From positions 186,001 through 250,000 of IMG/VR virus record IMGVR_UViG_3300027621_000003: a DNA stretch of 64,000 nucleotides, one strand, 5' to 3'. The translations under genes and the position numbers were made by a program. Below are positions 1 through 64,000 of this stretch, piece after piece (the stretch's first letter is position 1; every line of letters starts with the position of its first letter). The notes beneath the pieces were generated by a model. The model was not told where the DNA came from. It was given only the letters and a program-made list of their open reading frames with translations, and searched no databases. Origin of the DNA: a virus.

Positions 1-61
1 AGTAATCTTTTACAGAATTTTTTGATTCTTCCCTTAAGACCCTTTTGATTAGTTCCTTCAT
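1..61 (-). CDS. CTS-type phage protein, N-terminal fragment
   Basis: Only the first 20 codons lie in the window; the gene continues past position 1. The start reads MKELIKRVLREES, a short basic/hydrophobic leader ending in L-x-E, like the T4 capsid-targeting sequences removed by the prohead protease. A TATTTAT box at 66-72 ends 4 nt before the ATG. The body of the protein is not visible, so no function can be given. Confidence 0.7.
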   Translation of the reverse strand, partial: MKELIKRVLREESKNSVKDY

Positions 62-74
62 ATCAATAAATACC

Positions 75-248
75 TTACATTACAAAACTATCTTCCAATA
101 ATTTAGTTACCCGTTTAATATGTCCCAAATGAACACCCCTATCTCCACCCATACGTTCCCTCATTTTCTTTTCAACATACATCTTCTCAATTTTGTCTGT
201 ATATACACGATACTCCGACATCATCTGAATTACGGTCTTTGTTTCCAT
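75..248 (-). CDS. small hypothetical protein (57 aa)
   Basis: An open frame of 57 codons from ATG 248 to TAA 75, starting METKTVIQMM. A TATCTTTG box (253-260) ends exactly 4 nt before the ATG, the arrangement seen before many genes here, which is the main support for this small gene. The product is mostly helical, charged and methionine-rich, with no signal peptide and no family I recognise. It lacks the CTS-type leader of its two neighbours. Confidence 0.65.
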   Translation of the reverse strand: METKTVIQMMSEYRVYTDKIEKMYVEKKMRERMGGDRGVHLGHIKRVTKLLEDSFVM

Positions 249-274
249 ATTACAAAGATACTAAATTAATGGGA

Positions 275-304
275 AATAAAAAACCCCTCGGTAATGGAGG
301 GGTT
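275..304 (-). terminator. rho-independent terminator
   Basis: Read on the minus strand, a hairpin of complementary ACCCCTC/GAGGGGT arms is followed by a U run. It lies just past the stop of the gene at 306-578. Confidence 0.8.
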
Positions 305-305
305 G

Positions 306-578
306 TTAACAATCTTCTTGGGAATTAATATAATATTGAATGATATAATCTTTTAGGTTTTGTTTTACAAAATCAATAACCTCTTCAGGTTGAATCCTTT
401 TAATACCCTCTAAATCTAAAAAGGTTTCCAATTCATAAATTACCCCAATATAAAAATAAGATTCATTTGAATAATCACAGGGGTACATATTATCCAATAC
501 AACATCCAATACTTTTTTAATATAATAAAACCTTCTTCTTAATGACGTGTTCTGTTCCTCAGTGATAATGATTTTCAT
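306..578 (-). CDS. CTS-type small protein (90 aa)
   Basis: Starts MKIIITEEQ, a variant leader in which I-T-E would be the cleavage site if a T4-like prohead protease acts here. The rest is acidic and helical with many Tyr residues and ends EDC. A TATTTAT box at 584-590 ends 5 nt before the ATG. Further upstream (619-671) is a 53-bp sequence repeated before the next CTS gene. No known family recognised; a packaged internal head protein is an inference from the leader and promoter. Confidence 0.7.
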   Translation of the reverse strand: MKIIITEEQNTSLRRRFYYIKKVLDVVLDNMYPCDYSNESYFYIGVIYELETFLDLEGIKRIQPEEVIDFVKQNLKDYIIQYYINSQEDC

Positions 579-618
579 ATTCCATAAATATACGGGAGGG
601 TAAAATAGGAAAATTTTC

Positions 619-671
619 CCAAAAATTCTATTTCACATATAGGGTATCTTCATAAGAAGGGGGGTCATGTT
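619..671. repeat. 53-bp direct repeat, copy A
   Basis: Nearly identical to 1490-1544, differing by a 2-nt gap and a T/C change. Both copies lie about 30-90 nt upstream of the TATTTAT box of a minus-strand CTS gene, which suggests a shared regulatory element rather than chance. Confidence 0.7.
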
Positions 672-681
672 TATAGGAAAT

Positions 682-707
682 AAAAAACCCCTCTGTTGGG
701 AGGGGTT
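682..707 (-). terminator. rho-independent terminator
   Basis: ACCCCTC/GAGGGGT-type hairpin followed on the minus strand by a U run, 22 nt past the stop of the gene at 729-1427. Confidence 0.8.
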
Positions 708-728
708 CCAAGTATTTTTTTAAATGTA

Positions 729-1427
729 TTACCCACAAGGTACTACACTATCTTTAACCGTACTGGCAAACCAGTTAATTTGTAATGTATCATCTTTACG
801 TTGAATTATTTTATCAAAAGGAATTTTTACACAAACGTTATAAAGAAACTTTTGTTGAGGATATTTTTCGGTGCCTGCTTCATAAGAGTCCACATCATAA
901 TACTCTATTGATTCTGCTTTGATAATAATACCATCTTTGTCTTTACGGATAACTTTAGCACCCTCGATGTCTACGAACAACTCTCTTTTATCTCCCATTG
1001 TACTTGAATAAGTATATGACCTACCAATAATCATTTGTCTATTAGTGATAAGACGAATTACCGTACCAGGATTGTACATTGAATTTTGTTTCTGAGACTC
1101 ATCTTCTTGTTGATTAACCAATTTCATTATCAAATTATAATCAATATGATATTCATTCTGTAACCATTGGTCCAAGTTTTGACCATCTTGAACACCAAAT
1201 GCTTTTTTAACCCCTTCCCAATCCTGCTTGTTATTAATTCTGTTTACTATAGTTTGTTGAATGTTTTTTGCGGCGTCGCTTGTAACATTTAACCCCGTCA
1301 TCAATTCTTTGAAATAATCAGCAATTTCTTTGTAGTCTTGTGGGGTAAGTTTTTTGGCTTGTTCACTAATTACTCTTCTAACAATTCTTGTTAAATCTGA
1401 TTCTGTTAATCTTATAATTTTTTTCAT
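729..1427 (-). CDS. CTS-type protein with C-terminal beta-rich domain (232 aa)
   Basis: The N-terminus carries the clearest leader in the window: MKKIIRLTESDLTRI... ending V-I-S-E|Q at residues 20-24. Residues 25-110 are helical and include a WLQNEY segment; residues 120-232 look like an all-beta domain ending VVPCG. A TATTTAT box at 1445-1451 lies 17 nt before the ATG, and a repeated 53-bp element is at 1490-1544. A related leader begins the protein at 6274-6753. Family unknown; I infer a protein loaded into the head and trimmed by the prohead protease. Confidence 0.8.
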   Translation of the reverse strand: MKKIIRLTESDLTRIVRRVISEQAKKLTPQDYKEIADYFKELMTGLNVTSDAAKNIQQTIVNRINNKQDWEGVKKAFGVQDGQNLDQWLQNEYHIDYNLIMKLVNQQEDESQKQNSMYNPGTVIRLITNRQMIIGRSYTYSSTMGDKRELFVDIEGAKVIRKDKDGIIIKAESIEYYDVDSYEAGTEKYPQQKFLYNVCVKIPFDKIIQRKDDTLQINWFASTVKDSVVPCG

Positions 1428-1489
1428 ATTAATTTTCTTTAGTTATAAATATATTAAAAAGAGAAAAGGAGTATTTTTCCCAAAATTTT

Positions 1490-1544
1490 CCAAAAATTCT
1501 ATTTCACATATAGGGGGTACCTTCATAAGAAGGGGGGTCATGTT
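1490..1544. repeat. 53-bp direct repeat, copy B
   Basis: Second copy of the element at 619-671, again upstream of a CTS gene's TATTTAT box. A looser match (catatagggggg) follows the start of another CTS gene near 2511-2520. Confidence 0.7.
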
Positions 1545-1625
1545 CCCGAACGGTATTTTTTATAACCATATGTCCCCCACCCATATAATATATTCCCGAA
1601 CGGGAAACAATTCAGGGATGGGCAA

Positions 1626-1652
1626 TAAAAAACCCCTCTTTATGGGAGGGGG
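1626..1652 (-). terminator. rho-independent terminator
   Basis: AACCCCTC/GGGAGGGGGT hairpin with a minus-strand U run, just past the end of the two-gene unit 2428-1670. Confidence 0.8.
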
Positions 1653-1669
1653 TCTTTAAATTAGTTTTA

Positions 1670-2029
1670 TTAATTATCAGGAGTAATCGGCATCGGTAAA
1701 TCAATTCCGATTTTTTTATCAGGAAGTACCTCACCCACCTTACTAAAGAATTTAGATGATGCCTTTTGAAAGTCTTGGTCATATACTTGAGCCAATATCT
1801 TCCCTGTTGTAATGTCAGTTAATTTAACGTAGGTTGCAAATACGTCTTTCCAAACACAAACCATGTATGGGGTTTTAGTCCCCGTCCCACCTGTTCCTGT
1901 ATTACTATTACATAAAGGATTCTCAGATGTTCCTTGTTGTTTTTGAGGTGTAGACTGTTCCACTAAGTATCTACCCTCTAATCTCTTGTTTGCGTCTTCC
2001 ATAGAAGACAATTTTCTATATGTACTCAT
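1670..2029 (-). CDS. possible CTS-type protein with Gly/Thr linker (119 aa)
   Basis: Second gene of a unit that starts at 2428; only 12 nt separate them and it has no box of its own. The first 25 residues are helical and basic and end R-Y-L-V-E|Q-S, which fits the V-x-E-type cleavage pattern loosely (L-V-E). Residues 30-55 are a low-complexity Gly/Thr/Asn linker, followed by a compact domain with CVW and YVKL strands. No family recognised. Confidence 0.65.
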   Translation of the reverse strand: MSTYRKLSSMEDANKRLEGRYLVEQSTPQKQQGTSENPLCNSNTGTGGTGTKTPYMVCVWKDVFATYVKLTDITTGKILAQVYDQDFQKASSKFFSKVGEVLPDKKIGIDLPMPITPDN

Positions 2030-2041
2030 ATTTTTTTATTA

Positions 2042-2428
2042 TTACCAAGTTCTACATGCCCAATATCTTGGTTTCCATCTTGGACCAGGAGTATCACAAT
2101 TATGTCTTGCTCTAAAGTTCTTTCTTCTTTCAGGATTATTCTTTTTAATCCTCATTATTTTACCTTTGGCTGATTTTCCACCAAAACCAAAGTTTACCTT
2201 AACAACCTTACCTTTATCGTTCTTAACATATACTTTGGACTTTTTAATGTCACCCTGCATTATCTTACCCAACTGAACTTTTCTTCCCTGATATTCTGCT
2301 TCGGTTAATAAATCACCAATAACAAAATTGGTCTCTTCTACCGAACCATATCCATCTTCATATAAAAATGAATTCTCATTTTCTAATACTAATCTTTTAT
2401 ACTGAGACTCACTAATGATTATTTCCAT
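2042..2428 (-). CDS. CTS-type protein with C-terminal ARHNCD...YWACR tail
   Basis: Begins MEIIISESQYKRLVLE|N, a leader ending L-V-L-E; a TTG two codons upstream is open but the ATG at 2428 sits 5 nt after a TATTTAT box (2434-2440). The middle is a basic segment (KVKVNFGFGGKSAKGK). The C-terminus is FRARHNC-(7)-KPRYWACRTW. From memory, such Cys/Trp tails recur in phage prohead-core and head proteins of large myoviruses; that is not checked. Role inferred: internal head protein, perhaps DNA- or metal-binding. Confidence 0.75.
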   Translation of the reverse strand: MEIIISESQYKRLVLENENSFLYEDGYGSVEETNFVIGDLLTEAEYQGRKVQLGKIMQGDIKKSKVYVKNDKGKVVKVNFGFGGKSAKGKIMRIKKNNPERRKNFRARHNCDTPGPRWKPRYWACRTW

Positions 2429-2440
2429 ATTCAATAAATA

Positions 2441-2717
2441 CCTCTTTCCCTAAAAAATTTCCAGAAAATTTCATCGTTAGTATTGTACCCCCAAAACCAC
2501 CTGTCAGAATGTCATATAGGGGGGGATACGGGAGGGGGGACCCCCACCATGGGGGGTGTGCCGTACTACAGGGGGGGAGTATAGTGTGGATAACTTATGT
2601 CCCCCTCCCCATGTGTCATAGTGTCATGTGGATAAGTAATGTCCCCGACTGATAAGGAGGTGGATAACTCCCCCCCTAAAAAAAAGGTGGGGGTTTGGTA
2701 GTGTCAAATAGATTACC
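2441..2717. other. origin-like intergenic region, left part
   Basis: No gene seen. It holds runs of 5-7 G or C (2517-2580, 2670-2700) and two perfect DnaA boxes (TGTGGATAA at 2585-2593 and 2627-2635) plus a one-mismatch copy at 2659-2667. Two more perfect boxes lie at 3602-3610 and 3659-3667. A replication origin is a possible reading; nothing else marks one. Confidence 0.5.
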
Positions 2718-2725
2718 TATCTTTG
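2718..2725 (+). promoter_or_regulatory. TATCTTTG promoter box, upstream copy
   Basis: Ends 4 nt before an ATG at 2730. A second box (TACCTTTG, 2847-2854) has identical spacing to the in-frame ATG at 2859, so the gene at 2859-3236 appears to have two stacked promoter/start units. Confidence 0.65.
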
Positions 2726-2846
2726 TATTATGATTCAGTTGTATACTGAACTTGGGCGTGGGGGCTTTCAGTGGTCACGGGAGAGTAGACTCCAACCTGC
2801 CTTATATTTTTTTTATAAGGTATTAGGAAATGTCAAAGGTATGTTG

Positions 2847-2854
2847 TACCTTTG
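2847..2854 (+). promoter_or_regulatory. TACCTTTG promoter box, downstream copy
   Basis: Followed by TATT and then ATG 2859. Between the two boxes is a short inverted repeat (CCTTATA/TATAAGG, about 2800-2820) around a T run, which could stop transcripts from the upstream box. Confidence 0.7.
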
Positions 2855-2858
2855 TATT

Positions 2859-3236
2859 ATGATGAAGTTAATGGAATCCCCCACTCAGATTAAAAGACTT
2901 AATAAGATTATGAAGGATAGGATTATTACCTGTGGTGTTGTATCCTATTACTATGAGAACCTTAAGGGTTACTACTCCCTTCATGCTAACAAGGGGGACA
3001 ATTATACAACCCCCCATTTATACCTTAAGTTTAATATCACTGAGTGTACGGGTAAAAGACAATATGGTGATAAAGGAACATACCCCATCTTTAGGGGTCA
3101 TCGTAGAGTTAGGGGTATTAACTCTTCCATCATATATAACATTACCCAAGACGGTGTTAAACTATTCCTTAAACACTTTGGGGTTAAGTACTATGAACTT
3201 GGTAAGACTATGTTTGTTTGGCCCATTCAGAAATAG
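2859..3236 (+). CDS. hypothetical protein (125 aa), alternative start at 2730
   Basis: Starts MMKLMESPTQ directly after a TACCTTTG-N4 box. An in-frame ATG at 2730, with its own box, would add 43 residues, but these include the box read as codons (YLCIM) and look non-conserved in style, so I prefer 2859. The protein is basic with many Tyr and Gly residues (GYYSLHANKGDN, GHRRVRG). It converges with and overlaps the last 29 nt of the gene at 3208-3582. No family recognised. It sits between DnaA-box clusters, so a replication role is conceivable but unsupported. Confidence 0.6.
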   Translation: MMKLMESPTQIKRLNKIMKDRIITCGVVSYYYENLKGYYSLHANKGDNYTTPHLYLKFNITECTGKRQYGDKGTYPIFRGHRRVRGINSSIIYNITQDGVKLFLKHFGVKYYELGKTMFVWPIQK

Positions 3237-3582
3237 TCTCATAGGCTATTGATGATAGAGTTGTTCTTGTAATGTTGAAATCCCCCTCGTTAAGATGGAA
3301 GTGTTTGTGAAGTAATTCATGTAATGGTCTTAAGTCACAGTCCACCATCATCCATACATTCTGACTGAGGGGTTTATTTACAAATCCTTTCTTACCCTTC
3401 TCGAACCATACTATTGCCTCAGGTAATACATTCCCCCTATTTGGAACAAACCTAAGTATAATCCCCTTGGAACTTTCATCTACTTGGGGGGTATAATACT
3501 TCTGTACAATTAATCTTATGTTATGGTCCGTAACATTGGATGGTTCCATCTGTCTTTCGTATATCGGTTGGTCTTCACTCAT
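3208..3582 (-). CDS. hypothetical protein (124 aa)
   Basis: ATG 3582 (MSEDQPIYERQ) lies 7 nt after a TATTTAT box (3590-3596); an open stretch further upstream is not needed. The protein has an N-terminal polar half and a C-terminal part with paired His residues (LHELLHKHFHLNEGDFN) before a helical end. That His-rich segment could bind metal, but I see no complete catalytic motif. Its 3' end overlaps the convergent gene at 2859-3236. Confidence 0.65.
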   Translation of the reverse strand: MSEDQPIYERQMEPSNVTDHNIRLIVQKYYTPQVDESSKGIILRFVPNRGNVLPEAIVWFEKGKKGFVNKPLSQNVWMMVDCDLRPLHELLHKHFHLNEGDFNITRTTLSSIAYETISEWAKQT

Positions 3583-3601
3583 ATTGTTCATAAATATATA
3601 C

Positions 3602-3610
3602 TTATCCACA
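3602..3610. promoter_or_regulatory. DnaA box (TTATCCACA)
   Basis: Perfect match to the bacterial DnaA-box consensus, one of four perfect copies between 2585 and 3667; all lie outside genes. Confidence 0.55.
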
Positions 3611-3667
3611 CTTTTGTCCATACCTGACACCCTGTCAGTTCATAAAAAAATATGGGTTTGTGGATAA

Positions 3668-4272
3668 CTTTGGGGGTAAAAATTTGGAATTGTCAAAATG
3701 TCAGTCCCCTCTTTCGCATGGGGATAATGCCTTCACAAGGTTTTAGTTTCCCCCACTTTCTCCCACAGGTGTATATTACCATAGTGTTATTCCCCCTGAC
3801 GCTATTGTAAGGACCAATTTATCCCCTCTGTTGACCCCTACAGAACCACTTTTTTCTATAGTGTTAAACCCCAGAGAATAATAGTTGTTATGGTCTACGA
3901 GGGCGGGAGACCCTTTAGGGTCCTTTAATCCCCCTTCAACGAGGGATGAAGTCCTTTTTTAAGATGACAACTAATGGACAACTTAAGTGGGTAATCTATT
4001 CCTGTCCCCTTAGTTCTATGGATATTATATATGGTGGTAAAAAGTGGGACATTATGTTTTGTATCTCATTCATCAGGTGAAACCTGACATTTACGATACA
4101 ACTAATCAGTCCCCCACTATTATCTATTCTATATGACATTACATATAATTGGTCGTAGACCAATACTTTTATATGTCATTACATATACGAAGATAACATA
4201 TCACCATCTCATTGTATCCATCTCCTTTAGTGGGGGACAAACTATAAGTGGGGGGTTCTTATTGTGGGGGAA
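3668..4272. other. intergenic region rich in G/C runs, right part of origin-like region
   Basis: Apart from one doubtful 44-codon frame (3946-4080) I see no gene in these 605 bases. There are many runs of 4-5 C or G, small hairpins (for example around 3908-3935), and a short repeated segment (gacattacatataa / gtcattacatatac at 4134-4190). The composition differs sharply from the AT-rich coding DNA on both sides. Confidence 0.45.
3946..4080 (+). CDS. doubtful small ORF (44 aa)
   Basis: MKSFFKMTTNGQLKW... to TGA 4080. It has a protein-like composition and the gene-poor region gives it room, but there is no promoter box at the usual spacing and no family resemblance. Confidence 0.25.
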   Translation: MKSFFKMTTNGQLKWVIYSCPLSSMDIIYGGKKWDIMFCISFIR

Positions 4273-4725
4273 TTACTTTTCCGTAATGGCCGTTACGGTA
4301 ATCGGTGTTACCATAGGTTCTAAGAAATTACAGAGGTCAGTAAGATATTTCATACACTCAGGGTCTTTCATACTACAATCTATAAGTTCTATCCTCTTAG
4401 GGTCTTCTAAGTACCATAGAGCAAGTTTGATTGACTTAACCTTAGTATCATATACATCACCGAACTCATGGTCATCATTATACCATCCTGTTTGGGTTTT
4501 TTGTTTAGTAAACTCTATAGAGAAGTTTAGGTTTGAACCATCGGTATAATGTTCAGGAACGTAATGAATATATACACCATTATCTTCTAATGTCTTATAT
4601 GTGTTTAATGTTACATCACCTATTAATTCCATAATCTGTCTTGTAAGATGACCTGCAGTTTTATAACCATCTAAATTCCATTGTATAATAAGATGTTCTA
4701 TTGTTGAATGTAATTCTTTATCCAT
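4273..4725 (-). CDS. hypothetical protein (150 aa)
   Basis: MDKELHSTIEHLIIQ from ATG 4725; the frame is open 12 codons further to a TTG. An N-terminal helical region is followed by a beta-rich part (VYIHYVPEHYTDGSNLNFSIEF) and a C-terminal segment with two Cys residues (CSMKDPECMKYL). Not recognised. The stop lies at the edge of the origin-like region. Confidence 0.6.
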   Translation of the reverse strand: MDKELHSTIEHLIIQWNLDGYKTAGHLTRQIMELIGDVTLNTYKTLEDNGVYIHYVPEHYTDGSNLNFSIEFTKQKTQTGWYNDDHEFGDVYDTKVKSIKLALWYLEDPKRIELIDCSMKDPECMKYLTDLCNFLEPMVTPITVTAITEK

Positions 4726-4761
4726 AGTGTTAATAATAATATATTCCCCCTGTTTAATCAA

Positions 4762-4938
4762 ATCATATACGCATTTATCCGTATATATACGAATGAATAT
4801 CCGATTGGTTTATAGTTGTTAGTTTACTATAAACAGAATGAAGTAAAATTATGAATGAATGTGTGGAACGGAGTGAAACACCATGAGTGAGTAAATTTAC
4901 TTTATGATGTATCAAATCTTAATGATGCCGGGAACTGA
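4762..4938. other. intergenic region with inverted repeats
   Basis: Contains GTTTATAGT/ACTATAAAC arms (9 bp, about 4808-4834) and, just right of it, a looser AAGTAAA.../...TTTACTT pair flanking a GTGT...ACAC stem (about 4841-4903). It could be a small structured RNA or operator; no gene is seen. Confidence 0.3.
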
Positions 4939-5562
4939 TTATTCCCCCACCCTTTTTTCTTCTTTTTTTGGAACAATTACCGCATATTGTCCATTCCATT
5001 CAGATGCTGGTGGAATGTTTGGATTACCAGGGAATGCGGTTAACAATGAATAAACATTTCCGTTTTTAATACCTTGTAATATTTCATCATCTTCTTTAAC
5101 ATCATCAGGAAGATATTCTGGATTTGATTTTCTTATAATTAATGTTAATGTATCGGTCTTAAAATTATCTGAAGATTTGCTAGTATAAATTAAAGGGACT
5201 TCAATATCATTACCTCGTTCTTTTTTTGTTGTGGTAGTTTCTTTTGCGTCTTCATAATTTATTGCTTCATCATATGGTTTAACCAAATCATAACCAATAT
5301 TAGGAACGTTAACTTCAAACGCTCCACCTTCACCCAATTCATTATTTTCCAATGCCATATTAATAAAATTATTAATATCTTCATCAGTTATTCCTTCTTT
5401 AAAGGTTGAACCTGTTCCAAATTGATTGTGAGTTTTTATATGGTTTTTTGTATAATCGGCAACTAAAACAACATTTCCATCGTTTGATTGAATTTTATCT
5501 GTGGCTTCAATGATTAATCCCATCATTGATTTAATTCTGTCTATGTTTTCTTGCAATTTCAT
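4939..5562 (-). CDS. CTS-type acidic protein (207 aa)
   Basis: Starts MKLQENIDRIKSMMGLIIE|A, a leader of the NLQE..RI..MMGL type also used at 5939-6277 and 12408-12722, with L-I-I-E as the predicted cleavage site. ATG 5562 lies 5 nt after a TATTTAT box (5568-5574); an upstream GTG merely reads the box as codons. The body is acidic, and its middle (KETTTTKKERGNDIEVPLI) divides two globular halves. No enzyme motif seen. Inferred internal head protein. Confidence 0.72.
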   Translation of the reverse strand: MKLQENIDRIKSMMGLIIEATDKIQSNDGNVVLVADYTKNHIKTHNQFGTGSTFKEGITDEDINNFINMALENNELGEGGAFEVNVPNIGYDLVKPYDEAINYEDAKETTTTKKERGNDIEVPLIYTSKSSDNFKTDTLTLIIRKSNPEYLPDDVKEDDEILQGIKNGNVYSLLTAFPGNPNIPPASEWNGQYAVIVPKKEEKRVGE

Positions 5563-5624
5563 AATTAATAAATATGACACCCTACCCCTTTTTATTATAT
5601 TTACTTTTACCTATATTTATAGTT

Positions 5625-5930
5625 ATGGAAGCATCCACCGAAATGATTAAAAGAGTATTAGAACACTTGGTTTCACCTAAGTGGAATGGTATTGTGGAAT
5701 ATGAGATTGAACCTTCTACACACGATGATACAGGTGTAGAATACTACATGATAGATGTTATATTTGATATTGCTGGATATTGGGCGAAATATCACGCAGG
5801 TGAATATGATTATTCAGACCAAATGGATGCAGAGATTGAAGCTGATGTTAGAAATGCGGTGAAGTATTTGGGTATTAACACAACATTTGTAACAATATAT
5901 GTTAGGGATGAAGATGGAAATAATAAATAG
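5625..5930 (+). CDS. small protein paralogous to the product of 10096-10368 (101 aa)
   Basis: MEASTEMIKRVLEHLVSPKW from ATG 5625, 4 nt after a TATTTAT box (5614-5620). The order is an N-terminal amphipathic helix, a beta region and a C-terminal helix plus strand (EADVRNAVKYLGI...VTIYV). The same layout and similar residues occur at 10096-10368 (EIKDVLRYLSI...IRFTL), so the two are probable paralogs. Both are plus-strand islands among minus-strand CTS genes. Function unknown. Confidence 0.7.
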   Translation: MEASTEMIKRVLEHLVSPKWNGIVEYEIEPSTHDDTGVEYYMIDVIFDIAGYWAKYHAGEYDYSDQMDAEIEADVRNAVKYLGINTTFVTIYVRDEDGNNK

Positions 5931-5938
5931 AATTACTA

Positions 5939-6277
5939 TTATGGACAAACATATTGATGCATAAGACGTAATCTTTCACCATATTTGTCTTTAGCATATT
6001 TCTCCATCATCCTATACGCTTTACCCCACTCAGGTGAACTATCATCCACACTTTCAAAGTAATCCCAATATATTGTGTTTAATGTTTTAGAAATTGTTGC
6101 CTCAATAAATTCATCCTCATCAATTTTACATATAGAATATTGGACATTGACTTCATCTGCAGATAGAAAGATTAAATCATCAACATTACTTATTCTTCTT
6201 TGTACGGCAGCCAAAAGATTGGACTCATTTAATCCCATCATCTCTTGTATTCTATTTACCTGTTCCTGTAAGTTCAT
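5939..6277 (-). CDS. CTS-type protein (112 aa)
   Basis: Begins MNLQEQVNRIQEMMGLNE|S, the same leader type as 4939-5562. The start overlaps the stop of 6274-6753 by ATGA, so translation is probably coupled. The body is a small mixed alpha/beta domain with conserved-looking Trp and Tyr residues (IYWDYFESVDDSSPEWGKAYRMM). Last gene of the unit that starts at 8437. Confidence 0.7.
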   Translation of the reverse strand: MNLQEQVNRIQEMMGLNESNLLAAVQRRISNVDDLIFLSADEVNVQYSICKIDEDEFIEATISKTLNTIYWDYFESVDDSSPEWGKAYRMMEKYAKDKYGERLRLMHQYVCP

Positions 6278-6753
6278 TTCTTCTTCTTTACACAGTTAGG
6301 ATATCTTTTACCAAACATTGTCTTCATACCTTTTTGAGTATAACCTGCCCAACATCTTTCAGTTAATTCCCCCTCTTTCATCTCTTGGGTTTTCTTTTTA
6401 GATTGTTCTTTCTTAGACTCAATATATTCAAACGCAGTCTTTAATCTTTTTTTAACTTCAGGGTCTTTTGCTCTTTCTAAGGCAACTCTTAATCTTTGAT
6501 GAATCAGATTAATAATCTGAGATTGTCTGGCATGTGATTTTGACTTGAAACTTTCTTTGTTTAATGTGTCAACAATATCTTGTTTTGTTCTAAACTTTAC
6601 AGATACAGTATCACTTGGATTTTCATCCGTATATAATCTTCTGTCAGAACCTTCAGGTTTTTTACCTGTTCCTGATTTTGGGTCATTTTCACTAATAACA
6701 CGTTTTACTAATGATATTAATTCTGATTCTGTTAATCTAACTATTTTTTTCAT
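6274..6753 (-). CDS. CTS-type protein with CWAGY...YPNC tail (159 aa)
   Basis: Leader MKKIVRLTESELISL...V-I-S-E|N closely matches that of 729-1427. The middle is basic and helical (residues 60-130). The C-terminus is ERCWAGYTQKGMK-(3)-GKRYPNCVKKKK, a two-Cys tail that I recall as recurrent in proteins of marine and freshwater T4-like phages, a memory not verified here. Basic, so it may contact DNA inside the head. It sits in an operon with 6755-7534 (1 nt gap) and 5939-6277 (ATGA overlap). Confidence 0.75.
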   Translation of the reverse strand: MKKIVRLTESELISLVKRVISENDPKSGTGKKPEGSDRRLYTDENPSDTVSVKFRTKQDIVDTLNKESFKSKSHARQSQIINLIHQRLRVALERAKDPEVKKRLKTAFEYIESKKEQSKKKTQEMKEGELTERCWAGYTQKGMKTMFGKRYPNCVKKKK

Positions 6754-6754
6754 A

Positions 6755-7534
6755 TTACTTTCTGTTGTAAGGTCTAAATCTCAATGGATTTGCTTTTATT
6801 GCTGACTTAGGAAATCTTAATCCTACTCCTTGTCGTCTTGCGTTTTTTAATGTTCTTGCGTATTCATCAAGTTCATCATTGTTTTCTTCTGCTTGAATAC
6901 CTTTAGTCTTATCTAAATTATCCTTTGGTATTTGTTTAATAATTGAAAAGTTATATCCCCAATAGTTTCCTTCATCACCAATACTTGATATTCTTAATGG
7001 ACGGCTATTCATTGTATCGGCAAATGTTGTCTCAGGATAATCATTTATTTTATCCAATTTATTTTTTATTTCATCCCAATCAACATCAACATAATCACCA
7101 TACTTTGTTAACATTTCATCAAACGAATCAAAACCATCTGCGAATCCTCTCCATCCACTATTGTAATAAGGTTTGTCATGTTTAACAAAGATATATTTAA
7201 TTCCTAATGGGTTTTTATCTTCATCCACATCCCTTCGTCTCTTCTCAAAGTATTGTCTTAGTTCTTCACCATAGTTGTCGTTTAGATACTCTTTTATTTC
7301 ATCCCAAGCCTTATGATAATCATCACCATACTCCTCAAATTCTCTTGGCATGATATCATACATGGCTTTGTGAATTGTTCTGAGTGTGGCCATATCTAAT
7401 TCTGTTGGTTCCTCTTTCTGAAACGCACCTATTCTATGTTTTTTAATTATACTGTCAATATTGCTGAAATCTATTCTGCGTTTTATTGACGGTGTAAGTT
7501 CTTCTTTTAATATTTTTCTAATTAAATCTTTCAT
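6755..7534 (-). CDS. CTS-type protein (259 aa)
   Basis: Starts MKDLIRKILKE|E, with I-L-K-E as the predicted cut. Its first 9 residues are identical to those of 7537-8070, two nt upstream. The remainder is charged, with Trp/Tyr/Asp-rich segments (YYNSGWRGFADGFDSF) and a basic C-terminus (RFPKSAIKANPLRFRPYNRK). No known domain. A possible substrate of head protease followed by injection with DNA is an inference. Confidence 0.7.
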   Translation of the reverse strand: MKDLIRKILKEELTPSIKRRIDFSNIDSIIKKHRIGAFQKEEPTELDMATLRTIHKAMYDIMPREFEEYGDDYHKAWDEIKEYLNDNYGEELRQYFEKRRRDVDEDKNPLGIKYIFVKHDKPYYNSGWRGFADGFDSFDEMLTKYGDYVDVDWDEIKNKLDKINDYPETTFADTMNSRPLRISSIGDEGNYWGYNFSIIKQIPKDNLDKTKGIQAEENNDELDEYARTLKNARRQGVGLRFPKSAIKANPLRFRPYNRK

Positions 7535-7536
7535 AA

Positions 7537-8070
7537 TTAATAAAAAGTTTTTACACCCATGTATTTTGATAAATCATATTTATCTATTATCTGTTTGAAG
7601 ATTTGTTGTCTATATCTTACACCTAATGTATTTTTTTTAGTAAGGAATGTATAACCAAATCCAGAATCTCCACTTGTTCCCAAAACTTTGTAATATGTTT
7701 GGTCATGAAGTCTTTGTGGTCTCAATCTGGCATTAAAATTAAATTCGTGACCGTTTTTTGAACCAAATATGAATTTCCCCAATTCTTTTTCATCCGAATG
7801 CCAAGATTTACTTTCGTCTATTCCAAGTTCATCAACTAACGCCTTATGTAAATATAAATTCATTCTATCCAAAGACATATAAGCAAGTGGTGTAGTTGTA
7901 TCTTCACTAAACTTAATAATGTCACCGTCATAAAGAATTTTAATTAAATTTTCAACTCCACCCATAACTCTGGCAGCAGTTTCTAATCCTGATTTTTTTA
8001 TCAGGGATTTAATGGCATCTTTTTTAGATTCAGTTTGTTCTCTTAATATTTTTCTAATTAAATCTTTCAT
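7537..8070 (-). CDS. CTS-type protein (178 aa)
   Basis: ATG 8070 gives MKDLIRKILRE|Q. A longer frame begins inside the upstream gene, but the leader fixes the start. The body has a C-terminal basic segment (NFNARLRPQRLHDQ, GVRYRQQIFKQI). The second gene of the 8437-5939 unit, beginning directly after the stop of 8072-8437. Not recognised. Confidence 0.7.
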   Translation of the reverse strand: MKDLIRKILREQTESKKDAIKSLIKKSGLETAARVMGGVENLIKILYDGDIIKFSEDTTTPLAYMSLDRMNLYLHKALVDELGIDESKSWHSDEKELGKFIFGSKNGHEFNFNARLRPQRLHDQTYYKVLGTSGDSGFGYTFLTKKNTLGVRYRQQIFKQIIDKYDLSKYMGVKTFY

Positions 8071-8071
8071 A

Positions 8072-8437
8072 TTAGCAAAGGTGGTCATCTTTAATGTCCT
8101 GTATTAAATTACCGCCAGTAAATTTATCGGAATACTTATCGTTAAAATATTTAATTATTGCCTTATTAATTTCTTTTTTAGACACACCAAAAGACCTTCC
8201 ATATTGTGTTAATCTTTTCCAATTATCACAATCTGTTGAAACCCAAAGATTCCCAAATATATTCTTATGAAAAGATAAAAATTTACTATCAGGTTGGTAA
8301 AATCTGACATAACCATTACCATCATTTATAACAACAAAGTCTTTTAATACTCTATCAAAGAAATGACTTAAGACATTATAGTAATTGTCCTCGGTCATTA
8401 AATTGGAAAGTTGACTCTCCGTGATAATAATTTTCAT
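8072..8437 (-). CDS. CTS-type protein (121 aa), first gene of operon
   Basis: MKIIITESQLSNLMTE|D, leader ending L-M-T-E. A TATTTAT box (8442-8448) ends 4 nt before ATG 8437, and the four genes downstream follow with gaps of 0-3 nt, so one late-type transcript probably covers 8437-5939. The body is a small alpha/beta domain with Trp residues (LWVSTDCDNWKRLTQYGRSFGVSKKEI). Unknown family. Confidence 0.72.
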   Translation of the reverse strand: MKIIITESQLSNLMTEDNYYNVLSHFFDRVLKDFVVINDGNGYVRFYQPDSKFLSFHKNIFGNLWVSTDCDNWKRLTQYGRSFGVSKKEINKAIIKYFNDKYSDKFTGGNLIQDIKDDHLC

Positions 8438-8451
8438 ATCTATAAATATAA

Positions 8452-8733
8452 CTACATAGATTTAAGGATTACTTCCAACATCTGAATTTTATCCTTATCT
8501 TCTTTTGTCTTCCTTGGTTTACTCTTGAGGTAACCAATCGCGTCCATTATTTCTTTTTGCTTAGCGTTAACCACAGGTGCAGTTTCTTTTGTAGTCACAG
8601 GTTTTCTTACACTCTTAGTCTTAGTTACGGTTGTCTTTGGTTTCTCATTATATAGGACATCCATCAACATTTTGGCTTTCCTTTCATCTTTGGTGATTGC
8701 TAGTATCAACAGGTATGTAAGTATCTTATCCAT
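8452..8733 (-). CDS. hypothetical protein with Thr/Lys-rich linker (93 aa)
   Basis: MDKILTYLLILAITKDERK from ATG 8733, exactly 4 nt after a TATCTTTG box (8738-8745). A longer reading frame upstream contains only the box read as codons (YLCCM). The N-terminus is helical and hydrophobic, then comes a Thr/Lys/Pro linker (residues 32-58), then a C-terminal helical hairpin. Not recognised. Confidence 0.7.
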   Translation of the reverse strand: MDKILTYLLILAITKDERKAKMLMDVLYNEKPKTTVTKTKSVRKPVTTKETAPVVNAKQKEIMDAIGYLKSKPRKTKEDKDKIQMLEVILKSM

Positions 8734-8746
8734 ACAACAAAGATAC

Positions 8747-8775
8747 GAAAAAACCCCCACGTTGCCATGAGGGTT
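8747..8775 (-). terminator. terminator fused to the next promoter
   Basis: AACCCTCA/TGGGGGTT hairpin and U run ending transcription of nuoB; its U run directly abuts the TATCTTTG box of 8452-8733, so terminator and promoter share sequence. Confidence 0.75.
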
Positions 8776-8802
8776 CAATATTATATTCATCAAGACTTTT
8801 TC

Positions 8803-9348
8803 TTATTTTGCTTGTTCAATGTTATAACTCTCAAGCATTTTGGCATATTCATCGGTATCTCTCCTCCTTATACTTTCTCTCTTTGCTAATTCTTGAATTT
8901 TTATAAGTCCATCTATGATTTGTTCTGGACGTGGAGGACAACCCGGTACATACACATCAACGGGAATTATGTTATCAATACCTTGAAGAACGCTATATGT
9001 ATCAAATATTCCACCAGAACAAGCACAAGCACCAACCGACAATACCCATTTAGGTTCAGCCATTTGGTCATATACCTGTTTGAGCACAGGACCCATCTTT
9101 TTTGATATAGTACCCATGACCATCAATAAATCTGTTTGTCGTGGAGTAAAAGACAAACGTTCAGAGCCAAATCTAGCCAAATCATAATTGGCTCCCATTG
9201 TCGCCATAAACTCAATTCCGCAACAGGATGTGGCAAAAGGCAAAGGCCAAAGAGAATTTGCTCGAGCCAATCCAATAACTTTATCAAATGAAGTGGCAAA
9301 GAAACCTTGTCCTTCTACTCCTTCGGGTGAATCAACGATTTTTACCAT
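8803..9348 (-). CDS. nuoB: NADH-quinone oxidoreductase subunit B (NuoB)
   Basis: A complete NuoB of 181 aa, the usual length. In respiratory complex I this subunit holds the N2 [4Fe-4S] cluster that passes electrons to quinone. The cluster-binding Cys motifs are all present: SCCGIEF (residues 42-43 Cys pair), VGACACSGG and [18 protein letters not shown] box (9373-9380) lies 24 nt upstream. It stands alone: no other nuo gene is in the window, and its neighbours are phage-type CTS genes. An auxiliary metabolic gene taken from a Bacteroidota host is likely; assembly chimerism must be excluded. Confidence 0.93.
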
Positions 9349-9391
9349 ACTTTATTATTTTTTATATAGTTACAAAGATACGAAAAACTCC

Positions 9392-9955
9392 TTATACTAA
9401 ATGAACAAACATCTCACTTATAGGTAATTTTTTGTGAAGTGTGTTCCATAAAGCTGTATAGTCTTTTTCATGTAATTGTTTTTTTAATCCAATATATAGT
9501 GAGAATTCAGGATAAGAATCACTTCTTGGATATATTGTTATCTCATCAAGTTCTGGTAATGTTTTACCCGTTTCAATTTGATATTCCATTTCAACATCTT
9601 CCCACTTATCATAAATTATTTTCTCCATCATTTTGATGAACTCTTGTTTATCATCAATTATGAATTTACTTAAAACTTCAAAATCATCTATACCAATATA
9701 CTTTATATTATTAGATATTACATCTTCAGCATTACTCATAAAATTATAGTAATCTTCGTTAAAGTCAGAAGTAACATTGTTGTACCTATATGGGTCAACG
9801 TGAATGTTTGCAATATATTTACGCCAAGTTGGATATTCTCCACTTTTATGTTGACTATCTGAAACAGGTTCAACACTTATTTTTACACCTTTTTTTTCAA
9901 ATAGTAACTTTGATAATAATTTTTCAATTTGGGTTGCAACTTGACTACGGTCCAT
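9392..9955 (-). CDS. possible CTS-type protein (187 aa)
   Basis: MDRSQVATQIEKLLSKLLFE|K could be a leader ending L-L-F-E. An imperfect late-type box (ATATTTAA) lies just upstream. The body is acidic and aromatic. The protein ends MFVHLV. The upstream gene (9971-10069) ends 15 nt before. No known domain. Confidence 0.62.
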   Translation of the reverse strand: MDRSQVATQIEKLLSKLLFEKKGVKISVEPVSDSQHKSGEYPTWRKYIANIHVDPYRYNNVTSDFNEDYYNFMSNAEDVISNNIKYIGIDDFEVLSKFIIDDKQEFIKMMEKIIYDKWEDVEMEYQIETGKTLPELDEITIYPRSDSYPEFSLYIGLKKQLHEKDYTALWNTLHKKLPISEMFVHLV

Positions 9956-9970
9956 TACTATTAAATATCA

Positions 9971-10069
9971 TTACTTACCCCATTTTGTTTTGAATATCAT
10001 ATAATAAAGTACAAGTGGTAATGCTAATACCAACCATAACAGACAATTTAATCTTTCTTTATTTGACAT
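9971..10069 (-). CDS. small membrane protein (32 aa)
   Basis: MSNKERLNCLLWLVLALPLVLYYMIF... to TAA 9971: one transmembrane segment (residues 9-27) with a basic tail (KTKWGK). It lies in a tight unit with 9392-9955. Short, but hydrophobicity, position and clean ends support it. Confidence 0.55.
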   Translation of the reverse strand: MSNKERLNCLLWLVLALPLVLYYMIFKTKWGK

Positions 10070-10095
10070 TATCTTAATATACAATATTTATCAGT

Positions 10096-10368
10096 ATGTA
10101 TCAATCAAATGAAATGATATCAGTTAAAAAACTGTTAGATAAATTAATCAAACCAAAACATCCAAACATAATTAGATTTGATGTTCGTGCTTATGATACT
10201 GACAGAGTGGGTTCAATCCCACATGTTTATGTTTATTTAAAAGACCATGATGATGAAGATGAACTTAACATAGATTGGGAAATTAAAGATGTTTTAAGAT
10301 ATTTATCAATCAAAAATCACATGATAAGATTCACACTTGGTGATGATGATGATTCAGCCTCCCTGTAA
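10096..10368 (+). CDS. small acidic protein paralogous to the product of 5625-5930 (90 aa)
   Basis: ATG 10096 is 4 nt after a TATTTAT box (10085-10091). The layout is a helix (ISVKKLLDKLIKP), beta strands (FDVRAYD, VYVYLKDH), a helix (EIKDVLRYLSI), a strand and an Asp-rich tail. It resembles the 5625-5930 product in order and key residues. Function unknown. Confidence 0.68.
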   Translation: MYQSNEMISVKKLLDKLIKPKHPNIIRFDVRAYDTDRVGSIPHVYVYLKDHDDEDELNIDWEIKDVLRYLSIKNHMIRFTLGDDDDSASL

Positions 10369-10408
10369 TCAGGGTGTTTTAGGACCGTTACCGTTTCGGT
10401 AACAAAAA

Positions 10409-10437
10409 AAAGAGGAATTCGCTACTCCTCTTTTTTA
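10409..10437. terminator. bidirectional terminator between convergent genes
   Basis: GAGGA/TCCTC hairpin flanked by an A run on the left and a T run on the right, between the ends of the genes at 10096-10368 (+) and 10479-10913 (-). Confidence 0.8.
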
Positions 10438-10478
10438 TTTTGATACGGTATGATACGCAAATATACGAGAGTGATACT

Positions 10479-10913
10479 TTAGATGTAAATATTATATTTG
10501 GATTCTATTGTGTAGTAATAATGATTTTGTTGCAGGTATTGAAGTGTTGGATGTGGGTCAAAGTGCGGTAAAAATGTTCCATTTTCATTTTTAAAGATGC
10601 AACAATGTGGTTTTCCTCGTTGGGATGCACCTCTCATAATTACATATTCTTCTTTTGTCTCATCATCTAATGAATGTTTTTTAATACATTTTTGATGTTT
10701 TAAGTCTAACCATAAATTCATAACTTTAAACCACGCATGGTCCTCAGTTGTTTTGTCTTTTTCATCTAACCCATAAAATGTGTAGACATTAGGAACTTCA
10801 TCAATTGGTTCATCCAACAATGAAGCAACACAGGCAATTAAACAATTACCATATGTAAGCCTTTTACCATCTGAATAAAACAGAGAGTATTTTGTTTGGT
10901 TTGTAAGTTTCAT
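10479..10913 (-). CDS. papain-like (C39-like) cysteine peptidase-fold phage protein
   Basis: 144 aa. YGNCLIACVASLLDEPIDEVP near residues 22-42 has the Gly-x-Cys nucleophile pattern, followed by MRGASQRGKPHCC (possible catalytic His) and FDPHP (possible Asp), an order typical of papain-fold peptidases and of phage proteins with a G-N-C / S-x-R-G / D-P-H-P pattern. The start overlaps the stop of 10913-11833, so it is coupled to a CTS protein. Activity is inferred from the Cys-His-Asp order only. Confidence 0.55.
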   Translation of the reverse strand: MKLTNQTKYSLFYSDGKRLTYGNCLIACVASLLDEPIDEVPNVYTFYGLDEKDKTTEDHAWFKVMNLWLDLKHQKCIKKHSLDDETKEEYVIMRGASQRGKPHCCIFKNENGTFLPHFDPHPTLQYLQQNHYYYTIESKYNIYI

Positions 10914-11833
10914 TATTTATTTTTTTTCATAAATTTGTAATCAAAGTCAACATCTAAGTTGAATGATTTTACAAATGGTCGTATTTTTTTAAATACTGAG
11001 GGATTAAAATCATCTTCCCAAATATAATCAGGTAAATCAAAATATCCAACATCTTCCCATGTATCATCCTCTTCATTACCTACCATTAATCTATTGATTA
11101 ATAAATAAATTGTACCTTCATATTGAATTGGTTCATCATCTTCTTGGACATCCGTTTTCCAAAAATGAGTACTTTCTTCATCAAAACTATATTCCATATA
11201 AACATCCACTCGTTCATTATCATCATATGGTGTTGAAAACCAAGTTTCAAACGTTGAGTTATCAGGAATGTATTTTTTTAATAATGAATTAAACATTTGA
11301 GTTGCTTTACCGTCAATATTATCTCTATGTGATTCTTGAATAAATTCTTTTGAGAATTTCTCTTTACTGTAATCAGTAAAATATCTAATCATTTTATAGT
11401 AATCAGATAATAAATCTAATTTATCAAATTCATTTTCTACTTGAGATTGAGATAAAATACTATTATTATCACCATACATCATAATTCCTGAAGGTGCTGC
11501 GTATTTACCACCCAAGTAATTATCATCTGGTTTATTAATGAATAACCCATATTTGGTATTACCTAATCTTTGAGCAATCTCAGGGTTTTTAATTACAAGA
11601 TATGCCAATGAACCCATTTCATTATGTTTATTAAACATGGTGTCATCACATCTAGTTGTTGTACACCATTTAGCGTTGGCTCCATATTTTTTACTTGCTT
11701 CAAATGTCAGTGGAACAACCAATTCAAAATTATTATTTTTGAATAGTTTAATGTACTCATCAGAACTTACTTTAAATTTTTCAGTAATCTGATGAGTCTC
11801 TTCTTTTAATACTTGAAGAATTAGTTGTTTCAT
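10913..11833 (-). CDS. CTS-type protein with YG..KWCT module (306 aa)
   Basis: ATG 11833 gives MKQLILQVLKE|E (V-L-K-E). A longer frame upstream only reads the TATTTAT box (11839-11845) as codons. Residues 49-58 are KYGANAKWCTT, followed by MFNKHNEMGSLAYLVIKN, a module shared with 47056-48840 and 54167-55525. The C-terminal half is acidic with many Trp/Asp residues. The conserved Cys in W-C-T suggests a reactive or metal-binding site, but no family is known to me with certainty. Probably packaged in the head. Confidence 0.7.
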   Translation of the reverse strand: MKQLILQVLKEETHQITEKFKVSSDEYIKLFKNNNFELVVPLTFEASKKYGANAKWCTTTRCDDTMFNKHNEMGSLAYLVIKNPEIAQRLGNTKYGLFINKPDDNYLGGKYAAPSGIMMYGDNNSILSQSQVENEFDKLDLLSDYYKMIRYFTDYSKEKFSKEFIQESHRDNIDGKATQMFNSLLKKYIPDNSTFETWFSTPYDDNERVDVYMEYSFDEESTHFWKTDVQEDDEPIQYEGTIYLLINRLMVGNEEDDTWEDVGYFDLPDYIWEDDFNPSVFKKIRPFVKSFNLDVDFDYKFMKKNK

Positions 11834-11853
11834 TAGTAATAAATAGTTGGTAA

Positions 11854-11884
11854 ATAAAAAAACCCTCACGATTAGTGAGAGTTC
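11854..11884 (-). terminator. rho-independent terminator
   Basis: ACTCTCAC/GTGAGGGT hairpin with a minus-strand U run, past the stop of 11915-12217. Confidence 0.75.
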
Positions 11885-11914
11885 ATTATGTTATATGTTA
11901 TTGTTTGATTAAGA

Positions 11915-12217
11915 TTAATCAACAACTTCAGTGTTTGTTTCACCATCCTCAGGTTCAGGACCTAATTGAACAAATCCTCCTTCAGGAATATCTTGTTCAC
12001 ATGGTGCTATATGCACTTGGTTTTCTTTTTTAAACACAATAACTTTATTCACGTCATCTTGACCTTCAATTTTTGTCATTTCAGTTAAGTTAATAACAAC
12101 GCCTTCATTTTCTTGTAATAAAAACCCTAAAGTTTTTGCAAATATTAATGACGCTTTAAACCAGTCTCTTTGGTTAATTTGATTTTCGTTTTCTTCTGGG
12201 TTCGTATTATTTTCCAT
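11915..12217 (-). CDS. acidic small protein (100 aa)
   Basis: MENNTNPEENENQINQRD from ATG 12217; an open stretch upstream is AT-rich spacer. The central part (residues 20-70) is a small beta-containing domain; the C-terminus is strongly acidic (EPEDGETNTEVVD). It shares its upstream AT-rich region with the divergent gene at 12272. No family recognised. Confidence 0.6.
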   Translation of the reverse strand: MENNTNPEENENQINQRDWFKASLIFAKTLGFLLQENEGVVINLTEMTKIEGQDDVNKVIVFKKENQVHIAPCEQDIPEGGFVQLGPEPEDGETNTEVVD

Positions 12218-12271
12218 AAATGTAATTATACTATTTTTAATTTTATTTATCAAGTTAAAATACTTATTATT

Positions 12272-12406
12272 ATGTTTAAAATGTTATGGAATAAAATGTT
12301 ACTTTTTTTTGGTTTAAAATCAAAACCTAAAAAAGAGTTATTAAATGAAGTTGTAAAAACTGATGAACCAAAAGTTAAACGTTTAGTATATCAAAAAAGA
12401 ACTTAA
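12272..12406 (+). CDS. small basic protein (44 aa)
   Basis: MFKMLWNKMLLFFGLKSKPKK, a hydrophobic N-terminal helix followed by a basic tail. A TATTTAT box (12244-12250) lies 21 nt upstream. It precedes the CTS gene at 12408 by 1 nt, so they form an operon. It could be a membrane-associated peptide. Confidence 0.55.
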   Translation: MFKMLWNKMLLFFGLKSKPKKELLNEVVKTDEPKVKRLVYQKRT

Positions 12407-12407
12407 T

Positions 12408-12722
12408 ATGAATTTATTAGAAGAGTCATTACGAATTAAAAAAATGATGGTTATTGAACAATCATCATCAGACAATTATTTTAAAGAATTCTCTGAAGGT
12501 AATTTTAATAATTTAAAAGAGTTTTTATCAAATAATTCAGAATTTGTAAATAAATTAAAAATAATATTACATCAAGATTCAATTGATTCTATTGAATCAT
12601 CTTTAGTTAAATCAAATAAAACAAATTTAATGAGAGGTATGTCTGACGCTAAAAAATCAAAAGACATGGACTTATATAAGTTTTTAGAAATCTTTCTAAA
12701 AAATGCCGATGTTTTATATTAA
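12408..12722 (+). CDS. CTS-type protein (104 aa)
   Basis: Begins MNLLEESLRIKKMMVIE|Q, the RI..MM leader type with V-I-E as the cut site. The rest is Ser/Asn/Lys-rich and helical. Its last 4 nt overlap the convergent rfbC-like gene. Likely expressed with 12272-12406 from a TATTTAT box. Confidence 0.66.
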   Translation: MNLLEESLRIKKMMVIEQSSSDNYFKEFSEGNFNNLKEFLSNNSEFVNKLKIILHQDSIDSIESSLVKSNKTNLMRGMSDAKKSKDMDLYKFLEIFLKNADVLY

Positions 12723-13270
12723 AAGCCTAACTCTGTCTCAATATCAGCCAACTTTGGAAGGACTCTGTCTTTGTCTGACATTATTAATTGGCTAACATCT
12801 ACACCCCAATCTATATTAATTTCAGGGTCATTATATATAATACCACCGTCTGCTGATGTCATATATAACTCATCACATTTATAATGGAATACAGCAACAT
12901 CTGAAAGTGTAACAAACCCATGAGCAAATCCTTTTGGAACCAACATCATTTTCATATTGTCTTCAGATAATTTAACACCAAACCATTGTTTGTAGGTGTC
13001 TGATGATTTTCTAAGGTCAACCACAACATCATATACTTCACCTACAATACATCTAACAAGTTTTGCTTGTGGTGCTATCTTTTGAAAGTGAAGTCCTCTT
13101 AAAACTCCTTTAACACTAATTGATTGGTTATCTTGTACAAAGTTTGTATAGATACCTTGTTCCCTGAAAAAACGTTGGTTATAAGTTTCAAAAAAATACC
13201 CTCTGTTATCTTCGTGAACTGTAGGACTAATAACATACAAATCTTTAATTGGTGTTTGTTCTATTTTCAT
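12719..13270 (-). CDS. rfbC: dTDP-4-dehydrorhamnose 3,5-epimerase
   Basis: 183 aa, full length for RmlC/RfbC, which epimerises dTDP-4-keto-6-deoxyglucose in dTDP-L-rhamnose synthesis. Diagnostic segments are present: HEDNRGYFFETYN, LRGLHFQ (catalytic His region), VYDVVVDLR, and VPKGFAHGF. The start overlaps the stop of ppsA by ATGA. rmlA, rmlB and rmlD are absent here, so it would act on host intermediates, for example to alter surface sugars or supply a glycan. Host-derived auxiliary gene by inference. Confidence 0.9.
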   Translation of the reverse strand: MKIEQTPIKDLYVISPTVHEDNRGYFFETYNQRFFREQGIYTNFVQDNQSISVKGVLRGLHFQKIAPQAKLVRCIVGEVYDVVVDLRKSSDTYKQWFGVKLSEDNMKMMLVPKGFAHGFVTLSDVAVFHYKCDELYMTSADGGIIYNDPEINIDWGVDVSQLIMSDKDRVLPKLADIETELGF

Positions 13271-15669
13271 ATTTTACTTAGTGTTTTTAATGTTTTTAAC
13301 AAAGAATCTGGTGTAACAGAAATACTATCAATACCTTCACTAACTAAAAATTCTGCAAAATCAGGAAAATCAGATGGTCCTTGTCCACAAATTCCTACCT
13401 TAGTGTTAGTTTTTTTTCCAACCTTAATAAGGTGTGATATTGCTCGTTTTACCGCAAGATTTCTCTCATCGTAAATTGAGGATACAAGTGCTGAATCTCG
13501 GTCCAATCCTAAAATCAATTGTGTTAAATCATTGGAACCAATTGAGAATCCATCAATATGTTCTGAAAATTCTTCAGCCATAAAAATATTTGATGGTAAT
13601 TCTGCCATCAAATAAACCTCAAGACCTTTTTCACCTCTTTTTAATCCATAAGATTCCATGACTTTATAAACTTTTAATAACTCGTCTATTGTTCTACAAA
13701 AAGGAATCATAACTACAACATTACTAAATCCCATTTTTTCTCTAACTCTTTTGATTGCTTTAATTTCCATACCAAAAGCATCTTTATATTTTTCAGAATA
13801 ATATCTTGAGGCACCCCTCCAACCAATCATTGGATTTTCTTCATCTGGTTCAAAATAAATCCCACCCAATAAATTTTTATATTCATTAGATTTAAAATCG
13901 GAAAGTCTAACAATAACTTTATTGGGATAAAATGCCGCAGCAATTCTTGCAATACCATAACTTAATTTTTTTACAAAGAATGTTTCTTCATCTTCATAAC
14001 CTTTGGTTATTGTATTTATTTGCTCACTTAATTTTTTATCACCAATCTGTTTGTGTTGTAATAATGCCATTGGGTGAACTTTAATGTAATTATTAATTAT
14101 AAATTCTTCTCGTGCTAAACCAACTCCGGCATTTGGTAAACTTGAAAATTTAAATGCTATTTCAGGAGATGCAACATTTAACATTATGGGTGTTGATATT
14201 TTTGGTAATTCTTCCAAATTCGTTTCAATTTTTTCATAATCAATAAAACCATCATAAACAAATCCAACATCTCCTTCTCCACAAGAGACCGTAACTTTTT
14301 GGTGATTTTTTAATATGTCGGTTGCGTTCATTGTTCCAACAATTGCTGGTAATCCCATTTCTCGTGCAACAATTGCTGCGTGACAGGTTCTACCACCTTT
14401 ATTTGTAATGATTGCGGATGCTTTTTTCATTATGGGTTCCCAATCAGGGTCAGTCATATCGGTAACTAAAACACTACCTTCAACAAAGTCAGAGACATCA
14501 AACGTACCGTCACGACCATCTAATGAATACATTATTGTAACTTCTCCATTTGCAATTTTATCTCCGACTGCTCCACCTTTAACAATTGGCGTTAAATTTT
14601 CGGTATTGATTTTATATTCAACAAGTGTATCAGTTTTTTTTCTTGAATGTATTGTTTCGGGTCTGGCTTGAACAATATATAATTCATTGGTTAAACCATC
14701 AATTGCCCATTCCACATCCATAGGACACCAATATCCTTTTAAATCGGAATAATATTTTTCAATTGATGTAACCCATTTTGAGATTTCTAATACTTGATTA
14801 TCATTGATACAAAAATTGTTTTTATGTTCCTCATCAATATTAATAATTTTGGTTAATTTACCTTGACCCTCACCATAAACCATTTTTTTATCTTTGTTAC
14901 CCAATTTTTTTTCAATAATACAAGAAAATCCTTCTTCCAATAATGGTTTGAATACAATAAATTCGTCAGGAGATACTGAACCTTGAACAACCATCTCACC
15001 CAACCCATAACTTCCATTTATAATTACAACATCTTTGAATCCACTTTCAGTATCTAATGAAAATGCAACACCAGAAGATGATAAATCAGAACGAACCATT
15101 TTTTGAACACAAACAGACAATCCAACATCAAAATGGTCATATCCAAAAGATGTTCTATAAGATATTGCTCTATCGGTAAACAGGGAAGCAAAACAATTTC
15201 TTACAGATTCTAAAATGGATTCTGTACCTCTAACGTTTAAAAAAGTTTCTTGTTGACCAGCAAAACTGGCATCAGGTAAATCTTCGGCGGTTGCAGATGA
15301 CCTTACAGCAACGTCAGTCATTGTTTGACCATATGTTTCCGATAACTCAAGATACTTTAATTGTATTTCATTTTTTAGTTTTTCAGGAAAAACTCCATTT
15401 CTGATTAATTCCCTAATTGCAAGACCAGTCTTACGAAGTGCGATTATGTCATTTGGGTTTAAATCTAAGATTAGTTTTCTGATAGATTTATCTAATTTAT
15501 TATGATTAATAAAATCATAATATCCTTTTACGGTTATAGCAAAACCATTTGGAACTTTAATTTTTAAAGTATTAAGATGTTGCAACATTTCACCCAAAGA
15601 TGCATTTTTTCCACCGACTACATGAATGTCTTTTAAAGACACATTGTTTAAATCAAGAATATATTTCAT
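13267..15669 (-). CDS. ppsA: phosphoenolpyruvate synthase
   Basis: 800 aa, the normal length. The enzyme makes PEP from pyruvate and ATP. Visible in order: N-terminal ATP-binding domain with VGGKNASLGEML (residues 18-29) and SSATAEDLPDASFAGQQ; central swivelling domain with the phospho-His motif GGRTCHAAIVARE (His near 433); C-terminal PEP/pyruvate TIM barrel with SIGSNDLTQ, and the catalytic Cys in GICGQGPSD. All key residues are intact. It overlaps rfbC by 4 nt. PEP production could feed sugar-nucleotide synthesis with rfbC, or energy metabolism during infection. Unusual cargo for a phage. Confidence 0.95.
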   Translation of the reverse strand: MKYILDLNNVSLKDIHVVGGKNASLGEMLQHLNTLKIKVPNGFAITVKGYYDFINHNKLDKSIRKLILDLNPNDIIALRKTGLAIRELIRNGVFPEKLKNEIQLKYLELSETYGQTMTDVAVRSSATAEDLPDASFAGQQETFLNVRGTESILESVRNCFASLFTDRAISYRTSFGYDHFDVGLSVCVQKMVRSDLSSSGVAFSLDTESGFKDVVIINGSYGLGEMVVQGSVSPDEFIVFKPLLEEGFSCIIEKKLGNKDKKMVYGEGQGKLTKIINIDEEHKNNFCINDNQVLEISKWVTSIEKYYSDLKGYWCPMDVEWAIDGLTNELYIVQARPETIHSRKKTDTLVEYKINTENLTPIVKGGAVGDKIANGEVTIMYSLDGRDGTFDVSDFVEGSVLVTDMTDPDWEPIMKKASAIITNKGGRTCHAAIVAREMGLPAIVGTMNATDILKNHQKVTVSCGEGDVGFVYDGFIDYEKIETNLEELPKISTPIMLNVASPEIAFKFSSLPNAGVGLAREEFIINNYIKVHPMALLQHKQIGDKKLSEQINTITKGYEDEETFFVKKLSYGIARIAAAFYPNKVIVRLSDFKSNEYKNLLGGIYFEPDEENPMIGWRGASRYYSEKYKDAFGMEIKAIKRVREKMGFSNVVVMIPFCRTIDELLKVYKVMESYGLKRGEKGLEVYLMAELPSNIFMAEEFSEHIDGFSIGSNDLTQLILGLDRDSALVSSIYDERNLAVKRAISHLIKVGKKTNTKVGICGQGPSDFPDFAEFLVSEGIDSISVTPDSLLKTLKTLSKI

Positions 15670-15691
15670 ACGTATTATTTTTTTTATTGTT

Positions 15692-15883
15692 TTAATCTTG
15701 TTTTGTTCCTAAAGCCCATACTGAATTTGGGAATAACTCTTGTCGTAATTTTAATATAATATCTCTGTGTCCCTGAAATTTATCTCCCATAACAGATTTG
15801 TGTCCGTTTAAAACCGCTTTAGTTATTTCATAATCTAATTTGGAAATCAATGCTGATTTTTCAATATCACTCATGTTTTCCAT
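15692..15883 (-). CDS. small hypothetical protein (63 aa)
   Basis: MENMSDIEKSALISKLDYE, with the second Met three residues in also possible. ATG 15883 overlaps the stop of the HAD gene. Helical, soluble; ends WALGTKQD. Transcribed with the HAD gene and probably ppsA-rfbC. Confidence 0.6.
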   Translation of the reverse strand: MENMSDIEKSALISKLDYEITKAVLNGHKSVMGDKFQGHRDIILKLRQELFPNSVWALGTKQD

Positions 15884-16245
15884 TATTCAAATATTTGTAT
15901 TTTAGCATCAACCTCTTTTAATTCTGTCCATGTTCCCAAATATGTAACCGCTCTAACTTTTCTATTATCAATCCACACATATTCCTGACCATCCTTAATT
16001 CGTGGTTTATCCATAACTAATCCATGATACTTAAAACCTTTTTCTTTTAACCACAATTCTGTCACCTCTTTGTCTTTACCTTCCCTTGCGGTGAAGAATG
16101 TAATTATATTACCTTCATCATACCATTTATTAATAATCAGTAACGCAGGCTCATAGTGATTTGCCGTTGAGTACAGATGACTTTCTTCATTTTTGATGTC
16201 ATCGCATATAGTACCATCAATATCAATTAGAAATACTTTGTTCAT
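15883..16245 (-). CDS. HAD-superfamily phosphatase
   Basis: 120 aa. Motif I DIDGTICDD (residues 8-16) gives the nucleophile Asp and acid/base Asp; motif II TFFTAREG has the Thr; K at ...MDKPR and the WIDNR segment fit motifs III-IV. The small capless form resembles sugar- or nucleotide-phosphate phosphatases. Neighbouring rfbC and ppsA suggest a sugar-phosphate substrate, which is an inference. Confidence 0.8.
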   Translation of the reverse strand: MNKVFLIDIDGTICDDIKNEESHLYSTANHYEPALLIINKWYDEGNIITFFTAREGKDKEVTELWLKEKGFKYHGLVMDKPRIKDGQEYVWIDNRKVRAVTYLGTWTELKEVDAKIQIFE

Positions 16246-16426
16246 TTAATTCAATCTCCTCTTCGTATTGTCGTTTTAATTCTATATATGCCAATTCGGC
16301 ACATTCAACTGTATTTAAATTAGGATGTTTTTTTCTACATTCATTAACTTTGTCATGCATCTCATTGTATTTACCAATCTCATTTGATAAATGATACAAT
16401 TCCTCAATCCATTCTTCGTTTGTCAT
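16223..16426 (-). CDS. small hypothetical protein (67 aa)
   Basis: MTNEEWIEELYHLSNEIGKYNEMHDKV..., a helical coiled-coil-like protein with two Cys (NECRKK, ECAEL). An upstream TTG is possible, but ATG 16426 is preferred. Overlaps both neighbours by a few nt, so translation is coupled. Confidence 0.6.
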   Translation of the reverse strand: MTNEEWIEELYHLSNEIGKYNEMHDKVNECRKKHPNLNTVECAELAYIELKRQYEEEIELNEQSISN

Positions 16427-16530
16427 ATTAACCAATTGTCTTTTTTATTGTTTCTTATAAACCGCATGATTATCGGTGCTGGTATTAAACATAATAAAAA
16501 AATAACAATATTGTCTAATATTTTTTTCAT
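16423..16530 (-). CDS. small membrane protein (35 aa)
   Basis: MKKILDNIVIFLLCLIPAPIIMRF... has one transmembrane segment (residues 6-25) and a basic tail. The stop overlaps the next gene's start (ATGA). One of three consecutive tiny membrane proteins. Confidence 0.55.
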   Translation of the reverse strand: MKKILDNIVIFLLCLIPAPIIMRFIRNNKKDNWLI

Positions 16531-16531
16531 T

Positions 16532-16696
16532 TTATGATTTTTTTTTGAAATTAAAAATTGCATGTCCAACCAATGTTCCTGACATAAAACAACATAAGAT
16601 TGATAGTAAAAAATTAGACATGTTAAATGAAACCAACAAACATGCAATCGTAAATAATAAAAAAGTGAACCTATTCAAAAAATCTGTTAGGTTCAT
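16532..16696 (-). CDS. small membrane protein (54 aa)
   Basis: MNLTDFLNRFTFLLFTIACLL... with two hydrophobic segments (residues 10-24 and 27-46) and a KKKS end. Start overlaps the stop of 16693-16803 (ATGA). A holin-like role is conceivable from two TM helices but not supported otherwise. Confidence 0.55.
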   Translation of the reverse strand: MNLTDFLNRFTFLLFTIACLLVSFNMSNFLLSILCCFMSGTLVGHAIFNFKKKS

Positions 16697-16803
16697 TTTT
16701 TTTTTACCATTTCTTTGATTTCCGACAATACTCCAAGTAAAATAAAACTCAAAAATAAAGTTAAAAATGGGTGTTCACTCATTACTTCAAACGCTTCTCT
16801 CAT
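16693..16803 (-). CDS. small membrane protein (36 aa)
   Basis: MREAFEVMSEHPFLTLFLSFILLGVL... has one hydrophobic segment (residues 12-26) and a VKKK end. It is the first of three linked tiny membrane genes. Confidence 0.5.
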   Translation of the reverse strand: MREAFEVMSEHPFLTLFLSFILLGVLSEIKEMVKKK

Positions 16804-16813
16804 GCCAATAAAA

Positions 16814-16948
16814 TTAACCTTGTTGAGTTTGAGACTCTTTTAACTTAACTGCTTCAGCAATCATGTTTTCATTACTACCACCATACTTACATGAGCATGT
16901 TGGTTTACCGTGTTGTTTCAAAATTTCTTTTGCTTCTTCTAAGTTCAT
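16814..16948 (-). CDS. small Cys-pair protein (44 aa)
   Basis: MNLEEAKEILKQHGKPTCSCKYGG... has a C-S-C pair (residues 18-20) after an amphipathic helix, then a polar tail. Ends 10 nt before the next gene. No family recognised. Confidence 0.5.
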   Translation of the reverse strand: MNLEEAKEILKQHGKPTCSCKYGGSNENMIAEAVKLKESQTQQG

Positions 16949-16977
16949 AATAAAATAAGTATAATTGTTTTTTGTTT

Positions 16978-17628
16978 TTAAATCAATCTTTTTTCGTGAT
17001 GGTCTTTTGGAAGTGTTAGTTTAGCAATTGGTCTATTTCTTAACAATGAAATAACTTCTTCAACGTTCATTGGGTATAGATTATTTCCATCACAACCAAC
17101 ATCCATAGCACGACCTTCAGCTATTCTCAAATGAGGTGGTAAGTGAACGTGACCGTGTAAGTGCATTACATCAGCGTTCATACCATCCCAAGAACAAATT
17201 GGATAGTGCATACACACAAAAGTATATTTACGAGTTCCTGAACCATTTGGAATACGTAAGTCAAGGTGAATATAATCACTACAGGTTGTAAAAATGTCTT
17301 GAATATCACCTTTGTTTCTACGGATGTGATGGTCGTGATTTCCATGAATCAAGTGAAGATTTTTACAAACAATCCTACTCCTGAATTCTTGAATATTTTC
17401 AAACCCACCAAAACTGAAATCACCTAAGTGAATCAAAATATCATTCTCACCAACAGTTTCATTGATTCTATTAACCAACGTGTCATTCATGTGTTCAAGT
17501 GATTTAAAATCTCTTGTCGCTGAATCTGAATCGGCCCATTTTGTAGTTGCGCTACAAATATTAGAGTGACCGTAGTGGGTATCACTCGTAAAAAATAACC
17601 GTTGACCTTTTTCTAATACAACTTTCAT
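16978..17628 (-). CDS. metallophosphoesterase
   Basis: 216 aa calcineurin-like phosphoesterase. The metal-site motifs appear in order: SDTHYGH (residues 15-21), GDFSFGG, GNHDHH and HGHVH. This small form resembles phage and bacterial phosphodiesterases that hydrolyse nucleotides or other phosphodiesters; the substrate is unknown. It follows a run of tiny genes and precedes a short membrane peptide gene. Confidence 0.88.
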   Translation of the reverse strand: MKVVLEKGQRLFFTSDTHYGHSNICSATTKWADSDSATRDFKSLEHMNDTLVNRINETVGENDILIHLGDFSFGGFENIQEFRSRIVCKNLHLIHGNHDHHIRRNKGDIQDIFTTCSDYIHLDLRIPNGSGTRKYTFVCMHYPICSWDGMNADVMHLHGHVHLPPHLRIAEGRAMDVGCDGNNLYPMNVEEVISLLRNRPIAKLTLPKDHHEKRLI

Positions 17629-17631
17629 AAC

Positions 17632-17724
17632 TTATTTACTTTGCATATAAAATGAAAAACATATAACCAAAATAAAGTAAAAACACCACAAATATAACGG
17701 TATTAATTTCTTTTGGAATTTCAT
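17632..17724 (-). CDS. small membrane protein (30 aa)
   Basis: MKFQKKLIPLYLWCFYFILVICF... follows a TATCTTTG box (17729-17736) at exactly 4 nt. One transmembrane segment after a basic start. It ends 3 nt before the phosphoesterase gene, so this box probably drives both. Confidence 0.65.
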   Translation of the reverse strand: MKFQKKLIPLYLWCFYFILVICFSFYMQSK

Positions 17725-17739
17725 ATTACAAAGATAAAC

Positions 17740-17768
17740 AAAAAACCCAAGATTCTCATCTCGGGTTT
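17740..17768 (-). terminator. rho-independent terminator
   Basis: CCCGAGAT/ATCTTGGG hairpin (one G-U pair) and a U run past the stop of the lipoprotein gene; the next gene's TATCTTTG box follows at once. Confidence 0.7.
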
Positions 17769-17773
17769 CAATT

Positions 17774-18499
17774 TTATTTCCTTTTGTAGTTATGTTTGTG
17801 ACACTCCATCCATTTCTTATATCTTGATTTACCAAGTATATCTAACACCTTATGTAGATACTCTTTTTCACAATCTTTTATTTTACCACACGCAGTCGCT
17901 CTATCCAAACTTGTTTTGATTTTCTCTTTTACCTGATTATTTAAATAGTGCATTTTACTTGCCCATGTTTTTTCTAAAGCGGTAAGTTTTTCTTTGTATT
18001 GAGATTCAGTTATTACACCCATTTTTAAATCATAATCTAATTTTGATTTTTCAGGCATGAACCAATTTAAGTAGTAGTTGTATTTCTGTGTTTTAGCCCA
18101 ACCTTCAATTTCTCTATTAATTCTTGCGACAATTATTTTGTTTTGTTTTTGACATTCAACTTTATTTAAATGAGCCTTATTTAAAAGTTCTTTTTCAGCC
18201 TTTGTAACTTCAATACCTTTTACACAAGAATCAATTTTACCTGTTCTTGATGTAACCATTGTAAATGGGTTGTAATCCAAAAATAATGGATAATCTATTA
18301 TTGTTGCATCAGTTATTGGTGTTATGTCAGATGTCATTGGGTTATCAAAGATAACGGTACCCATAGAATCTACTACAGCGTTTGGTTCTTCATCTACCAA
18401 AAGATTAACTGTTGGGTTTGGAGTTGGTATAGGTTCTTTTTCACAACCCATAAAACCAATCATACCAACTAAAACGAGCGATAATATTATTTTTTTCAT
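17774..18499 (-). CDS. secreted lipoprotein (241 aa)
   Basis: Signal peptide MKKIILSLVLVGMIGFMGC with a lipobox ending in Cys19, followed by EKEPIPTPNP: a Bacteroidota-style lipoprotein start. The acidic/Pro/Thr-rich segment to about residue 70 leads into a helical, Lys-rich domain with several Cys residues (CVKG, CQKQ, CGKIKDCEKE, ECHKH). A TATTTAT box (18510-18516) lies 10 nt upstream. No family recognised. It neighbours genes for T9SS-type secreted proteins, so a surface role in the infected cell is plausible. Confidence 0.75.
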   Translation of the reverse strand: MKKIILSLVLVGMIGFMGCEKEPIPTPNPTVNLLVDEEPNAVVDSMGTVIFDNPMTSDITPITDATIIDYPLFLDYNPFTMVTSRTGKIDSCVKGIEVTKAEKELLNKAHLNKVECQKQNKIIVARINREIEGWAKTQKYNYYLNWFMPEKSKLDYDLKMGVITESQYKEKLTALEKTWASKMHYLNNQVKEKIKTSLDRATACGKIKDCEKEYLHKVLDILGKSRYKKWMECHKHNYKRK

Positions 18500-18528
18500 G
18501 TTTTTATTTATAAATAGTTTTTATTTTT

Positions 18529-18609
18529 TTAAAATTTTTGGAATACGGAATGTTCTCTTACCCATTCTATACTTTTTTGGATTAATGTTAAAAATTGTTT
18601 TAATTTCAT
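18529..18609 (-). CDS. possible 26-aa peptide gene
   Basis: MKLKQFLTLIQKSIEWVREH... lies between two exported-protein genes, 3 nt after the stop of the larger one. Amphipathic helix. Too short for firm support. Confidence 0.35.
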   Translation of the reverse strand: MKLKQFLTLIQKSIEWVREHSVFQKF

Positions 18610-18612
18610 TTT

Positions 18613-20481
18613 TTATCTTATTAATGTAAAAGTTCCGTTGTATTGAGTGGATTTATTTTCTTTTGATATTATTTCTATTTTGTAGGTGTATACACTACTT
18701 GGTGACATTTTACCTAAGTAGGTACCGTCCCATCCTGTATTAATATCAACAGTTTCATACAACTTCTCTCCCCACCTGTTGTAAATTTCCATTCTAAAAG
18801 AATAACAATTTGAAATAAAGGGTTGAAAAGTGTTGTTGATAGCCGGGCCTTCTGGATTTGGGGTAAAAACATCGGGTATATACACCTGTAAATCACAAAG
18901 GGAATCTAAAATAGTAAATTTTCTAATAACTGAATCGCATCCGTTTATATTTTGAATAGTATCTTTAAACACCCCTGATATTTTAAATGTTAAATTTTCA
19001 TAAGAAAATTCCTCATCATCACATTTGCTAAATGTTTTATTAATATACTGTACTGTGGATTTGTAAAAATGAATAAATACATAAATGTTTGAGTCACATC
19101 CAGAGGTAGTTTGATTCCACTTGGTGAATTGTGTGTCATTACTGTACTTTTGTCCATCAAAAATAATCGGGTCATTACATGAATATAATTTAACTGTATC
19201 AAAATATGATAATCTATAGAGAGTGTCTATAAAGTAATTTACACACAAATTCTCTGTTTCTGTTTTATAAACAAAAGATTTTTTAGATGGGGGTTCGATG
19301 CTAATGCATTTAACATGTGGATTTAAATAGTAATTCACAGTATCTTTTGTTACTATTGTTAGATACAAAGGGTTTAAGGTGTTATCTAACTTATATGTAC
19401 CATCTTGACTATAGTATTTTTCATTTACATTTATAGAATCCCCTTTACATAAGGTCCTTATCTTAAAAGATATATCTTGAGTTTCTATACAGGTATTGTT
19501 ATTCAAATCAACCCAAAAATCGATGCCTGGATCTGGGTAGAAGTATTTTTGTTGAAATTTTTTATCTGAGGTTATGTAGTAATCGTGAACCTCCCCCGCC
19601 ATAATGTCGATAACATTCGAGTCGATAAACGTAAGATAACTTACAGCCCATGAATTTGGGTCTCTATAACAATATCCATTTTCACATAAATACAAAAAAT
19701 GTAAGCCGTCACATTGTCCTGAAATAGCAACTGCTGGGAAAGGTAAGTTAATCTTTCTCAGGACACGAATTGAATCAACTGAATAATTAAAAGTAAAAAC
19801 ATTTCCATCCTTATCTAGGGCTGATACAAATGCAGTTGTTGCTTTGATATCTACAATAGATTTTAATGCTAATCTGGATATTTTTGGATTTTTAATGAAT
19901 TCACCCCACCCTCCTACATTTATAAAATCAATGTACCCATTAGAATTTAAAGCAAAAAACTTCCCACCCGCTCCCATAGCAACACGTTTTACGTTATTAA
20001 CCCCGGTGATTTGTACAACCTCTTTTATGTAACTTGTGGAATTTGTCGGAGATGTCACCCATAGACTACCATCTTTTTTCACAAAAGCCACCCCGTTTAT
20101 TGCGGCATCACAAAATGATACATTACTTATCACTCCGATAGGGTATTGAATTTCACCCCACACATATCCACTGTCATTTGTTTTAATTATTCCCATAAAG
20201 TATCCACCAGAATGGTATTTTACTTCTGAAAGGTTATATGTCCATGTAGGTGATGTAATCACCGAACGCCAACCCCTTTTTATTAAACCTGTCATACTGT
20301 ATCCCCACCCGTAAAGTTTTCTTTCGGATCCACATATCATAAATCCACCGTAGGAGTACGAACTTAAATTTGTTGGTTTATACCACAAACGCCCTCCGAA
20401 ACCATCACCAACAATACTATTTTGAGACCAACAAACATTTGTAAAAAATATTAAAATATAAGGTATGATATATTTTGTCAT
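18613..20481 (-). CDS. secreted protein with gliding-motility/T9SS-type C-terminal domain (622 aa)
   Basis: ATG 20481 begins a signal peptide (MTKYIIPYILIFFTNVCWSQ|N). Residues 20-320 contain repeated strands with YGWGYS, GYVWGE and SLWVTS segments suggesting a beta-propeller of the RCC1 kind. Residues 330-530 are Cys-rich beta modules. The last 90 residues (VYIPDVFTPN...YNRWGEKLYET...GWDGTYLG...YTYKIEI...YNGTFTLIR) are the gliding-motility-associated C-terminal domain, a T9SS export signal in Bacteroidota. Export therefore would depend on host T9SS. The gene follows a chain of small overlapping genes and may be translated from the same mRNA. Confidence 0.85.
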   Translation of the reverse strand: MTKYIIPYILIFFTNVCWSQNSIVGDGFGGRLWYKPTNLSSYSYGGFMICGSERKLYGWGYSMTGLIKRGWRSVITSPTWTYNLSEVKYHSGGYFMGIIKTNDSGYVWGEIQYPIGVISNVSFCDAAINGVAFVKKDGSLWVTSPTNSTSYIKEVVQITGVNNVKRVAMGAGGKFFALNSNGYIDFINVGGWGEFIKNPKISRLALKSIVDIKATTAFVSALDKDGNVFTFNYSVDSIRVLRKINLPFPAVAISGQCDGLHFLYLCENGYCYRDPNSWAVSYLTFIDSNVIDIMAGEVHDYYITSDKKFQQKYFYPDPGIDFWVDLNNNTCIETQDISFKIRTLCKGDSINVNEKYYSQDGTYKLDNTLNPLYLTIVTKDTVNYYLNPHVKCISIEPPSKKSFVYKTETENLCVNYFIDTLYRLSYFDTVKLYSCNDPIIFDGQKYSNDTQFTKWNQTTSGCDSNIYVFIHFYKSTVQYINKTFSKCDDEEFSYENLTFKISGVFKDTIQNINGCDSVIRKFTILDSLCDLQVYIPDVFTPNPEGPAINNTFQPFISNCYSFRMEIYNRWGEKLYETVDINTGWDGTYLGKMSPSSVYTYKIEIISKENKSTQYNGTFTLIR

Positions 20482-20488
20482 AATTTGT

Positions 20489-20761
20489 TTATTGTTGCTC
20501 ATAGTTTTTAATCTCTCGTTTTACTGCATCCCAATATCTATGCTCTGATTCCAAATTTTGAACTTCCATCCAATCAAAATCAATTGCTTCAATTATTTTA
20601 TTAATTGCAATCATTGCACATTGCTTGGCGTTCCATAATTTCATTCTTTGGGAATAAAATAAACCATCTTCCCTTATTGCTTCATTGGATGTAAATTCAA
20701 TAAATGATTCTATTAATTCCTCGGCTTGTTCTTTCGGTGTCTGTTGTTTATTGTTTGTCAT
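20489..20761 (-). CDS. small hypothetical protein (90 aa), overlapping-gene chain
   Basis: MTNNKQQTPKEQAEELIESFIEF... helical with acidic patches. Starts within the end of 20748-21143. Its own end (NYEQQ stop) covers another ATG-AGC-AAC-AAT start signal just before the secreted protein gene. One member of a chain using the same start/stop junction. Confidence 0.68.
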   Translation of the reverse strand: MTNNKQQTPKEQAEELIESFIEFTSNEAIREDGLFYSQRMKLWNAKQCAMIAINKIIEAIDFDWMEVQNLESEHRYWDAVKREIKNYEQQ

Positions 20762-21143
20762 CTTCTTTATATTTAATTCCTTTTATTTGATATGATTTTA
20801 GACTTGGTACAAGTATTTCAAAAAATAGATTAGAGTCTATAAAATAACCGTAGCTGTAACCAATTCTTAAACCAACTAACCAAGCATCAAGTTCATAGTG
20901 AAATTGGTGCGGAAATGAGTAATTCTCTTTATCTTGAAGCAGGTGTCCTAATTCATGAAAAAAAATTGCTTTTTGTATTTCCTTATTGTCGCACTTACTT
21001 ATATAAATCTCCGCATTACACAGACTATTTCCACGAGATGAAAACCCAGTGTTATCTTCACCTTTGGCGTTCAAATACAAAGCAATGTTGTTTTGCTTGG
21101 CTATTTGTTCAATAGTGTAAGTTTGTTGTTTATTGTTTGTCAT
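20748..21143 (-). CDS. ImmA/IrrE-like zinc metallopeptidase
   Basis: 131 aa. The zinc-protease motif HELGHLL is at residues 67-73 and a downstream Glu/Asp region (YELDAW) supplies a likely third ligand, as in the M78 (ImmA/IrrE) family. Such peptidases cleave repressors in mobile elements. Starts MTNNKQQT and ends KEDDKQ, with both ends in the conserved overlap junction of this chain. The target is unknown. Confidence 0.72.
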   Translation of the reverse strand: MTNNKQQTYTIEQIAKQNNIALYLNAKGEDNTGFSSRGNSLCNAEIYISKCDNKEIQKAIFFHELGHLLQDKENYSFPHQFHYELDAWLVGLRIGYSYGYFIDSNLFFEILVPSLKSYQIKGIKYKEDDKQ

Positions 21144-21196
21144 TGCTTAGATTTTGTTTTTAATTGTCCGTACCATTCTGAAAATTTCTTGTTCAT
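21140..21196 (-). CDS. possible 18-aa peptide in overlapping-gene chain
   Basis: MNKKFSEWYGQLKTKSKQ then TGA overlapping the next start. It begins at the stop of 21193-21363. It may serve to link translation between genes rather than make a functional product. Confidence 0.35.
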   Translation of the reverse strand: MNKKFSEWYGQLKTKSKQ

Positions 21197-21363
21197 ATTA
21201 TTTTTTTATTGTTTGTCATTGTTTTATCTTTTTCCATAAGTTCTTTAAGTTCTTTTTTTCTTTGTTCTCTTAGTTGTTCTCGGTTTTCAATACGCCATTT
21301 ATTTTTTGCTATTGAATCGGTTTTATACGCAGTAGACAATAAGTGTTTGATTTTGTCATTCAT
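21193..21363 (-). CDS. small basic helical protein (56 aa)
   Basis: MNDKIKHLLSTAYKTDSIAKNK..., strongly charged (REQLREQRKKELKELMEKD), ending MTNNKKII. The start follows GGAGGTAACA inside the end of the preceding gene. No family recognised. Confidence 0.55.
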   Translation of the reverse strand: MNDKIKHLLSTAYKTDSIAKNKWRIENREQLREQRKKELKELMEKDKTMTNNKKII

Positions 21364-21622
21364 TGTTACCTCCGAATGTTTCGTTGTAGTATTGTTGTGA
21401 AAAATCTTCTGCACTTTGTCGTTTTTCAAGATATTCTAAACCATAAGGCAAATTATTAAGATGAATAAACATATCCATTTGAGCATTTTTAATTTCATCC
21501 TTTCGCATTGCTTCGGCTTGTTCAAGTGCTTTGTCAATATCAAATCCTCTCAATCTCAAATTGATGTCTTTTTTGATTTGTTCAACCAACCACTCTACGC
21601 TACTCTGTTTATTGTTGCTCAT
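21356..21622 (-). CDS. small helical protein ending YYNETFGG (88 aa)
   Basis: MSNNKQSSVEWLVEQIKKD... ends QQYYNETFGGNNE. The same type of tail ends 22227-22484 (YYNETYGGGKQ); the TFGG/TYGG codons supply the GGAGG ribosome site of the next gene. The stop overlaps the next ATG. Function unknown. Confidence 0.66.
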   Translation of the reverse strand: MSNNKQSSVEWLVEQIKKDINLRLRGFDIDKALEQAEAMRKDEIKNAQMDMFIHLNNLPYGLEYLEKRQSAEDFSQQYYNETFGGNNE

Positions 21623-21855
21623 TTGTTACCTCCTTTCTCCCTTGCAAAAATCTTAAATGTGTTTCCATTGCCATCACTAAATACAATGTTTGAAGTACTA
21701 GTATCACCAATTGTAAGGTTCATTTCTCTTTTTCCATTAATGTATTCAGCAATCATTACTGGTACATCATTATTAAATTGAAATGCCCATTCTAAGTTAT
21801 CAATTTTATGGTTTACAATTGTAACTGTTCCCAAGTTTTGTTTATTGTTGCTCAT
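21619..21855 (-). CDS. small protein (78 aa), overlapping-gene chain
   Basis: MSNNKQNLGTVTIVNHKIDN... from ATG 21855, which follows GGAGGTAACA inside the end of 21842-22096. Beta-rich (WAFQFNNDVPVMIAEYING), ends REKGGNK. Longer upstream frame not used. Function unknown. Confidence 0.62.
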   Translation of the reverse strand: MSNNKQNLGTVTIVNHKIDNLEWAFQFNNDVPVMIAEYINGKREMNLTIGDTSTSNIVFSDGNGNTFKIFAREKGGNK

Positions 21856-22096
21856 TGTTACCTCCTTGTATTTTATCACGCATCCAAGTTGCACCACCTA
21901 AATAAGATACATCGTAAGGGTCAAATTCGTCAAACTCCATACCATCCAACTCCATCATTTTTTTAATCTCCTCATCACTTGGTAGTTCAATGGGTGTATA
22001 TTTCATTTCTTCTAATAATTCTTGAGGAGTTACAAAATACTCTCTGTTTAAATTACCGATTATTTGTAACACTTGTTCTTCCGTGTATAGTTTCAT
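21842..22096 (-). CDS. small acidic protein (84 aa)
   Basis: MKLYTEEQVLQIIGNLNREYFVTPQELLEE... ending IQGGNNEQQ. The start follows GGAGGAGGTGAGCA in the end of the previous gene. An acidic DEFDPYDVSYLGG segment lies near the end. No family recognised. Confidence 0.66.
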   Translation of the reverse strand: MKLYTEEQVLQIIGNLNREYFVTPQELLEEMKYTPIELPSDEEIKKMMELDGMEFDEFDPYDVSYLGGATWMRDKIQGGNNEQQ

Positions 22097-22230
22097 TGCT
22101 CACCTCCTCCGTCTGTTTTGCTTTTTGCATTTTTGCTCATTTTGTTGAATACTTCAACATACATTCTAATTGTTGGAGATACAATATAACTTGCTACTGC
22201 ACCTACCGTAAACCATATTAAATCATTCAT
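22093..22230 (-). CDS. small membrane protein (45 aa)
   Basis: MNDLIWFTVGAVASYIVSPT... with one N-terminal transmembrane segment, then a polar tail ending TDGGGEQ that encodes the GGAGGAGG site for the next gene. Starts inside the end of 22227-22484. Confidence 0.58.
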   Translation of the reverse strand: MNDLIWFTVGAVASYIVSPTIRMYVEVFNKMSKNAKSKTDGGGEQ

Positions 22231-22484
22231 TGCTTGCCTCCTCCGTAGGTTTCGTTGTAGTATTGTTCAGCTGGTATTATTTCTCTATTAATTACCGAGT
22301 TTCTTCCCTCAATGTAATCATTTATTGTTCTTTCCTTGTCCATTTCTTTGGCTTGTTGATATGCTTTTGTTAGTTCTTCTGCATATTCAATTGGAGAAAG
22401 TTTGCCTAACCTTACTTCGATTTCTAGAATATCTCTTCTAACCGAAAACCATTCCACTGCTGTTTGTTGTTTATTCTTTGTCAT
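22227..22484 (-). CDS. small helical protein, first of overlapping-gene chain (85 aa)
   Basis: MTKNKQQTAVEWFSVRRDILEIE... ends QYYNETYGGGKQ, nearly the tail of 21356-21622, so the two are partial paralogs. First gene of the 22484-20489 chain. AT-rich DNA without a clear TAnnTTTG or TATTTAT box precedes it. Confidence 0.66.
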   Translation of the reverse strand: MTKNKQQTAVEWFSVRRDILEIEVRLGKLSPIEYAEELTKAYQQAKEMDKERTINDYIEGRNSVINREIIPAEQYYNETYGGGKQ

Positions 22485-22572
22485 AACTTTTATTTTTTAA
22501 ATATTTTTCTATGTCGTTAATATACGAACAATCTTTCATAAAGCCAAATTTATTTTGAATAATTTTTTTTCT

Positions 22573-25500
22573 TTACCTTAGTAATGTAAAAGTTCCGTTG
22601 TATTGAAATACTTTATCTTCAAGTGACGTTACTATCATTTTATATACATATACACCATCTGGTGCAGGTTGTCCTTTATAATTACCATCCCATCCTTTTG
22701 TAAGGTCGGTTGTTTCATACATTTTTTCACCCCAACGATTAAAGATTAACATTTCATATGTTTTGTTATTAATAACATACGGTCTGAATGTATTGTTTTC
22801 ATTTGGTCCAGCACCATCAGGTGTAAATGCGTCAGGTACAAAGATAATGATATCAGGACCAATAACAACCTTTTTCATTGAAGAATCTTTACATCCTTTA
22901 TCTGTGGTAACAATTAACTTAATCCAATATGTCCCTGTATCCTTTCCAAATACAATGTTTGAGTTCTTAAGTGTATCACTACCAATCTTATATGATTTAC
23001 CCCAAGTCCAATTGTGTTTCATGTTGGTGACAAATGGATTCTGACTAACACTTGATGTGTTAATAGTTTTGAACTTAGGTAATGCCACCGTTGTTTTGTA
23101 CAATGGGTCGGTATTAAACACAACACTTGGTTTTGGATAAACATTAACGGTTTGTGTTATTGTTCTATTACATTGTTTTTTACCTTCTACGTTTGTAATT
23201 GATAAAGTTATTTGGTATTGTCCTTGTGTTGAGAACAAGTAAGGAACTGAACTGTTATTAGTGGAGATACTATTAGTATTTACATACCAATTATATGTTA
23301 ACAAAGAAGGGTTAATTCCTTTTCTTTCGGTGGGTGTAAAAGTGGTATTCAGTGGTTCACATCCATTTTGATATGTAAACATTGGGTCGGGATATTGGTG
23401 AATATAAACTCTTACGGTATCAAAAGGGTTTGGACATACATTTTTTGCAACACTCCAATCAACTCTAACATCAACATAACCTAACGCAGTATCAGTAATT
23501 GTTGGGACATACTTTTTATTCATGGTTGGTCCAAATGTTGCCATTGGTGTCCAATTAAATGTTCCACCATTTAAGTATTGGGTATCAATTTTTAATGTAA
23601 CTGTGTCAAACTCACATACTTCAATTGGTTTAACAAATTTAACTTTTGGTATATTAACAATTGTGATTTTAGCGTATTCAGTATCTTGACAGTTATATGG
23701 TGTAAGACCAATCATCATCCATTTGTATGGACCTGGTACATAACCTGTTAGAGTTGTTGTTCCGTTGAAGAATCTACCATCAGGATAACTCACAATGGTT
23801 CCACCTTTATTACTTACAGCTAATGTTAACACATCCAAAGGAATTGCGGATGCACATATTGTAGTATCTCTAACTCTCAAGTCCGATGTATCATGAACTA
23901 TGATATTAAAACTATCTATTTTTACACAACCAAATTGTGAACTTACATATTTTATGTTATACACACCAGGTCCTGTAGATGTTTTGAATAATCCTGTAGA
24001 AATGTTTGTAGTTACTTTTGGATGACTCCTATCACCATTTACATCTTGAACGTAAATTGTTCCTCCTGTTGGTTTAACACCATTAACGGTTATGTAGTCA
24101 AACATATTAACATTAATACCTGAGTTCACACAATAATCAGGAATTGTTTTAATAATAACTGTTGGTTCTGCAATTATATTTACGTCAACAGTATCGGTAC
24201 TTTGACATCCTGTAACTAAATCTCTAACAATAAGTTTGAATGTGTATTTTCCTTGATATTCATCTTGAAACGATAAACCAAAGTTAAATTTGATGTTTGG
24301 TGTTACACCACCTGAAATGTCATACAATAATTTTGATGTATCAATTCCTGATGGAGCTCTTACCACATCCCATCTCATATAAACACCTGATTTGGTTGCT
24401 GGTTTAGTTCTTAACACGTCCATCATCATTGACCCAATATCCTGACAAATAGTTTTTGGAACTAATGTAATCATTGGTGTACCATAAATTGTTTGTGTTG
24501 TTGAATCCATGTTGGAACAACTATTTGTGTCTGTGAACTTCACATACATTTTGGTGGTATAATTGTTTCCACCTTGTAATTTACTATTGTCAAGTAAAGT
24601 TGTGTTGAACAAAAATCTTCCATTATAAGGAATATATCCGTAAGTTATATTACCTGATTTTTTTAACTTATCTCCATTCCAAACATCATACGTTCCAAGA
24701 TTATGAGGTTTAACTAAGAATAGTTCCGACCATATACTACCATAAGAATAACATTGAGGTTTTAGTGGTTTTGGACTCCAACTAATTTTTGGTAATGGTT
24801 TAACCCTCACAAACATTGTATCCATATCTTCACAAGAACGTCCATTTTGAGTTAGAACAGTCTTTAATGTAAACATATAGGTTAATTTTGTTATATCAGA
24901 TTTTAGCTTATAGGTTGATAAATTACCCAATCCGCCCCAAGTATATGTAGGACTTAATAGTGGTGGTCTATGACTGGCAGTCAAGGTGAATGTGTCTTTA
25001 TCGCATATTGCTTGGTTTAGTCCTGCATTTGTTATTACAGTATCGTTTACAAAAACTGTTGCGGTATCATATTTTACACACTTCCACTTTGTTTCCATTA
25101 CCTGTACCCAATAGATGCCTTTTAAATTGGTTTTAAATATTCGTGTTGTATCACCAGTGCTCCACATATATTTAACCGTGTCTGAATTTTGAGCATCAAA
25201 TGTAGCAATTTCATAAGTACATATTTGTTGGTCAATTCCAATTCCCACCACTGGTAATGGTTTCTTATAAATTGTAGTTGTATCATAGAAAATACATCCA
25301 TCCCCATCAGTAATTTTTAGACGAACTGTAGAGTCACGATTAATATTAGGAATACTTAAAGTTTGAAAAGTATCTCCTAAAATATGCTCTTCAGATTTCC
25401 AAGCCGCTTTAGACCCTGTATCTTTCACTACTCTGGTCCAATAGTATTTGAATGGTGAATTACCAAACAATATGTTAGCATTTAACTTCATTGTAGTACC

Positions 25501-27114
25501 AAAACACGCAAAAGTGTCAGCATCAGCCATAACAACCTGAGGTGGATTTGGAATAATAACAGTATCCCTATATATGGTAGGACAGTTATCTGAGTTGTTT
25601 ACAGTATGTACAATAATGTATTTTCCACCACGGTAAAATGTCATAGTATCTGATTTTTTTGTACTATAAAATATCTCAGACTTGCCCAAGCTATCTCTTA
25701 CACTCCACTTAAATTGAGGAGCACCTTTAAAGGATAAACTAACAGATGCCGCCATGGCGAATTTACCACATTTTAAATTTGTGTATTTGCGAATACTAAA
25801 TGCTCGTGGATTTACTTTAACCTTAAAACCACGAATGGCTTGAGAAGGTTTTGGACAGTGTTCATCTGTTACTGTTACCGTGAAAGCATAAGAAATATCT
25901 GACGCCATACCCACAGAAGGTGTCCATTCAAAATAAGCCCATGCTTTTCTTTTTTCGGGCCAATCCTTCCTATTTGCCAAGGTAAACTTAGCGCCAGGAA
26001 TACCTTTATTCCATTTTAAATTTGTTGTATCTGGAATTGTTTGATTCGGAGTAAATGTTTCATCATCCGATTCTACCTTGAATTTTAGTGTTTCACCTTC
26101 ACAGACTTTCCAATTAAACGGACCTAACAATGTTGGTGCTTTGTTGTAACCACAATCATCTTTCACCCACAATTGCATATCTCTACGTGTTTTACCAACA
26201 ATGATATAACTGCCTGTGGCACTGTCTTTTCGCCATTCTGTAATTACAATCACCGCAATTGCAACTTCATCACATTTCGTGGGTGTTAAGATAATATCAC
26301 CAGAACTTGTATCAAAGAATAATCCTCTTGGAGGGTTCAGTCCGGGTTTAGGAGCACAGTTAATTGAAGTTGGTGGAATGCAATATGGCGTCATGAAATA
26401 ACGAGGAGTAAATGGCGAAGAATAAGATACAGAATTGTTGGGCAAAGTGTTAATACCATTTGTTAAACTGTATGAAAAAGAATCATAATCAACAGTATCA
26501 ATTGCACCATTATTAAAATAATATGCCTGATTACAACAAAGAAAGGCGATGGGAGCATTACTTAGTGTTGGAGAAGAGTTACACTTGTTTGTAGTCTTCT
26601 TTATATTACAGATGTTAATCATACAGGTAGTATAAAAACCTTGACTGGCGGGTCCAGTAGTAATGGCACCATTTCTACAACACTGTCCAATGTAAAATGT
26701 CACTTCACAACATGTAGATTTATTGAGATAACCACTTAATGGACTTGTATTAAAATCTACCGTAACTTCATAGGTATGTTCTTCAATTCCCTCACCAGTA
26801 CCATAAGTATTTTGAGGAGAACAAGGCGAACTCGCTGTTGAACATCGTGGCGTAACGTCTTTAATTCCCGTTCTGGTAATAGATAAAAGACTACTTCCGC
26901 ATCCATTTCCACCATTGGTTCCTGCAAATACACCAAATTCAGGAGAATTGAATGGGACACCTCTACAATCTCTATAAATTTTTGCTGTGATTTTATATTT
27001 TCCGTTACCCAAACATTTATAAGACATATCTCCACCCATCATGTGAGTGGATGTGGAAATGTTTGATAACAAAAACGTTAGAATAAAAAGTAATAATGGT
27101 AAAAGTTTTTTCAT
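22573..27114 (-). CDS. giant secreted adhesin-like protein with gliding-motility/T9SS C-terminal domain (1513 aa)
   Basis: Signal peptide MKKLLPLLLFILTFLLSNISTSTH, then many Ig/PKD-like beta domains, Cys-rich near the N-terminus (residues 30-200), including repeated T-V-x-F/V-x-Y strand patterns and a PKD-like C-terminal part (LTYNWYVNTN, YLFSTQGQYQITLSITN). The last 90 residues (IFVPDAFTPDGAGPNENN...FNRWGEKMYET...GWDGNYKG...VYKMIVTS...YNGTFTLLR) form the gliding-motility/T9SS C-terminal domain, strikingly like that of 18613-20481. TACTTAT, a variant late-type box, ends 4 nt before ATG 27114. Likely exported to the host surface. In Bacteroidota such proteins are adhesins or matrix proteins; here the role is unknown. 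Confidence 0.87.
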   Translation of the reverse strand: MKKLLPLLLFILTFLLSNISTSTHMMGGDMSYKCLGNGKYKITAKIYRDCRGVPFNSPEFGVFAGTNGGNGCGSSLLSITRTGIKDVTPRCSTASSPCSPQNTYGTGEGIEEHTYEVTVDFNTSPLSGYLNKSTCCEVTFYIGQCCRNGAITTGPASQGFYTTCMINICNIKKTTNKCNSSPTLSNAPIAFLCCNQAYYFNNGAIDTVDYDSFSYSLTNGINTLPNNSVSYSSPFTPRYFMTPYCIPPTSINCAPKPGLNPPRGLFFDTSSGDIILTPTKCDEVAIAVIVITEWRKDSATGSYIIVGKTRRDMQLWVKDDCGYNKAPTLLGPFNWKVCEGETLKFKVESDDETFTPNQTIPDTTNLKWNKGIPGAKFTLANRKDWPEKRKAWAYFEWTPSVGMASDISYAFTVTVTDEHCPKPSQAIRGFKVKVNPRAFSIRKYTNLKCGKFAMAASVSLSFKGAPQFKWSVRDSLGKSEIFYSTKKSDTMTFYRGGKYIIVHTVNNSDNCPTIYRDTVIIPNPPQVVMADADTFACFGTTMKLNANILFGNSPFKYYWTRVVKDTGSKAAWKSEEHILGDTFQTLSIPNINRDSTVRLKITDGDGCIFYDTTTIYKKPLPVVGIGIDQQICTYEIATFDAQNSDTVKYMWSTGDTTRIFKTNLKGIYWVQVMETKWKCVKYDTATVFVNDTVITNAGLNQAICDKDTFTLTASHRPPLLSPTYTWGGLGNLSTYKLKSDITKLTYMFTLKTVLTQNGRSCEDMDTMFVRVKPLPKISWSPKPLKPQCYSYGSIWSELFLVKPHNLGTYDVWNGDKLKKSGNITYGYIPYNGRFLFNTTLLDNSKLQGGNNYTTKMYVKFTDTNSCSNMDSTTQTIYGTPMITLVPKTICQDIGSMMMDVLRTKPATKSGVYMRWDVVRAPSGIDTSKLLYDISGGVTPNIKFNFGLSFQDEYQGKYTFKLIVRDLVTGCQSTDTVDVNIIAEPTVIIKTIPDYCVNSGINVNMFDYITVNGVKPTGGTIYVQDVNGDRSHPKVTTNISTGLFKTSTGPGVYNIKYVSSQFGCVKIDSFNIIVHDTSDLRVRDTTICASAIPLDVLTLAVSNKGGTIVSYPDGRFFNGTTTLTGYVPGPYKWMMIGLTPYNCQDTEYAKITIVNIPKVKFVKPIEVCEFDTVTLKIDTQYLNGGTFNWTPMATFGPTMNKKYVPTITDTALGYVDVRVDWSVAKNVCPNPFDTVRVYIHQYPDPMFTYQNGCEPLNTTFTPTERKGINPSLLTYNWYVNTNSISTNNSSVPYLFSTQGQYQITLSITNVEGKKQCNRTITQTVNVYPKPSVVFNTDPLYKTTVALPKFKTINTSSVSQNPFVTNMKHNWTWGKSYKIGSDTLKNSNIVFGKDTGTYWIKLIVTTDKGCKDSSMKKVVIGPDIIIFVPDAFTPDGAGPNENNTFRPYVINNKTYEMLIFNRWGEKMYETTDLTKGWDGNYKGQPAPDGVYVYKMIVTSLEDKVFQYNGTFTLLR

Positions 27115-27159
27115 CTCTATAAGTATAGACAATATTAATGATAAAAAGTATTCTTGCTG

Positions 27160-27196
27160 TAAAAAAATAAAAAACCCCCAACTTTCGCTGAGGGTT
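27160..27196 (-). terminator. rho-independent terminator (ACTTTCG-loop family)
   Basis: CCCTCAGCGAAAGTTGGGGG-type hairpin with U run, ending 27222-27506. Nearly the same terminator recurs at 30266-30295 and 32145-32173. Confidence 0.8.
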
Positions 27197-27221
27197 CTAT
27201 TATTACTGAGTAGTATTCTTC

Positions 27222-27506
27222 TTAGTAATTTGTTTCTCCTTCGTGTCTTGGGTCTAATTTTTCGTACATGTACGATTTGAACGCTGATGTTACACTTTGT
27301 TCTGCCTGAGCAATTTTAGAATTCATCCAATCTTCAAGTTCTTCATTTTCTTCCATCGCTTCCCACATTTTGTATGCGGTTACAGCAATTGTAAACAATT
27401 GTTGTTTTGCCATGTAGTTTCCATCAGAACCTTCAGTTGTTTCTGTTTTCATATCCTCAACTAATCTCTTAAGTTGGTCTTCAGTAATCATAAAATTTTT
27501 ACTCAT
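27222..27506 (-). CDS. CTS-type protein (94 aa)
   Basis: MSKNFMITEDQLKRLVEDMKTE|T: a leader of the I-T-E-x-Q-L-x-R-L-V type, ending M-K-T-E. A TATTTAT box (27513-27519) ends 6 nt before ATG. The rest is helical and acidic with aromatic residues (AVTAYKMWEAMEENEELEDWM). Has its own terminator, so a single-gene unit. Confidence 0.72.
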   Translation of the reverse strand: MSKNFMITEDQLKRLVEDMKTETTEGSDGNYMAKQQLFTIAVTAYKMWEAMEENEELEDWMNSKIAQAEQSVTSAFKSYMYEKLDPRHEGETNY

Positions 27507-27526
27507 ATTAATATAAATACTTTAAA

Positions 27527-27558
27527 AGTAAAAAAGGTCAGACGAATCTGACCTTTTA
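27527..27558. terminator. bidirectional terminator, 11-bp stem
   Basis: Perfect AAAAGGTCAGA/TCTGACCTTTT arms around a CGAA loop, past the end of 27581-27892. Confidence 0.8.
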
Positions 27559-27580
27559 TTGGGATTGACCGAATTCTCGG

Positions 27581-27892
27581 TCAATCAGCTCCACCACCCT
27601 CTTTTTTAGGAGAAGGGACTCCTGTAAAGATATTTAAAATATCTTCCACTTCTTCACCTGAACGGTAACTCATAACATCTGCACCACCACAGAACAGTTT
27701 TGTTACGAAATTACCACTACCGTTTTCTATTATAGCAATTTCAAATGTAGTTTCAAAATCACCATAAAGACCTTGTTTACCACCAACAATTGACACAACA
27801 TATTTACCAAAATCAAACAAACTTTGATAACCACCAAATTCTTTTAGTTTTTTCCTATCTTGTACGTCTTGTATGGTTAATTTAGTTTTCAC
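27581..27892 (-). CDS. hypothetical protein (103 aa)
   Basis: MKTKLTIQDVQDRKKLKEFGGYQSLFDFGKYVVSIVGGKQGLYGDF..., a compact alpha/beta protein with strands and Gly turns, ending KKEGGGAD. Overlaps the end of 27882-28202 by 11 nt. Unrecognised. Confidence 0.65.
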   Translation of the reverse strand: MKTKLTIQDVQDRKKLKEFGGYQSLFDFGKYVVSIVGGKQGLYGDFETTFEIAIIENGSGNFVTKLFCGGADVMSYRSGEEVEDILNIFTGVPSPKKEGGGAD

Positions 27893-28202
27893 GTAATTGT
27901 CTTAGTTTAATCCTTAGTAAATCTAAATTGTCTTTATCTCTTTGCGTCTTATTTCGTTTTGATACCAACTCATCAATTAAATCTTCAACCATCATAGTTT
28001 CACGTTCAAGGGTTAATTCTTTTTGAGTTTTTGCTGGTTCTATATTGGGTTGTTTTTCTTCAAGTTCCCTTTCTATTCTTTTTTTCTCATTCATATTGTG
28101 AATTGTTTTGACAACAATTGCACCTAAAACAACTCCACCAACAAATGGCCAAAATCCACCACGTTTCTGTTCTTTAACAACAACTATTCTTTCGTATCCC
28201 AT
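27882..28202 (-). CDS. membrane-anchored coiled-coil protein (106 aa)
   Basis: Residues 16-32 (FWPFVGGVVLGAIVVKT) are a transmembrane segment after a short basic N-terminus; residues 40-106 are charged helix. No signal peptide cleavage seen. In a unit with 28204-28476. Function unknown. Confidence 0.65.
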   Translation of the reverse strand: MGYERIVVVKEQKRGGFWPFVGGVVLGAIVVKTIHNMNEKKRIERELEEKQPNIEPAKTQKELTLERETMMVEDLIDELVSKRNKTQRDKDNLDLLRIKLRQLREN

Positions 28203-28203
28203 A

Positions 28204-28476
28204 TTATTTAGTAATTAATGCTTCAATTTTAGACTTAACCAACTCGGTCATAGATACCTCAGTTACATTGGTCATAATAACTGAATCTTTCAAGATACGA
28301 AAAGGGATGTGACTCAAGAAGTCTTCACCGTTGAAGAAGTCAAAGTCTGACTTATGAGCAAGACAACCATCCATTAAACGAAGGAACAACTTGAATTGTT
28401 CACCACTTGAAAATGTCTCACTTAATAATACACCCATTGACTCGTGTACAATCTTGATGTTAAATCCCTTATTCAT
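28204..28476 (-). CDS. hypothetical protein (90 aa)
   Basis: MNKGFNIKIVHESMGVLLSETF... from ATG 28476, 4 nt after TATCTTTG (28481-28488); a TTTG lies 19 nt further upstream, giving a full Bacteroidota promoter. Five extra upstream codons read the box as YLCIM. Small alpha/beta protein, no recognised family. Confidence 0.72.
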   Translation of the reverse strand: MNKGFNIKIVHESMGVLLSETFSSGEQFKLFLRLMDGCLAHKSDFDFFNGEDFLSHIPFRILKDSVIMTNVTEVSMTELVKSKIEALITK

Positions 28477-28513
28477 AATACAAAGATACAATTAGTTTTT
28501 GAATTACCAAACT

Positions 28514-29539
28514 TTATTTTTCAGATAACAAGAATTTATTTGATATTGCTTTGAAAGAAATTGTGTTATCCAAAGAACGAACCACAACACCTTCACGTTC
28601 TGCAAGTTTGTTTAAACGAGATTTGTCTTCAGCCAATTTTACCATCCCTTCAACCGTTTCAGGTAATAAGAATGCTACATCTAAAATTGGTACAGATAAT
28701 AATTCTAACTCATCCAATAAGATTAAGAAGTCATTAATGGTCATTCTTGTTTGTGTATCAATATCAAACCCATTGAAGAAATGAACTGTTTGTCCTTTGA
28801 TTTTGTATGGGTTACCTTGGATACCTTCACCAATCAACTCACCTTGTAAACAAATGTTTCCTTTGATTTTGAATTTGTTTTCCAAGTCAAGTTCACGGGC
28901 AACTTTCCAAAAAGTATTTCCTTCAGTTTCAAGTAATTCCAAATTACGAGAACATACACCAAACTCACCCTCATTCATATAAAATGTTGCAGATGAACCA
29001 TCCAACTTTTCAGTCATGTAAAACTGATGCTCAGATGTTAGTTTATATTCTTCATACTCCTTAACCAAGTTCTGAACCCTTTCTTCATCTGTCTTACGTA
29101 AGAAAGATGGGAACCCACCTTTTACTTTACCAGATAGTTCGGCAGGAATTGGTGGTTCGTATTTCACAATACCCAACATTTCAGTTACATCCAAACCTTC
29201 AGGTAAATCGTGTCCTGTTGCAAATTGTGTGATTGGAACAACACTGATTGGAAGAATAAGTCCTTGAGATAATTGACCACGAAGTCTAATTGTCTTCAAT
29301 CTGAAACCTTCTTGGTCACCCATTTTCTTGTAAGATGATTTACGTAAAAACTCAAACTCTTCCTTGATAGGTAAGAATGAATCAATCTCACAATACACCA
29401 CACTGTTTCCCACTTTATGTTCAACATCTTTGGCCACAACAACATTCCAACCACCTACAATGGCTATTTCAATTTTGTCTGCACCTTCAATAGGTCGGAT
29501 GTCAGTAATTTTTCTAATAGTTGCTAATTTTCTTTCCAT
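28514..29539 (-). CDS. RNA ligase (Rnl2/DRB0094-like)
   Basis: 341 aa. An N-terminal OB-like domain (residues 1-110; GADKIEIAIVGGWNVVVAKD) precedes the nucleotidyltransferase core: motif I EKLDGS (adenylated Lys), SRNLELLE, motif III LQGELIGEGIQGN, motif IV REGVVVR and motif V SFKAIS. It seals RNA ends through ligase-adenylate. ATG 29539 lies in a unit behind 29544-29726, sharing its promoter. Pairs with a second ligase at 33623. Confidence 0.85.
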   Translation of the reverse strand: MERKLATIRKITDIRPIEGADKIEIAIVGGWNVVVAKDVEHKVGNSVVYCEIDSFLPIKEEFEFLRKSSYKKMGDQEGFRLKTIRLRGQLSQGLILPISVVPITQFATGHDLPEGLDVTEMLGIVKYEPPIPAELSGKVKGGFPSFLRKTDEERVQNLVKEYEEYKLTSEHQFYMTEKLDGSSATFYMNEGEFGVCSRNLELLETEGNTFWKVARELDLENKFKIKGNICLQGELIGEGIQGNPYKIKGQTVHFFNGFDIDTQTRMTINDFLILLDELELLSVPILDVAFLLPETVEGMVKLAEDKSRLNKLAEREGVVVRSLDNTISFKAISNKFLLSEK

Positions 29540-29543
29540 ATTT

Positions 29544-29726
29544 TTAATCTTTTCCAAAAGTATAACCAATCATAAATCCGTGTATCCAATATGTCTTTTC
29601 ATTGTCATCACCTTGATTATCCATCTCATCCCAAGTTTGTTCCGCCAATTTTTGAACTTTGAACTTTGTGTCCTTTCTTTCTTCTACGGCTTCGGGACTC
29701 AAATCAACTAACGGTTTATTTTTCAT
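29544..29726 (-). CDS. small hypothetical protein (60 aa)
   Basis: MKNKPLVDLSPEAVEERKD... from ATG 29726 after TATCTTTG-N4 (29731-29738). Acidic helical protein, ends IHGFMIGYTFGKD. Precedes the RNA ligase gene by 4 nt, so co-transcribed. Unknown. Confidence 0.65.
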   Translation of the reverse strand: MKNKPLVDLSPEAVEERKDTKFKVQKLAEQTWDEMDNQGDDNEKTYWIHGFMIGYTFGKD

Positions 29727-29774
29727 GAAACAAAGATACAAAAAATATTTCTAATTGACAAGGTATTTATTGAT

Positions 29775-30269
29775 ATGATTGGTATCACACCTAAAGAAAA
29801 AATGTTAGTTAGTGTTTTGGTAAAAATATATTCCAAAGAACAACTTGAGGAGGAACTAAATGATATTTTAGAAACTATTGACAGTTCAAAGTTAGTTCGT
29901 GGAGCCGCAAAGTTAATCGGTATTAATGCAAATGAAATTAGTAGAATTGGATTACAATATCTTAATTATGCCGTTGATAATTACGAAAAAATTAAAAACA
30001 AAGAATATCCTGAAGATATTGAAAGGGTACAACAAGTTTATTTTTATGCTGATGAAAGTGAAAATGTAGTAATGTTTAGTAGAAAAAGAGTTAGTATTAA
30101 TACTTTACCAAAATATATAGACCAAGTTGAGGACCATGTATATAATAATTTTTATGAATACGACCCAGATACTTTAGATGTTGATTACGGTGATGGTGAC
30201 CTTATAAGTTTTGAACCTGACAAAGAAATGATAACCATATTGGATATTTCTAATAACGTGTTAAATTAA
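29775..30269 (+). CDS. hypothetical acidic protein (164 aa)
   Basis: MIGITPKEKMLVSVLVKIYSKEQLEEELNDILE... A TATTTAT box (29764-29770) ends 4 nt before ATG. The first 50 residues form a basic then acidic helix with a potential cut site. C-terminal half beta-rich and acidic (DVDYGDGDLISFEPD). The box shares the divergent intergenic region with 29544-29726. Family unknown. Confidence 0.65.
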   Translation: MIGITPKEKMLVSVLVKIYSKEQLEEELNDILETIDSSKLVRGAAKLIGINANEISRIGLQYLNYAVDNYEKIKNKEYPEDIERVQQVYFYADESENVVMFSRKRVSINTLPKYIDQVEDHVYNNFYEYDPDTLDVDYGDGDLISFEPDKEMITILDISNNVLN

Positions 30270-30295
30270 AAACCCCCAACTTTCGCTGAGGGTTT
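30266..30295. terminator. terminator between convergent genes
   Basis: Same CCCTCAGCGAAAGTTGGGGG hairpin as at 27174-27195. The U run favours minus-strand termination of 30318-32069. Confidence 0.75.
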
Positions 30296-30317
30296 CATTA
30301 TCAAAGTTTTATTAAGT

Positions 30318-32069
30318 TTATTTAGTTACCACAACTTGGTAAACAATATTGTTATTACCACCTTGTATGTGGAAGAAATACAATCCACTATTCAAATCTG
30401 ATAAGTTTACATTTACAAAGTTATTGCCTGAAATAACACTCATTGTTGTCATTTTTCTAACCATTCTGCCGTTTAAATCCGTCACGAATACATCAGCGTT
30501 GAATGATTGTGTTGATGTGAATTCAACTGTATATTCACCGTTTGTTGGGTTAGGATAAGCACTTACTGATTTAACTTTACCAACTACTTTAACTTGAGTT
30601 ACACCATAAAAACCTAAAACACCATATTCAAAGTTTGGTAGTATGTTTAAATCTGCTGGTCTAAAATCAGGTGCTGTAAAGTTATTTGTATTAACTAAGA
30701 AACCTGGTTTGAAAGTATTTGTATCAATTGTATTATTGTTTATTGAATTACGAATCCAACTATCCAATACGGTTACATTACTACCTGAACTAACCTCAGC
30801 CAAACCTGTATTGGTTGTTCCGACAGGTGCGGATGCTTTAACACCATAGATGTAGTTGTTTCTAAACAAATTATTTTTGTCTGAAATTGTTTTTGATTTA
30901 ACACCTGAGTTAACCAATACTGAATCACCATCAAACATCACAAAGTTTCTATAACCCATAAAGATTGAGTTAACAATACTCAAACGAGAGTTTCTACGAA
31001 TTCTTATTCCACGTCTGAACGCTCCTTTTTGTGTTATTGATAATTGAGACCAAGTCATACCTGCAGGTATTGGACCAACACAAGTCATGTTTGAAAATAC
31101 TGCTGTTGTTAAAGGTAATCTTCCCGAACCTGATGCGTCATTGTCCGACTCAAATGTTTCTGAAGTTGATGCTCCTGATGATGAGTTCCAAGACAAATCA
31201 TAGTAAGATGAATCTTTAAAAGAAATACCGAACTGAACTGCTCCACGATATCCAAAGTCAGTATCAAAATCGTCATCAGTTGTTTTGAATGAAATCAAAT
31301 GTTTACAATTAACTGTTCCACCAAACCATTCATATGAATCATCACCTGAGAATGATACCTGTACATTATTGATAGTTGTGTTTCTTCCAACAGAACAAAA
31401 TGTTAATCCGTTGATTTCTTTGTTTGGTTCAAATGCAACACCACCAAATTCAATTCTTAAATTATTAATTGAACCGCTGTTGTCATCATCATTGATTCCA
31501 CCGTGTTTTGCTAATGTGTTATCCAAAGCCACGTTATTGAAACCTTCCATTTGAATGTCAGTTCCCTGATTGTTAATTGCTTTACCACACAACACTAATC
31601 CACCCCAATCCCCTCTGTCACGAGAACCAATTGGTTTTGCTGATGTTAAAACAACTGGATTAGTTACCGTTCCATCAATCTGAATGTAACCACCTCTTTC
31701 AACAACAATTGTTGCGTATTGTTTTGGTGATGATTGTGAGTTTGATTGTCCACGAATAATTGTACCAGCAGGGATAATTAATTTACCACCGTTTCTAACC
31801 ACAACCAAACTACGTAACAAATAAACCTTTGATGGGTCCAATGTAATAGTTGCTGTGATGTTAACTTCACCTGTTGGATTAGTCAAAGTGTTTGTATCAC
31901 TTACAGTTCCATAGGTTGTATTTTTAGGGTCCCATTGGGTCCAACTCTTTGTCCAATCTTTTGATGAGTTTGATTCAAGAGCTCCGATGTGATTTACTTT
32001 CTCAAAGAATTGAGCGTTTGCCGTTAAACACATAACAGCCGATAATAGAATGAATACTATTTTTTTCAT
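30318..32069 (-). CDS. secreted parallel beta-helix-like protein with T9SS type A sorting domain (583 aa)
   Basis: Signal peptide MKKIVFILLSAVMCLTANAQ|F. Residues 85-480 show the N-I/G-G, strand-turn pattern of a right-handed beta helix (LIIPAGTIIRGQ, NLRIEFGGVAF, IRIRRNSRLSIVNSIFMGYRN). The last 80 residues (VSAYPNPTNGEYTVEF...DVFVTDLNGRMVRKM...GLYFFHIQGG...) form the type A T9SS sorting domain. TACTTAT, a variant box, lies 19 nt before ATG. This is the third phage-borne T9SS substrate in the window, implying export to the host surface. Confidence 0.88.
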   Translation of the reverse strand: MKKIVFILLSAVMCLTANAQFFEKVNHIGALESNSSKDWTKSWTQWDPKNTTYGTVSDTNTLTNPTGEVNITATITLDPSKVYLLRSLVVVRNGGKLIIPAGTIIRGQSNSQSSPKQYATIVVERGGYIQIDGTVTNPVVLTSAKPIGSRDRGDWGGLVLCGKAINNQGTDIQMEGFNNVALDNTLAKHGGINDDDNSGSINNLRIEFGGVAFEPNKEINGLTFCSVGRNTTINNVQVSFSGDDSYEWFGGTVNCKHLISFKTTDDDFDTDFGYRGAVQFGISFKDSSYYDLSWNSSSGASTSETFESDNDASGSGRLPLTTAVFSNMTCVGPIPAGMTWSQLSITQKGAFRRGIRIRRNSRLSIVNSIFMGYRNFVMFDGDSVLVNSGVKSKTISDKNNLFRNNYIYGVKASAPVGTTNTGLAEVSSGSNVTVLDSWIRNSINNNTIDTNTFKPGFLVNTNNFTAPDFRPADLNILPNFEYGVLGFYGVTQVKVVGKVKSVSAYPNPTNGEYTVEFTSTQSFNADVFVTDLNGRMVRKMTTMSVISGNNFVNVNLSDLNSGLYFFHIQGGNNNIVYQVVVTK

Positions 32070-32350
32070 ATTTTTTATTTTGTTCCCAATAAGTAGTAAA
32101 TTTTGGTCAGATAGTTGTTAATACAATATTAAGGTTAAGTTAAATAAAAAACCCCCAACTTTCGATGAGGGTTTATGTGAATGTCCGTGTAATTAAATCT
32201 TTAAATAAGTTTTAACAGTTAAGTTTTGTTCCGTTTGACAAGTTGAACTTCTGAGTCTGTTGAGTTCTAATCAGTTTCAATTATCGGTTTTCAGTTGTGT
32301 AAAGTAGGATACCCTACCCAATTTAATCCACTGACAACAAACACAATATC
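32070..32350. other. intergenic region
   Basis: Contains a terminator at 32145-32173. The rest is AT-rich with no box, no open frame of note and no strong hairpin; I see nothing more. Confidence 0.4.
32145..32173 (-). terminator. rho-independent terminator
   Basis: Third member of the near-identical hairpin family (GATGAGGG instead of GCTGAGGG), ending the transcript from 32351-32815. Confidence 0.75.
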
Positions 32351-32815
32351 TTAATTAGCCAATAGAGTGACTACGTTATGCGTATCCAACTCAGATTGAA
32401 GTGCATCAATCGCTGACTCATAATGTTCAATCATTTGGTCTCTTTGAACCTCAGTAATAACTGTGGTCAGTTGACGGTTTGATACATCACCGTAACGACT
32501 AAGAACAACAGTTCCTTCAGTACAGTTCATATTTTTCAACCACTTAACAAATGATTTGTATTCTGCCATACGGAAAATCTTATCATAAACTTTTATGTTT
32601 GCGGTATGAATTGATGTTTTCAATGAAATCAATTGTTCCATCACATCAATTGCTTGATTCAAACTTTCTTCAGGATTATATGAGCGAACAGCTCCATTAT
32701 CCACTGAGTTATACTTTTCAGTTCTTACCATCAAATCGGTTATTTTCTTCGCCAATTTGTTCTTTTCTTTAAGTCCGTCCTTAATAGTCATTTTGAGTGC
32801 TTCTTTAATGTTCAT
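32351..32815 (-). CDS. helical protein, possibly DIP1984-like
   Basis: 154 aa: residues 1-100 are a long helical hairpin (LKEKNKLAKKITDLMVRTEKY...ESLNQAIDVMEQLISLKTSIHTAN) resembling the DIP1984/septicolysin-like family pattern of K-x-L-x-x-R-I ... L-I-x-x-I-N-x-T-N; the match is loose. The C-terminal part (KNMNCTEGTVVLSRYGDVSNRQL) is less helical. Function unknown. Confidence 0.55.
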   Translation of the reverse strand: MNIKEALKMTIKDGLKEKNKLAKKITDLMVRTEKYNSVDNGAVRSYNPEESLNQAIDVMEQLISLKTSIHTANIKVYDKIFRMAEYKSFVKWLKNMNCTEGTVVLSRYGDVSNRQLTTVITEVQRDQMIEHYESAIDALQSELDTHNVVTLLAN

Positions 32816-32852
32816 ATGTTAAATTATATTATATATTTTTTGTATTGTCAAA

Positions 32853-33047
32853 TTACCAACTATCTATATCTGTAAAATCTTTTTCTACTTTAGCCGCATG
32901 ACTATAAACTCTTATCCCTACACCAATACCATTTGGTGTGAACGTAAAGTCAAATAAACCATATTCACCATAAACCTTTTTGATGGCATCTTGCCACTCT
33001 TTGATTTCGGTTTCTTCTTTTTCATTTAATTCAAATTTTGTAATCAT
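32853..33047 (-). CDS. small hypothetical protein (64 aa)
   Basis: MITKFELNEKEETEIKEWQDAIKKVYGEYG... acidic helix followed by strands (FDFTFTPNGIGVGIRVYS). The start overlaps the stop of the PNK-like gene (ATGA), so it belongs to the RNA-repair unit. Unknown. Confidence 0.65.
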   Translation of the reverse strand: MITKFELNEKEETEIKEWQDAIKKVYGEYGLFDFTFTPNGIGVGIRVYSHAAKVEKDFTDIDSW

Positions 33048-33448
33048 AATTTTACCTCAAACCTATCTTTCATTATTTGTAATTTATCCTCAGGGACATT
33101 GTGTTGATTAACACCACCGTGTCTGTTCTCCACTATGATACTGAACACACGATAACCGTATTGGTTTGCCAATTCATAATAAGCATCCATTTCCCATGCT
33201 TGAGTGAATGTATTAGATACAACAATGTCTGAGTTATCCAAACCAGCTGTAACATGGTTGTTAATCATTGCAAGTTCAATTTGTGATTGACACCATTCAT
33301 GAGCCTTTCTTAATTTGGTTGGGTCAAACTTGTATTCACCTTCAACCATGAAAAAGGTATCGGTCTCAAAGTGAGAATCACCAAGTTGTTTTGCCAATGT
33401 GGACTTACCTGCGCCAGGGATTCCACGTAATAGATATAAATTTTTCAT
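33044..33448 (-). CDS. polynucleotide kinase-like P-loop ATPase
   Basis: 134 aa from ATG 33448 (MKNLYLLRGIPGAGKST). Walker A GIPGAGKST is at residues 9-17; VVSNTFTQAWEMDAYYELA and IIVENRHGG...NVPEDKLQIMKDRFE match the AAA_33 / T4 Pnkp kinase-half family, with the R of the lid (NRHGG). It would phosphorylate 5'-OH RNA or DNA ends, making them substrates for the ligase encoded just upstream. No phosphatase half is present. Confidence 0.82.
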   Translation of the reverse strand: MKNLYLLRGIPGAGKSTLAKQLGDSHFETDTFFMVEGEYKFDPTKLRKAHEWCQSQIELAMINNHVTAGLDNSDIVVSNTFTQAWEMDAYYELANQYGYRVFSIIVENRHGGVNQHNVPEDKLQIMKDRFEVKL

Positions 33449-33449
33449 A

Positions 33450-33626
33450 TTAGTCCATGTCTTTTTCTTGGGAACCATTGGTTGTTGGACCAACTAACCC
33501 AGCCTTAATACAATCATGCATACCCTCTTCAAGGTCTTTGATTTTCTTTTCCATTGGTCTGTACCACTCAAAATAAGTTAGCACTATACCAATCCACGTA
33601 CCGATTACTATATATAATAATGTCAT
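33450..33626 (-). CDS. small membrane protein (58 aa)
   Basis: MTLLYIVIGTWIGIVLTYFEW... one N-terminal transmembrane segment, then an acidic helix. It starts in the stop of the RNA ligase gene (ATGA) and precedes the kinase gene by 1 nt, so it is inside the RNA-repair operon. A membrane partner for repair enzymes would be odd; role unknown. Confidence 0.55.
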   Translation of the reverse strand: MTLLYIVIGTWIGIVLTYFEWYRPMEKKIKDLEEGMHDCIKAGLVGPTTNGSQEKDMD

Positions 33627-34663
33627 AATTTTTTAAATTCAGGTTTTAATATATTCCATATCAATTTATCATAAGGTTTTCCATCCCACATTGCAAACAT
33701 GACCGCTCTATAAGGTGGATGTCCGTTTTCCATAACATGTTGAGCAAACTCTTTCTTGGTTGGTTCAACTTCTCTATCACTATACTTTCCATATCGGAAG
33801 TTATAGTGAGCCTTTCCACAATATTCATCTACTTGAAGGTATCCATAACTCAAATTACCAGCATATCCTTTTACTTTAGCATAGAACTCATCAGGTACAT
33901 CCTTCAAGAACTCATTGATGTCACCACCATTAGCCAAGAACTCCCATACACCAGTGGTAGATACATTTGTCATTATCTTATGAAGACGCAAATATTCCTC
34001 ACCTTTGATTTTCATTCGGTCTCCGTTAGAGAAACGAACAACGAACCCTTCAGTGTTCTGTTCAACTTTACCCTTTAATTCGGAATAATCCCTAATTCCA
34101 TCGTATTTTTTAACAATATCAAACCCTTCATACAATTCATTGTGTGGGAGTTCTTCACCAGTCTCAGTGTTGATTACACCAAGTAAAACCAAACGCTCCT
34201 CACCATTGTAGTCAACCACGATTCTGTTCTCAGGATAGATTATTTCAAACAAATAAGTGAACCTATCTACTATGATGTCTTGGTAGTTGTGCTTTATAGC
34301 AAAGTCGGTCATCCACTTTGATTGGTCAGAAGTAAATGAACCACGAGTGGCACATATCATCTCACCATTGTACTTGAACATGATTCCCAATGAACCATCC
34401 ATCTTATCAAATACCTCAAACTCAGATGTTGCTACGTGTTTGTTCTCCTCTAAGTTGAAGAACTTTTTGAATGGTCGGGCAACAACATTACCTCTGTTGT
34501 CTGTAACCAATCCACGACATGTCAATGTAACATCATCCCATAACTCACCGAACTGAACGTTAGGTGTATAGTTCCATATGGATAATGGCAAACTACGGTG
34601 TGTCTGTTTGAACAACAAACCCCTCTTTGTGTAGTCGTCTAATGTAACCATTGGAAATTTCAT
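33623..34663 (-). CDS. RNA ligase (T4 Rnl1-like)
   Basis: 346 aa from ATG 34663, 4 nt after TATCTTTG (34668-34675); five upstream codons only read the box (YLCTM). Motif I FDKMDGS (adenylated Lys at about residue 93), then MFKYNGEM...TRGSFTS, motif III FEIIYPENRIVVDY, motif IV EGFVVRF, motif V MKIKGEEYLRLHK. A Rnl1-type ligase with downstream kinase would repair tRNA cut by host anticodon nucleases, as in T4. First gene of the repair operon. Confidence 0.88.
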   Translation of the reverse strand: MKFPMVTLDDYTKRGLLFKQTHRSLPLSIWNYTPNVQFGELWDDVTLTCRGLVTDNRGNVVARPFKKFFNLEENKHVATSEFEVFDKMDGSLGIMFKYNGEMICATRGSFTSDQSKWMTDFAIKHNYQDIIVDRFTYLFEIIYPENRIVVDYNGEERLVLLGVINTETGEELPHNELYEGFDIVKKYDGIRDYSELKGKVEQNTEGFVVRFSNGDRMKIKGEEYLRLHKIMTNVSTTGVWEFLANGGDINEFLKDVPDEFYAKVKGYAGNLSYGYLQVDEYCGKAHYNFRYGKYSDREVEPTKKEFAQHVMENGHPPYRAVMFAMWDGKPYDKLIWNILKPEFKKL

Positions 34664-34705
34664 AGTACAAAGATACAATTAATTTTTGATTATTTCATTT
34701 TTATT

Positions 34706-35251
34706 TTAATCTTTCACTCTAAATTGAATTGTAATCCTGTGATATCCTTTCCAAGCACTCTTGATAACTGTAGTCCTAAACTCAAGGTTCTCAATCGGAA
34801 TAAAACCATCTAAAGTAACAATACCAATACTATTCTCAGTCATCTTCTTGATAATGGTATCAAACGTACCGTTCTTACAATTCAACTCGTAAAACTCATC
34901 AACAAACCTATTGTACTCCTGAAGACCAATCTTGTTAAGGTTACTCCTTGTTGCAACCTTAAAATAAGGTTCAGAATACAATGTCCACGTTGATAACTTC
35001 TTCTTAATATATCTCTTAGCATCTGCGGTCTTGGTACTGTCCATCTTAGAAATCAAATCCCACTTCTTGAATGTAGAATTCTCCATCAAATAGAACTTAT
35101 GTACATCAAACCCAACACTCTTAATCCTCTCATAAACATTCCTACCCTCACCTGTCCAAACAAACGATGGTTTGGTTGGGTTCTTAACCCATTCCACATC
35201 GGAAATACTATCTTCAAATTCTTGACCTGTCCTTACACGAGTCTGTTTCAT
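34706..35251 (-). CDS. hypothetical protein (181 aa)
   Basis: MKQTRVRTGQEFEDSISDVEW... after a TATATTTG box (35256-35263) with the usual 4-nt spacing. Basic alpha/beta protein with many Trp/Tyr and Lys-rich segment (DAKRYIKKKLSTWTLYSEPYF). No catalytic motif recognised. May be another early protein by promoter type. Confidence 0.65.
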   Translation of the reverse strand: MKQTRVRTGQEFEDSISDVEWVKNPTKPSFVWTGEGRNVYERIKSVGFDVHKFYLMENSTFKKWDLISKMDSTKTADAKRYIKKKLSTWTLYSEPYFKVATRSNLNKIGLQEYNRFVDEFYELNCKNGTFDTIIKKMTENSIGIVTLDGFIPIENLEFRTTVIKSAWKGYHRITIQFRVKD

Positions 35252-35274
35252 AATTCAAATATAAAAATAAAAAT

Positions 35275-36072
35275 TTAAAATATTTTAATTTGACTATTTT
35301 TTTTATCGTAATCTTCAAGTCTTTTTATTGACATATCAATATACTCCTGATGTAATTCAATACCCAAACAATCTCTATTTAATTTTTTTGCCGATAACAA
35401 TGTAGTACCAGAACCTAAAAAAGGGTCCAATATCATATCACCAACAAAAGAATAATATTTAACAATTTTATCTGAAAGTTCTTCAGGATATGGTGCTAAA
35501 TGTTTTGAATGAGTTTCAGGGTTTATATACCAAACATTACTTCTTTCATATTCTTCAGTTACTAACGATTCTTTTAAAGTATCACCTGAGTATGAACGAA
35601 CTATTTTATCAATTAAAAAATTTGCCGGCTTTTGAAAGACAAATATTGTTTCTGACACTAAATTTGGTTTATAAGCAACAGGTTTTCTGTGTTGGAAAAA
35701 ACCACCATTTCTATTTATTGCCGAACCTTCTGGTTTAACCCACACGATATCTTCAAGATATTTCCAACCAATTTTTTCCATTATTGAAAAAAAATGAAAC
35801 GGTATTGGTAGTCTTTTACTTTCTGAGTTTCTATTGGCTCTTTGTACTATTACTGGTGATAAATTTACCACACACATACGACCATCTTTAGTTACTCTAA
35901 AAACTTCTAAGAAGACTTTTTCTAAAAAAATTAAATATTCATCGTATGTTGGCCATTGAGAATATGATTTTGCATTATAATATGGTGGTGATGTCCATGT
36001 TAAATGGATTGATGAATCTAATATTTCTTTTAACTTTAATTCACAATCACCTAAAATTATTTCATATTTCAT
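35275..36072 (-). CDS. DNA methyltransferase (beta class, N4/N6)
   Basis: 265 aa. Motif IV TSPPYYNAKS is at about residues 27-36, before the AdoMet motif DPFLGSGTTLLSA near residue 215: the IV-then-I order is that of beta-class amino-methyltransferases. Target-recognition part lies between. It overlaps the HNH gene upstream by 1 nt, so the two form a possible restriction-modification pair. Sequence specificity not predictable. Confidence 0.9.
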   Translation of the reverse strand: MKYEIILGDCELKLKEILDSSIHLTWTSPPYYNAKSYSQWPTYDEYLIFLEKVFLEVFRVTKDGRMCVVNLSPVIVQRANRNSESKRLPIPFHFFSIMEKIGWKYLEDIVWVKPEGSAINRNGGFFQHRKPVAYKPNLVSETIFVFQKPANFLIDKIVRSYSGDTLKESLVTEEYERSNVWYINPETHSKHLAPYPEELSDKIVKYYSFVGDMILDPFLGSGTTLLSAKKLNRDCLGIELHQEYIDMSIKRLEDYDKKNSQIKIF

Positions 36073-36497
36073 TAATTAAATTTTCTACCTGTTGGTTTAG
36101 TATTTGAACAGTCACCTTTTTCAATACTTTTACGATTATGACAAAGTTTACAATATGTTCTTACATTGTAAATATCATTATTGTTATGATTACCATCTAT
36201 ATGGTCTAAATCCAAACATCCTATTTCAAATCCAAACCAACTTTCTTTATTAGGTACTGGACATTTAAAACCTAAATGACCATCAATGTTCTCACAATAT
36301 TTTTTCTTATGAATTGTAATTCCTTCTCGGATTATACCTTTTTTTCTATCATTTTGACATTTAGAACATTCCGTTTTAAATGACCAATTAGACCAACTTC
36401 TTACAGCAACTTTATTTTCACAACCAACATTAATACATTTTGGTAATGTATTACCCATTTCATAAAATTTACGTTTTTGAATCTCAGAAATTTTCAT
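36072..36497 (-). CDS. HNH endonuclease
   Basis: 141 aa from ATG 36497, 4 nt after TATCTTTG (36502-36509). N-terminal zinc-ribbon-like Cys pairs (NVGCENK, CSKCQN) and a C-terminal HNH core: LDLDHIDGNHNNND...NVRTYCKLCHNRKS. Coupled to the methyltransferase gene. It may be the nuclease partner of a modification pair or a homing nuclease. Confidence 0.85.
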   Translation of the reverse strand: MKISEIQKRKFYEMGNTLPKCINVGCENKVAVRSWSNWSFKTECSKCQNDRKKGIIREGITIHKKKYCENIDGHLGFKCPVPNKESWFGFEIGCLDLDHIDGNHNNNDIYNVRTYCKLCHNRKSIEKGDCSNTKPTGRKFN

Positions 36498-36525
36498 ACA
36501 TCAAAGATACAAATAAAAAGTAACA

Positions 36526-36563
36526 TAAAAAAGAACCCCCCAACTTTTTATTGTTAGGGGAGT
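36526..36563 (-). terminator. rho-independent terminator
   Basis: AACTCCCCTAAC/GTTGGGGGGTT hairpin followed by a minus-strand U run, past the stop of 36571-37308. Confidence 0.7.
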
Positions 36564-36570
36564 TACTTAA

Positions 36571-37308
36571 TTAGTTTTCCACATAAAATTCAAAACCTTG
36601 TAAACCAAAGTATTTAATGTGATTATTTATTCTTCTTACTTTTTCAACATTACTAGTGTTTGTCCAAACAACATAATTTCCAACCCAAACACTACAATTG
36701 TTCATTTTATTCTCTTCATAATCAAATCCAAGTTCTTCAATTGAAGTTGATATGTGTGGTTCACGAGTATCCAAATTATCCCATCCAACAATTTCAGCAA
36801 TCTTTGTCATACCCAAAACAAAAGTTTCTTTAGCATTTTCTTGAGTCATGTCTTCACCATTTAATTTAAAAACTACTCTTGACGGACTGTTACGTTTAAT
36901 AACACTAGTCATCTCACCTTTATCATTTTGTGAAATTGTTTTGTCCTCAGCGATTTTTTGAATCATATCAATTTCAACGGCCCCCATTAACTTGGTCAAT
37001 TTGCTAACACGACTATTTAATATTTCAATATCTGAAACATCAAACCATTCTGTAGTAATATTACGTCTATAATCGTACTGTTTTTCTACTCTATAATCTT
37101 CAAAACAAGTATGTAAAATACTTTCCAATTGTGACATTTCTTCAGTTTCAAAAACACGAACAAATGTTACATCAAAAGGTAAATGGGTAGAATTTAATTG
37201 GGTCTCTCTCAATTTATATTGAATTGATTTACCAATTTTGTGATACCCGTTTACAAACTTACCACCATGGTCAATAATTCGTGCGATGTATACATATCCT
37301 TTATCCAT
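36571..37308 (-). CDS. T5orf172-type GIY-YIG-like protein (245 aa)
   Basis: MDKGYVYIARIIDHG from ATG 37308 after TATCTTTG-N4 (37313-37320); a longer frame upstream reads the box as YLCYM. Residues 4-75 (GYVYIAR...YHKIGKSIQYKLRETQLNSTHLPFDVTFVRVFE...LESILHTCFEDYRV) match the T5orf172/MUG113 domain related to GIY-YIG nucleases. The C-terminal 150 residues are unrecognised. Could be a DNA-binding or nuclease protein. Confidence 0.8.
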   Translation of the reverse strand: MDKGYVYIARIIDHGGKFVNGYHKIGKSIQYKLRETQLNSTHLPFDVTFVRVFETEEMSQLESILHTCFEDYRVEKQYDYRRNITTEWFDVSDIEILNSRVSKLTKLMGAVEIDMIQKIAEDKTISQNDKGEMTSVIKRNSPSRVVFKLNGEDMTQENAKETFVLGMTKIAEIVGWDNLDTREPHISTSIEELGFDYEENKMNNCSVWVGNYVVWTNTSNVEKVRRINNHIKYFGLQGFEFYVEN

Positions 37309-37346
37309 ATAACAAAGATATGGAATAGTTTTAAAACCACCAAATA

Positions 37347-37386
37347 TAAAAAAAAGAAACCCCAAATAATTTCTTATTCGGGGTCG
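37347..37386 (-). terminator. terminator of the structured RNA
   Basis: ACCCCGAATAA/TTATTTGGGGT arms followed by C and a run of U. It ends the RNA and is followed at once by the promoter of 36571-37308. Confidence 0.85.
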
Positions 37387-38250
37387 GACATAGGATACTA
37401 TCCTATGTGGGGTTTTGGCTAAAACGATGAGATTACTCGTTTAGTTGACCTGTCTTTTGTAGAGATTATACCCGACTAAGGTTTCCTCTCGTATCCACTA
37501 ATGTTGCCATCAGTATCAAGTCATCACCGATTGTTTACGACAATCACACGTTTCGGTCAAACTTACTCAACTATTACTTGCCTCTATAGAATCTTGCGAA
37601 CTCTCTAAACCCGTGCCCAGGTACTAGGACTTTCTTAGTCAAAACTGAAGGACTTGGGGTCCTGTCAATTTCCTTGTTGGTATTTCTACCCAAGGAATTA
37701 GGTGACTTTCAGTTTAACCGCTCAGAGACTTTTCCTTTTCTGTAGTTTATTTTTTCATAATAAATCAACATAGTGAGTGTGATGAAAGATGAGCTCTGAG
37801 GTGGATAGCTTCTCTTTTGAAGAAGTAAATACCACTCACCTTTCTGTAATCCGCCAAGACTACGACTTATCTTGATATCGTTGTGTCACCACTTGGATAC
37901 CTGTGATAAATTGGTGACCTAGCCCTACATCCACTTGGCGGCGGAGTCGAACCATTCCCTTTACCTTTTCCTATTGATGTCTCCATCTCAACCCTGACAC
38001 CTCACGTGGTCAAAATAAATAACTTCTCTCAGCTGTTGCCCATAAGAAATCATTCGTAGGTAATTTGTTTAGTTGTGAGCCACTTTCGTGACACCGAGAT
38101 ATTTGTACCGTTGAGTACTTTCTCCCCTATAGTCCCGTTACCGGGGTTATCTTAATCGACGCTAAACCGCCGAATACAAACCAAACTTCAATTTAAGGGG
38201 GTGAAGTTGGCGTTTCAAAGAACGTTTTGAGATGTTATTCTCAATTGTTT
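37347..38250 (-). ncRNA. large structured noncoding RNA (~900 nt), GOLLD-like candidate
   Basis: No credible ORF exists, yet the unit has its own promoter (38253-38284) and terminator (37347-37386) on the minus strand. Many helices are visible: TTCCTTG/CAAGGAA at 37670-37696; CCGCCAAG/CTTGGCGG at 37851-37858 and 37934-37941; GTCACCA/TGGTGAC at 37885-37918; ACATAGGA/TCCTATGT at 37388-37408; and GNRA tetraloop hairpins, GAAA at 38081-38090 and GUAA at 38134-38145. Its GC content is above that of neighbouring genes. Length, phage context and ornate folding fit the GOLLD class of large phage RNAs; ROOL and OLE are usually shorter. I cannot recall the GOLLD consensus well enough to confirm, so a new class is also possible. 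Confidence 0.7.
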
Positions 38251-38252
38251 CA

Positions 38253-38284
38253 CAAAGTTAAGACTATTTTTTCAAACTGTCAAA
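38253..38284 (-). promoter_or_regulatory. promoter of the structured RNA (TTTG-N20-TAACTTTG)
   Basis: TTTG at 38281-38284 and TAACTTTG at 38253-38260, 20 nt apart, match the Bacteroidota sigma consensus on the minus strand. Transcription would start near 38245-38250. Confidence 0.8.
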
Positions 38285-38375
38285 TAAACTTTGTTTTTTT
38301 TATTTGGTAAGTAATAAATATATCCTTATTTACCAAAGTTATAAAAACATAACATCTTTTTTTTCAGTTGTCAAA

Positions 38376-38783
38376 TCATTTTAGAACATTTTTTAAATAT
38401 TCTTTCAAATTCTCACCGAGTGGTTCAGGTAACTCATCAATTGAAAAGTATCCACACTCTGAATGTTCTTCCCCGTACTCAGCATTTTCCAAGTCAGGGT
38501 GAATAGGCTTGTCAACCTCATTTAAGAATACATACATTACTGAAGATTGTTTTGTTCCTTTACGGTTCATTCTACTCATCACCCCAAGGAATTCTAAGTC
38601 ACCCGTTAATTCTTTACCAGTCTCTTCATAGAACTCACGATGTGCCGTGTCAATGATTTCTTCATCTGGTTCTACTTTACCACCAGGAATACTCCATTCC
38701 CCTGAGTAAGTTTCAACATTACTCCTTTTACACAAAAGACATTTGTTTCCTGATTTAACGATTACTCCGGCTGATTTCTTCAT
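38376..38783 (-). CDS. Nudix hydrolase
   Basis: 135 aa MutT-type protein. The Nudix box GGKVEPDEEIIDTAHREFYEETGKEL has G-x5-E-x7-REU-x-EE-x-GU intact at about residues 33-55. A C-K-L-C pair is near the start (KCLLCKR). Nudix enzymes hydrolyse nucleoside diphosphates linked to another group: damaged dNTPs, RNA caps or signalling nucleotides. Divergent from the DUF192 gene. Substrate not predictable. Confidence 0.9.
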   Translation of the reverse strand: MKKSAGVIVKSGNKCLLCKRSNVETYSGEWSIPGGKVEPDEEIIDTAHREFYEETGKELTGDLEFLGVMSRMNRKGTKQSSVMYVFLNEVDKPIHPDLENAEYGEEHSECGYFSIDELPEPLGENLKEYLKNVLK

Positions 38784-38802
38784 ATCTTATATTTATCACT
38801 AT

Positions 38803-39147
38803 ATGTATATTTCAATCAATAATAATAAATTTAATTGTAAAGTGGTATCCACACCCGAAAAAATTCGTTTGGGTATGATGGGTCAGAGTTTCAGTAACTT
38901 TGATGGGATGCTATTTGTAATGCCTGAAGATACAACACAGAGTTTTTGGATGAAAAATTGTGTGGTTCCTTTAGATATTGTCTTTATTAAAAAAAATATT
39001 ATTAATGATATTTCCCCTAACTGCCCACCATGTGATACAGAAGAATGTGAAACGTATGAAGGTGACGGTGGTTTTGTATTGGAACTGCCTGCTAATTCAT
39101 GCAGGAGTCTTGGTATCAAAATCGGAGACAGGGTTGATTATCAGTAA
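38803..39147 (+). CDS. DUF192 family protein
   Basis: 114 aa from ATG 38803, 6 nt after TATTTAT (38790-38796). STPEKIRLGMMGQ, GMLFVMPEDTTQSFWMKNCVVPLDIVFI and LELPANSCRSLGIKIGD are the DUF192 signature. Most members carry an export signal; this one has none, and it has four Cys near residues 68-77 (CPPCDTEEC). Family function unknown. Confidence 0.85.
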   Translation: MYISINNNKFNCKVVSTPEKIRLGMMGQSFSNFDGMLFVMPEDTTQSFWMKNCVVPLDIVFIKKNIINDISPNCPPCDTEECETYEGDGGFVLELPANSCRSLGIKIGDRVDYQ

Positions 39148-39168
39148 TTTTAGCCATACCTTTGGGTT

Positions 39169-39516
39169 ATGGAAAACAAATTAAAAGTTTATTGGACCAA
39201 AACATCAGAACAAATTAAGAAGTTCTTTAGTCATGTTTTTTGGGTTGTATTAGTACTTGGCGGAATTGGCATAGGATTTGGAGTAGGGTTCTACTATAAA
39301 CAAATCAAGACCGTTGAAATGCCATCTAAGATGGTTGTCGTAGAAAAACAAGACATTATATTAGCGGTTGATGAAAACCAACGTCTAATGTTGATTGATA
39401 AAAATACCGGGAACTATACCATCTATGATAATGAGATTGGTAAAACTATCTTTACCCTTTATGCTCGTAATATTTGGGGTCAACACAATCCAAATCAAGC
39501 ACCACCTGTAAAATAA
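39169..39516 (+). CDS. membrane-anchored protein (115 aa)
   Basis: ATG 39169 is 4 nt after TACCTTTG (39157-39164). Residues 22-45 (HVFWVVLVLGGIGIGFGVGFYY) are a transmembrane helix after a basic cytoplasmic N-terminus; the rest is a small periplasmic beta domain (MVVVEKQDIILAVDENQRLMLID). Precedes the lytic transglycosylase gene by 2 nt, so the two are likely partners in cell-wall work. Confidence 0.7.
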   Translation: MENKLKVYWTKTSEQIKKFFSHVFWVVLVLGGIGIGFGVGFYYKQIKTVEMPSKMVVVEKQDIILAVDENQRLMLIDKNTGNYTIYDNEIGKTIFTLYARNIWGQHNPNQAPPVK

Positions 39517-39518
39517 TT

Positions 39519-40079
39519 ATGAAAAATGTAGATTTTAAAACCGCGATATTCCTTTGGTTCTTTGTAATCTTTGGAGCTCTTGGAGTGGCAATCTACAGTA
39601 TTGAAAAAATACAGGAACAAGCTGAAGAAGAATATTTGGAGTTGTTGGGTTCTGAACCTACATCTCCAAATTGTCTTAGGATGTATAACTCAATTGAGAA
39701 ATACTCTAAGATGTATCGTGTACCTAAGTACATTGCTTACAATGTGGCTTATAAGGAAACACATTATCAAGGACCTTTTCATTGGTCTTATGACCCATAC
39801 CAAACATCATATGCAAACGCTGTGGGTCCAATGCAAATCATTACCAAATATGCTCACCCTTATGCTGGTAGACATGTTAGTCAAAAAGAACTTACTAGAA
39901 ACATTGAATTGAATGTTATGGTTAGTATGAAGATGTTAAGAGCCCGATATAACACTTACCATAGTTGGGCACTCTCTTGTGGTGGTTATAACACTGGTAG
40001 TCCAATAGTTAATGAGTACGCAAGTTATTGTGCATCAAACAAGAACTATAAAAAGAATTGGGTTACTTACTCTCGTTAA
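39519..40079 (+). CDS. membrane-anchored lytic transglycosylase (SLT/goose-lysozyme fold)
   Basis: 186 aa from ATG 39519. One N-terminal transmembrane segment (TAIFLWFFVIFGALGVAIYSI), then YIAYNVAYKETHYQGPFHW with the catalytic Glu, AVGPMQIITKYA and NIELNVMVSMKML, and a YNTGS motif, as in soluble lytic transglycosylases. It would cleave peptidoglycan from the outer leaflet of the inner membrane. Its last 17 nt overlap the convergent gene at 40063. Confidence 0.85.
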   Translation: MKNVDFKTAIFLWFFVIFGALGVAIYSIEKIQEQAEEEYLELLGSEPTSPNCLRMYNSIEKYSKMYRVPKYIAYNVAYKETHYQGPFHWSYDPYQTSYANAVGPMQIITKYAHPYAGRHVSQKELTRNIELNVMVSMKMLRARYNTYHSWALSCGGYNTGSPIVNEYASYCASNKNYKKNWVTYSR

Positions 40080-41466
40080 TCTTTTCCTGAAGTTTGTTTA
40101 CAAATTCGGTTTGTAATTTCTTCAATACATTAATGTATGCCGCTCCACTTCTTTCAGGGTCGTATTTGTATTGTCCACTTGGTGGTCTATTACTCCTACC
40201 AAGATAGTTAATACCTGAAATATTTGTGATACATTTATGTCCTCCTGAATTGGCTTGGATTAAATCCCACGCACTTACACCAAACTTATCAAGGACTTCA
40301 AATTCCTTGTCAGTTAAGTTGTTTGTAGGTTTATCCATCAACCTATCAATAATCTGAAGATACTCATCGCCATTCTCCATTCTACTAAATTTTTCACCAT
40401 AAAGAGCTTTAAAATCTTTAAATGTAAATCCAACAGACTCTGGTCCTATGGAAACCTCAGAAATATATTTGATAGTTGATAATGGAATCATTCTACCTTT
40501 AAGTTGGTCTTCGTGTTTTGCTAACACTTCTTGAGCGATATCTCCCAAGTTAACCCCTTTAAGTTCACGTTCCTTTTTAAATGGATTACACGATGCTTGT
40601 AGTAATCCAAGTGGCCAAGCTATTACCAAGAAATCCGCTTCAGGGTTGTTCTTAAATGGCGTGTATCTATCGTATGAACCCGGATTGAACATACTACCTC
40701 CTCCATATTGTACAATGATGTTATCAACCACCTTAACGTTTGGTGATGTCTCCATCTGTTTAACATACTCTGATTTATTCTTTTCTAATGTTTGTGTACC
40801 TGGTAATTTTCTTTCATCCATTTCTTTCTTAACTTGCATTAAGATTGAATATAAAGATGGTTCAGAATTCATTACCAAATTCTCCATAAAGCCTGGCTTA
40901 TTCTTAAATGCCAAGATTAGTTTGTTTAAAACCAATCCCATAGCAAATTTGTTTTGTAAAAAACTTTTGTCCTTATCAAGTTTAAACATATAGTTCATTA
41001 CTTGTTCAGGTGTAATATCATATTTTGCATAATCCGCAGAGTCAACAGTTGAAATTAATCTCAAATCTGTTTCAGGGAATATGTCTTTTGGTGATACTAT
41101 TTGTGATATTGTTTCCACGTTTGAACGTGATGACCTAAATGATGTCGCTCCTGTTTCATCAGCACCTGCTTGTTTATCGTGGTGGTCAGTATGGATAATA
41201 AACATTGGTTTACCGTGTGCAAAGTCAACAAGAACTGGCATTGTATCACCATTAGCATCAAGTTTTTTAACCGAGAATTCTTTATCACCATATTGAATTA
41301 TTTCAGTATCAACTACATTGATACCGTTATCCTCCAAATATTTCTTCATAGCAATTGCTGTTGTAACACCATCTAAATCTTGGTGAAAGTATATTTTTGC
41401 TTTTGGATATCTTTTAGCCAAAGCTTTAATATCACGTAATCCCGATTCTTTAATTAACCTTTTCAT
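40063..41466 (-). CDS. DHH-family phosphoesterase with CTS-like start (467 aa)
   Basis: Metal-site motifs: FHQDLDG (residues 27-33), LVDFAHG (79-85), HTDHHDK (92-98) and a C-terminal SGGHKC (DHHA1-type GGH) near 410, as in RecJ/NrnA-like exonucleases and oligonucleotidases. The N-terminus MKRLIKE|S may be a short CTS (L-I-K-E). It follows 41466-42620 with overlapping stop/start, so both share the TATTTAT box (42634-42640). A nuclease loaded into the head would be unusual; the leader is only suggestive. Confidence 0.72.
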   Translation of the reverse strand: MKRLIKESGLRDIKALAKRYPKAKIYFHQDLDGVTTAIAMKKYLEDNGINVVDTEIIQYGDKEFSVKKLDANGDTMPVLVDFAHGKPMFIIHTDHHDKQAGADETGATSFRSSRSNVETISQIVSPKDIFPETDLRLISTVDSADYAKYDITPEQVMNYMFKLDKDKSFLQNKFAMGLVLNKLILAFKNKPGFMENLVMNSEPSLYSILMQVKKEMDERKLPGTQTLEKNKSEYVKQMETSPNVKVVDNIIVQYGGGSMFNPGSYDRYTPFKNNPEADFLVIAWPLGLLQASCNPFKKERELKGVNLGDIAQEVLAKHEDQLKGRMIPLSTIKYISEVSIGPESVGFTFKDFKALYGEKFSRMENGDEYLQIIDRLMDKPTNNLTDKEFEVLDKFGVSAWDLIQANSGGHKCITNISGINYLGRSNRPPSGQYKYDPERSGAAYINVLKKLQTEFVNKLQEKINESK

Positions 41467-42620
41467 TATACAACGTTAGATGTTATTGGACCAAATAGTA
41501 AATTAGTTAAGAAGTTTTTACCTTGTTCTTCATAATTAGTTGATGATTTAGATGGTTGACTATTATCATCACCATCAAAATTAGGTTCAGTATACAATCC
41601 TTCCTCTTCGGGAACGTCTTTAAAATCATTTTCCCAATTCTTTTTGGCTTCAGCTGTTTTAGCGTATTCTTCCATTTTTTCATTAAACTCTTTTGGTCCC
41701 ATGCGTCTAATTGTTTCATCAGGGCCAACGAAGTTTCCTACACCAATATAATCCAAGAAACCTGTCCAAAGTTTTGTTCTTCTCATTAAACTTCTTGTTG
41801 CTTTATTTCCAAACAATCTTGGCATTCCTGACATTTTATAATTTTTCATACCAGATAACCCTTTTGCTGCCGTACCACCAAATTCTCTAAATAATCTTGT
41901 GTCTGCCTTAACTGCTGATTTCATATCAGTTAATACTTTAATGGCATCTGTTTTAGTTAATCCTCTAAATGTTTTTGCCAATCCAACAGCTTTTGCCGAA
42001 CCAGCTCCGGCCTTTGAAAATAATCTCAACCAATCTTTTACAGTATTTTTTAGTGGTTGTCCCAATTTACCTAATGGAATATTATCAATAATGTCAATTA
42101 ATTTTGGTACCCATTGTCTTACAGTTCCCAATAATTTAGCCATTAAACCACTTTCTTTACCAATATCTTCTATCATCTTAGTGGCCTGACTTATCGCTTC
42201 AGGTGTACCTTTATTAGCAAGTTTCAAAGCGGCGTCTGTTGATTTAACAACTTTAGAACCTCTTCCTGCTAACATAACTCCTTTACCAATTGCATCTCCA
42301 ACATAAGGTACCGCAGATATAAAAGATAACATTGCGTAAAATTTATCCCCTTGTTTTAAATATGAAATACCATTTAATGTATCAACTATTGGTGTTGGGT
42401 CTACAACACCCAAAATGTCTAATACTGTATTATACCATTCAGCCTCATTTAATTGTAGTTTAAGGTGTGGATTAAAATATTCAATCAATGAAACACACAA
42501 TTCTTTATCATCGTCTGACATATTAGAATATCTTTCTTTTAATTCAGTAATGGCATGTTCTTCTGAATTAATCGTATTGATTACTTTTTTTAAATCAGAT
42601 TCGTTAATAACAATTTTCAT
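41466..42620 (-). CDS. CTS-type protein with toxin-like hydrophobic module (384 aa)
   Basis: MKIVINESDLKKVINTINSE|E is a leader ending I-N-S-E. Residues 66-120 (VLDILGVVDPTPIVDTLNGI...GDKFYAMLSFISAVPYVGDAIGKG) resemble the pre-toxin segment of bacterial polymorphic toxins, D-x-I-P-x-V-G-D. Residues 130-290 are amphipathic helices rich in Ala/Gly/Lys, potentially membrane-active; the C-terminus is acidic. TATTTAT box at 42634-42640, 13 nt upstream. Could be an ejected pore or injection protein. Function inferred only. Confidence 0.65.
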   Translation of the reverse strand: MKIVINESDLKKVINTINSEEHAITELKERYSNMSDDDKELCVSLIEYFNPHLKLQLNEAEWYNTVLDILGVVDPTPIVDTLNGISYLKQGDKFYAMLSFISAVPYVGDAIGKGVMLAGRGSKVVKSTDAALKLANKGTPEAISQATKMIEDIGKESGLMAKLLGTVRQWVPKLIDIIDNIPLGKLGQPLKNTVKDWLRLFSKAGAGSAKAVGLAKTFRGLTKTDAIKVLTDMKSAVKADTRLFREFGGTAAKGLSGMKNYKMSGMPRLFGNKATRSLMRRTKLWTGFLDYIGVGNFVGPDETIRRMGPKEFNEKMEEYAKTAEAKKNWENDFKDVPEEEGLYTEPNFDGDDNSQPSKSSTNYEEQGKNFLTNLLFGPITSNVV

Positions 42621-42649
42621 ATTATATTTCTATATAAATATCAAGTAAT

Positions 42650-42683
42650 ATAAAAAATAAACCCCCACTATTAAGTGAGGGTT
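42650..42683 (-). terminator. terminator overlapping a stop codon
   Basis: AACCCTCACT/AGTGGGGGTT hairpin plus a U run; the TAA of the methyltransferase gene (42671) lies inside the hairpin. Confidence 0.75.
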
Positions 42684-43543
42684 GTAGTTTCTTCAAAATC
42701 TAATACTTGTTGTCGTCTACCTTCAACAAATACGTTGACTCGTTTCTTGGCAATCTCTGAATAATTTGGACTGAGTTCCACTCCAATCCATCTGCGACCC
42801 AAGGTTTCTGCGGCAACTAAACTAGTCCCGCTACCAGCGAATGGGTCCAAAACAATATCATTCTTATATGTAAGAATCTTAATTGCCTTTGTTGGGATGT
42901 CCATTGAAAATGTTGCTTTGGTCATACTCTTTGTGTCTGCAAAGTAATGCCATTGACCAAATACCAAATCAATAAAATCACGTTTTTGGGTGTCGGTGTA
43001 CATCATTTTGTTTTTCATAACACCGTTCTTATCTTCAACCTCACCCATTTCACCAACCCATTCAGGAACTCCCTTTACAATCTTAATGTGTTTCTTCTTG
43101 TAAGCTAATATAACACACTCTTTTGGATTATAGATGTATGGAGCTGATGGAGACATCCAAGAACCCCAGGCGGTTGTTCTGCTCCTGTGTGGTGATTCTT
43201 CTTCAAGGTCAACAACCCCAAAGAATTTATAACCAATCTTCTTCATTATTTGCCATACTTCACTCACCATGAATATACGTCCACCTTTTGCTTGACGGTT
43301 GGTTTCATAAGGAACGTTAATAGCGATACGACCATCATCCTTCAAAACTCTGAATGCTTCGGTCATCCACTCTTCAGTGAACTTTAAATAATCCTCAACA
43401 AACATATCATCATCGTGAACATCATATTCAATTCCAACTCCGTATGGTGGGCTGGTTACAATCAGGTCAATACAACCTTCTTCCATAGTTTTCATCACCT
43501 CACGACAATCACCGTTTACTACTTTTCCTATAAAATTCTCCAT
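42671..43543 (-). CDS. DNA methyltransferase (beta class)
   Basis: 290 aa. Motif IV TSPPYGVGIEY is at residues 30-40; motif I DPFAGSGTSLVAAE at about 233-246; and WIGVELSPNY follows. A D-D-D-x-F insertion and many Trp/Ser residues precede the target domain. It starts at the stop of the guanylate kinase-like gene. Probably modifies phage DNA against host restriction. Confidence 0.9.
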   Translation of the reverse strand: MENFIGKVVNGDCREVMKTMEEGCIDLIVTSPPYGVGIEYDVHDDDMFVEDYLKFTEEWMTEAFRVLKDDGRIAINVPYETNRQAKGGRIFMVSEVWQIMKKIGYKFFGVVDLEEESPHRSRTTAWGSWMSPSAPYIYNPKECVILAYKKKHIKIVKGVPEWVGEMGEVEDKNGVMKNKMMYTDTQKRDFIDLVFGQWHYFADTKSMTKATFSMDIPTKAIKILTYKNDIVLDPFAGSGTSLVAAETLGRRWIGVELSPNYSEIAKKRVNVFVEGRRQQVLDFEETTTLT

Positions 43544-44028
43544 TAAAAATCTTCGTTTGTTATTCTTAAATCATAATCATTAAAGTCTGTAAAGTCCAAC
43601 TCATCAGCTTCAATTCTTCTTGTTAATGTATCACCTGGCATTTTTCTGTCAGCCAATCTTTTCTTTCTAATAAACAAGTAAATGTCTACATATATAATAA
43701 ATGAACTTACCCTGTCTTCAGGTTTGATATGTGATATACCTGCTGGTGTCATAATGAATAGGTCATCAGTAAAAAATTGGTTTACCGTAGTTCCATACAA
43801 CCAACCATTAAAATAAACATGTTCATAAAACATATTGGATTCAATCATTTTGGTGGCCTCTTCATCTGTGATAAATAAATAATCTTTACCATCAATCTCA
43901 CCTTCTCTTGGTGGTCTTGTGGTATAAGTAACCGCATATTTGAATCCACGTGATTCAAACTTTTTTCTCAAGTGGTCTTTACCTGAGGCTGCCTTACCGA
44001 CAAGGATAATCCTTTTATGGTTTCTCAT
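43543..44028 (-). CDS. guanylate kinase-like protein
   Basis: 161 aa from ATG 44028 (MRNHKRIILVGKAASGKD); Met four codons upstream is also possible. P-loop GKAASGKD (residues 11-18), the GMP-binding signature TYTTRPPREGEIDGKDY (about residues 34-50), and lid RLADRKMPGD. Shorter than cellular Gmk (about 200 aa). Likely converts GMP/dGMP to GDP/dGDP for phage nucleotide supply. Confidence 0.82.
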   Translation of the reverse strand: MRNHKRIILVGKAASGKDHLRKKFESRGFKYAVTYTTRPPREGEIDGKDYLFITDEEATKMIESNMFYEHVYFNGWLYGTTVNQFFTDDLFIMTPAGISHIKPEDRVSSFIIYVDIYLFIRKKRLADRKMPGDTLTRRIEADELDFTDFNDYDLRITNEDF

Positions 44029-44200
44029 CAGTGTCAACATCTTTCTTATGCACTTTGCGATATACTTCCTTGAAACATTCGGAACATAATTGTCCCGCAC
44101 CTTCTACATAAGTCTTGCGGGAATCAACATGGTCATTGATTGAATGACCAGTCTCACATCCACAACTTATACATTTCTCAATATTAATTTTGTCCATCAT
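44015..44200 (-). CDS. small zinc-ribbon protein (61 aa)
   Basis: MMDKINIEKCISCGCETGHS...QLCSECFKEV: two C-x2-C pairs about 28 residues apart (CISC and CSEC) form a zinc-ribbon-like fold. Starts inside the end of the glutamine synthetase gene and ends inside the guanylate kinase gene, an overlap that implies coupled translation. Probably nucleic-acid binding. Confidence 0.7.
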   Translation of the reverse strand: MMDKINIEKCISCGCETGHSINDHVDSRKTYVEGAGQLCSECFKEVYRKVHKKDVDTDEKP

Positions 44201-45215
44201 AAAAGTTTGCAAGTTTTAAACTATCCAAAATTACTTTAACAATTCTGTATGGGTCAGCGTTTGAACCTGGTCTTCTATCTTCCAAATAACCAGTCCAATT
44301 AGTTGCGGTAGACAAAGGAACTCTAATTGACGCTCCACGGTCAGCAATACCCCAAGAGAATTTATCCATTGATTGTGTCTCGTGTTTACCTGTTAATCTA
44401 AACTCATTACCCGAACCATAATTTTTAATATGAACATCATGTCTTGATTCAAATGCATTAAAAATAGATTTGAAGTATTCTTCTCCGCCTTCACTTCTCA
44501 TTCTTTCATTGGAGAAATTACAGTGCATCCCTGAACCATTCCAATCACCATGTCTTATTGGTTTTGGGTTCAAATCAATAATCAAGTCATAATACTCAGC
44601 AGTTTTGTACAACAAATAACGAGAAATCCATAAGTCATCAGATGATTTAATAGCCCCTTTGGAAAATAGTTGGTATTCCCATTGACCTAATAACACTTCA
44701 GCATTTACGCCAGTAATATCCAATCCAGCATTTAGACATAATTGTAAGTGAGTATCCACAAATTCTCTTTGTGCAACATTTTTTGTACCTATACCACAAT
44801 AATACTCACCCTGTGGTGCTGGAAATCCATACTTGGGGAATCCAGCGATGTTACCATCTTTAGTCTTTAAGACATACTCTTGTTCAAATCCAAACCATAC
44901 TGAATCATCATCTAAACCTATTTCAGCTCTTAAATTAGATTTATGTTCATTACCAGTCATTGGGTCCATTACTTCACACAAAACATATGTGGTTGGGTAT
45001 TGAGTAATGTCAAATGAAGGATAAAGTCTTACAGGTCTAAGAATACAATCTGAAAAATTACCTTCCGCTTGTTTAGTTGATGAACCATCAAAAGACCACA
45101 ATGGTAAATCTTCTAATTGAAATTCCATTGGGAGGTCAAGGATTTTAATCTTGCTTCTCAAGTTTGGTTCAGGTGTATACCCGTCTAACCAAATATATTC
45201 TAATTTTGTTTTCAT
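44184..45215 (-). CDS. glnA: glutamine synthetase, eukaryotic-type (GSII)
   Basis: 343 aa, the GSII length. LWSFDGSSTKQA, FGFEQEYV (Mg ligands), NAEVLLGQWEYQ, HGDWNGSGMHCNFS (ATP/ammonium site), RGASIRVP and DRRPGSNADPY are intact. It makes glutamine from glutamate and ammonia. GSII occurs in Bacteroidota, so host acquisition is likely. Glutamine could feed nucleotide synthesis during infection; it sits in one unit with guanylate kinase-like and methyltransferase genes. Confidence 0.93.
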   Translation of the reverse strand: MKTKLEYIWLDGYTPEPNLRSKIKILDLPMEFQLEDLPLWSFDGSSTKQAEGNFSDCILRPVRLYPSFDITQYPTTYVLCEVMDPMTGNEHKSNLRAEIGLDDDSVWFGFEQEYVLKTKDGNIAGFPKYGFPAPQGEYYCGIGTKNVAQREFVDTHLQLCLNAGLDITGVNAEVLLGQWEYQLFSKGAIKSSDDLWISRYLLYKTAEYYDLIIDLNPKPIRHGDWNGSGMHCNFSNERMRSEGGEEYFKSIFNAFESRHDVHIKNYGSGNEFRLTGKHETQSMDKFSWGIADRGASIRVPLSTATNWTGYLEDRRPGSNADPYRIVKVILDSLKLANFYDGQN

Positions 45216-45397
45216 TATTTGTTCCCGTAATAACCAGATGATAATGAAGACTCTTCAATCACTCCTTCATCAATTAATTTATCCAATATCTTTTTTGTTT
45301 CTTTTTCAGTCAACTTCAAAATGTATTTTGAAATATAACTGATGTGTACTGGTTGTCTTAATTTTGTGTTAAGTAATTTTTTAGTCTTGTCATCCAT
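45215..45397 (-). CDS. small winged-helix-like protein (60 aa)
   Basis: MDDKTKKLLNTKLRQPVHISYISKYI...KKILDKLIDEGVIEE has a helix-turn-helix spacing with a short wing (SSLSSGYYGNK). Stop overlaps the glnA start, so it may regulate or simply precede it. DNA binding is inferred from the fold pattern. Confidence 0.6.
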   Translation of the reverse strand: MDDKTKKLLNTKLRQPVHISYISKYILKLTEKETKKILDKLIDEGVIEESSLSSGYYGNK

Positions 45398-45516
45398 GTT
45401 GTTTTATGTTTTTTTAAACTCCATAATTTTTTTCTTACAAGTTCACCCAAGACATTATCGTTTGGATTTTCTAGAACTTCTTTTTCCGTAAGACACACTT
45501 TTTTGTCCTTCATCAT
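45358..45516 (-). CDS. possible small protein (52 aa) overlapping two genes
   Basis: MMKDKKVCLTEKEVLENPNDNVLGELVRKKLW... reads like a real protein (NPNDxxLGExVRxKLW), but it overlaps the ends of 45215-45397 (40 nt) and 45455-45691 (62 nt). Either heavy overlap or a frameshift between the two. Confidence 0.4.
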   Translation of the reverse strand: MMKDKKVCLTEKEVLENPNDNVLGELVRKKLWSLKKHKTTWMTRLKNYLTQN

Positions 45517-45691
45517 TAGATTGTTTTGTCTTTTTATCCGGCATCTCTACAGTCACCACAGACTTATCTTTTTTCCATTCAGACTTGGGTGTGTATACCC
45601 AACCTAAGAAAGTTTGCAATACTAATTTGTGAGCGGCTTGGTCGTGTAATCGTTTGATTTCACCTGACTTTGAGTTTTTTAGTGTTTTCAT
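45455..45691 (-). CDS. small basic protein (78 aa)
   Basis: MKTLKNSKSGEIKRLHDQAAHKLVLQTFLGWVYTPKSEWKKDKS... ends KRSSRKSKR. A similar short phage protein pattern (K-S-G-E-I-x-R-x-x-D...A-x-x-V-x-x-G-x-W-x-Y-x-P-K) is familiar to me but unnamed. Basic. Confidence 0.6.
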   Translation of the reverse strand: MKTLKNSKSGEIKRLHDQAAHKLVLQTFLGWVYTPKSEWKKDKSVVTVEMPDKKTKQSNDEGQKSVSYGKRSSRKSKR

Positions 45692-45709
45692 AGTATAAAA
45701 TATATGTTT

Positions 45710-45922
45710 TTAATTTTGTTCAATCAAGGGTGCTGAATTTTTTAAAATAAATTCTTTTATTTCTTGGTCAGAAACACCTTCATTATGTAATTGATATGCT
45801 TGATGTGACACTTCATCTGTAAATATACATATGTCAGAAGCAAAATAATTCTTCAGTGGATAATCTTTGTTTATCTCACGTAAAATTAACTCTTTGGAAA
45901 AGTACCGTCTATTAAAACCCAT
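45710..45922 (-). CDS. small hypothetical protein (70 aa)
   Basis: MGFNRRYFSKELILREINKDYPLKNYFASD... overlaps the 3' end of the DUF2452 gene by 37 nt. Helical, acidic C-terminal half. Unrecognised. Confidence 0.6.
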   Translation of the reverse strand: MGFNRRYFSKELILREINKDYPLKNYFASDICIFTDEVSHQAYQLHNEGVSDQEIKEFILKNSAPLIEQN

Positions 45923-46287
45923 TGACCTTCAGTATTTAGTTTAACACTACAAATATACAAAAATTTACATTCATGTGGAGCAATCATTGATAAAAAATTT
46001 ATAGTTTTTTCATTCTGATACACATAATAAGTGTCGCCTACTATTGGTTCAAATTTAAGGTCAATACTAAAGATAAATTCATTGAGTTTATAAGCATCAA
46101 CCAATTTTTCCATTTCGGATTTTAGTTCACTAAATCTTTTGTCAACAAAATTATTGAACTTAGTGACTTGTTTTCTTTTAAAATGGTCTGTGTCTTCAAC
46201 AACAATAACTGGTGACCCTACATTACTTGCGTAAGGTAATAAGTTAAACTTTGTCTCAGCCTTTTCATAGTGAGATGGTGTACTCAT
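45886..46287 (-). CDS. DUF2452 family protein
   Basis: 133 aa. KFNLLPYASNVGSPVIVVEDTDHFKRKQV, FEPIVGDTYYVYQNE and FLSMIAPHE match the DUF2452 family, which is common in Bacteroidota and of unknown function. Starts inside the end of 46284-47012 (ATGA-type overlap). Confidence 0.75.
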   Translation of the reverse strand: MSTPSHYEKAETKFNLLPYASNVGSPVIVVEDTDHFKRKQVTKFNNFVDKRFSELKSEMEKLVDAYKLNEFIFSIDLKFEPIVGDTYYVYQNEKTINFLSMIAPHECKFLYICSVKLNTEGQWVLIDGTFPKS

Positions 46288-47012
46288 ACTAACTGAGTGA
46301 AGTAAGATTGTACTTTCCTCTTGAATAAAGGTAATAATGTATGTTCCAACGGTAGGTTCTGTGTTGAAAATGCTTCAAAGATTGGATACGCTAAACTTTT
46401 TGTGTCTGAATACTCACGGATAACTTCTGTGAATTTTTTATCGTGACCCTTGTATATTAAATTGAAATCTATTTTAGTATCGTGTTTTTTATTGGATAGT
46501 TGTTCAAACTTTCCTTCCCACACATAAACCTCTTTGTTAAACAAATCTTGATATACCACATATGAATTGTTAAGTAATAGATTCTTTTTGTTCTTTCTTA
46601 ATTTAATTGATGTTGACTGGTAAGATAATTCCCATATTCCTTTACAGATTGTAAAATATTGAAGTAGTTTTTCTTGTGAGTACTCAAGTATTTGTTTAAT
46701 CTCATCTAACTCAGTGGTTGTAAATTTCTTTCTTGTCTTTTTTGATTTGAGTTCATATAACATAATCTCATCATCAATGGAATTTAATTCCTTATTAATA
46801 AAAACATATTTGTTTGATTTAAGAAAACTTCCAATGGATGCCATGTGAAGCGATATCTCAGTAAAGAACGGATAAATTTCACCTCTTGATAAAGCATCCT
46901 CCACTTTCATCAAAAACGAATTTAATACATATTCCTTGTGCTCAAAATCAATTGGGTCTTTTAAAAACCAATCTGAGGGGAGTATAAATTTTATTTGTTT
47001 TTTGTCTTCCAT
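46284..47012 (-). CDS. hypothetical protein (242 aa)
   Basis: MEDKKQIKFILPSDWFLKDPIDFEHKEYVLNSFLMKVEDALSRGEIYP... alpha-helical with a basic central stretch (KSKKTRKKFTTTELDEIKQ) and a C-terminal half with Trp-rich segments. From memory it belongs to the large uncharacterised phage proteins with the start I-x-F-I-L-P. Not assigned. Confidence 0.6.
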   Translation of the reverse strand: MEDKKQIKFILPSDWFLKDPIDFEHKEYVLNSFLMKVEDALSRGEIYPFFTEISLHMASIGSFLKSNKYVFINKELNSIDDEIMLYELKSKKTRKKFTTTELDEIKQILEYSQEKLLQYFTICKGIWELSYQSTSIKLRKNKKNLLLNNSYVVYQDLFNKEVYVWEGKFEQLSNKKHDTKIDFNLIYKGHDKKFTEVIREYSDTKSLAYPIFEAFSTQNLPLEHTLLPLFKRKVQSYFTQLV

Positions 47013-47055
47013 AAACTAATAATAAAAAAGGTTTATGGATTATGAATACTAAAGA

Positions 47056-48840
47056 TTAATGAAAGTCGCCATCATAGAAAATGTAGTACGTTTCACCTTC
47101 AAAAGATACACTTTCTTCACTTCCGTCATAGTTATTCAAAATTGTACCATATCCATCAGCATCAACAACCGCTTGAGCAAAATCATCTTCATCAATAAAA
47201 CCATTACTTGTTGCCCATTCACTAAAGTCATTACCACCCAAATAATTTTCATAAAAATCTTTAGCGTCATATCTATGTTCAGATATTTTATCTGCAACTA
47301 TAGAATCTAACTTATACTCATCATACTCACCATCTGGGTCATCTTCAATTTCTTCAATTTCATTATTTGCCTCATCAATCTCATCACCCATTCTGTCATA
47401 TTCATCACTATAATCTTCATCTTCATCATCTAAACTATCCCTTTCAGACTCTAAATTTAAAACCATTTGTTTTAATTCTACAATTCTGGCTTCTTGACTA
47501 CGGCTCAATTCTTTATCACTATCATCTAAATAAACTTCAGGATTATTGTAAACATCCTCTTCAAAAAAATCTTTTAAATATACCCTAAAACTATCATCAT
47601 CAAAATGTTCCATTACAAATGATTCATTATAACCATCATATCCTACATCATCCAACATATCTTTTACATATCTCACGGCTTCTCTTTCAGTATCATCAGA
47701 ATCACCAACTTTCCATCTACCTTGAAATTCTGTTGTTGTAAATTCTTTTAAAACATAATCACCAGTAGGTAACATATTATACACATCCATCTTGGCGTCT
47801 AATTCGGTTAACTCATCTTCCAACTCACTTATTTCATCCAACAAATCTCCTCTAACTTCTTCGTCATTATCATATTCCGCTTGAAGTCTGGTAATTTCAT
47901 TTTCAATTCTTGCAATTTCACTTTTATCTTCAGGTGTTTTTTCTTCAATTGTTCCTTCACTAATTAAAAAGTTAAAAAGAGCGTGAGCACAAGAACCCAT
48001 ATCACCTTGAGATAAATTATCTAAACTCCACTCATCATCTTCTCTTCTTTGATTAGCAGATTCAATTAAACCATTTTCAACTCTTTGTTGTTCTACTCTT
48101 GCTAATCTTTTTCTTTCAATCGCAAGCGTTTCTTTATCACCCCAAATTTCAAGTTCCTTGGCATATTTCTCTCTGATATATAAATCAATGTATTGTTTTA
48201 TACGAGCAAGTTCATTTGTTCCCATAATCCAACCACTGGTGAATTTATCGTCAGGAGCATCAAAATAAGATTCATCACCATCAAACTTTTTCAATAACGC
48301 AACTTTGTAGAATCTATCAGATGTTGCTTTTGTTTTATCTAAGATATAAAACAATTTCCCATCCTTCATATAGTTGTTAAAGTGTGTATTGTCAGCACTT
48401 GATGCTGTACACCATTTGGTACCAGCACCATAATAACAAGACGCTGTGGTTGTAAGTGGTGCGACAACGGTAAATTGGTCATTTTCAAAAACAATGTCCG
48501 CACCTTCAATAGATTTTACCGTTCTTCTTATTCTAGTTTCATATTCTTCAATCGCAGAATATAACTCAGCAAATGTTTTGTATTGATTAATATCTTTGAT
48601 TTGTAAATTGGGACCGATAGATACAAACTTCTTTAAAGTGTCTTTTATTTTTTCATCTAATAATCCACCAGCAATTGTTGGAGGTAATGCTCTACCTAAG
48701 AAAGTCAAAAACTTTGAACCATTTGGAATTTCATTAACCATCTTAATAATGGCATCTAACTTTTCAGGAGAAAACTTTTTCCCGTAAGTTGTTTTGAAGT
48801 CTTCTTCTCTTCCCTCTAATAACAAATTAATAAATTTCAT
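47056..48840 (-). CDS. CTS-type large protein with YG..KWCT module (594 aa)
   Basis: MKFINLLLE|G is a short leader ending L-L-E. Residues 137-145 YYGAGTKWCTA, then THFNNYMKDGKLFYILD, are the module shared with 10913-11833 and 54167-55525. Residues 240-480 are long acidic coiled coils, and the C-terminus is Asp/Glu-rich ending GDFH. TATTTAT box 48854-48860, 13 nt upstream. One of the largest CTS proteins; a packaged effector or core protein by inference. Confidence 0.75.
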   Translation of the reverse strand: MKFINLLLEGREEDFKTTYGKKFSPEKLDAIIKMVNEIPNGSKFLTFLGRALPPTIAGGLLDEKIKDTLKKFVSIGPNLQIKDINQYKTFAELYSAIEEYETRIRRTVKSIEGADIVFENDQFTVVAPLTTTASCYYGAGTKWCTASSADNTHFNNYMKDGKLFYILDKTKATSDRFYKVALLKKFDGDESYFDAPDDKFTSGWIMGTNELARIKQYIDLYIREKYAKELEIWGDKETLAIERKRLARVEQQRVENGLIESANQRREDDEWSLDNLSQGDMGSCAHALFNFLISEGTIEEKTPEDKSEIARIENEITRLQAEYDNDEEVRGDLLDEISELEDELTELDAKMDVYNMLPTGDYVLKEFTTTEFQGRWKVGDSDDTEREAVRYVKDMLDDVGYDGYNESFVMEHFDDDSFRVYLKDFFEEDVYNNPEVYLDDSDKELSRSQEARIVELKQMVLNLESERDSLDDEDEDYSDEYDRMGDEIDEANNEIEEIEDDPDGEYDEYKLDSIVADKISEHRYDAKDFYENYLGGNDFSEWATSNGFIDEDDFAQAVVDADGYGTILNNYDGSEESVSFEGETYYIFYDGDFH

Positions 48841-48949
48841 TATTCAATTTACTATAAATATTAATAAACTTGTAATATACACACAAACTTAATAAACAGA
48901 TTGTATTAAACAACTATTTATGTATAATAAACCTTAATAATATAAAACC

Positions 48950-49099
48950 ATGGGATGCGGATGTAAAAACAACGGTATAGTGCAACAACCACAAGCACAA
49001 CCACAGGGTCAACCAATTAACAGAACACAGAACCAAAGTCAAACGATTCAACAGTCAATTAAAAAGACGGTTCAAAAGTATTACAATCAAAAAAAATAA
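48950..49099 (+). CDS. small Gln-rich protein with GCGC start (49 aa)
   Basis: MGCGCKNNGIVQQPQAQPQGQP... a CGC pair at the N-terminus and Gln/Pro low complexity, then a helix (QQSIKKTVQKYY). TATTTAT box at 48915-48921. The related-looking MGC-x-x-C start occurs at 56483-56614. Possibly metal-binding via the N-terminal Cys pair. Confidence 0.55.
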   Translation: MGCGCKNNGIVQQPQAQPQGQPINRTQNQSQTIQQSIKKTVQKYYNQKK

Positions 49100-49153
49100 T
49101 ACTCTTTAATATGGGAAGTGAAAACTTCCCATTTTTTTTGTATTTATATTACT

Positions 49154-50179
49154 ATGGAAGATAAAATATCAGCCTTAATAGATAAATTTTATGATAATCC
49201 GTCTGGTGTTGCCAAAAACTTTGGTGGACCAGAACAATTCATAAAATTTGTTTTAACAAAAGGTAATCCTGAAGAACATTATTTGGACCCAAAAAATCAA
49301 TTCTTCTATGATGAAGGATTACAAGACTTATTGATTTGGGAACAATACCAATCCACACCTAATAAACTTGAGTATCTTAAACGTTTTATTAGTGATTTTT
49401 TAGAAAGTGATTTGGTTGTTGAAAATGATAGAATTATTTGGTTAATAGATAAAGATGATTTATTGATGGTTTTTGATGATAGGGGTAGAGATGGTACCGC
49501 TAAATATGCTGCTGAAATGGTATTTAACGAGGATTATAATGAACATTTTAATGATGTTATAGATGATTTTTATAATGATTGTGTAAGAACATTAAACGAC
49601 AAAAATGAAATTTTATTGGCAAATAAAATTGTTTCTGAATTACCACCATTAACTTCAGAGGATATTGAACAAACATCATTTTTAGAAGAGCTTTGGGAGA
49701 TTGAAGGTCAAAGTGGTTTTTTAAGTATTACTTCCGATAATATTTCAGAATTATTGGGGGACAATGAAACAACCGACTATATTATAACTAATTTTTTTCC
49801 TGATTTAAAAAATGATATGATGAATGCTTACCATAACGCATTTAACACAGCATATGAAGATGAATTATCCAAAGAAGTTTATAGCAATTTAGAAGGGTTT
49901 TTTGGTGATTCAGGTAAGATGGTTAATGTAGGTACCAATCGTGCCGGAAATGATATTTGGACTTACGCAATTGATGTAACCAACACATTTGATTATTTAT
50001 TCAAAGAATTTTTTATGAATTGGAGCAACCATTACAACCCAATTGAATATTATGGTTCTTTCAAGGAAATGTTAAACCAATTATTTGATGATGGTCTTAA
50101 CAAAATTGACTTTACCATTCCTGATTATCCAGATTCAGATGAAATTGAAAGTGCGTATAACGAATACGTTGAAATTTAA
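49154..50179 (+). CDS. hypothetical acidic protein (341 aa)
   Basis: MEDKISALIDKFYDNPSGVAKNFGGPEQFIKFVLTKG from ATG 49154, 6 nt after TATTTAT (49141-49147). Acidic throughout with DD-rich segments (DRIIWLIDKDDLLMVFDDRGRD). Residues 1-40 form an amphipathic helical start. Unrecognised; plus-strand island of two genes with 50225. Confidence 0.65.
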   Translation: MEDKISALIDKFYDNPSGVAKNFGGPEQFIKFVLTKGNPEEHYLDPKNQFFYDEGLQDLLIWEQYQSTPNKLEYLKRFISDFLESDLVVENDRIIWLIDKDDLLMVFDDRGRDGTAKYAAEMVFNEDYNEHFNDVIDDFYNDCVRTLNDKNEILLANKIVSELPPLTSEDIEQTSFLEELWEIEGQSGFLSITSDNISELLGDNETTDYIITNFFPDLKNDMMNAYHNAFNTAYEDELSKEVYSNLEGFFGDSGKMVNVGTNRAGNDIWTYAIDVTNTFDYLFKEFFMNWSNHYNPIEYYGSFKEMLNQLFDDGLNKIDFTIPDYPDSDEIESAYNEYVEI

Positions 50180-50224
50180 TTAACCCTTTATACTATCAAA
50201 TTAAATTCATAAGTTTTAACCAAT

Positions 50225-51040
50225 ATGAATTTAATCAACCCCGATTCTATAGAAGGAATTATTAATCATTTTGCAAATCATTTATTAGAACAAGTTGGTG
50301 ATAACTTAATTAACGAGAACACCTTCCAAGTATCATATTATTTTCCATCCATTATGGTTGTGTCAGGTTCAATTACATCTGATAATGAATTCTTTAATCT
50401 ACCAAAACAATTTGAAATCTTTAAGGAAAAATACAAATATGAATTTCCAAGTACGAAATTAAGATTCATTGATAATATCAGATACAACACATCATCATCA
50501 TACAATCAAAATTGGCACAGGTTCTACAATACCCCAAGACCGTTGTATAATGAATATCAACTCAGTACATACATTGAGAAAGATTATAGGTCAATGAAGT
50601 CAAGTGCTATTGTTAGTATTGGTGAAGACTATTCAAACGTATCCACATTCTTTTTTGATGATAATCGTTTAACATATCTTTCAAATTCCACACATCATAG
50701 TCAATACCCACACGGTTATTCAAAAGAATTAAGAAAGAAATTATACTCAATGGAGTTTATTGCCTACAACATGTTCAGGGTATCTAAATCAAAAGTGATG
50801 GACATCCATACTTGGGGTGAAACACCTGAAACATTTACAATGAATGATAATATGTTCAAAATAAGAACAAACTCAAGATGGAGCAATGAAAAATTGTCAT
50901 CAGTTGCACTTGATGTTTTATGTGATTATAACATCAATGAAGCAATTGAAGACTACGATATTAATGATGATTTGTTTCTACCAATAGCCGACAAGCCATG
51001 GAATGAACATTATAAGATGGATGAATTAATTCTATTTTAA
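50225..51040 (+). CDS. hypothetical protein (271 aa)
   Basis: MNLINPDSIEGIINHFANHLLEQVGDN... follows 49154-50179 by 45 nt, probably in the same transcript. Mostly beta with His-rich segment (HHSQYPHGY) and aromatic residues. Function unknown. Confidence 0.62.
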   Translation: MNLINPDSIEGIINHFANHLLEQVGDNLINENTFQVSYYFPSIMVVSGSITSDNEFFNLPKQFEIFKEKYKYEFPSTKLRFIDNIRYNTSSSYNQNWHRFYNTPRPLYNEYQLSTYIEKDYRSMKSSAIVSIGEDYSNVSTFFFDDNRLTYLSNSTHHSQYPHGYSKELRKKLYSMEFIAYNMFRVSKSKVMDIHTWGETPETFTMNDNMFKIRTNSRWSNEKLSSVALDVLCDYNINEAIEDYDINDDLFLPIADKPWNEHYKMDELILF

Positions 51041-51044
51041 TAAG

Positions 51045-51080
51045 TTTCGTAACAAATACTATATACTATTTGTTACGAAA
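51045..51080. repeat. perfect 13-bp inverted repeat
   Basis: Arms TTTCGTAACAAAT and ATTTGTTACGAAA around a 10-nt loop, between the convergent ends of 50225-51040 and the glutaredoxin gene. No U run, so a terminator is not certain; an operator or recombination site is possible. Confidence 0.7.
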
Positions 51081-51101
51081 TCCCTTCAACTGAATGACCA
51101 G

Positions 51102-51374
51102 TTAAGCAATTTGTTCCTGAATAAGAGTAATCGCTTCTTCCAACTCTTGAAAGTCCCTGTCAGGTGCATAAAACTTAGCATCTGTTGTACCTTCCTCAAT
51201 AATCATTATTGCCGGTACATATTCATTATCAGTTACTTTAACAAACAAACTATATTCTTCTTCGTTTTCATTAATATCCGCTTCAATATATTCAATACCC
51301 TCTTTGGTTAACATATCTTTGAAGTCAGTACAATGTGGACATCCATCCATCGTGAAAACTAAAACGTGTTTCAT
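51102..51374 (-). CDS. glutaredoxin-like protein
   Basis: 90 aa. The active site is C-P-H-C (residues 12-15) in a thioredoxin fold (VLVFTMDGCPHCTDFKDML), with VPAIMI as the cis-Pro region. Overlaps the stop of the thioredoxin gene by one base. It may reduce phage ribonucleotide reductase or other thiols. Confidence 0.82.
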   Translation of the reverse strand: MKHVLVFTMDGCPHCTDFKDMLTKEGIEYIEADINENEEEYSLFVKVTDNEYVPAIMIIEEGTTDAKFYAPDRDFQELEEAITLIQEQIA

Positions 51375-51670
51375 TAATTTAAGAAACTATCAAATTCAGA
51401 TTCTTGTAGGATACCTGTATGAGATTTAACTACTGAAGAACCTTCATAAAGTTTAAGTGTTGGTACACTACGGACGTTTTGTTCTAATGTAAATTTAATG
51501 TCAGAATCTACATCAAATTTGTAAATTGGAACACCCAATTTGTCACCACTTGTTTCCAAGATACGACCTAACATTTTGCATGGTCCACACCATTTGGCAA
51601 AATAATCAATTATGAATCTCTCACCAGATTCCATCTTCTCTCTTAGTTGTTCAACTGTTAGTTCTTGCAT
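51374..51670 (-). CDS. thioredoxin
   Basis: 98 aa with WCGPC (residues 27-31), a FIIDYFAKW strand, the VRSVPTLKLY cis-Pro segment and a KSHTG turn: a complete small thioredoxin. Starts within 51651-51971. Forms a redox pair with the downstream glutaredoxin. Confidence 0.9.
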   Translation of the reverse strand: MQELTVEQLREKMESGERFIIDYFAKWCGPCKMLGRILETSGDKLGVPIYKFDVDSDIKFTLEQNVRSVPTLKLYEGSSVVKSHTGILQESEFDSFLN

Positions 51671-51971
51671 TTTGTTTTTTCTTTAGTCTTGTTATAAAAA
51701 ATACAACCTCGTCATATTGTTCAGGTTTAAAGTGTATCTTTAAACTATAAAATGATGGGTTAATTTGTTTTATATAAATATAGAAAGATGCACTTGTTTC
51801 GTAAATACCTTTGACAATATTTCCAGTGGATGTAACGTCAAAGTATATTGGTTTCATTTTGAAAATTTCATCCACAACGGTAAGTTCCCCCACCTCAATT
51901 TCGGATAGGGGAACTCCATTTTCTTTTTCAAGATGTAGGATTACTCTTTCTATTTTATTGGGGTAATCCAT
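51651..51971 (-). CDS. hypothetical protein (106 aa)
   Basis: MDYPNKIERVILHLEKENGVPLSEIEVGELTVVDEIFKM... beta-rich with a central SASFYIYIKQINPSFYSLKI segment; a basic end (RLKKKQNARTNS). TAATG overlap with the upstream small gene. Unknown. Confidence 0.65.
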   Translation of the reverse strand: MDYPNKIERVILHLEKENGVPLSEIEVGELTVVDEIFKMKPIYFDVTSTGNIVKGIYETSASFYIYIKQINPSFYSLKIHFKPEQYDEVVFFITRLKKKQNARTNS

Positions 51972-52123
51972 TAACCTTGACCGCGATACGCTTTTTTATA
52001 ATTTTTGGATTGTTTGTGTTTGGATGTCTTTGTTTTTGCTTGGACACCAGGACGAGACACTTTTGCCTTTTCTTTGTACTTCAATGAGTAACTTGAGGTT
52101 GATTTTACGGGTTTCTTAGCCAT
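51971..52123 (-). CDS. small very basic protein (50 aa)
   Basis: MAKKPVKSTSSYSLKYKEKAK... with about a dozen Lys residues and no acidic cluster: a likely nucleic-acid-binding protein. TATCTTTG box at 52157-52164, 33 nt upstream. TAATG overlap with the next gene suggests a single unit with thioredoxin. Confidence 0.62.
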   Translation of the reverse strand: MAKKPVKSTSSYSLKYKEKAKVSRPGVQAKTKTSKHKQSKNYKKAYRGQG

Positions 52124-52174
52124 TTCTTATATGTTTTATATTGTTAGATTGTTATACAAAGATACTGATAATTT

Positions 52175-53854
52175 TTAGAAATCCAAATCAAACATCAGAA
52201 TATTTTGTAAATATTCTTCATTGGTTATTTCTGAATTGTCATTTGTGTCTGTAATACCATCCTGTAGTATTCTATATTCACTCATAGAATTTTTAACCAC
52301 ATTATATTTGATGGTTTCTGTTTGTGTTGTTTTTGTCATTTTGAAATCTTCAAACTTAAAATGTTTGACAGCCAACATAACTTGATTATCAAGTTCTTCA
52401 AGTGCGAAGTTCCATTTGGAATCCAAATTTTTATTAAACCTTCCAAGACTTTGTTTTCTTTCAAATTTTGAATTAGAGTAATTCCATCGGTATTCAATAG
52501 TTGCTCTTTCTTTTGATTCAGAACTACCTTCCCTTAACGATATAATAAAACAGTGTATGTTTTTATGATAAGTTTTAACACAATTTGATTGATATTCTGA
52601 TTCGTCAAAATATTCGTATTGTTTTGTAAACAAAATTGGATAATATACACCACCTTGAGGTGTGGCTATTTCTTTACCTATACCATCGAAGAATCGTTGT
52701 GAGTATATTCTATTCCATTCACCATCTTTATGAAGAGATATTTTATTTGAAAATTCTATGTGTTCAACTGTAAACTCATTATTAGTTTTACTTTTCCATA
52801 CAACATCTTCATTATATCGTAATTTCAATGTAAGATAAAATTTAATGTGGTCCATAAAGGTATAGACACTACCACCATTCATAATAGAATTAACAAGACA
52901 TGTATAAAGATTAATTCTTTCTTTATTAGTAATGTGTTTGTTTAAAAGTCTGGTATAATTTCTTACATCAAAATAATCTTTGTACTGAAACAATTCTAAA
53001 ATTTCATTATCAGGTCGTGATTTAAGATATTTTGGTGGAACAATATTTTGAACAAAATTAATAACATTTGAATTAATAGTATTCACCAAATGTAAAACAC
53101 GATGGAATTTTTTACCACTTAAATCATATTTTTTTTCCGCAGCCTCAATCAAGTTAAAATGTGATTTTCTTAACTGTTTCATTGTCATACTTTCCCCATT
53201 GTTAAAAAATGCCAAATAATTGTTGGGTACTACAACATTGTGTAATGTAAGATAGTTTGTTATAAGTAAGTTGTTGGGACTAAATTTTCCATCTTTAGTT
53301 ATGTCAATGTCATGACCAAAAACTTTATTAAAAAAAGTACTGGAATAATTTATAAATAACCTTTCACCATCATCAGGGAAATGTGTCTTACATAGGGCAG
53401 ATAATCTACTAAAAAAATCAGTAATCATACCATTCCAAGCGTTAGACCTGACATATGATTGATTACCCTTGTTGTATTTTGTACCAACATATACAATTTT
53501 AGTTTTTTTATTAAAAGTTAAGAACTCAACTCTTTTATTGGTAACAAAATAATGTTTCCCTTCATTTCTATACTTCACATAGTAATACGCCTTTAAACTT
53601 ACTTTATCTTCACTATCTTCTAATACTAATGTAACTCTATTAAGATGAATATGCCATAACTTATTTCCATAGTTCTCTAAATAAGTTTCTTTTTCAATTG
53701 TATTTACACGACCATCAGGTCTAAAAAAATAACGTTTTTTCTTACCATCACGATTCATACTCTGAGCCAATTCAAAATCTCTTTGTATATCACAATGGTC
53801 ATGGAATTTTCTACCATGAAATTCTTCAAACACATTTTTTAATAGTGGTTCCAT
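52175..53854 (-). CDS. PcfJ-like protein (559 aa)
   Basis: ATG 53854 is 5 nt after TATCTTTG (53860-53867). The C-terminal part has SNCVKTYHKNIHCFIISLR, then RATIEYRW and RKQSLGRFNKNLD, the pattern of PcfJ-like proteins (N-C-V-x-x-Y, R-x-T-I-E, R-x-x-N). PcfJ family members occur on phages and plasmids; function is unsettled. N-terminal 300 residues are unrecognised. Confidence 0.68.
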   Translation of the reverse strand: MEPLLKNVFEEFHGRKFHDHCDIQRDFELAQSMNRDGKKKRYFFRPDGRVNTIEKETYLENYGNKLWHIHLNRVTLVLEDSEDKVSLKAYYYVKYRNEGKHYFVTNKRVEFLTFNKKTKIVYVGTKYNKGNQSYVRSNAWNGMITDFFSRLSALCKTHFPDDGERLFINYSSTFFNKVFGHDIDITKDGKFSPNNLLITNYLTLHNVVVPNNYLAFFNNGESMTMKQLRKSHFNLIEAAEKKYDLSGKKFHRVLHLVNTINSNVINFVQNIVPPKYLKSRPDNEILELFQYKDYFDVRNYTRLLNKHITNKERINLYTCLVNSIMNGGSVYTFMDHIKFYLTLKLRYNEDVVWKSKTNNEFTVEHIEFSNKISLHKDGEWNRIYSQRFFDGIGKEIATPQGGVYYPILFTKQYEYFDESEYQSNCVKTYHKNIHCFIISLREGSSESKERATIEYRWNYSNSKFERKQSLGRFNKNLDSKWNFALEELDNQVMLAVKHFKFEDFKMTKTTQTETIKYNVVKNSMSEYRILQDGITDTNDNSEITNEEYLQNILMFDLDF

Positions 53855-53876
53855 ATTCACAAAGATAATAAAAAAA

Positions 53877-54167
53877 TTAGTTTAAACCAACCAAACCAAA
53901 GCCAGTTTCCATAAATGGTGACTTTTTTACTTTAACATCAATTTTGTGTGTTTCATTGAATAATTCAAAAATTAAATCCACCATTTCTTTTCGGGTCAAT
54001 TCAACTTCATCACCCTTGTCAGCATGTTCATAAACCTTGACTTTAATCTTGTCATAGAATTTGTCTTTGCTCATTTCACCAATCAATATTTTTAATTGGT
54101 CAGGATTGACATCAAAGAAATGAAAAATTTGTTTTAAATAGATTTCAACATCTACATTCATAAACAT
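53877..54167 (-). CDS. small hypothetical protein (96 aa)
   Basis: MFMNVDVEIYLKQIFHFFDVNPDQLKILIGE... starts in the TAATG at the end of 54167-55525. A helical protein. C-terminal end KKSPFMETGFGLVGLN. Unknown. Confidence 0.6.
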   Translation of the reverse strand: MFMNVDVEIYLKQIFHFFDVNPDQLKILIGEMSKDKFYDKIKVKVYEHADKGDEVELTRKEMVDLIFELFNETHKIDVKVKKSPFMETGFGLVGLN

Positions 54168-55525
54168 TAATTTTGAACGAACCAAACATCACCACCATTT
54201 TCAACAAAACGTTGTTGAAGTCTTTCAGGTATTTTCAAATCGGAGTTACTTCCTTTAACAGACAACGCAATCAAATTTGGAAGGTCAGCAATCCATTCAG
54301 GAAGTTCTTTCAAATTAGGGTTGTTTGGAAGTGATAAGAACTCAAGGTTCTTAAGGTCTTTCAATTCATCAGGAACTTTACTCAAACCGTTTTCAACGTA
54401 GAACGTTTGAAGGTTTTTCAAGTTAGCCAACTCTTTAGGGAATAATAAATCCAAAGACTCTCTTGAAGTGTTTGTGAAATCTATTCTTTCAGTTTGTGGG
54501 TCAATGTTCTTGAATAATTCATCCCAACCATACAAGGCAACATACTTAGATGAAGCATCTCTTGGGTAATCAATAACCAATTCTTTACCTGACTTGGCGT
54601 CTTTAGATAAACCTTTTACAAATTCAGGTTTGAAGTAATTTTTCAACTCTTTCATTGGTCCGTTCAATAATTGAACCAAATCTTGTTGACGGTCATGAAC
54701 ATCCATAAACTGATTAGATGGGAAGTGGAACTGATATCTTTCAGCAGGAAGACCAGATACATCACCACGTTTTCCTTCAGTAGTATTAGGAATAATAACA
54801 TATAAAGGACCATCTTTAATGTAACGGTCAAACCAACTTAAACCAGGTGCTGATGTACACCATCTTGTTTCACCTTTACTTGGTTCCAACTGGTTACCAC
54901 CATAGAAACAAGCCGCGTCTTTACCCAACTGACCTTTGTCTTCAACTTTAGCAATTGTCCATTCAGGTCCACGGAATACAATCTCTCCACCTGGATGCTC
55001 ATAAGTTTGAGAAGCAATTTTCTTTTCCTCCTTTGATGCTTTGGTTTTTTCCATTGAGAAATCTTTAACCAAATCGTAAAGTTTTTCAGGTGTTAATTTA
55101 TTAATATCTCTTAATTCTGAAGGTATTTTACCCTTATGTCTGTCGAACTTTTGTAAGTCACCAGTAATTTTATAAAGGTCTTCCATGAATTGAGATTTCA
55201 TCATTTTTGCAGCATTTGCAGCCACTTTATCTGATAAATCAAGGAATTGACCTTCCTCATCTTTTGGACGTTGGTTAAGGTAAGTTTTGATTATCCATTG
55301 AGCGTATGGTCCAACTTTTTTAACAACAGAAAAGTCACCACTAAAACTGTCTACATCAACACCTTCAGTAACTTTTGTCTGTGGGTCAGCTATAACCAAC
55401 GCAAATAACTCCTGAGGAGTTAACAAAGGTTTCTTACCCTTTTCGGCTTTAGTAAGCTTGTCCGCCAAGACATCCATTCTTGACTGTTCAACAATAACCC
55501 TTCTTAATAAATCTTGAAATCTCAT
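54167..55525 (-). CDS. CTS-type protein with WCT module and leucine-rich repeats (452 aa)
   Basis: ATG 55525 gives MRFQDLLRRVIVE|Q. An ATG at 55543 directly abuts the TATTTAT box (55544-55550), so the later start fits better. Residues 206-224 (CFYGGNQLEPSKGETRWCTS) and the following FDRYIKDGPLYVIIP are the shared WCT module. Residues 350-430 (NLKNLQTFYVENGLSKVPDELKDLKNLEFLSLPNNPNLKELPEWIADL) are leucine-rich repeats. A packaged effector recognising host proteins is a possible role. Confidence 0.75.
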   Translation of the reverse strand: MRFQDLLRRVIVEQSRMDVLADKLTKAEKGKKPLLTPQELFALVIADPQTKVTEGVDVDSFSGDFSVVKKVGPYAQWIIKTYLNQRPKDEEGQFLDLSDKVAANAAKMMKSQFMEDLYKITGDLQKFDRHKGKIPSELRDINKLTPEKLYDLVKDFSMEKTKASKEEKKIASQTYEHPGGEIVFRGPEWTIAKVEDKGQLGKDAACFYGGNQLEPSKGETRWCTSAPGLSWFDRYIKDGPLYVIIPNTTEGKRGDVSGLPAERYQFHFPSNQFMDVHDRQQDLVQLLNGPMKELKNYFKPEFVKGLSKDAKSGKELVIDYPRDASSKYVALYGWDELFKNIDPQTERIDFTNTSRESLDLLFPKELANLKNLQTFYVENGLSKVPDELKDLKNLEFLSLPNNPNLKELPEWIADLPNLIALSVKGSNSDLKIPERLQQRFVENGGDVWFVQN

Positions 55526-55569
55526 TTCGGTATCTTTTGTCATATAAATATCTATAAATTGTGGTTTTT

Positions 55570-56409
55570 TTAATAATTCATTATTAAAAGTTCTTGACCC
55601 ATGTTCTGTGTCTTACCTTTGGTCGCTGAAGCCGCCTTAGCGAACTCCTTCATTTCCCATTTGTAAGTTTCTTTTGGATACCACAAAGATAGTAAATCAA
55701 AGTCATAATATGACAAAGAAAATTTTCCACTTATTGATGTTAACTTGTCAGCAAGTCTTTTGTGGTCGTCCACATCAAAGTCGTGATTAGAATAATAGTT
55801 CTCTGTTTTCCAATATGGAGGGTCAACATAGAAGTATGTTGTAGGACTATCAAACTCATCAATTACATTACCAAAGTCCCCCAACCTGAAATGTGATATT
55901 CTATTGAAATGTTCAACCCAATCAGGTTTTGATAACTTATCCCTGAACGTCAAGAACTTTGATTTGTACTTACCCTTAAGGTCAATGAACCCTGATGTTT
56001 CAGGTCGTGAACCACTGAAGATTGATGTAAGAATGTAAGCATACTTGGCTGCCACATCATAGTCAGGATAGTTAATCGTAAACCCCGTAGCAAACAACTC
56101 TTTCTGAAACAAATTAAATTGTTCTTTATAGATACTCGGAGTGTCCTCAACACCCCTTTCCTGACATGGAATACTATTCACTGCGTTTAATAGAACTGAA
56201 GGGTTCTGAAGACACAAGAATAGGTTGTAATTCAATGGATTGAAGTCATTGTATACCACTCGTTTAAGATTTGGGTATTTACTCAAATCCATATTGAAGA
56301 AACACCAAAACATTCCACCGAATGTTTCAACATATGTTTCCATATCGGTTGGATAGTAATCCTTAATCCACTTACCGATTTTTGATTTTCCGCCTATGTA
56401 ACTTAACAT
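55570..56409 (-). CDS. dam: DNA adenine methyltransferase (Dam, alpha class)
   Basis: 279 aa. AdoMet motif YIGGKSKIGKWI at residues 4-15, catalytic DPPYW near 195, and VETFGGMFWCF: the D12/Dam family. TATATTTG box (56414-56421) lies 4 nt before ATG 56409. It methylates adenine, often in GATC, a defence against restriction or a replication signal. Confidence 0.9.
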   Translation of the reverse strand: MLSYIGGKSKIGKWIKDYYPTDMETYVETFGGMFWCFFNMDLSKYPNLKRVVYNDFNPLNYNLFLCLQNPSVLLNAVNSIPCQERGVEDTPSIYKEQFNLFQKELFATGFTINYPDYDVAAKYAYILTSIFSGSRPETSGFIDLKGKYKSKFLTFRDKLSKPDWVEHFNRISHFRLGDFGNVIDEFDSPTTYFYVDPPYWKTENYYSNHDFDVDDHKRLADKLTSISGKFSLSYYDFDLLSLWYPKETYKWEMKEFAKAASATKGKTQNMGQELLIMNY

Positions 56410-56482
56410 ACAACAAATATAAGAAAGTTTTACCTAAAAAGCAAATGTTTACAAGAAATATTTATTGTAATATATTAGAACT

Positions 56483-56614
56483 ATGGGATGTCAAACTTGT
56501 AAAGAAAAAGGTGAAAGTAAAATTAACTGGATGGTAGTACTTGCCGTTGAGGTATTAATTGTGTCAGTTTATGGACACGTTAAATTATTTGAGGTTCTTT
56601 CTACCCTCTTTTAA
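56483..56614 (+). CDS. small membrane protein with MGC..C start (43 aa)
   Basis: [33 protein letters not shown]... Cys residues 3 and 6, then one transmembrane segment (residues 17-31). TATTTAT box at 56459-56465. The stop overlaps the convergent DnaJ end by 14 nt. Similar start to 48950-49099. Confidence 0.58.
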
Positions 56615-57545
56615 ATTTAACAATATTTTTCACATACATATCCCCAACTCTTTCTCTTCTAAAACCTTTTCCTCTAACCCTCATTGGTGTTGATGTATCA
56701 AACACTTCAGGGTATTTGATTGATATTTTTCCGTCAGGGTGTGGTATTTCAATACTTTCTTTTTGTAACCCTTCAAAATCAACAATATTAATATAAATCA
56801 AATCATCACCAAGTTTCTCCCAATCGGGATGTTTAACCATATTGACTTTTATTAATAAGTTTCCGTAATTTCCATTATGGAAATCACCAGCGTTTTCCAT
56901 TCTATAATATTCACCATCATCTATTCCGTGATTTAGATTAATTTTAAGATTTTTAAATTCACCTACTGTTGACCTTCCTCCACACTGAAAACAAGCTTTA
57001 ATTAACATGGTACCTTTACCTTGACATATGGGACAAACATTCCTAATGACTTGTGTAAATAAACCATTTCCAACCTGTTGTACAATCTGACCAGTACCAC
57101 GACAATTGGTACACGTGGTGCGGTCACCACCAGTTCCATTACAAGGTTGACACCCAATCTCTCGTCTGTAGTTTATTTCTTTCTCAGAACCCAAATAAGA
57201 CTCAATTGGTGTAACATCAATTGATATGATTTTTTCAGGTGCTTTAGGTTTTCTTTGTTGTCCCTCAAAAGGATTTCCATTGAAACCCATTTGACTTAAG
57301 AAGTCTTCAAATCCCATTCCACCAGGTCCACCAGTACCAAACATGCTTGACATAGGGTTATCATACTTTTGTTTTTTGTCAGGACTACTTAAGGTATCGT
57401 AAGCCTCAGCAATCTCTTTAAACTTTTCCTCACCATCAGGGTTTACATCTGGATGAAATTGTTTACTTAATTTCCTATATGCTTTTTTGATTTCGTCAGG
57501 GGATGCATTTTTATCAACACCTAATATACCGTAATAATCTTTCAT
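56601..57545 (-). CDS. dnaJ: DnaJ-type cochaperone (314 aa)
   Basis: J-domain [23 protein letters not shown] with HPD (residues 32-34), Gly/Met-rich linker ([15 protein letters not shown]), and zinc-binding repeats [31 protein letters not shown]-terminal client-binding domain follows. Complete but short (bacterial DnaJ 370-380). It stimulates host DnaK. ATG lies in a CATG shared with the divergent gene at 57544. Confidence 0.92.
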
Positions 57546-58203
57546 GAACTACCTTGTTGTTTTGTTTAAAAATAAGTCAAAGAAAAGGATAATCAATAAA
57601 TTTATGACTTCCAAAAAAGCGTCTGACTTTTATAAAAATTTATTGGATGAAAACGAAGATATAATCTTTGATACCAAAACACAAAATGGTAGTCCAGTTA
57701 AGTACGAATTGGCTCTCCTTGAAAAGAAAGGTAATCAACTATTTCCTATATACACCAAAGATGAATACGGTAGAAATGTTAAATTGGAATTTGATAATGA
57801 TGAATATAACATCATTAAAATATCAGAATACAGGGAACCTGAACTCATTCACGATTACCAAACAAAAAACAAAATTAATGTTAATACGTTCTTAAGTAAG
57901 TATTTGTCTAAACAAGGTGTTAAGATGGTATCTAAATTGAATAACAAGATTATTGTTCAGAATGAAGAGGACATTAATTTGTTTGTTCTTAAATCTGATA
58001 ATGACGCATTAAGATTCATTGAAAGTTTAACTGAAAGATTTGTTAAATTAAAAAGGGGTGACTGTATGTTTGTAAATGACTCATCAGGACCTCAAAAGAA
58101 ATATTTGTATAATTTACTTGAAGAAAAAGGTTTCAATAAAGATTTCCTTTATAGAAAGGAAACCACTTATTCTGTGGGTTCTTCCAATTTATTTAAAATG
58201 TAA
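57544..58203 (+). CDS. conserved-looking phage protein (219 aa)
   Basis: [20 protein letters not shown]... YELALLEKK. Starts at 57544, overlapping the dnaJ start on the other strand by two bases (CATG); an internal ATG at 57604 is also possible. Alpha/beta, basic and acidic segments alternate, ending SNLFKM. I know this N-terminus from uncultured phages of Bacteroidota only as hypothetical. The end overlaps 58167-58403. Confidence 0.62.
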
Positions 58204-58403
58204 ATAAATTCTACATTAGAAATATCAATCTTAAATTTTTCGTTTTTTCTATCAATTTCTCTAAACATACTCAAAGTTGATAGATACTCTTCCTTATCTA
58301 ATTCAAATATAATTGTAGCCTTACCACGGTATATATCAGTAACTCTATCGGCAATTTCCGCTAAATCACTTAAAACCCCAAACTCTTTTTTATTCTCGTC
58401 CAT
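58167..58403 (-). CDS. small hypothetical protein (78 aa)
   Basis: MDENKKEFGVLSDLAEIADRVTDIYRGKATIIFELD... alpha/beta, ends NKLEEPTE. Convergent overlap of 37 nt with 57544-58203, and 34 nt overlap with 58370-58552. Unit of five small genes 59294-58167. Confidence 0.6.
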   Translation of the reverse strand: MDENKKEFGVLSDLAEIADRVTDIYRGKATIIFELDKEEYLSTLSMFREIDRKNEKFKIDISNVEFIYILNKLEEPTE

Positions 58404-58552
58404 AATGTATATTTTTTAATTACGATAATATCTTCTTTCTTCAAACCTTTTATAGAATTAATCATTTGTTGTTTGTAGTTGTCAACAAATACTTTGTCTT
58501 TGGCTTGTTCTTTTTTTAACCAATCATCTTCAATTTTCAACTTCTTGCTCAT
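58370..58552 (-). CDS. small basic protein (60 aa)
   Basis: MSKKLKIEDDWLKKEQAKDK..., amphipathic helix, very Lys-rich, ends KKSLGF. Overlaps both neighbours. Unrecognised. Confidence 0.55.
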   Translation of the reverse strand: MSKKLKIEDDWLKKEQAKDKVFVDNYKQQMINSIKGLKKEDIIVIKKYTLWTRIKKSLGF

Positions 58553-58949
58553 CTTTCAACAAATGGTCTAATTCATCCATATCATCATGTTCAAGATTAA
58601 TTTTCAATCCTTTGAGTTCATCTAAACTTGATGTTTTAAATATTTCTTTTAACTCCATAACTTTGGATTTAAGTAGTCTTTCTTTCTCTTCTCTTTCAAG
58701 GTTGTGGTTAATAAGTTCGGCAATTACTTCAACCATATGATTAAAGTCATCATTTAATTGACTAACAAAGATTAAAAAATAACCTTCACCAGTATATTTT
58801 TCATTTTGTTCAACCTGTGCTTTTTGTAAAATTTCATTTGGAAACTCCCAAGTCTTCGGGAAAATCAACTCAACACTAACATAAGTTTTTAGTTTTCTTA
58901 TGCCGTGAAAATATGGGAATAAATATTGTAATACTTCTTGGAATGTCAT
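58530..58949 (-). CDS. hypothetical protein (139 aa)
   Basis: MTFQEVLQYLFPYFHGIRKLKTYVSVELIFPKTWEFPNEILQKAQVEQN...; a mixed fold then a long acidic helix ending EDDHLL..VEN. Starts within the end of 58946-59125. Phage conserved-looking, function unknown. Confidence 0.6.
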   Translation of the reverse strand: MTFQEVLQYLFPYFHGIRKLKTYVSVELIFPKTWEFPNEILQKAQVEQNEKYTGEGYFLIFVSQLNDDFNHMVEVIAELINHNLEREEKERLLKSKVMELKEIFKTSSLDELKGLKINLEHDDMDELDHLLKDEQEVEN

Positions 58950-59125
58950 GATAAAATGTATGTGATTAAATATGATAATGCGATGGCGTTAATTAAGCGG
59001 TCCTTATCAGTCATTACAAATTTAGTAGGGACTGACAAGGCTAACGCGAAATTGGTTAATGTTCTCATAAGTATTAAAGATGAGAATACAGATAGAAATA
59101 ATAATATAGGTACTATATTAATCAT
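58946..59125 (-). CDS. small membrane protein (59 aa)
   Basis: MINIVPILLFLSVFSSLILMRTL... from ATG 59125, which overlaps the stop of the histone-like gene. Two hydrophobic segments (residues 3-20 and 45-58). A GTG start inside the previous gene is less likely. Confidence 0.55.
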   Translation of the reverse strand: MINIVPILLFLSVFSSLILMRTLTNFALALSVPTKFVMTDKDRLINAIALSYLITYILS

Positions 59126-59294
59126 TCTGTTTTTTGTTTTCAAGGATTTCACCTCTTAGTTGTTGCAAAAGCGCTTTCATATCTTGAGAAAGTTTACGAG
59201 CTCTTGTACCCGCACTTTTGTTACCTTTGAAGAATTTTGTAGTATCTACAGAAAGTTCTTCCATTAAGACTTTAAGTTGTTCTAATGTTTCCAT
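59118..59294 (-). CDS. Hc1-like histone H1-type protein (58 aa)
   Basis: METLEQLKVLMEELSVDTTKFFKGNKSAGTRARKLSQDMKALLQQLRGE... matches Bacteroidota Hc1/histone-H1-like proteins (GNKAAGTRARKxxLxLxKLLKxFR). The G-N-K-x-A-G-T-R-A-R-K core is intact. These small proteins bind and condense DNA. In a phage it may compact host or phage DNA or shape transcription. First gene of a five-gene unit. Confidence 0.82.
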   Translation of the reverse strand: METLEQLKVLMEELSVDTTKFFKGNKSAGTRARKLSQDMKALLQQLRGEILENKKQND

Positions 59295-59360
59295 GTTTTT
59301 TTTTAAATTTAATTAAATCATAATTTTTTATTGCTGGTAGTAAATAAAATAAAGGTTTTT

Positions 59361-59828
59361 TTATACTAAGTTTTTATTTAAAAGTTTGTAAATGTCTGTT
59401 ACCATATCCAAATCTGATTTAGTATAAACTTTTGTTTCGTCAAATAACTCATCAAAAAATTTATTAATGTTTTCAGATATTGTTTTATTATCAGGGTTAT
59501 AAAATAAATCCTCATAAAAATTCTGATAATACTCTTTATGGTCACCATTAGTTTTGAACCTAATATTTTCTTTAGCAAAATTTTCCACTGTCTTGGACCA
59601 GCACCAATCAAAGTGTGAATTTTTTTCTTCTTGGGATAATAAAACTCTGGTTTCAGTTGCATCTTCGGGTTCATTACCCAAATAGGTTTCTTTTATTAAA
59701 GAATCCAAACTAAACGTAAAATCTGCAAATAATTCACGTTTCTCATAAATCATATTGTTCATGTTGAACCAAACTTCAACATCTTCCCGAGTTACAGGCT
59801 TCATCATCCAAGAATAAAAATTCTCCAT
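59361..59828 (-). CDS. hypothetical acidic protein (155 aa)
   Basis: MENFYSWMMKPVTREDVEVWFNMNNMIYEKRELFADFTFSLDSLIKE..., an acidic aromatic-rich helical protein. The start codon lies in a perfect 12-bp hairpin (59820-59849). Not recognised. Confidence 0.65.
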   Translation of the reverse strand: MENFYSWMMKPVTREDVEVWFNMNNMIYEKRELFADFTFSLDSLIKETYLGNEPEDATETRVLLSQEEKNSHFDWCWSKTVENFAKENIRFKTNGDHKEYYQNFYEDLFYNPDNKTISENINKFFDELFDETKVYTKSDLDMVTDIYKLLNKNLV

Positions 59829-59849
59829 AGAAAGGTATCTATGGAGAAT
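59820..59849 (-). promoter_or_regulatory. 12-bp hairpin covering a start codon
   Basis: Arms ATTCTCCATAGA and TCTATGGAGAAT around a 6-nt loop. ATG 59828 is inside the arm. A weak TACCTTTC box overlaps the loop, so transcription may begin inside it and avoid the hairpin; longer transcripts would hide the start. Confidence 0.6.
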
Positions 59850-59876
59850 ATAAGTATAATCTTTATTAAATGTATA

Positions 59877-61343
59877 TTATTGAGTTTTTTTCTTGTAACC
59901 CAAAAGATGTTTCATTTTGTCCATCTCTTCGTTAATCAATTTACTCTTTTTGTTATCAGATTCGCCAAGTTTATTGAAAAGGCTATCCAAAGAATTATTG
60001 TGAGTTTCTTCACCCGCTTGGTCAACTGGTTGTGGTACTCTATTATAAGACCTATTCTTTTCTGCTCCGTATAAGTTTTTCTTTCTCTTAGCATTAATCT
60101 TCTTACCTAAACCTGTATCAATAGCGTTTCCACCAGCTCCGTTTCCTGTCTTAGAAGAACCTTCAATGTTCGCCTTTAACCAATCTTCATTTGGTTTAAT
60201 CTCATCGTATTGTAAGTTTTCCATACCAGGTGAATAAGCAAAGTTCTCAATGTATTCCTCAACAGCACTTGATGGTGTGTATGCCTTCTTAGTCATTTTA
60301 GCTAACTCACCATTACCTTTTGGAAATTGTGTTGGGTTTGCATCGTACTTACCTTTAGAAGCATCTTTTAAATAAGTCTGCATTTTTTTAGTAACAGATT
60401 TAATATAATCATCATTTTCAGTCTTTGATGATTTTAATGATTTGTTAGTTACAGGAACCGTAGTCTGTTCGTTAACAATTTTTTCAATCAAATCAATAAG
60501 TTCATCCTCTGTAAGTTGAATTGATTCTTTTACAGGATATGTTTTACCATCAACCTCAAAAGATTTATCACCACTTTTTTTAGCGTTTGCTAAAGCTCCC
60601 GAAAATTCATTACCCTCTTCCATTTCCCCATCTTCTGAGTCTTTTGGGTCTTTGTCAAATCTACCTTGACCAGGTCCAACATAGTGCCAACCTCTAATAT
60701 CGTCATAATCATATCCTATATTTCCTAAATATGGATTTTCTTTTTTATCTTTTTCACGAGCAACTTCAGGGTCTTCCTTTTTACCAAACATTTTCTTGAA
60801 CATGTTTTCATCAACTTCACCCTCACTGAATTCTTTAGATACTTTTCTTTCGTATTTGTCACCAACATTTTTTACTTTGTGTGGTGTTTTAATTTGTTTT
60901 TCGTAATCAGCATTTGGTAACATATCATCATAACTTAAATCATCATCAGTCGCTGTATCACCAAATGAATATTCATTGATGTCTTCTTTAACGAATTTAG
61001 TACCTCTATATAAAGGTTCGTTCTTAGATAATTTGTTTGCCTCAGACCATCCTTGACCATCACTTTTATCATCCCAATTTTCATCAACATCACCTGAAAC
61101 AATCTCACCATGTTCAAATCCTGCTTGTGTTTTTGATTTTTGTTTCTTACTTCTTAATTTTTCAAAATCAGCTGCGGTTATTTTACCTTTTGGTTCTGCA
61201 ACATCAATTTTTTTCTGACCACCATGAAGTGATTCTGTAATGCCATTTTTAGCTTTGTTAAGTATATTATCAGCTTTAAAACTAATTGCTTCAGCTAAAA
61301 CTTTTGATACTATTTCATCAATATGTGTTTCAATGTTTCTCAT
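59877..61343 (-). CDS. acidic repetitive protein with several CTS-type cut motifs, candidate prohead core/scaffold (488 aa)
   Basis: MRNIETHIDEIVSKVLAE|A gives an N-terminal leader. Residues 276-293 (QLTEDELIDLIEKIVNE|Q) copy a complete leader inside the protein; further I/L-x-E sites occur at GITE|S and LINE|E. The C-terminus is LINEEMDKMKHLLGYKKKTQ, a common ending in phage head proteins as far as I recall. The protein is low-complexity, acidic and Lys-rich, like T4-type scaffold and core proteins cut into pieces by the prohead protease. TATTTAT box 61357-61363. Confidence 0.65.
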   Translation of the reverse strand: MRNIETHIDEIVSKVLAEAISFKADNILNKAKNGITESLHGGQKKIDVAEPKGKITAADFEKLRSKKQKSKTQAGFEHGEIVSGDVDENWDDKSDGQGWSEANKLSKNEPLYRGTKFVKEDINEYSFGDTATDDDLSYDDMLPNADYEKQIKTPHKVKNVGDKYERKVSKEFSEGEVDENMFKKMFGKKEDPEVAREKDKKENPYLGNIGYDYDDIRGWHYVGPGQGRFDKDPKDSEDGEMEEGNEFSGALANAKKSGDKSFEVDGKTYPVKESIQLTEDELIDLIEKIVNEQTTVPVTNKSLKSSKTENDDYIKSVTKKMQTYLKDASKGKYDANPTQFPKGNGELAKMTKKAYTPSSAVEEYIENFAYSPGMENLQYDEIKPNEDWLKANIEGSSKTGNGAGGNAIDTGLGKKINAKRKKNLYGAEKNRSYNRVPQPVDQAGEETHNNSLDSLFNKLGESDNKKSKLINEEMDKMKHLLGYKKKTQ

Positions 61344-61368
61344 TGTAATTTTATTTATAAATACTTTA

Positions 61369-62019
61369 TTATTTTTGTTTAATTGTCTTTAACTCTAATT
61401 CGTGTTGAATTATTGCTTTGATTACGTTTTCATGAATTCCCATTTTTTTAGATAAATTAGTAATTGATTCTTTAACTAACTTATTTTCATATAATTTTAG
61501 CGCATTAATATCGCCTTGATTACAATATGGAAACGTTTGGCATTTCTTTTTTATTTGTACAAATTTACCACCAGGTATTTGAGTTTTAGACGCTCCTCTC
61601 CAATTCTTTTTATTTGGTGCCACCCAACCTGGTGTTGAGTATTGTCCTGATGATGAAGAACTTGTTGCTTCAGTTGTTTCACCACCCTCTATACTTTCCT
61701 GAACTTTAGTAACAGGGTCCTTTGGAGTTGCAAGAGAGAATAAAGGTGCTGAGTATTGTCCTGAAGATGCTGTGCTAGTGGCTTCAACGGCTTCTTTTTT
61801 CTTTTTTCCTTGACAATGAGCCTTTTGACTAAACCCTTTTGGATTACTGCAGTCAATACTACTTTTATATTTTTGACTCCATTTTTCGTCAATTTCAGTT
61901 TCTTCTCCTACAGATTTTTTAAAATTATTAAGTTGCTTTGAAGTCTCTGATGTTTTATCAGAATTTCTTCTTAGTGAAGATTCAACACTACTTACCAATT
62001 TTTTAGTCATATTATCCAT
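61369..62019 (-). CDS. Ser/Thr-rich protein with two repeat modules (216 aa)
   Basis: Contains CSNPKGFSQKAHCQGKKKK, a two-Cys motif, and two near-copies of E-A-T-S-(T/S)-x-S-S-G-Q-Y-S-(A/T)-P (residues about 78-92 and 118-133). C-terminal helix KKMGIHENVIKAIIQHELE. TAATG overlap with the upstream gene. Probably a structural protein; function unknown. Confidence 0.65.
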   Translation of the reverse strand: MDNMTKKLVSSVESSLRRNSDKTSETSKQLNNFKKSVGEETEIDEKWSQKYKSSIDCSNPKGFSQKAHCQGKKKKEAVEATSTASSGQYSAPLFSLATPKDPVTKVQESIEGGETTEATSSSSSGQYSTPGWVAPNKKNWRGASKTQIPGGKFVQIKKKCQTFPYCNQGDINALKLYENKLVKESITNLSKKMGIHENVIKAIIQHELELKTIKQK

Positions 62020-62264
62020 TACGCATTTTTTAATCTACCTTGCCACATACTTCTTTGTTGGTACATCATACCATAAAATTCTGTAAACATTTTTATGACC
62101 AAGTCTTTAATTTCTTTCTCACTCTTACCTCGTTTCATATCCTTTATGACAATATCCAACAATTTATCCTCAAATTGTTTTACTGTATTTGTCCCAATAA
62201 AATCTTTAATTTCTTTACGAACTAAAGTTTCAATTTCTTTTTTTTCTGGTGCGGTTAGTGCCAT
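62019..62264 (-). CDS. small helical protein (81 aa)
   Basis: MALTAPEKKEIETLVRKEIKDFIGTNTVKQ... from ATG 62264, 4 nt after TATTTAT (62269-62275). Basic/acidic helices (DKLLDIVIKDMKRGKSEKEIKDL), ends QGRLKNA. Opens the unit ending at 61369. Unknown. Confidence 0.65.
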   Translation of the reverse strand: MALTAPEKKEIETLVRKEIKDFIGTNTVKQFEDKLLDIVIKDMKRGKSEKEIKDLVIKMFTEFYGMMYQQRSMWQGRLKNA

Positions 62265-62277
62265 GTTTATAAATATC

Positions 62278-62691
62278 TTATAAGAACAATATTGATAGAA
62301 TAACACTTAAAATACCACCACCAATTGCAATATTTTTTAATCTTTTTTGTTTATCCGCCTCACTTTTATAAAAATTACCTCTTTCTTCGTGTTCTGCATC
62401 AATTTTTTTAATCTGTTTTACATTATCTTCCAATAAAATAATTTCTTGATTTTTATTTAAAATAATTGTGTCTTGTTGATAATTGACACTATCTAACAAA
62501 GAAATTGAGTCTCTAGCAATTTTAAGTTGATTATAACAATAATCATATTTAACTTTTAATTTGAGCGCGTTCTTTAAAGCACTACATGGAACAATACAAT
62601 TATCATTTGAAGGTGTTTGAGAATACACGGATGATATCATCATTAGACATATCATTAATAATATCCAATTCTTCTTTATACTTTTTTTCAT
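62278..62691 (-). CDS. spanin-like protein with signal peptide and coiled coil (137 aa)
   Basis: MKKSIKKNWILLMICLMMISSVYSQT is a signal peptide or anchor; residues 30-110 are a coiled coil, and the end KNIAIGGGILSVILSILFL is a second hydrophobic segment. Start overlaps the upstream gene by about 90 nt, an architecture typical of Rz/Rz1 spanin pairs. Lipobox not seen. Confidence 0.55.
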   Translation of the reverse strand: MKKSIKKNWILLMICLMMISSVYSQTPSNDNCIVPCSALKNALKLKVKYDYCYNQLKIARDSISLLDSVNYQQDTIILNKNQEIILLEDNVKQIKKIDAEHEERGNFYKSEADKQKRLKNIAIGGGILSVILSILFL

Positions 62692-62941
62692 AAAATTTAG
62701 ATTTTTCATTTAATTTTGTTAATTTGTACGACAATTCACCAATTTTTTTTTGTCTATCACTATTTTCTAACCGTAATGAATCATAAAGTTTATTATTGTT
62801 TTCTACAATAAGACTTAAAGAATCAATTCTTTTTTGAAACGACTTCTCATCAAATTTTGATGGTATTTGTATTTTAGTCAGAATTAAAATTCCAATTAAA
62901 ATAATAATAATTAGAATCCAAAAAATTTCTCTATTTTTCAT
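62603..62941 (-). CDS. i-spanin-like protein (112 aa)
   Basis: MKNREIFWILIIIILIGILILTKIQ is an N-terminal membrane anchor; residues 30-100 are a coiled coil in the periplasm (FQKRIDSLSLIVENNNKLYDSLRLENSDRQKKIGELSYKLTK). It overlaps 62278-62691. Lies between an amidase-side gene and structural genes. Assigned as candidate inner-membrane spanin. Confidence 0.55.
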   Translation of the reverse strand: MKNREIFWILIIIILIGILILTKIQIPSKFDEKSFQKRIDSLSLIVENNNKLYDSLRLENSDRQKKIGELSYKLTKLNEKSKFYEKKYKEELDIINDMSNDDIIRVFSNTFK

Positions 62942-63564
62942 TATTGGTCCTCTTCTGAAGTTTGAGTTTTTTTCCTAGCAGCCAATACTTTAGCCCATTT
63001 TGTTTTAAACTTTTGAAAGTATCCTTTAAGTTTTGTAATAAAATTTAAAAACTCATCATCAACTCTACTCATAGTACCATTTATGTAAACACCATTGTTT
63101 TCACCAATAGAGTAGAAAAATTCTAAATCTTGGTCAATAACTTTACCAGACCATTCAACTGATGTTGGGTATACATTTAATGGGTAAAAATCAACCATTT
63201 CAGAAACTTCATTTATAAACTCATCCATAGTTTCTTGGTAAGCTCTTTTTTCCTCAGTAGTAATTTCTAAATCACCTTTATTTTTACCATGCATTACTAA
63301 CACACCACCTGATACACGATAGGCTTGTTGTTTATCTTCTTTTGGGTTTGCAGACATTTCAAGTTCTTCTTCAGTATCAGCCGCTAAATTAGGTCTTGGA
63401 CTACCTAAAGTATTACTAGCACTTTCATAACCTTCAGAACCTTGTTCAGTAAGTAATCCACTTTTTTTCAAAGTATTTCTAACTTCATTTAATAAGGTGT
63501 CATCACCTCTCATTGCTCTTGATGATTCCAAGAGTTTTTTTATTTCATCATACGAGTTGCTCAT
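62941..63564 (-). CDS. CTS-like protein (207 aa)
   Basis: MSNSYDEIKKLLESSRAMRGDDTLLNEVRNTLKKSGLLTE|Q... The first 40 residues form helices ending L-L-T-E, a likely cleavage site. The C-terminal half (SGGVLVMHGKNKGDLEIT...FINEVSEMVDFYPLNVYPTSVEW) is a globular domain. ATG 63564 overlaps the amidase end. Possible prohead core protein; family unknown. Confidence 0.65.
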   Translation of the reverse strand: MSNSYDEIKKLLESSRAMRGDDTLLNEVRNTLKKSGLLTEQGSEGYESASNTLGSPRPNLAADTEEELEMSANPKEDKQQAYRVSGGVLVMHGKNKGDLEITTEEKRAYQETMDEFINEVSEMVDFYPLNVYPTSVEWSGKVIDQDLEFFYSIGENNGVYINGTMSRVDDEFLNFITKLKGYFQKFKTKWAKVLAARKKTQTSEEDQ

Positions 63565-64000
63565 TTTTAATATATGTTGTAAATTTTTCAAAATTAAATG
63601 CCGGACTTACATCGGTATATATTGTTTCAAAGTTACTTTTGGATACAATCCCACCTAACTTATCTACGTTATCTATCTTTGTATTATGACCAATACACTT
63701 TTTTTCTATTTTATGTTCTGTTACTAATTTTATACAAAGTTCAGCCGCGGATTGCATTTGAATCTCTGTGTAAGGTTCCCATAAAAAGTAATCTCTCCAT
63801 TTCTTTTCATAAGCACTTCCTTTATAAATATTACCAATCCAGTTAGTGTAATAATCTTTTAACGGAACTTTTTCTAACCAACCAAGATTTTCAAAGGAAA
63901 CTATAATTGAGTTTCTATTAAAATTAGGTTCAGTAAAATAATTTGAGTAGGCTTCATCAGAAAGAGTTTGAATTATCTTTCCATCTTTAGTCACAATATA
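63548..64000 (-). CDS. N-acetylmuramoyl-L-alanine amidase-like endolysin, partial
   Basis: The frame is open to the window edge. Residues VTKDGKIIQTL, NRNSIIVSFENLGWL, YTNWIGN, WEPYTEIQMQSAAELC and CIGHNTKI follow the Amidase_2 pattern; the zinc His of the start region lies outside. Likely hydrolyses the bond between peptidoglycan sugar and peptide. Adjacent to a spanin-like pair, forming a possible lysis module. Confidence 0.75.
   Translation of the reverse strand, partial: YIVTKDGKIIQTLSDEAYSNYFTEPNFNRNSIIVSFENLGWLEKVPLKDYYTNWIGNIYKGSAYEKKWRDYFLWEPYTEIQMQSAAELCIKLVTEHKIEKKCIGHNTKIDNVDKLGGIVSKSNFETIYTDVSPAFNFEKFTTYIKNEQLV

What the first reader, a model, noticed from the sequence alone, without database searches (positions are those of the whole stretch)
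37347..38284. Stand-alone ~900-nt structured RNA with its own promoter and terminator
The 1.07-kb gap between 37308 and 38376 has no ORF, an intact TTTG-N20-TAACTTTG promoter, a terminator, two GNRA hairpins and several long-range helices. Size, ornate fold and phage context fit GOLLD-type RNAs, which some recent structural work reports as forming large symmetric RNA assemblies (recalled, not checked). A UUCGACU T-loop-like element lies at 37936-37956. It may also be a new class.
Basis: partly seen in the sequence, partly recalled or inferred. Interest (0 to 1): 0.85.

Follow-up and report, generated by a model that had tools for sequence, protein, structure and literature searches.

The report
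Phage GOLLD RNA with ribosomal-type leader
The gap in this giant phage genome encodes a GOLLD RNA, a known large RNA that in its studied form assembles into hollow cages; what is new is that its transcript begins with the same short signal (boxA) that bacteria use to transcribe their ribosomal RNA without interruption, which suggests the phage borrows the host's ribosomal-RNA transcription machinery to make it.

Summary
The feature is real and its class is known. The minus strand 37844-37424 matches Rfam GOLLD (RF02032) end to end at 309.6 bits (cut-off 150). The 5' half, outside the Rfam model, is homologous to the 5' domain of other phage GOLLDs and covaries strongly (37 of 78 pairs with changes on both sides; 98% of cells paired against 31-47% when slid). 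Promoter and terminator are present as described. The T-loop-like element is part of a covarying 5'-domain stem, not a tRNA. New is the leader: promoter, short covarying hairpin, then an rRNA-type boxA (GTTCTTTGAA, 38223-38214). All 14 full-length leaders of this clade, and 3 of 3 GOLLDs found later, carry it; Bacteroidota 16S leaders show the same order. In this phage the best boxA sites sit before its tmRNA, GOLLD and two tRNA operons. In an unrelated 424-kb GOLLD phage the only three perfect matches to the gamma-proteobacterial boxA consensus precede a tRNA-Met, an unknown structured RNA and GOLLD. I infer that the phage uses host Nus antitermination for its long untranslated RNAs. Cage assembly is inferred from the published homologue; GOLLD's role stays open. 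No paper in the library searched mentions both boxA and GOLLD.

The parts
38346..38374 (-). possible upstream tandem promoter P1 (TTGACA-17-TATGTT), just after the NUDIX stop codon
   Evidence: 10 of 12; tandem promoters also seen in relatives L363, L547, L548, L549; weak on its own (8 such sites in the 2-kb region, 6.0 expected)
38253..38284 (-). Bacteroidota-type promoter P2 TTTG-N20-TAACTTTG
   Evidence: exact sequence; aligned TTGAC...TAnCTTT promoter in all complete leaders of the clade
38227..38244 (-). 5' leader hairpin UUGAGA-AUAACA-UCUCAA just after the inferred start (~38246); boxB-like position
   Evidence: hairpin predicted in 12 of 14 relatives with different stem sequences (AUCAG/CUGAU, CGGGG/CCCCG, GUCAG/CUGAC ...)
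38214..38223 (-). boxA GTTCTTTGAA (rRNA-type Nus-factor site)
   Evidence: matrix from Bacteroidota 16S leaders: 15.4 bits, 3rd best of 589,408 positions in the phage genome; the only 7-mer shared by all 16 leaders
38181..38210 (-). optional leader hairpin with C-rich loop (CCAACTTCA / TGAAGTTTGG)
   Evidence: sequence; similar hairpin with other stem sequence in L357, L362, L363, L374, L380; absent in L372, L375, L394
37845..38173 (-). GOLLD 5' domain (cap domain in the published structure)
   Evidence: alignment A1, 15 sequences; 37 of 78 pairs with double changes; slid controls 31-47% paired
37424..37844 (-). GOLLD 3' domain (Rfam RF02032, full model)
   Evidence: 309.6 bits, model 1-416/416
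37728..37793 (-). variable AT-rich linker (interior of the cage in the published structure); no tRNA here
   Evidence: closed by CTCAGAG 37800-37794 / CTCTGAG 37727-37721, complementary in 15 of 15 sequences with four different versions; ARAGORN none
37351..37385 (-). intrinsic terminator (12-bp stem, T tail)
   Evidence: terminator also in relatives
38376..38783 (-). NUDIX hydrolase gene directly upstream; conserved synteny, not claimed as a functional partner
   Evidence: Pfam PF00293 1.2e-22; homologue upstream of GOLLD in 14 other loci

Best explanation
It is a GOLLD RNA of a roughly 295-kb phage, probably of a Bacteroidota host. A Bacteroidota-type promoter starts a ~900-nt untranslated transcript. 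Its first ~35 nt hold a hairpin and a boxA; host NusB-NusE (S10) bind this boxA and, with NusG/NusA, turn RNA polymerase into the Rho-resistant form used on rRNA, so that the long non-coding RNA is finished up to its intrinsic terminator and can fold in an orderly way. The RNA then folds into a 5' cap domain and a 3' ring domain and, as for the homologue env-38, assembles into a multimeric (14-mer) cage with the AT-rich linker inside. The same host-type boxA is placed on the phage's tmRNA and two main tRNA operons, so GOLLD belongs to a set of phage stable RNAs made by the host's rRNA antitermination route. Shown by sequence: class, domains, covariation, promoter, boxA, terminator, the other boxA sites. 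Inferred: Nus-factor binding and antitermination (about 0.8), cage assembly (about 0.85), and a translation-related role of the cage, such as holding or shielding phage tRNAs or ribosomal components (about 0.3).
For: GOLLD: RF02032 309.6 bits; homologous 5' domain in relatives with covariation 98.1% paired, 37 pairs with double changes, 0 of 500 shuffles. boxA: a matrix built only from Bacteroidota 16S leaders scores the GOLLD site 15.4, expected 0.0007 such hits per leader. Every complete leader of the clade (14 distinct) has GTTCTTT after a promoter, as do all 3 GOLLDs found afterwards, one of them divergent. GTTCTTT is the only 7-mer in all 16 leaders, next non-overlapping 5 of 16. Bacteroidota 16S leaders show promoter-hairpin-GTTCTTTGAA. 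In the phage genome, 4 of the 6 sites scoring 15 or more precede the tmRNA, GOLLD and two tRNA operons. In the unrelated 424-kb phage G127 the published consensus GYTCTTTAANA (PMC5725501) has exactly 3 matches, before a tRNA-Met, an unknown structured RNA and GOLLD. Cage: PMC12286853.
Against: No RNA-seq, Nus-binding or assembly data for this RNA. The clade is largely one phage lineage by synteny, so its leaders are not fully independent. Among 14 GOLLDs outside the clade only two carry a clear host-type boxA in the leader (L388, L391) and L371 a poorer one. Two clade members keep only GTTCTTT with a degraded 3' half (L362 9.9, L380 5.7 bits). In G000 one of the three strict promoters with a downstream boxA core (126077+) is not assigned to a stable RNA, and smaller tRNA units lack boxA. 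The subunit number of this RNA could differ from 14.
Confidence: 0.8

Rival explanations
1. GOLLD RNA as above, but the GTTCTTT block is not a Nus-factor site; it is a phage-specific motif, a processing signal, or part of the GOLLD fold.
For: The motif is short, and the clade leaders share a phage lineage.
Against: A matrix trained only on host 16S leaders finds it; its type follows the host (GTTCTTTGAA in the Bacteroidota-type phages; GCTCTTTAAAA/GTTCTTTAAAA with sigma70 promoters in G127); it also precedes the tmRNA and tRNA operons; distance to the 5' domain varies from 22 to 99 nt, which argues against a fixed structural role.
Confidence: 0.15
2. The boxA-bearing, abundant RNA acts as a decoy: it titrates NusB/S10 away from host rRNA operons and so lowers host ribosome synthesis, with the cage as a stable carrier.
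For: The boxA is on the transcript; a ~1-kb orf-less RNA is the most abundant transcript of phage ICP1 (PMC7567579); ribosomes are reported to bind GOLLD in pull-downs (PMC12286853).
Against: A boxA on tmRNA and tRNA operons is more simply explained by antitermination; ICP1's RNA has neither a GOLLD match nor a boxA; no expression data here.
Confidence: 0.05
3. A new RNA class, or a tRNA-like RNA with a T-loop.
Against: Full-length match to RF02032; the element sits in covarying 5'-domain helices and is not conserved as UUCGACU; no tRNA called.
Confidence: 0.01

Closest known systems
GOLLD RNA (Rfam RF02032; env-38 structure, PMC12286853)
   Same: Full 3' model matched; 5' domain homologous within the clade of relatives; phage location; variable linker; terminator. 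Several relatives have a tRNA-Met just upstream, as described for env-38.
   Different: No tRNA in the linker or within 3 kb; the phage's tRNA island (28 tRNAs) is about 67-93 kb away; leader with rRNA-type boxA not found described in the papers searched.
ROOL RNA (Rfam RF03087)
   Same: Large phage/plasmid RNA forming a cage (PMC12286853).
   Different: Different sequence and model: no ROOL match in the window; the L. salivarius ROOL (130.4 bits) has no boxA in its 5.2-kb surroundings.
rRNA leader boxA / Nus antitermination, and boxA before CRISPR arrays (PMC5725501, PMC7862264)
   Same: Order promoter-hairpin-boxA and boxA sequence as in Bacteroidota 16S leaders; used on a long non-coding RNA.
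   Different: Here on a phage GOLLD RNA, a phage tmRNA and phage tRNA operons; not tested biochemically.
ICP1 ~1-kb orf-less abundant transcript (PMC7567579)
   Same: Stand-alone ~0.8-1 kb phage non-coding RNA away from tRNAs.
   Different: No GOLLD match and no boxA in the ICP1 gap.

Membership tests
GOLLD RNA (RF02032) | Score above the Rfam gathering cut-off over the conserved 3' region | tested here: met
   309.6 bits against 150, positions 1-416/416
GOLLD RNA (RF02032) | Less conserved structured 5' region, total length over ~800 nt | tested here: met
   covarying 5' domain 38173-37845; promoter-to-terminator about 897 nt
GOLLD RNA (RF02032) | Covariation of stems in homologues | tested here: met
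   5' domain: 37 of 78 pairs with double changes, 0/500 shuffles; linker-closing helix 15/15 complementary in four versions
GOLLD RNA (RF02032) | Phage or prophage location | tested here: met
   virus record of 294,914 bases; RNA ligase / tail-fibre-attachment protein and other phage families nearby
GOLLD RNA (RF02032) | Often adjacent to, or containing, tRNA genes (usual, not obligatory) | tested here: not met
   no tRNA in the 64-kb window; island at 130.6-156 kb of the phage, GOLLD at 223.4-224.3 kb
GOLLD RNA (RF02032) | Homo-oligomeric nanocage (14-mer) | not testable with these tools
   known only for env-38
rRNA-type boxA antitermination signal | Sequence match to the host's rRNA boxA | tested here: met
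   15.4 bits, rank 3 of 589,408 positions
rRNA-type boxA antitermination signal | Located in the transcribed leader downstream of promoter and hairpin | tested here: met
rRNA-type boxA antitermination signal | Binds NusB-S10 and suppresses Rho termination | not testable with these tools
   needs experiment
ROOL RNA (RF03087) | Match to the ROOL model | tested here: not met
   GOLLD is the only match over cut-off in the window, and no ROOL match up to E=1 in the gap

The most novel reading that the evidence does not exclude
GOLLD cage RNAs, together with phage tmRNA and tRNA operons, form a phage stable-RNA regulon that uses host-matched rRNA boxA signals, so that the host's Nus-factor rRNA transcription and folding machinery makes and helps to fold the phage's large RNAs; this occurs in phages of at least two unrelated host groups.
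Probability: 0.7. Interest if true: 0.65.

Novelty: new member of a known kind. Interest (0 to 1): 0.52.

Why it matters
GOLLD forms one of the few known natural RNA-only cages and its function is open. An rRNA-type boxA on its leader gives a concrete, testable link between GOLLD and the host's rRNA machinery (Nus factors, S10), explains how a ~900-nt untranslated RNA could escape Rho, and groups GOLLD with tmRNA and tRNAs as phage stable RNAs. It also makes the leader a place to switch GOLLD expression off without touching the folded RNA. That this GOLLD lies about 67 kb or more from any phage tRNA gene argues against an obligatory cis link to tRNAs.

Tried and rejected
blastn of the gap against annotated phages: no match. 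tRNA mimic / T-loop: rejected. New class: rejected. ROOL sharing the boxA leader: the L. salivarius example has no G[CT]TCTTT[AG]A. ICP1 large ncRNA as a GOLLD or boxA case: negative. A conserved cargo or partner gene next to GOLLD: only synteny of one phage lineage (NUDIX in 15 loci, DHH-like in 20) with variable downstream genes, so no partner is claimed. GTTCTTTGA alone is too short to be informative genome-wide; position after a promoter and the full matrix are needed. Assigning bridges B6-B10 of the published 14-mer residue by residue was not done, because the env-38 sequence and numbering are not held here.

Full report
What is there. The window is bases 186001-250000 of a virus record of 294,914 bases. 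The gap between the NUDIX gene (38376-38783, minus) and the T5orf172/MUG113 gene (36571-37308, minus) holds a single Rfam match over cut-off: GOLLD, RF02032, minus strand 37844-37424, 309.6 bits, complete model. The Rfam model covers only the conserved 3' region. The 5' half of this RNA aligns with the region upstream of the GOLLD core in many IMG/VR contigs. An identical copy lies in IMGVR_UViG_3300027772_000006, and a 98.8% copy of one end in a lake contig binned as 'uncultured Bacteroidetes'.

Structure is under selection. On 15 non-identical sequences the consensus 5'-domain structure has 98.1% of cells paired, 37 of 78 pairs with changes on both sides and a covariation score of 0.457 against 0.199 in shuffles; sliding the partners drops pairing to 31-47%. 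Part of that excess over the slid versions is expected because the structure was predicted from the same alignment; the double changes are the stronger evidence. The helix that closes the variable linker (CTCAGAG/CTCTGAG here) is complementary in all 15 sequences in four different versions. The T-loop-like UUCGACU is the strand of a covarying 5'-domain stem.

Relation to tRNAs. In the sampled GOLLDs outside this clade, six carry a called tRNA gene inside the linker, of five isotypes (Gln, Cys, Pro, Arg, Asn twice), and most of these lie in tRNA islands; several closer relatives have a tRNA-Met upstream. The window GOLLD has neither. The phage does encode 28 tRNAs, but at 130.6-156 kb of the record, while GOLLD is at 223.4-224.3 kb. 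So linkage to tRNA genes is not needed in this phage.

The leader. Between promoter and 5' domain all complete leaders of the clade carry GTTCTTT, mostly ACGTTCTTTGAAA, and 12 of 14 have a short hairpin before it, with different stem sequences. This is the only 7-mer present in all 16 leaders compared; the best non-overlapping 7-mer is in 5. The published E. coli-type boxA consensus is GYTCTTTAANA (PMC5725501) and a CRISPR-array boxA is GTTCTTTAAAA (PMC7862264). I fetched 16S rRNA loci from Bacteroidota genomes: 21 of the 27 examined have GTTCTTT, usually GTTCTTTGAA, upstream of 16S, typically after a TAnnTTTG promoter and a hairpin; several of the six without it have little leader sequence on the contig. 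A matrix built only from those 16S leaders ranks the GOLLD site third among 589,408 positions of the phage genome, both strands; 0.0007 such hits are expected per leader.

The same signal elsewhere in the phage. Four of the six sites that score 15 or more precede stable RNAs: a tmRNA (G000 127636-128021, RF00023 63.7 bits; ARAGORN did not call it), GOLLD, and two tRNA operons starting at 140079 and 133137. Of 39 strict Bacteroidota-type promoters in the genome, three have a boxA core within 100 nt (0.4 expected): GOLLD, a tRNA operon, and one at 126077 that I could not assign.

Independent tests. Three GOLLDs found afterwards by another pattern all have promoter plus boxA, including a divergent one in a 152-kb phage; two of the three are near-identical. 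In an unrelated 424-kb GOLLD phage (G127) the gamma-proteobacterial consensus has exactly three perfect matches in the whole record: before a tRNA-Met, before a structured RNA of unknown family, and, after a sigma70-like promoter and a hairpin, 676 nt upstream of the GOLLD core. The pattern read backwards occurs six times, so the count alone is not significant; the positions are. In G148 ACGTTCTTTGACAAAT follows a promoter upstream of GOLLD. Outside the clade most GOLLDs show no recognisable boxA with these motifs; ROOL of L. salivarius and the ICP1 RNA are negative.

How it most likely works. Shown by sequence: a GOLLD RNA with its own promoter, hairpin, boxA, two covarying domains, linker and terminator. 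Inferred from established biology of boxA (NusB-S10 binding, Rho-resistant elongation on rRNA): the phage makes this long untranslated RNA with the host's rRNA antitermination machinery. Inferred from PMC12286853 for a homologue: assembly into a cage with the linker inside. What the cage does is not known; an earlier report quoted in PMC7567579 says GOLLD was dispensable for phage production in one Lactobacillus prophage. Grouping with tmRNA and tRNAs favours a translation-related role, but I give that only about 0.3.

Verdict.

Noticed in passing
G000 127636-128021 (L221 7636-8021): The phage encodes its own tmRNA (RF00023, 63.7 bits) that ARAGORN misses, with a host-type boxA just before it (best boxA score in the genome, 21.2).
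   Followed up: partly
L551 1501-1840 (G127 214778-215117): Structured RNA of about 330 nt with its own promoter, hairpin, boxA and a long terminal helix next to GOLLD in a 424-kb phage; no Rfam match, MFE -125.6 kcal/mol for 360 nt. Possibly a new RNA family.
   Followed up: partly
L381, L384, L387, L388, L389, L391: tRNA genes of five isotypes sit at the same place inside the GOLLD linker (+63 to +142 of the core) in different phages.
   Followed up: partly
L551 1954-2041; L388 about -600 to -500 from the core: tRNA-like element with GCGTAGGCCACGC and an odd anticodon call lies between boxA and GOLLD in G127, and a similar one in G148.
   Followed up: no
G127 167864-168218 (L393): A second, weak GOLLD-like match (40.2 bits) in the same 424-kb phage.
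   Followed up: no
G131 336908-337433 (L392): GOLLD (188 bits) in a 607,744-bp viral contig.
   Followed up: no
window 28514-29569 and 33623-34678 (minus): Two RNA ligases (PHROG 968 and T4 Rnl1-like PHROG 562) near GOLLD in a phage with 28 tRNAs; possible tRNA repair.
   Followed up: no
window 38376-38783 (minus): NUDIX hydrolase directly upstream of GOLLD is conserved in 15 loci of the lineage, and a DHH-like protein further upstream in 20.
   Followed up: partly
window 36571-37308 and 36072-36497 (minus): T5orf172/MUG113 GIY-YIG-like protein and a weak HNH endonuclease match downstream of GOLLD; relatives have other downstream genes, so these may be mobile insertions.
   Followed up: no
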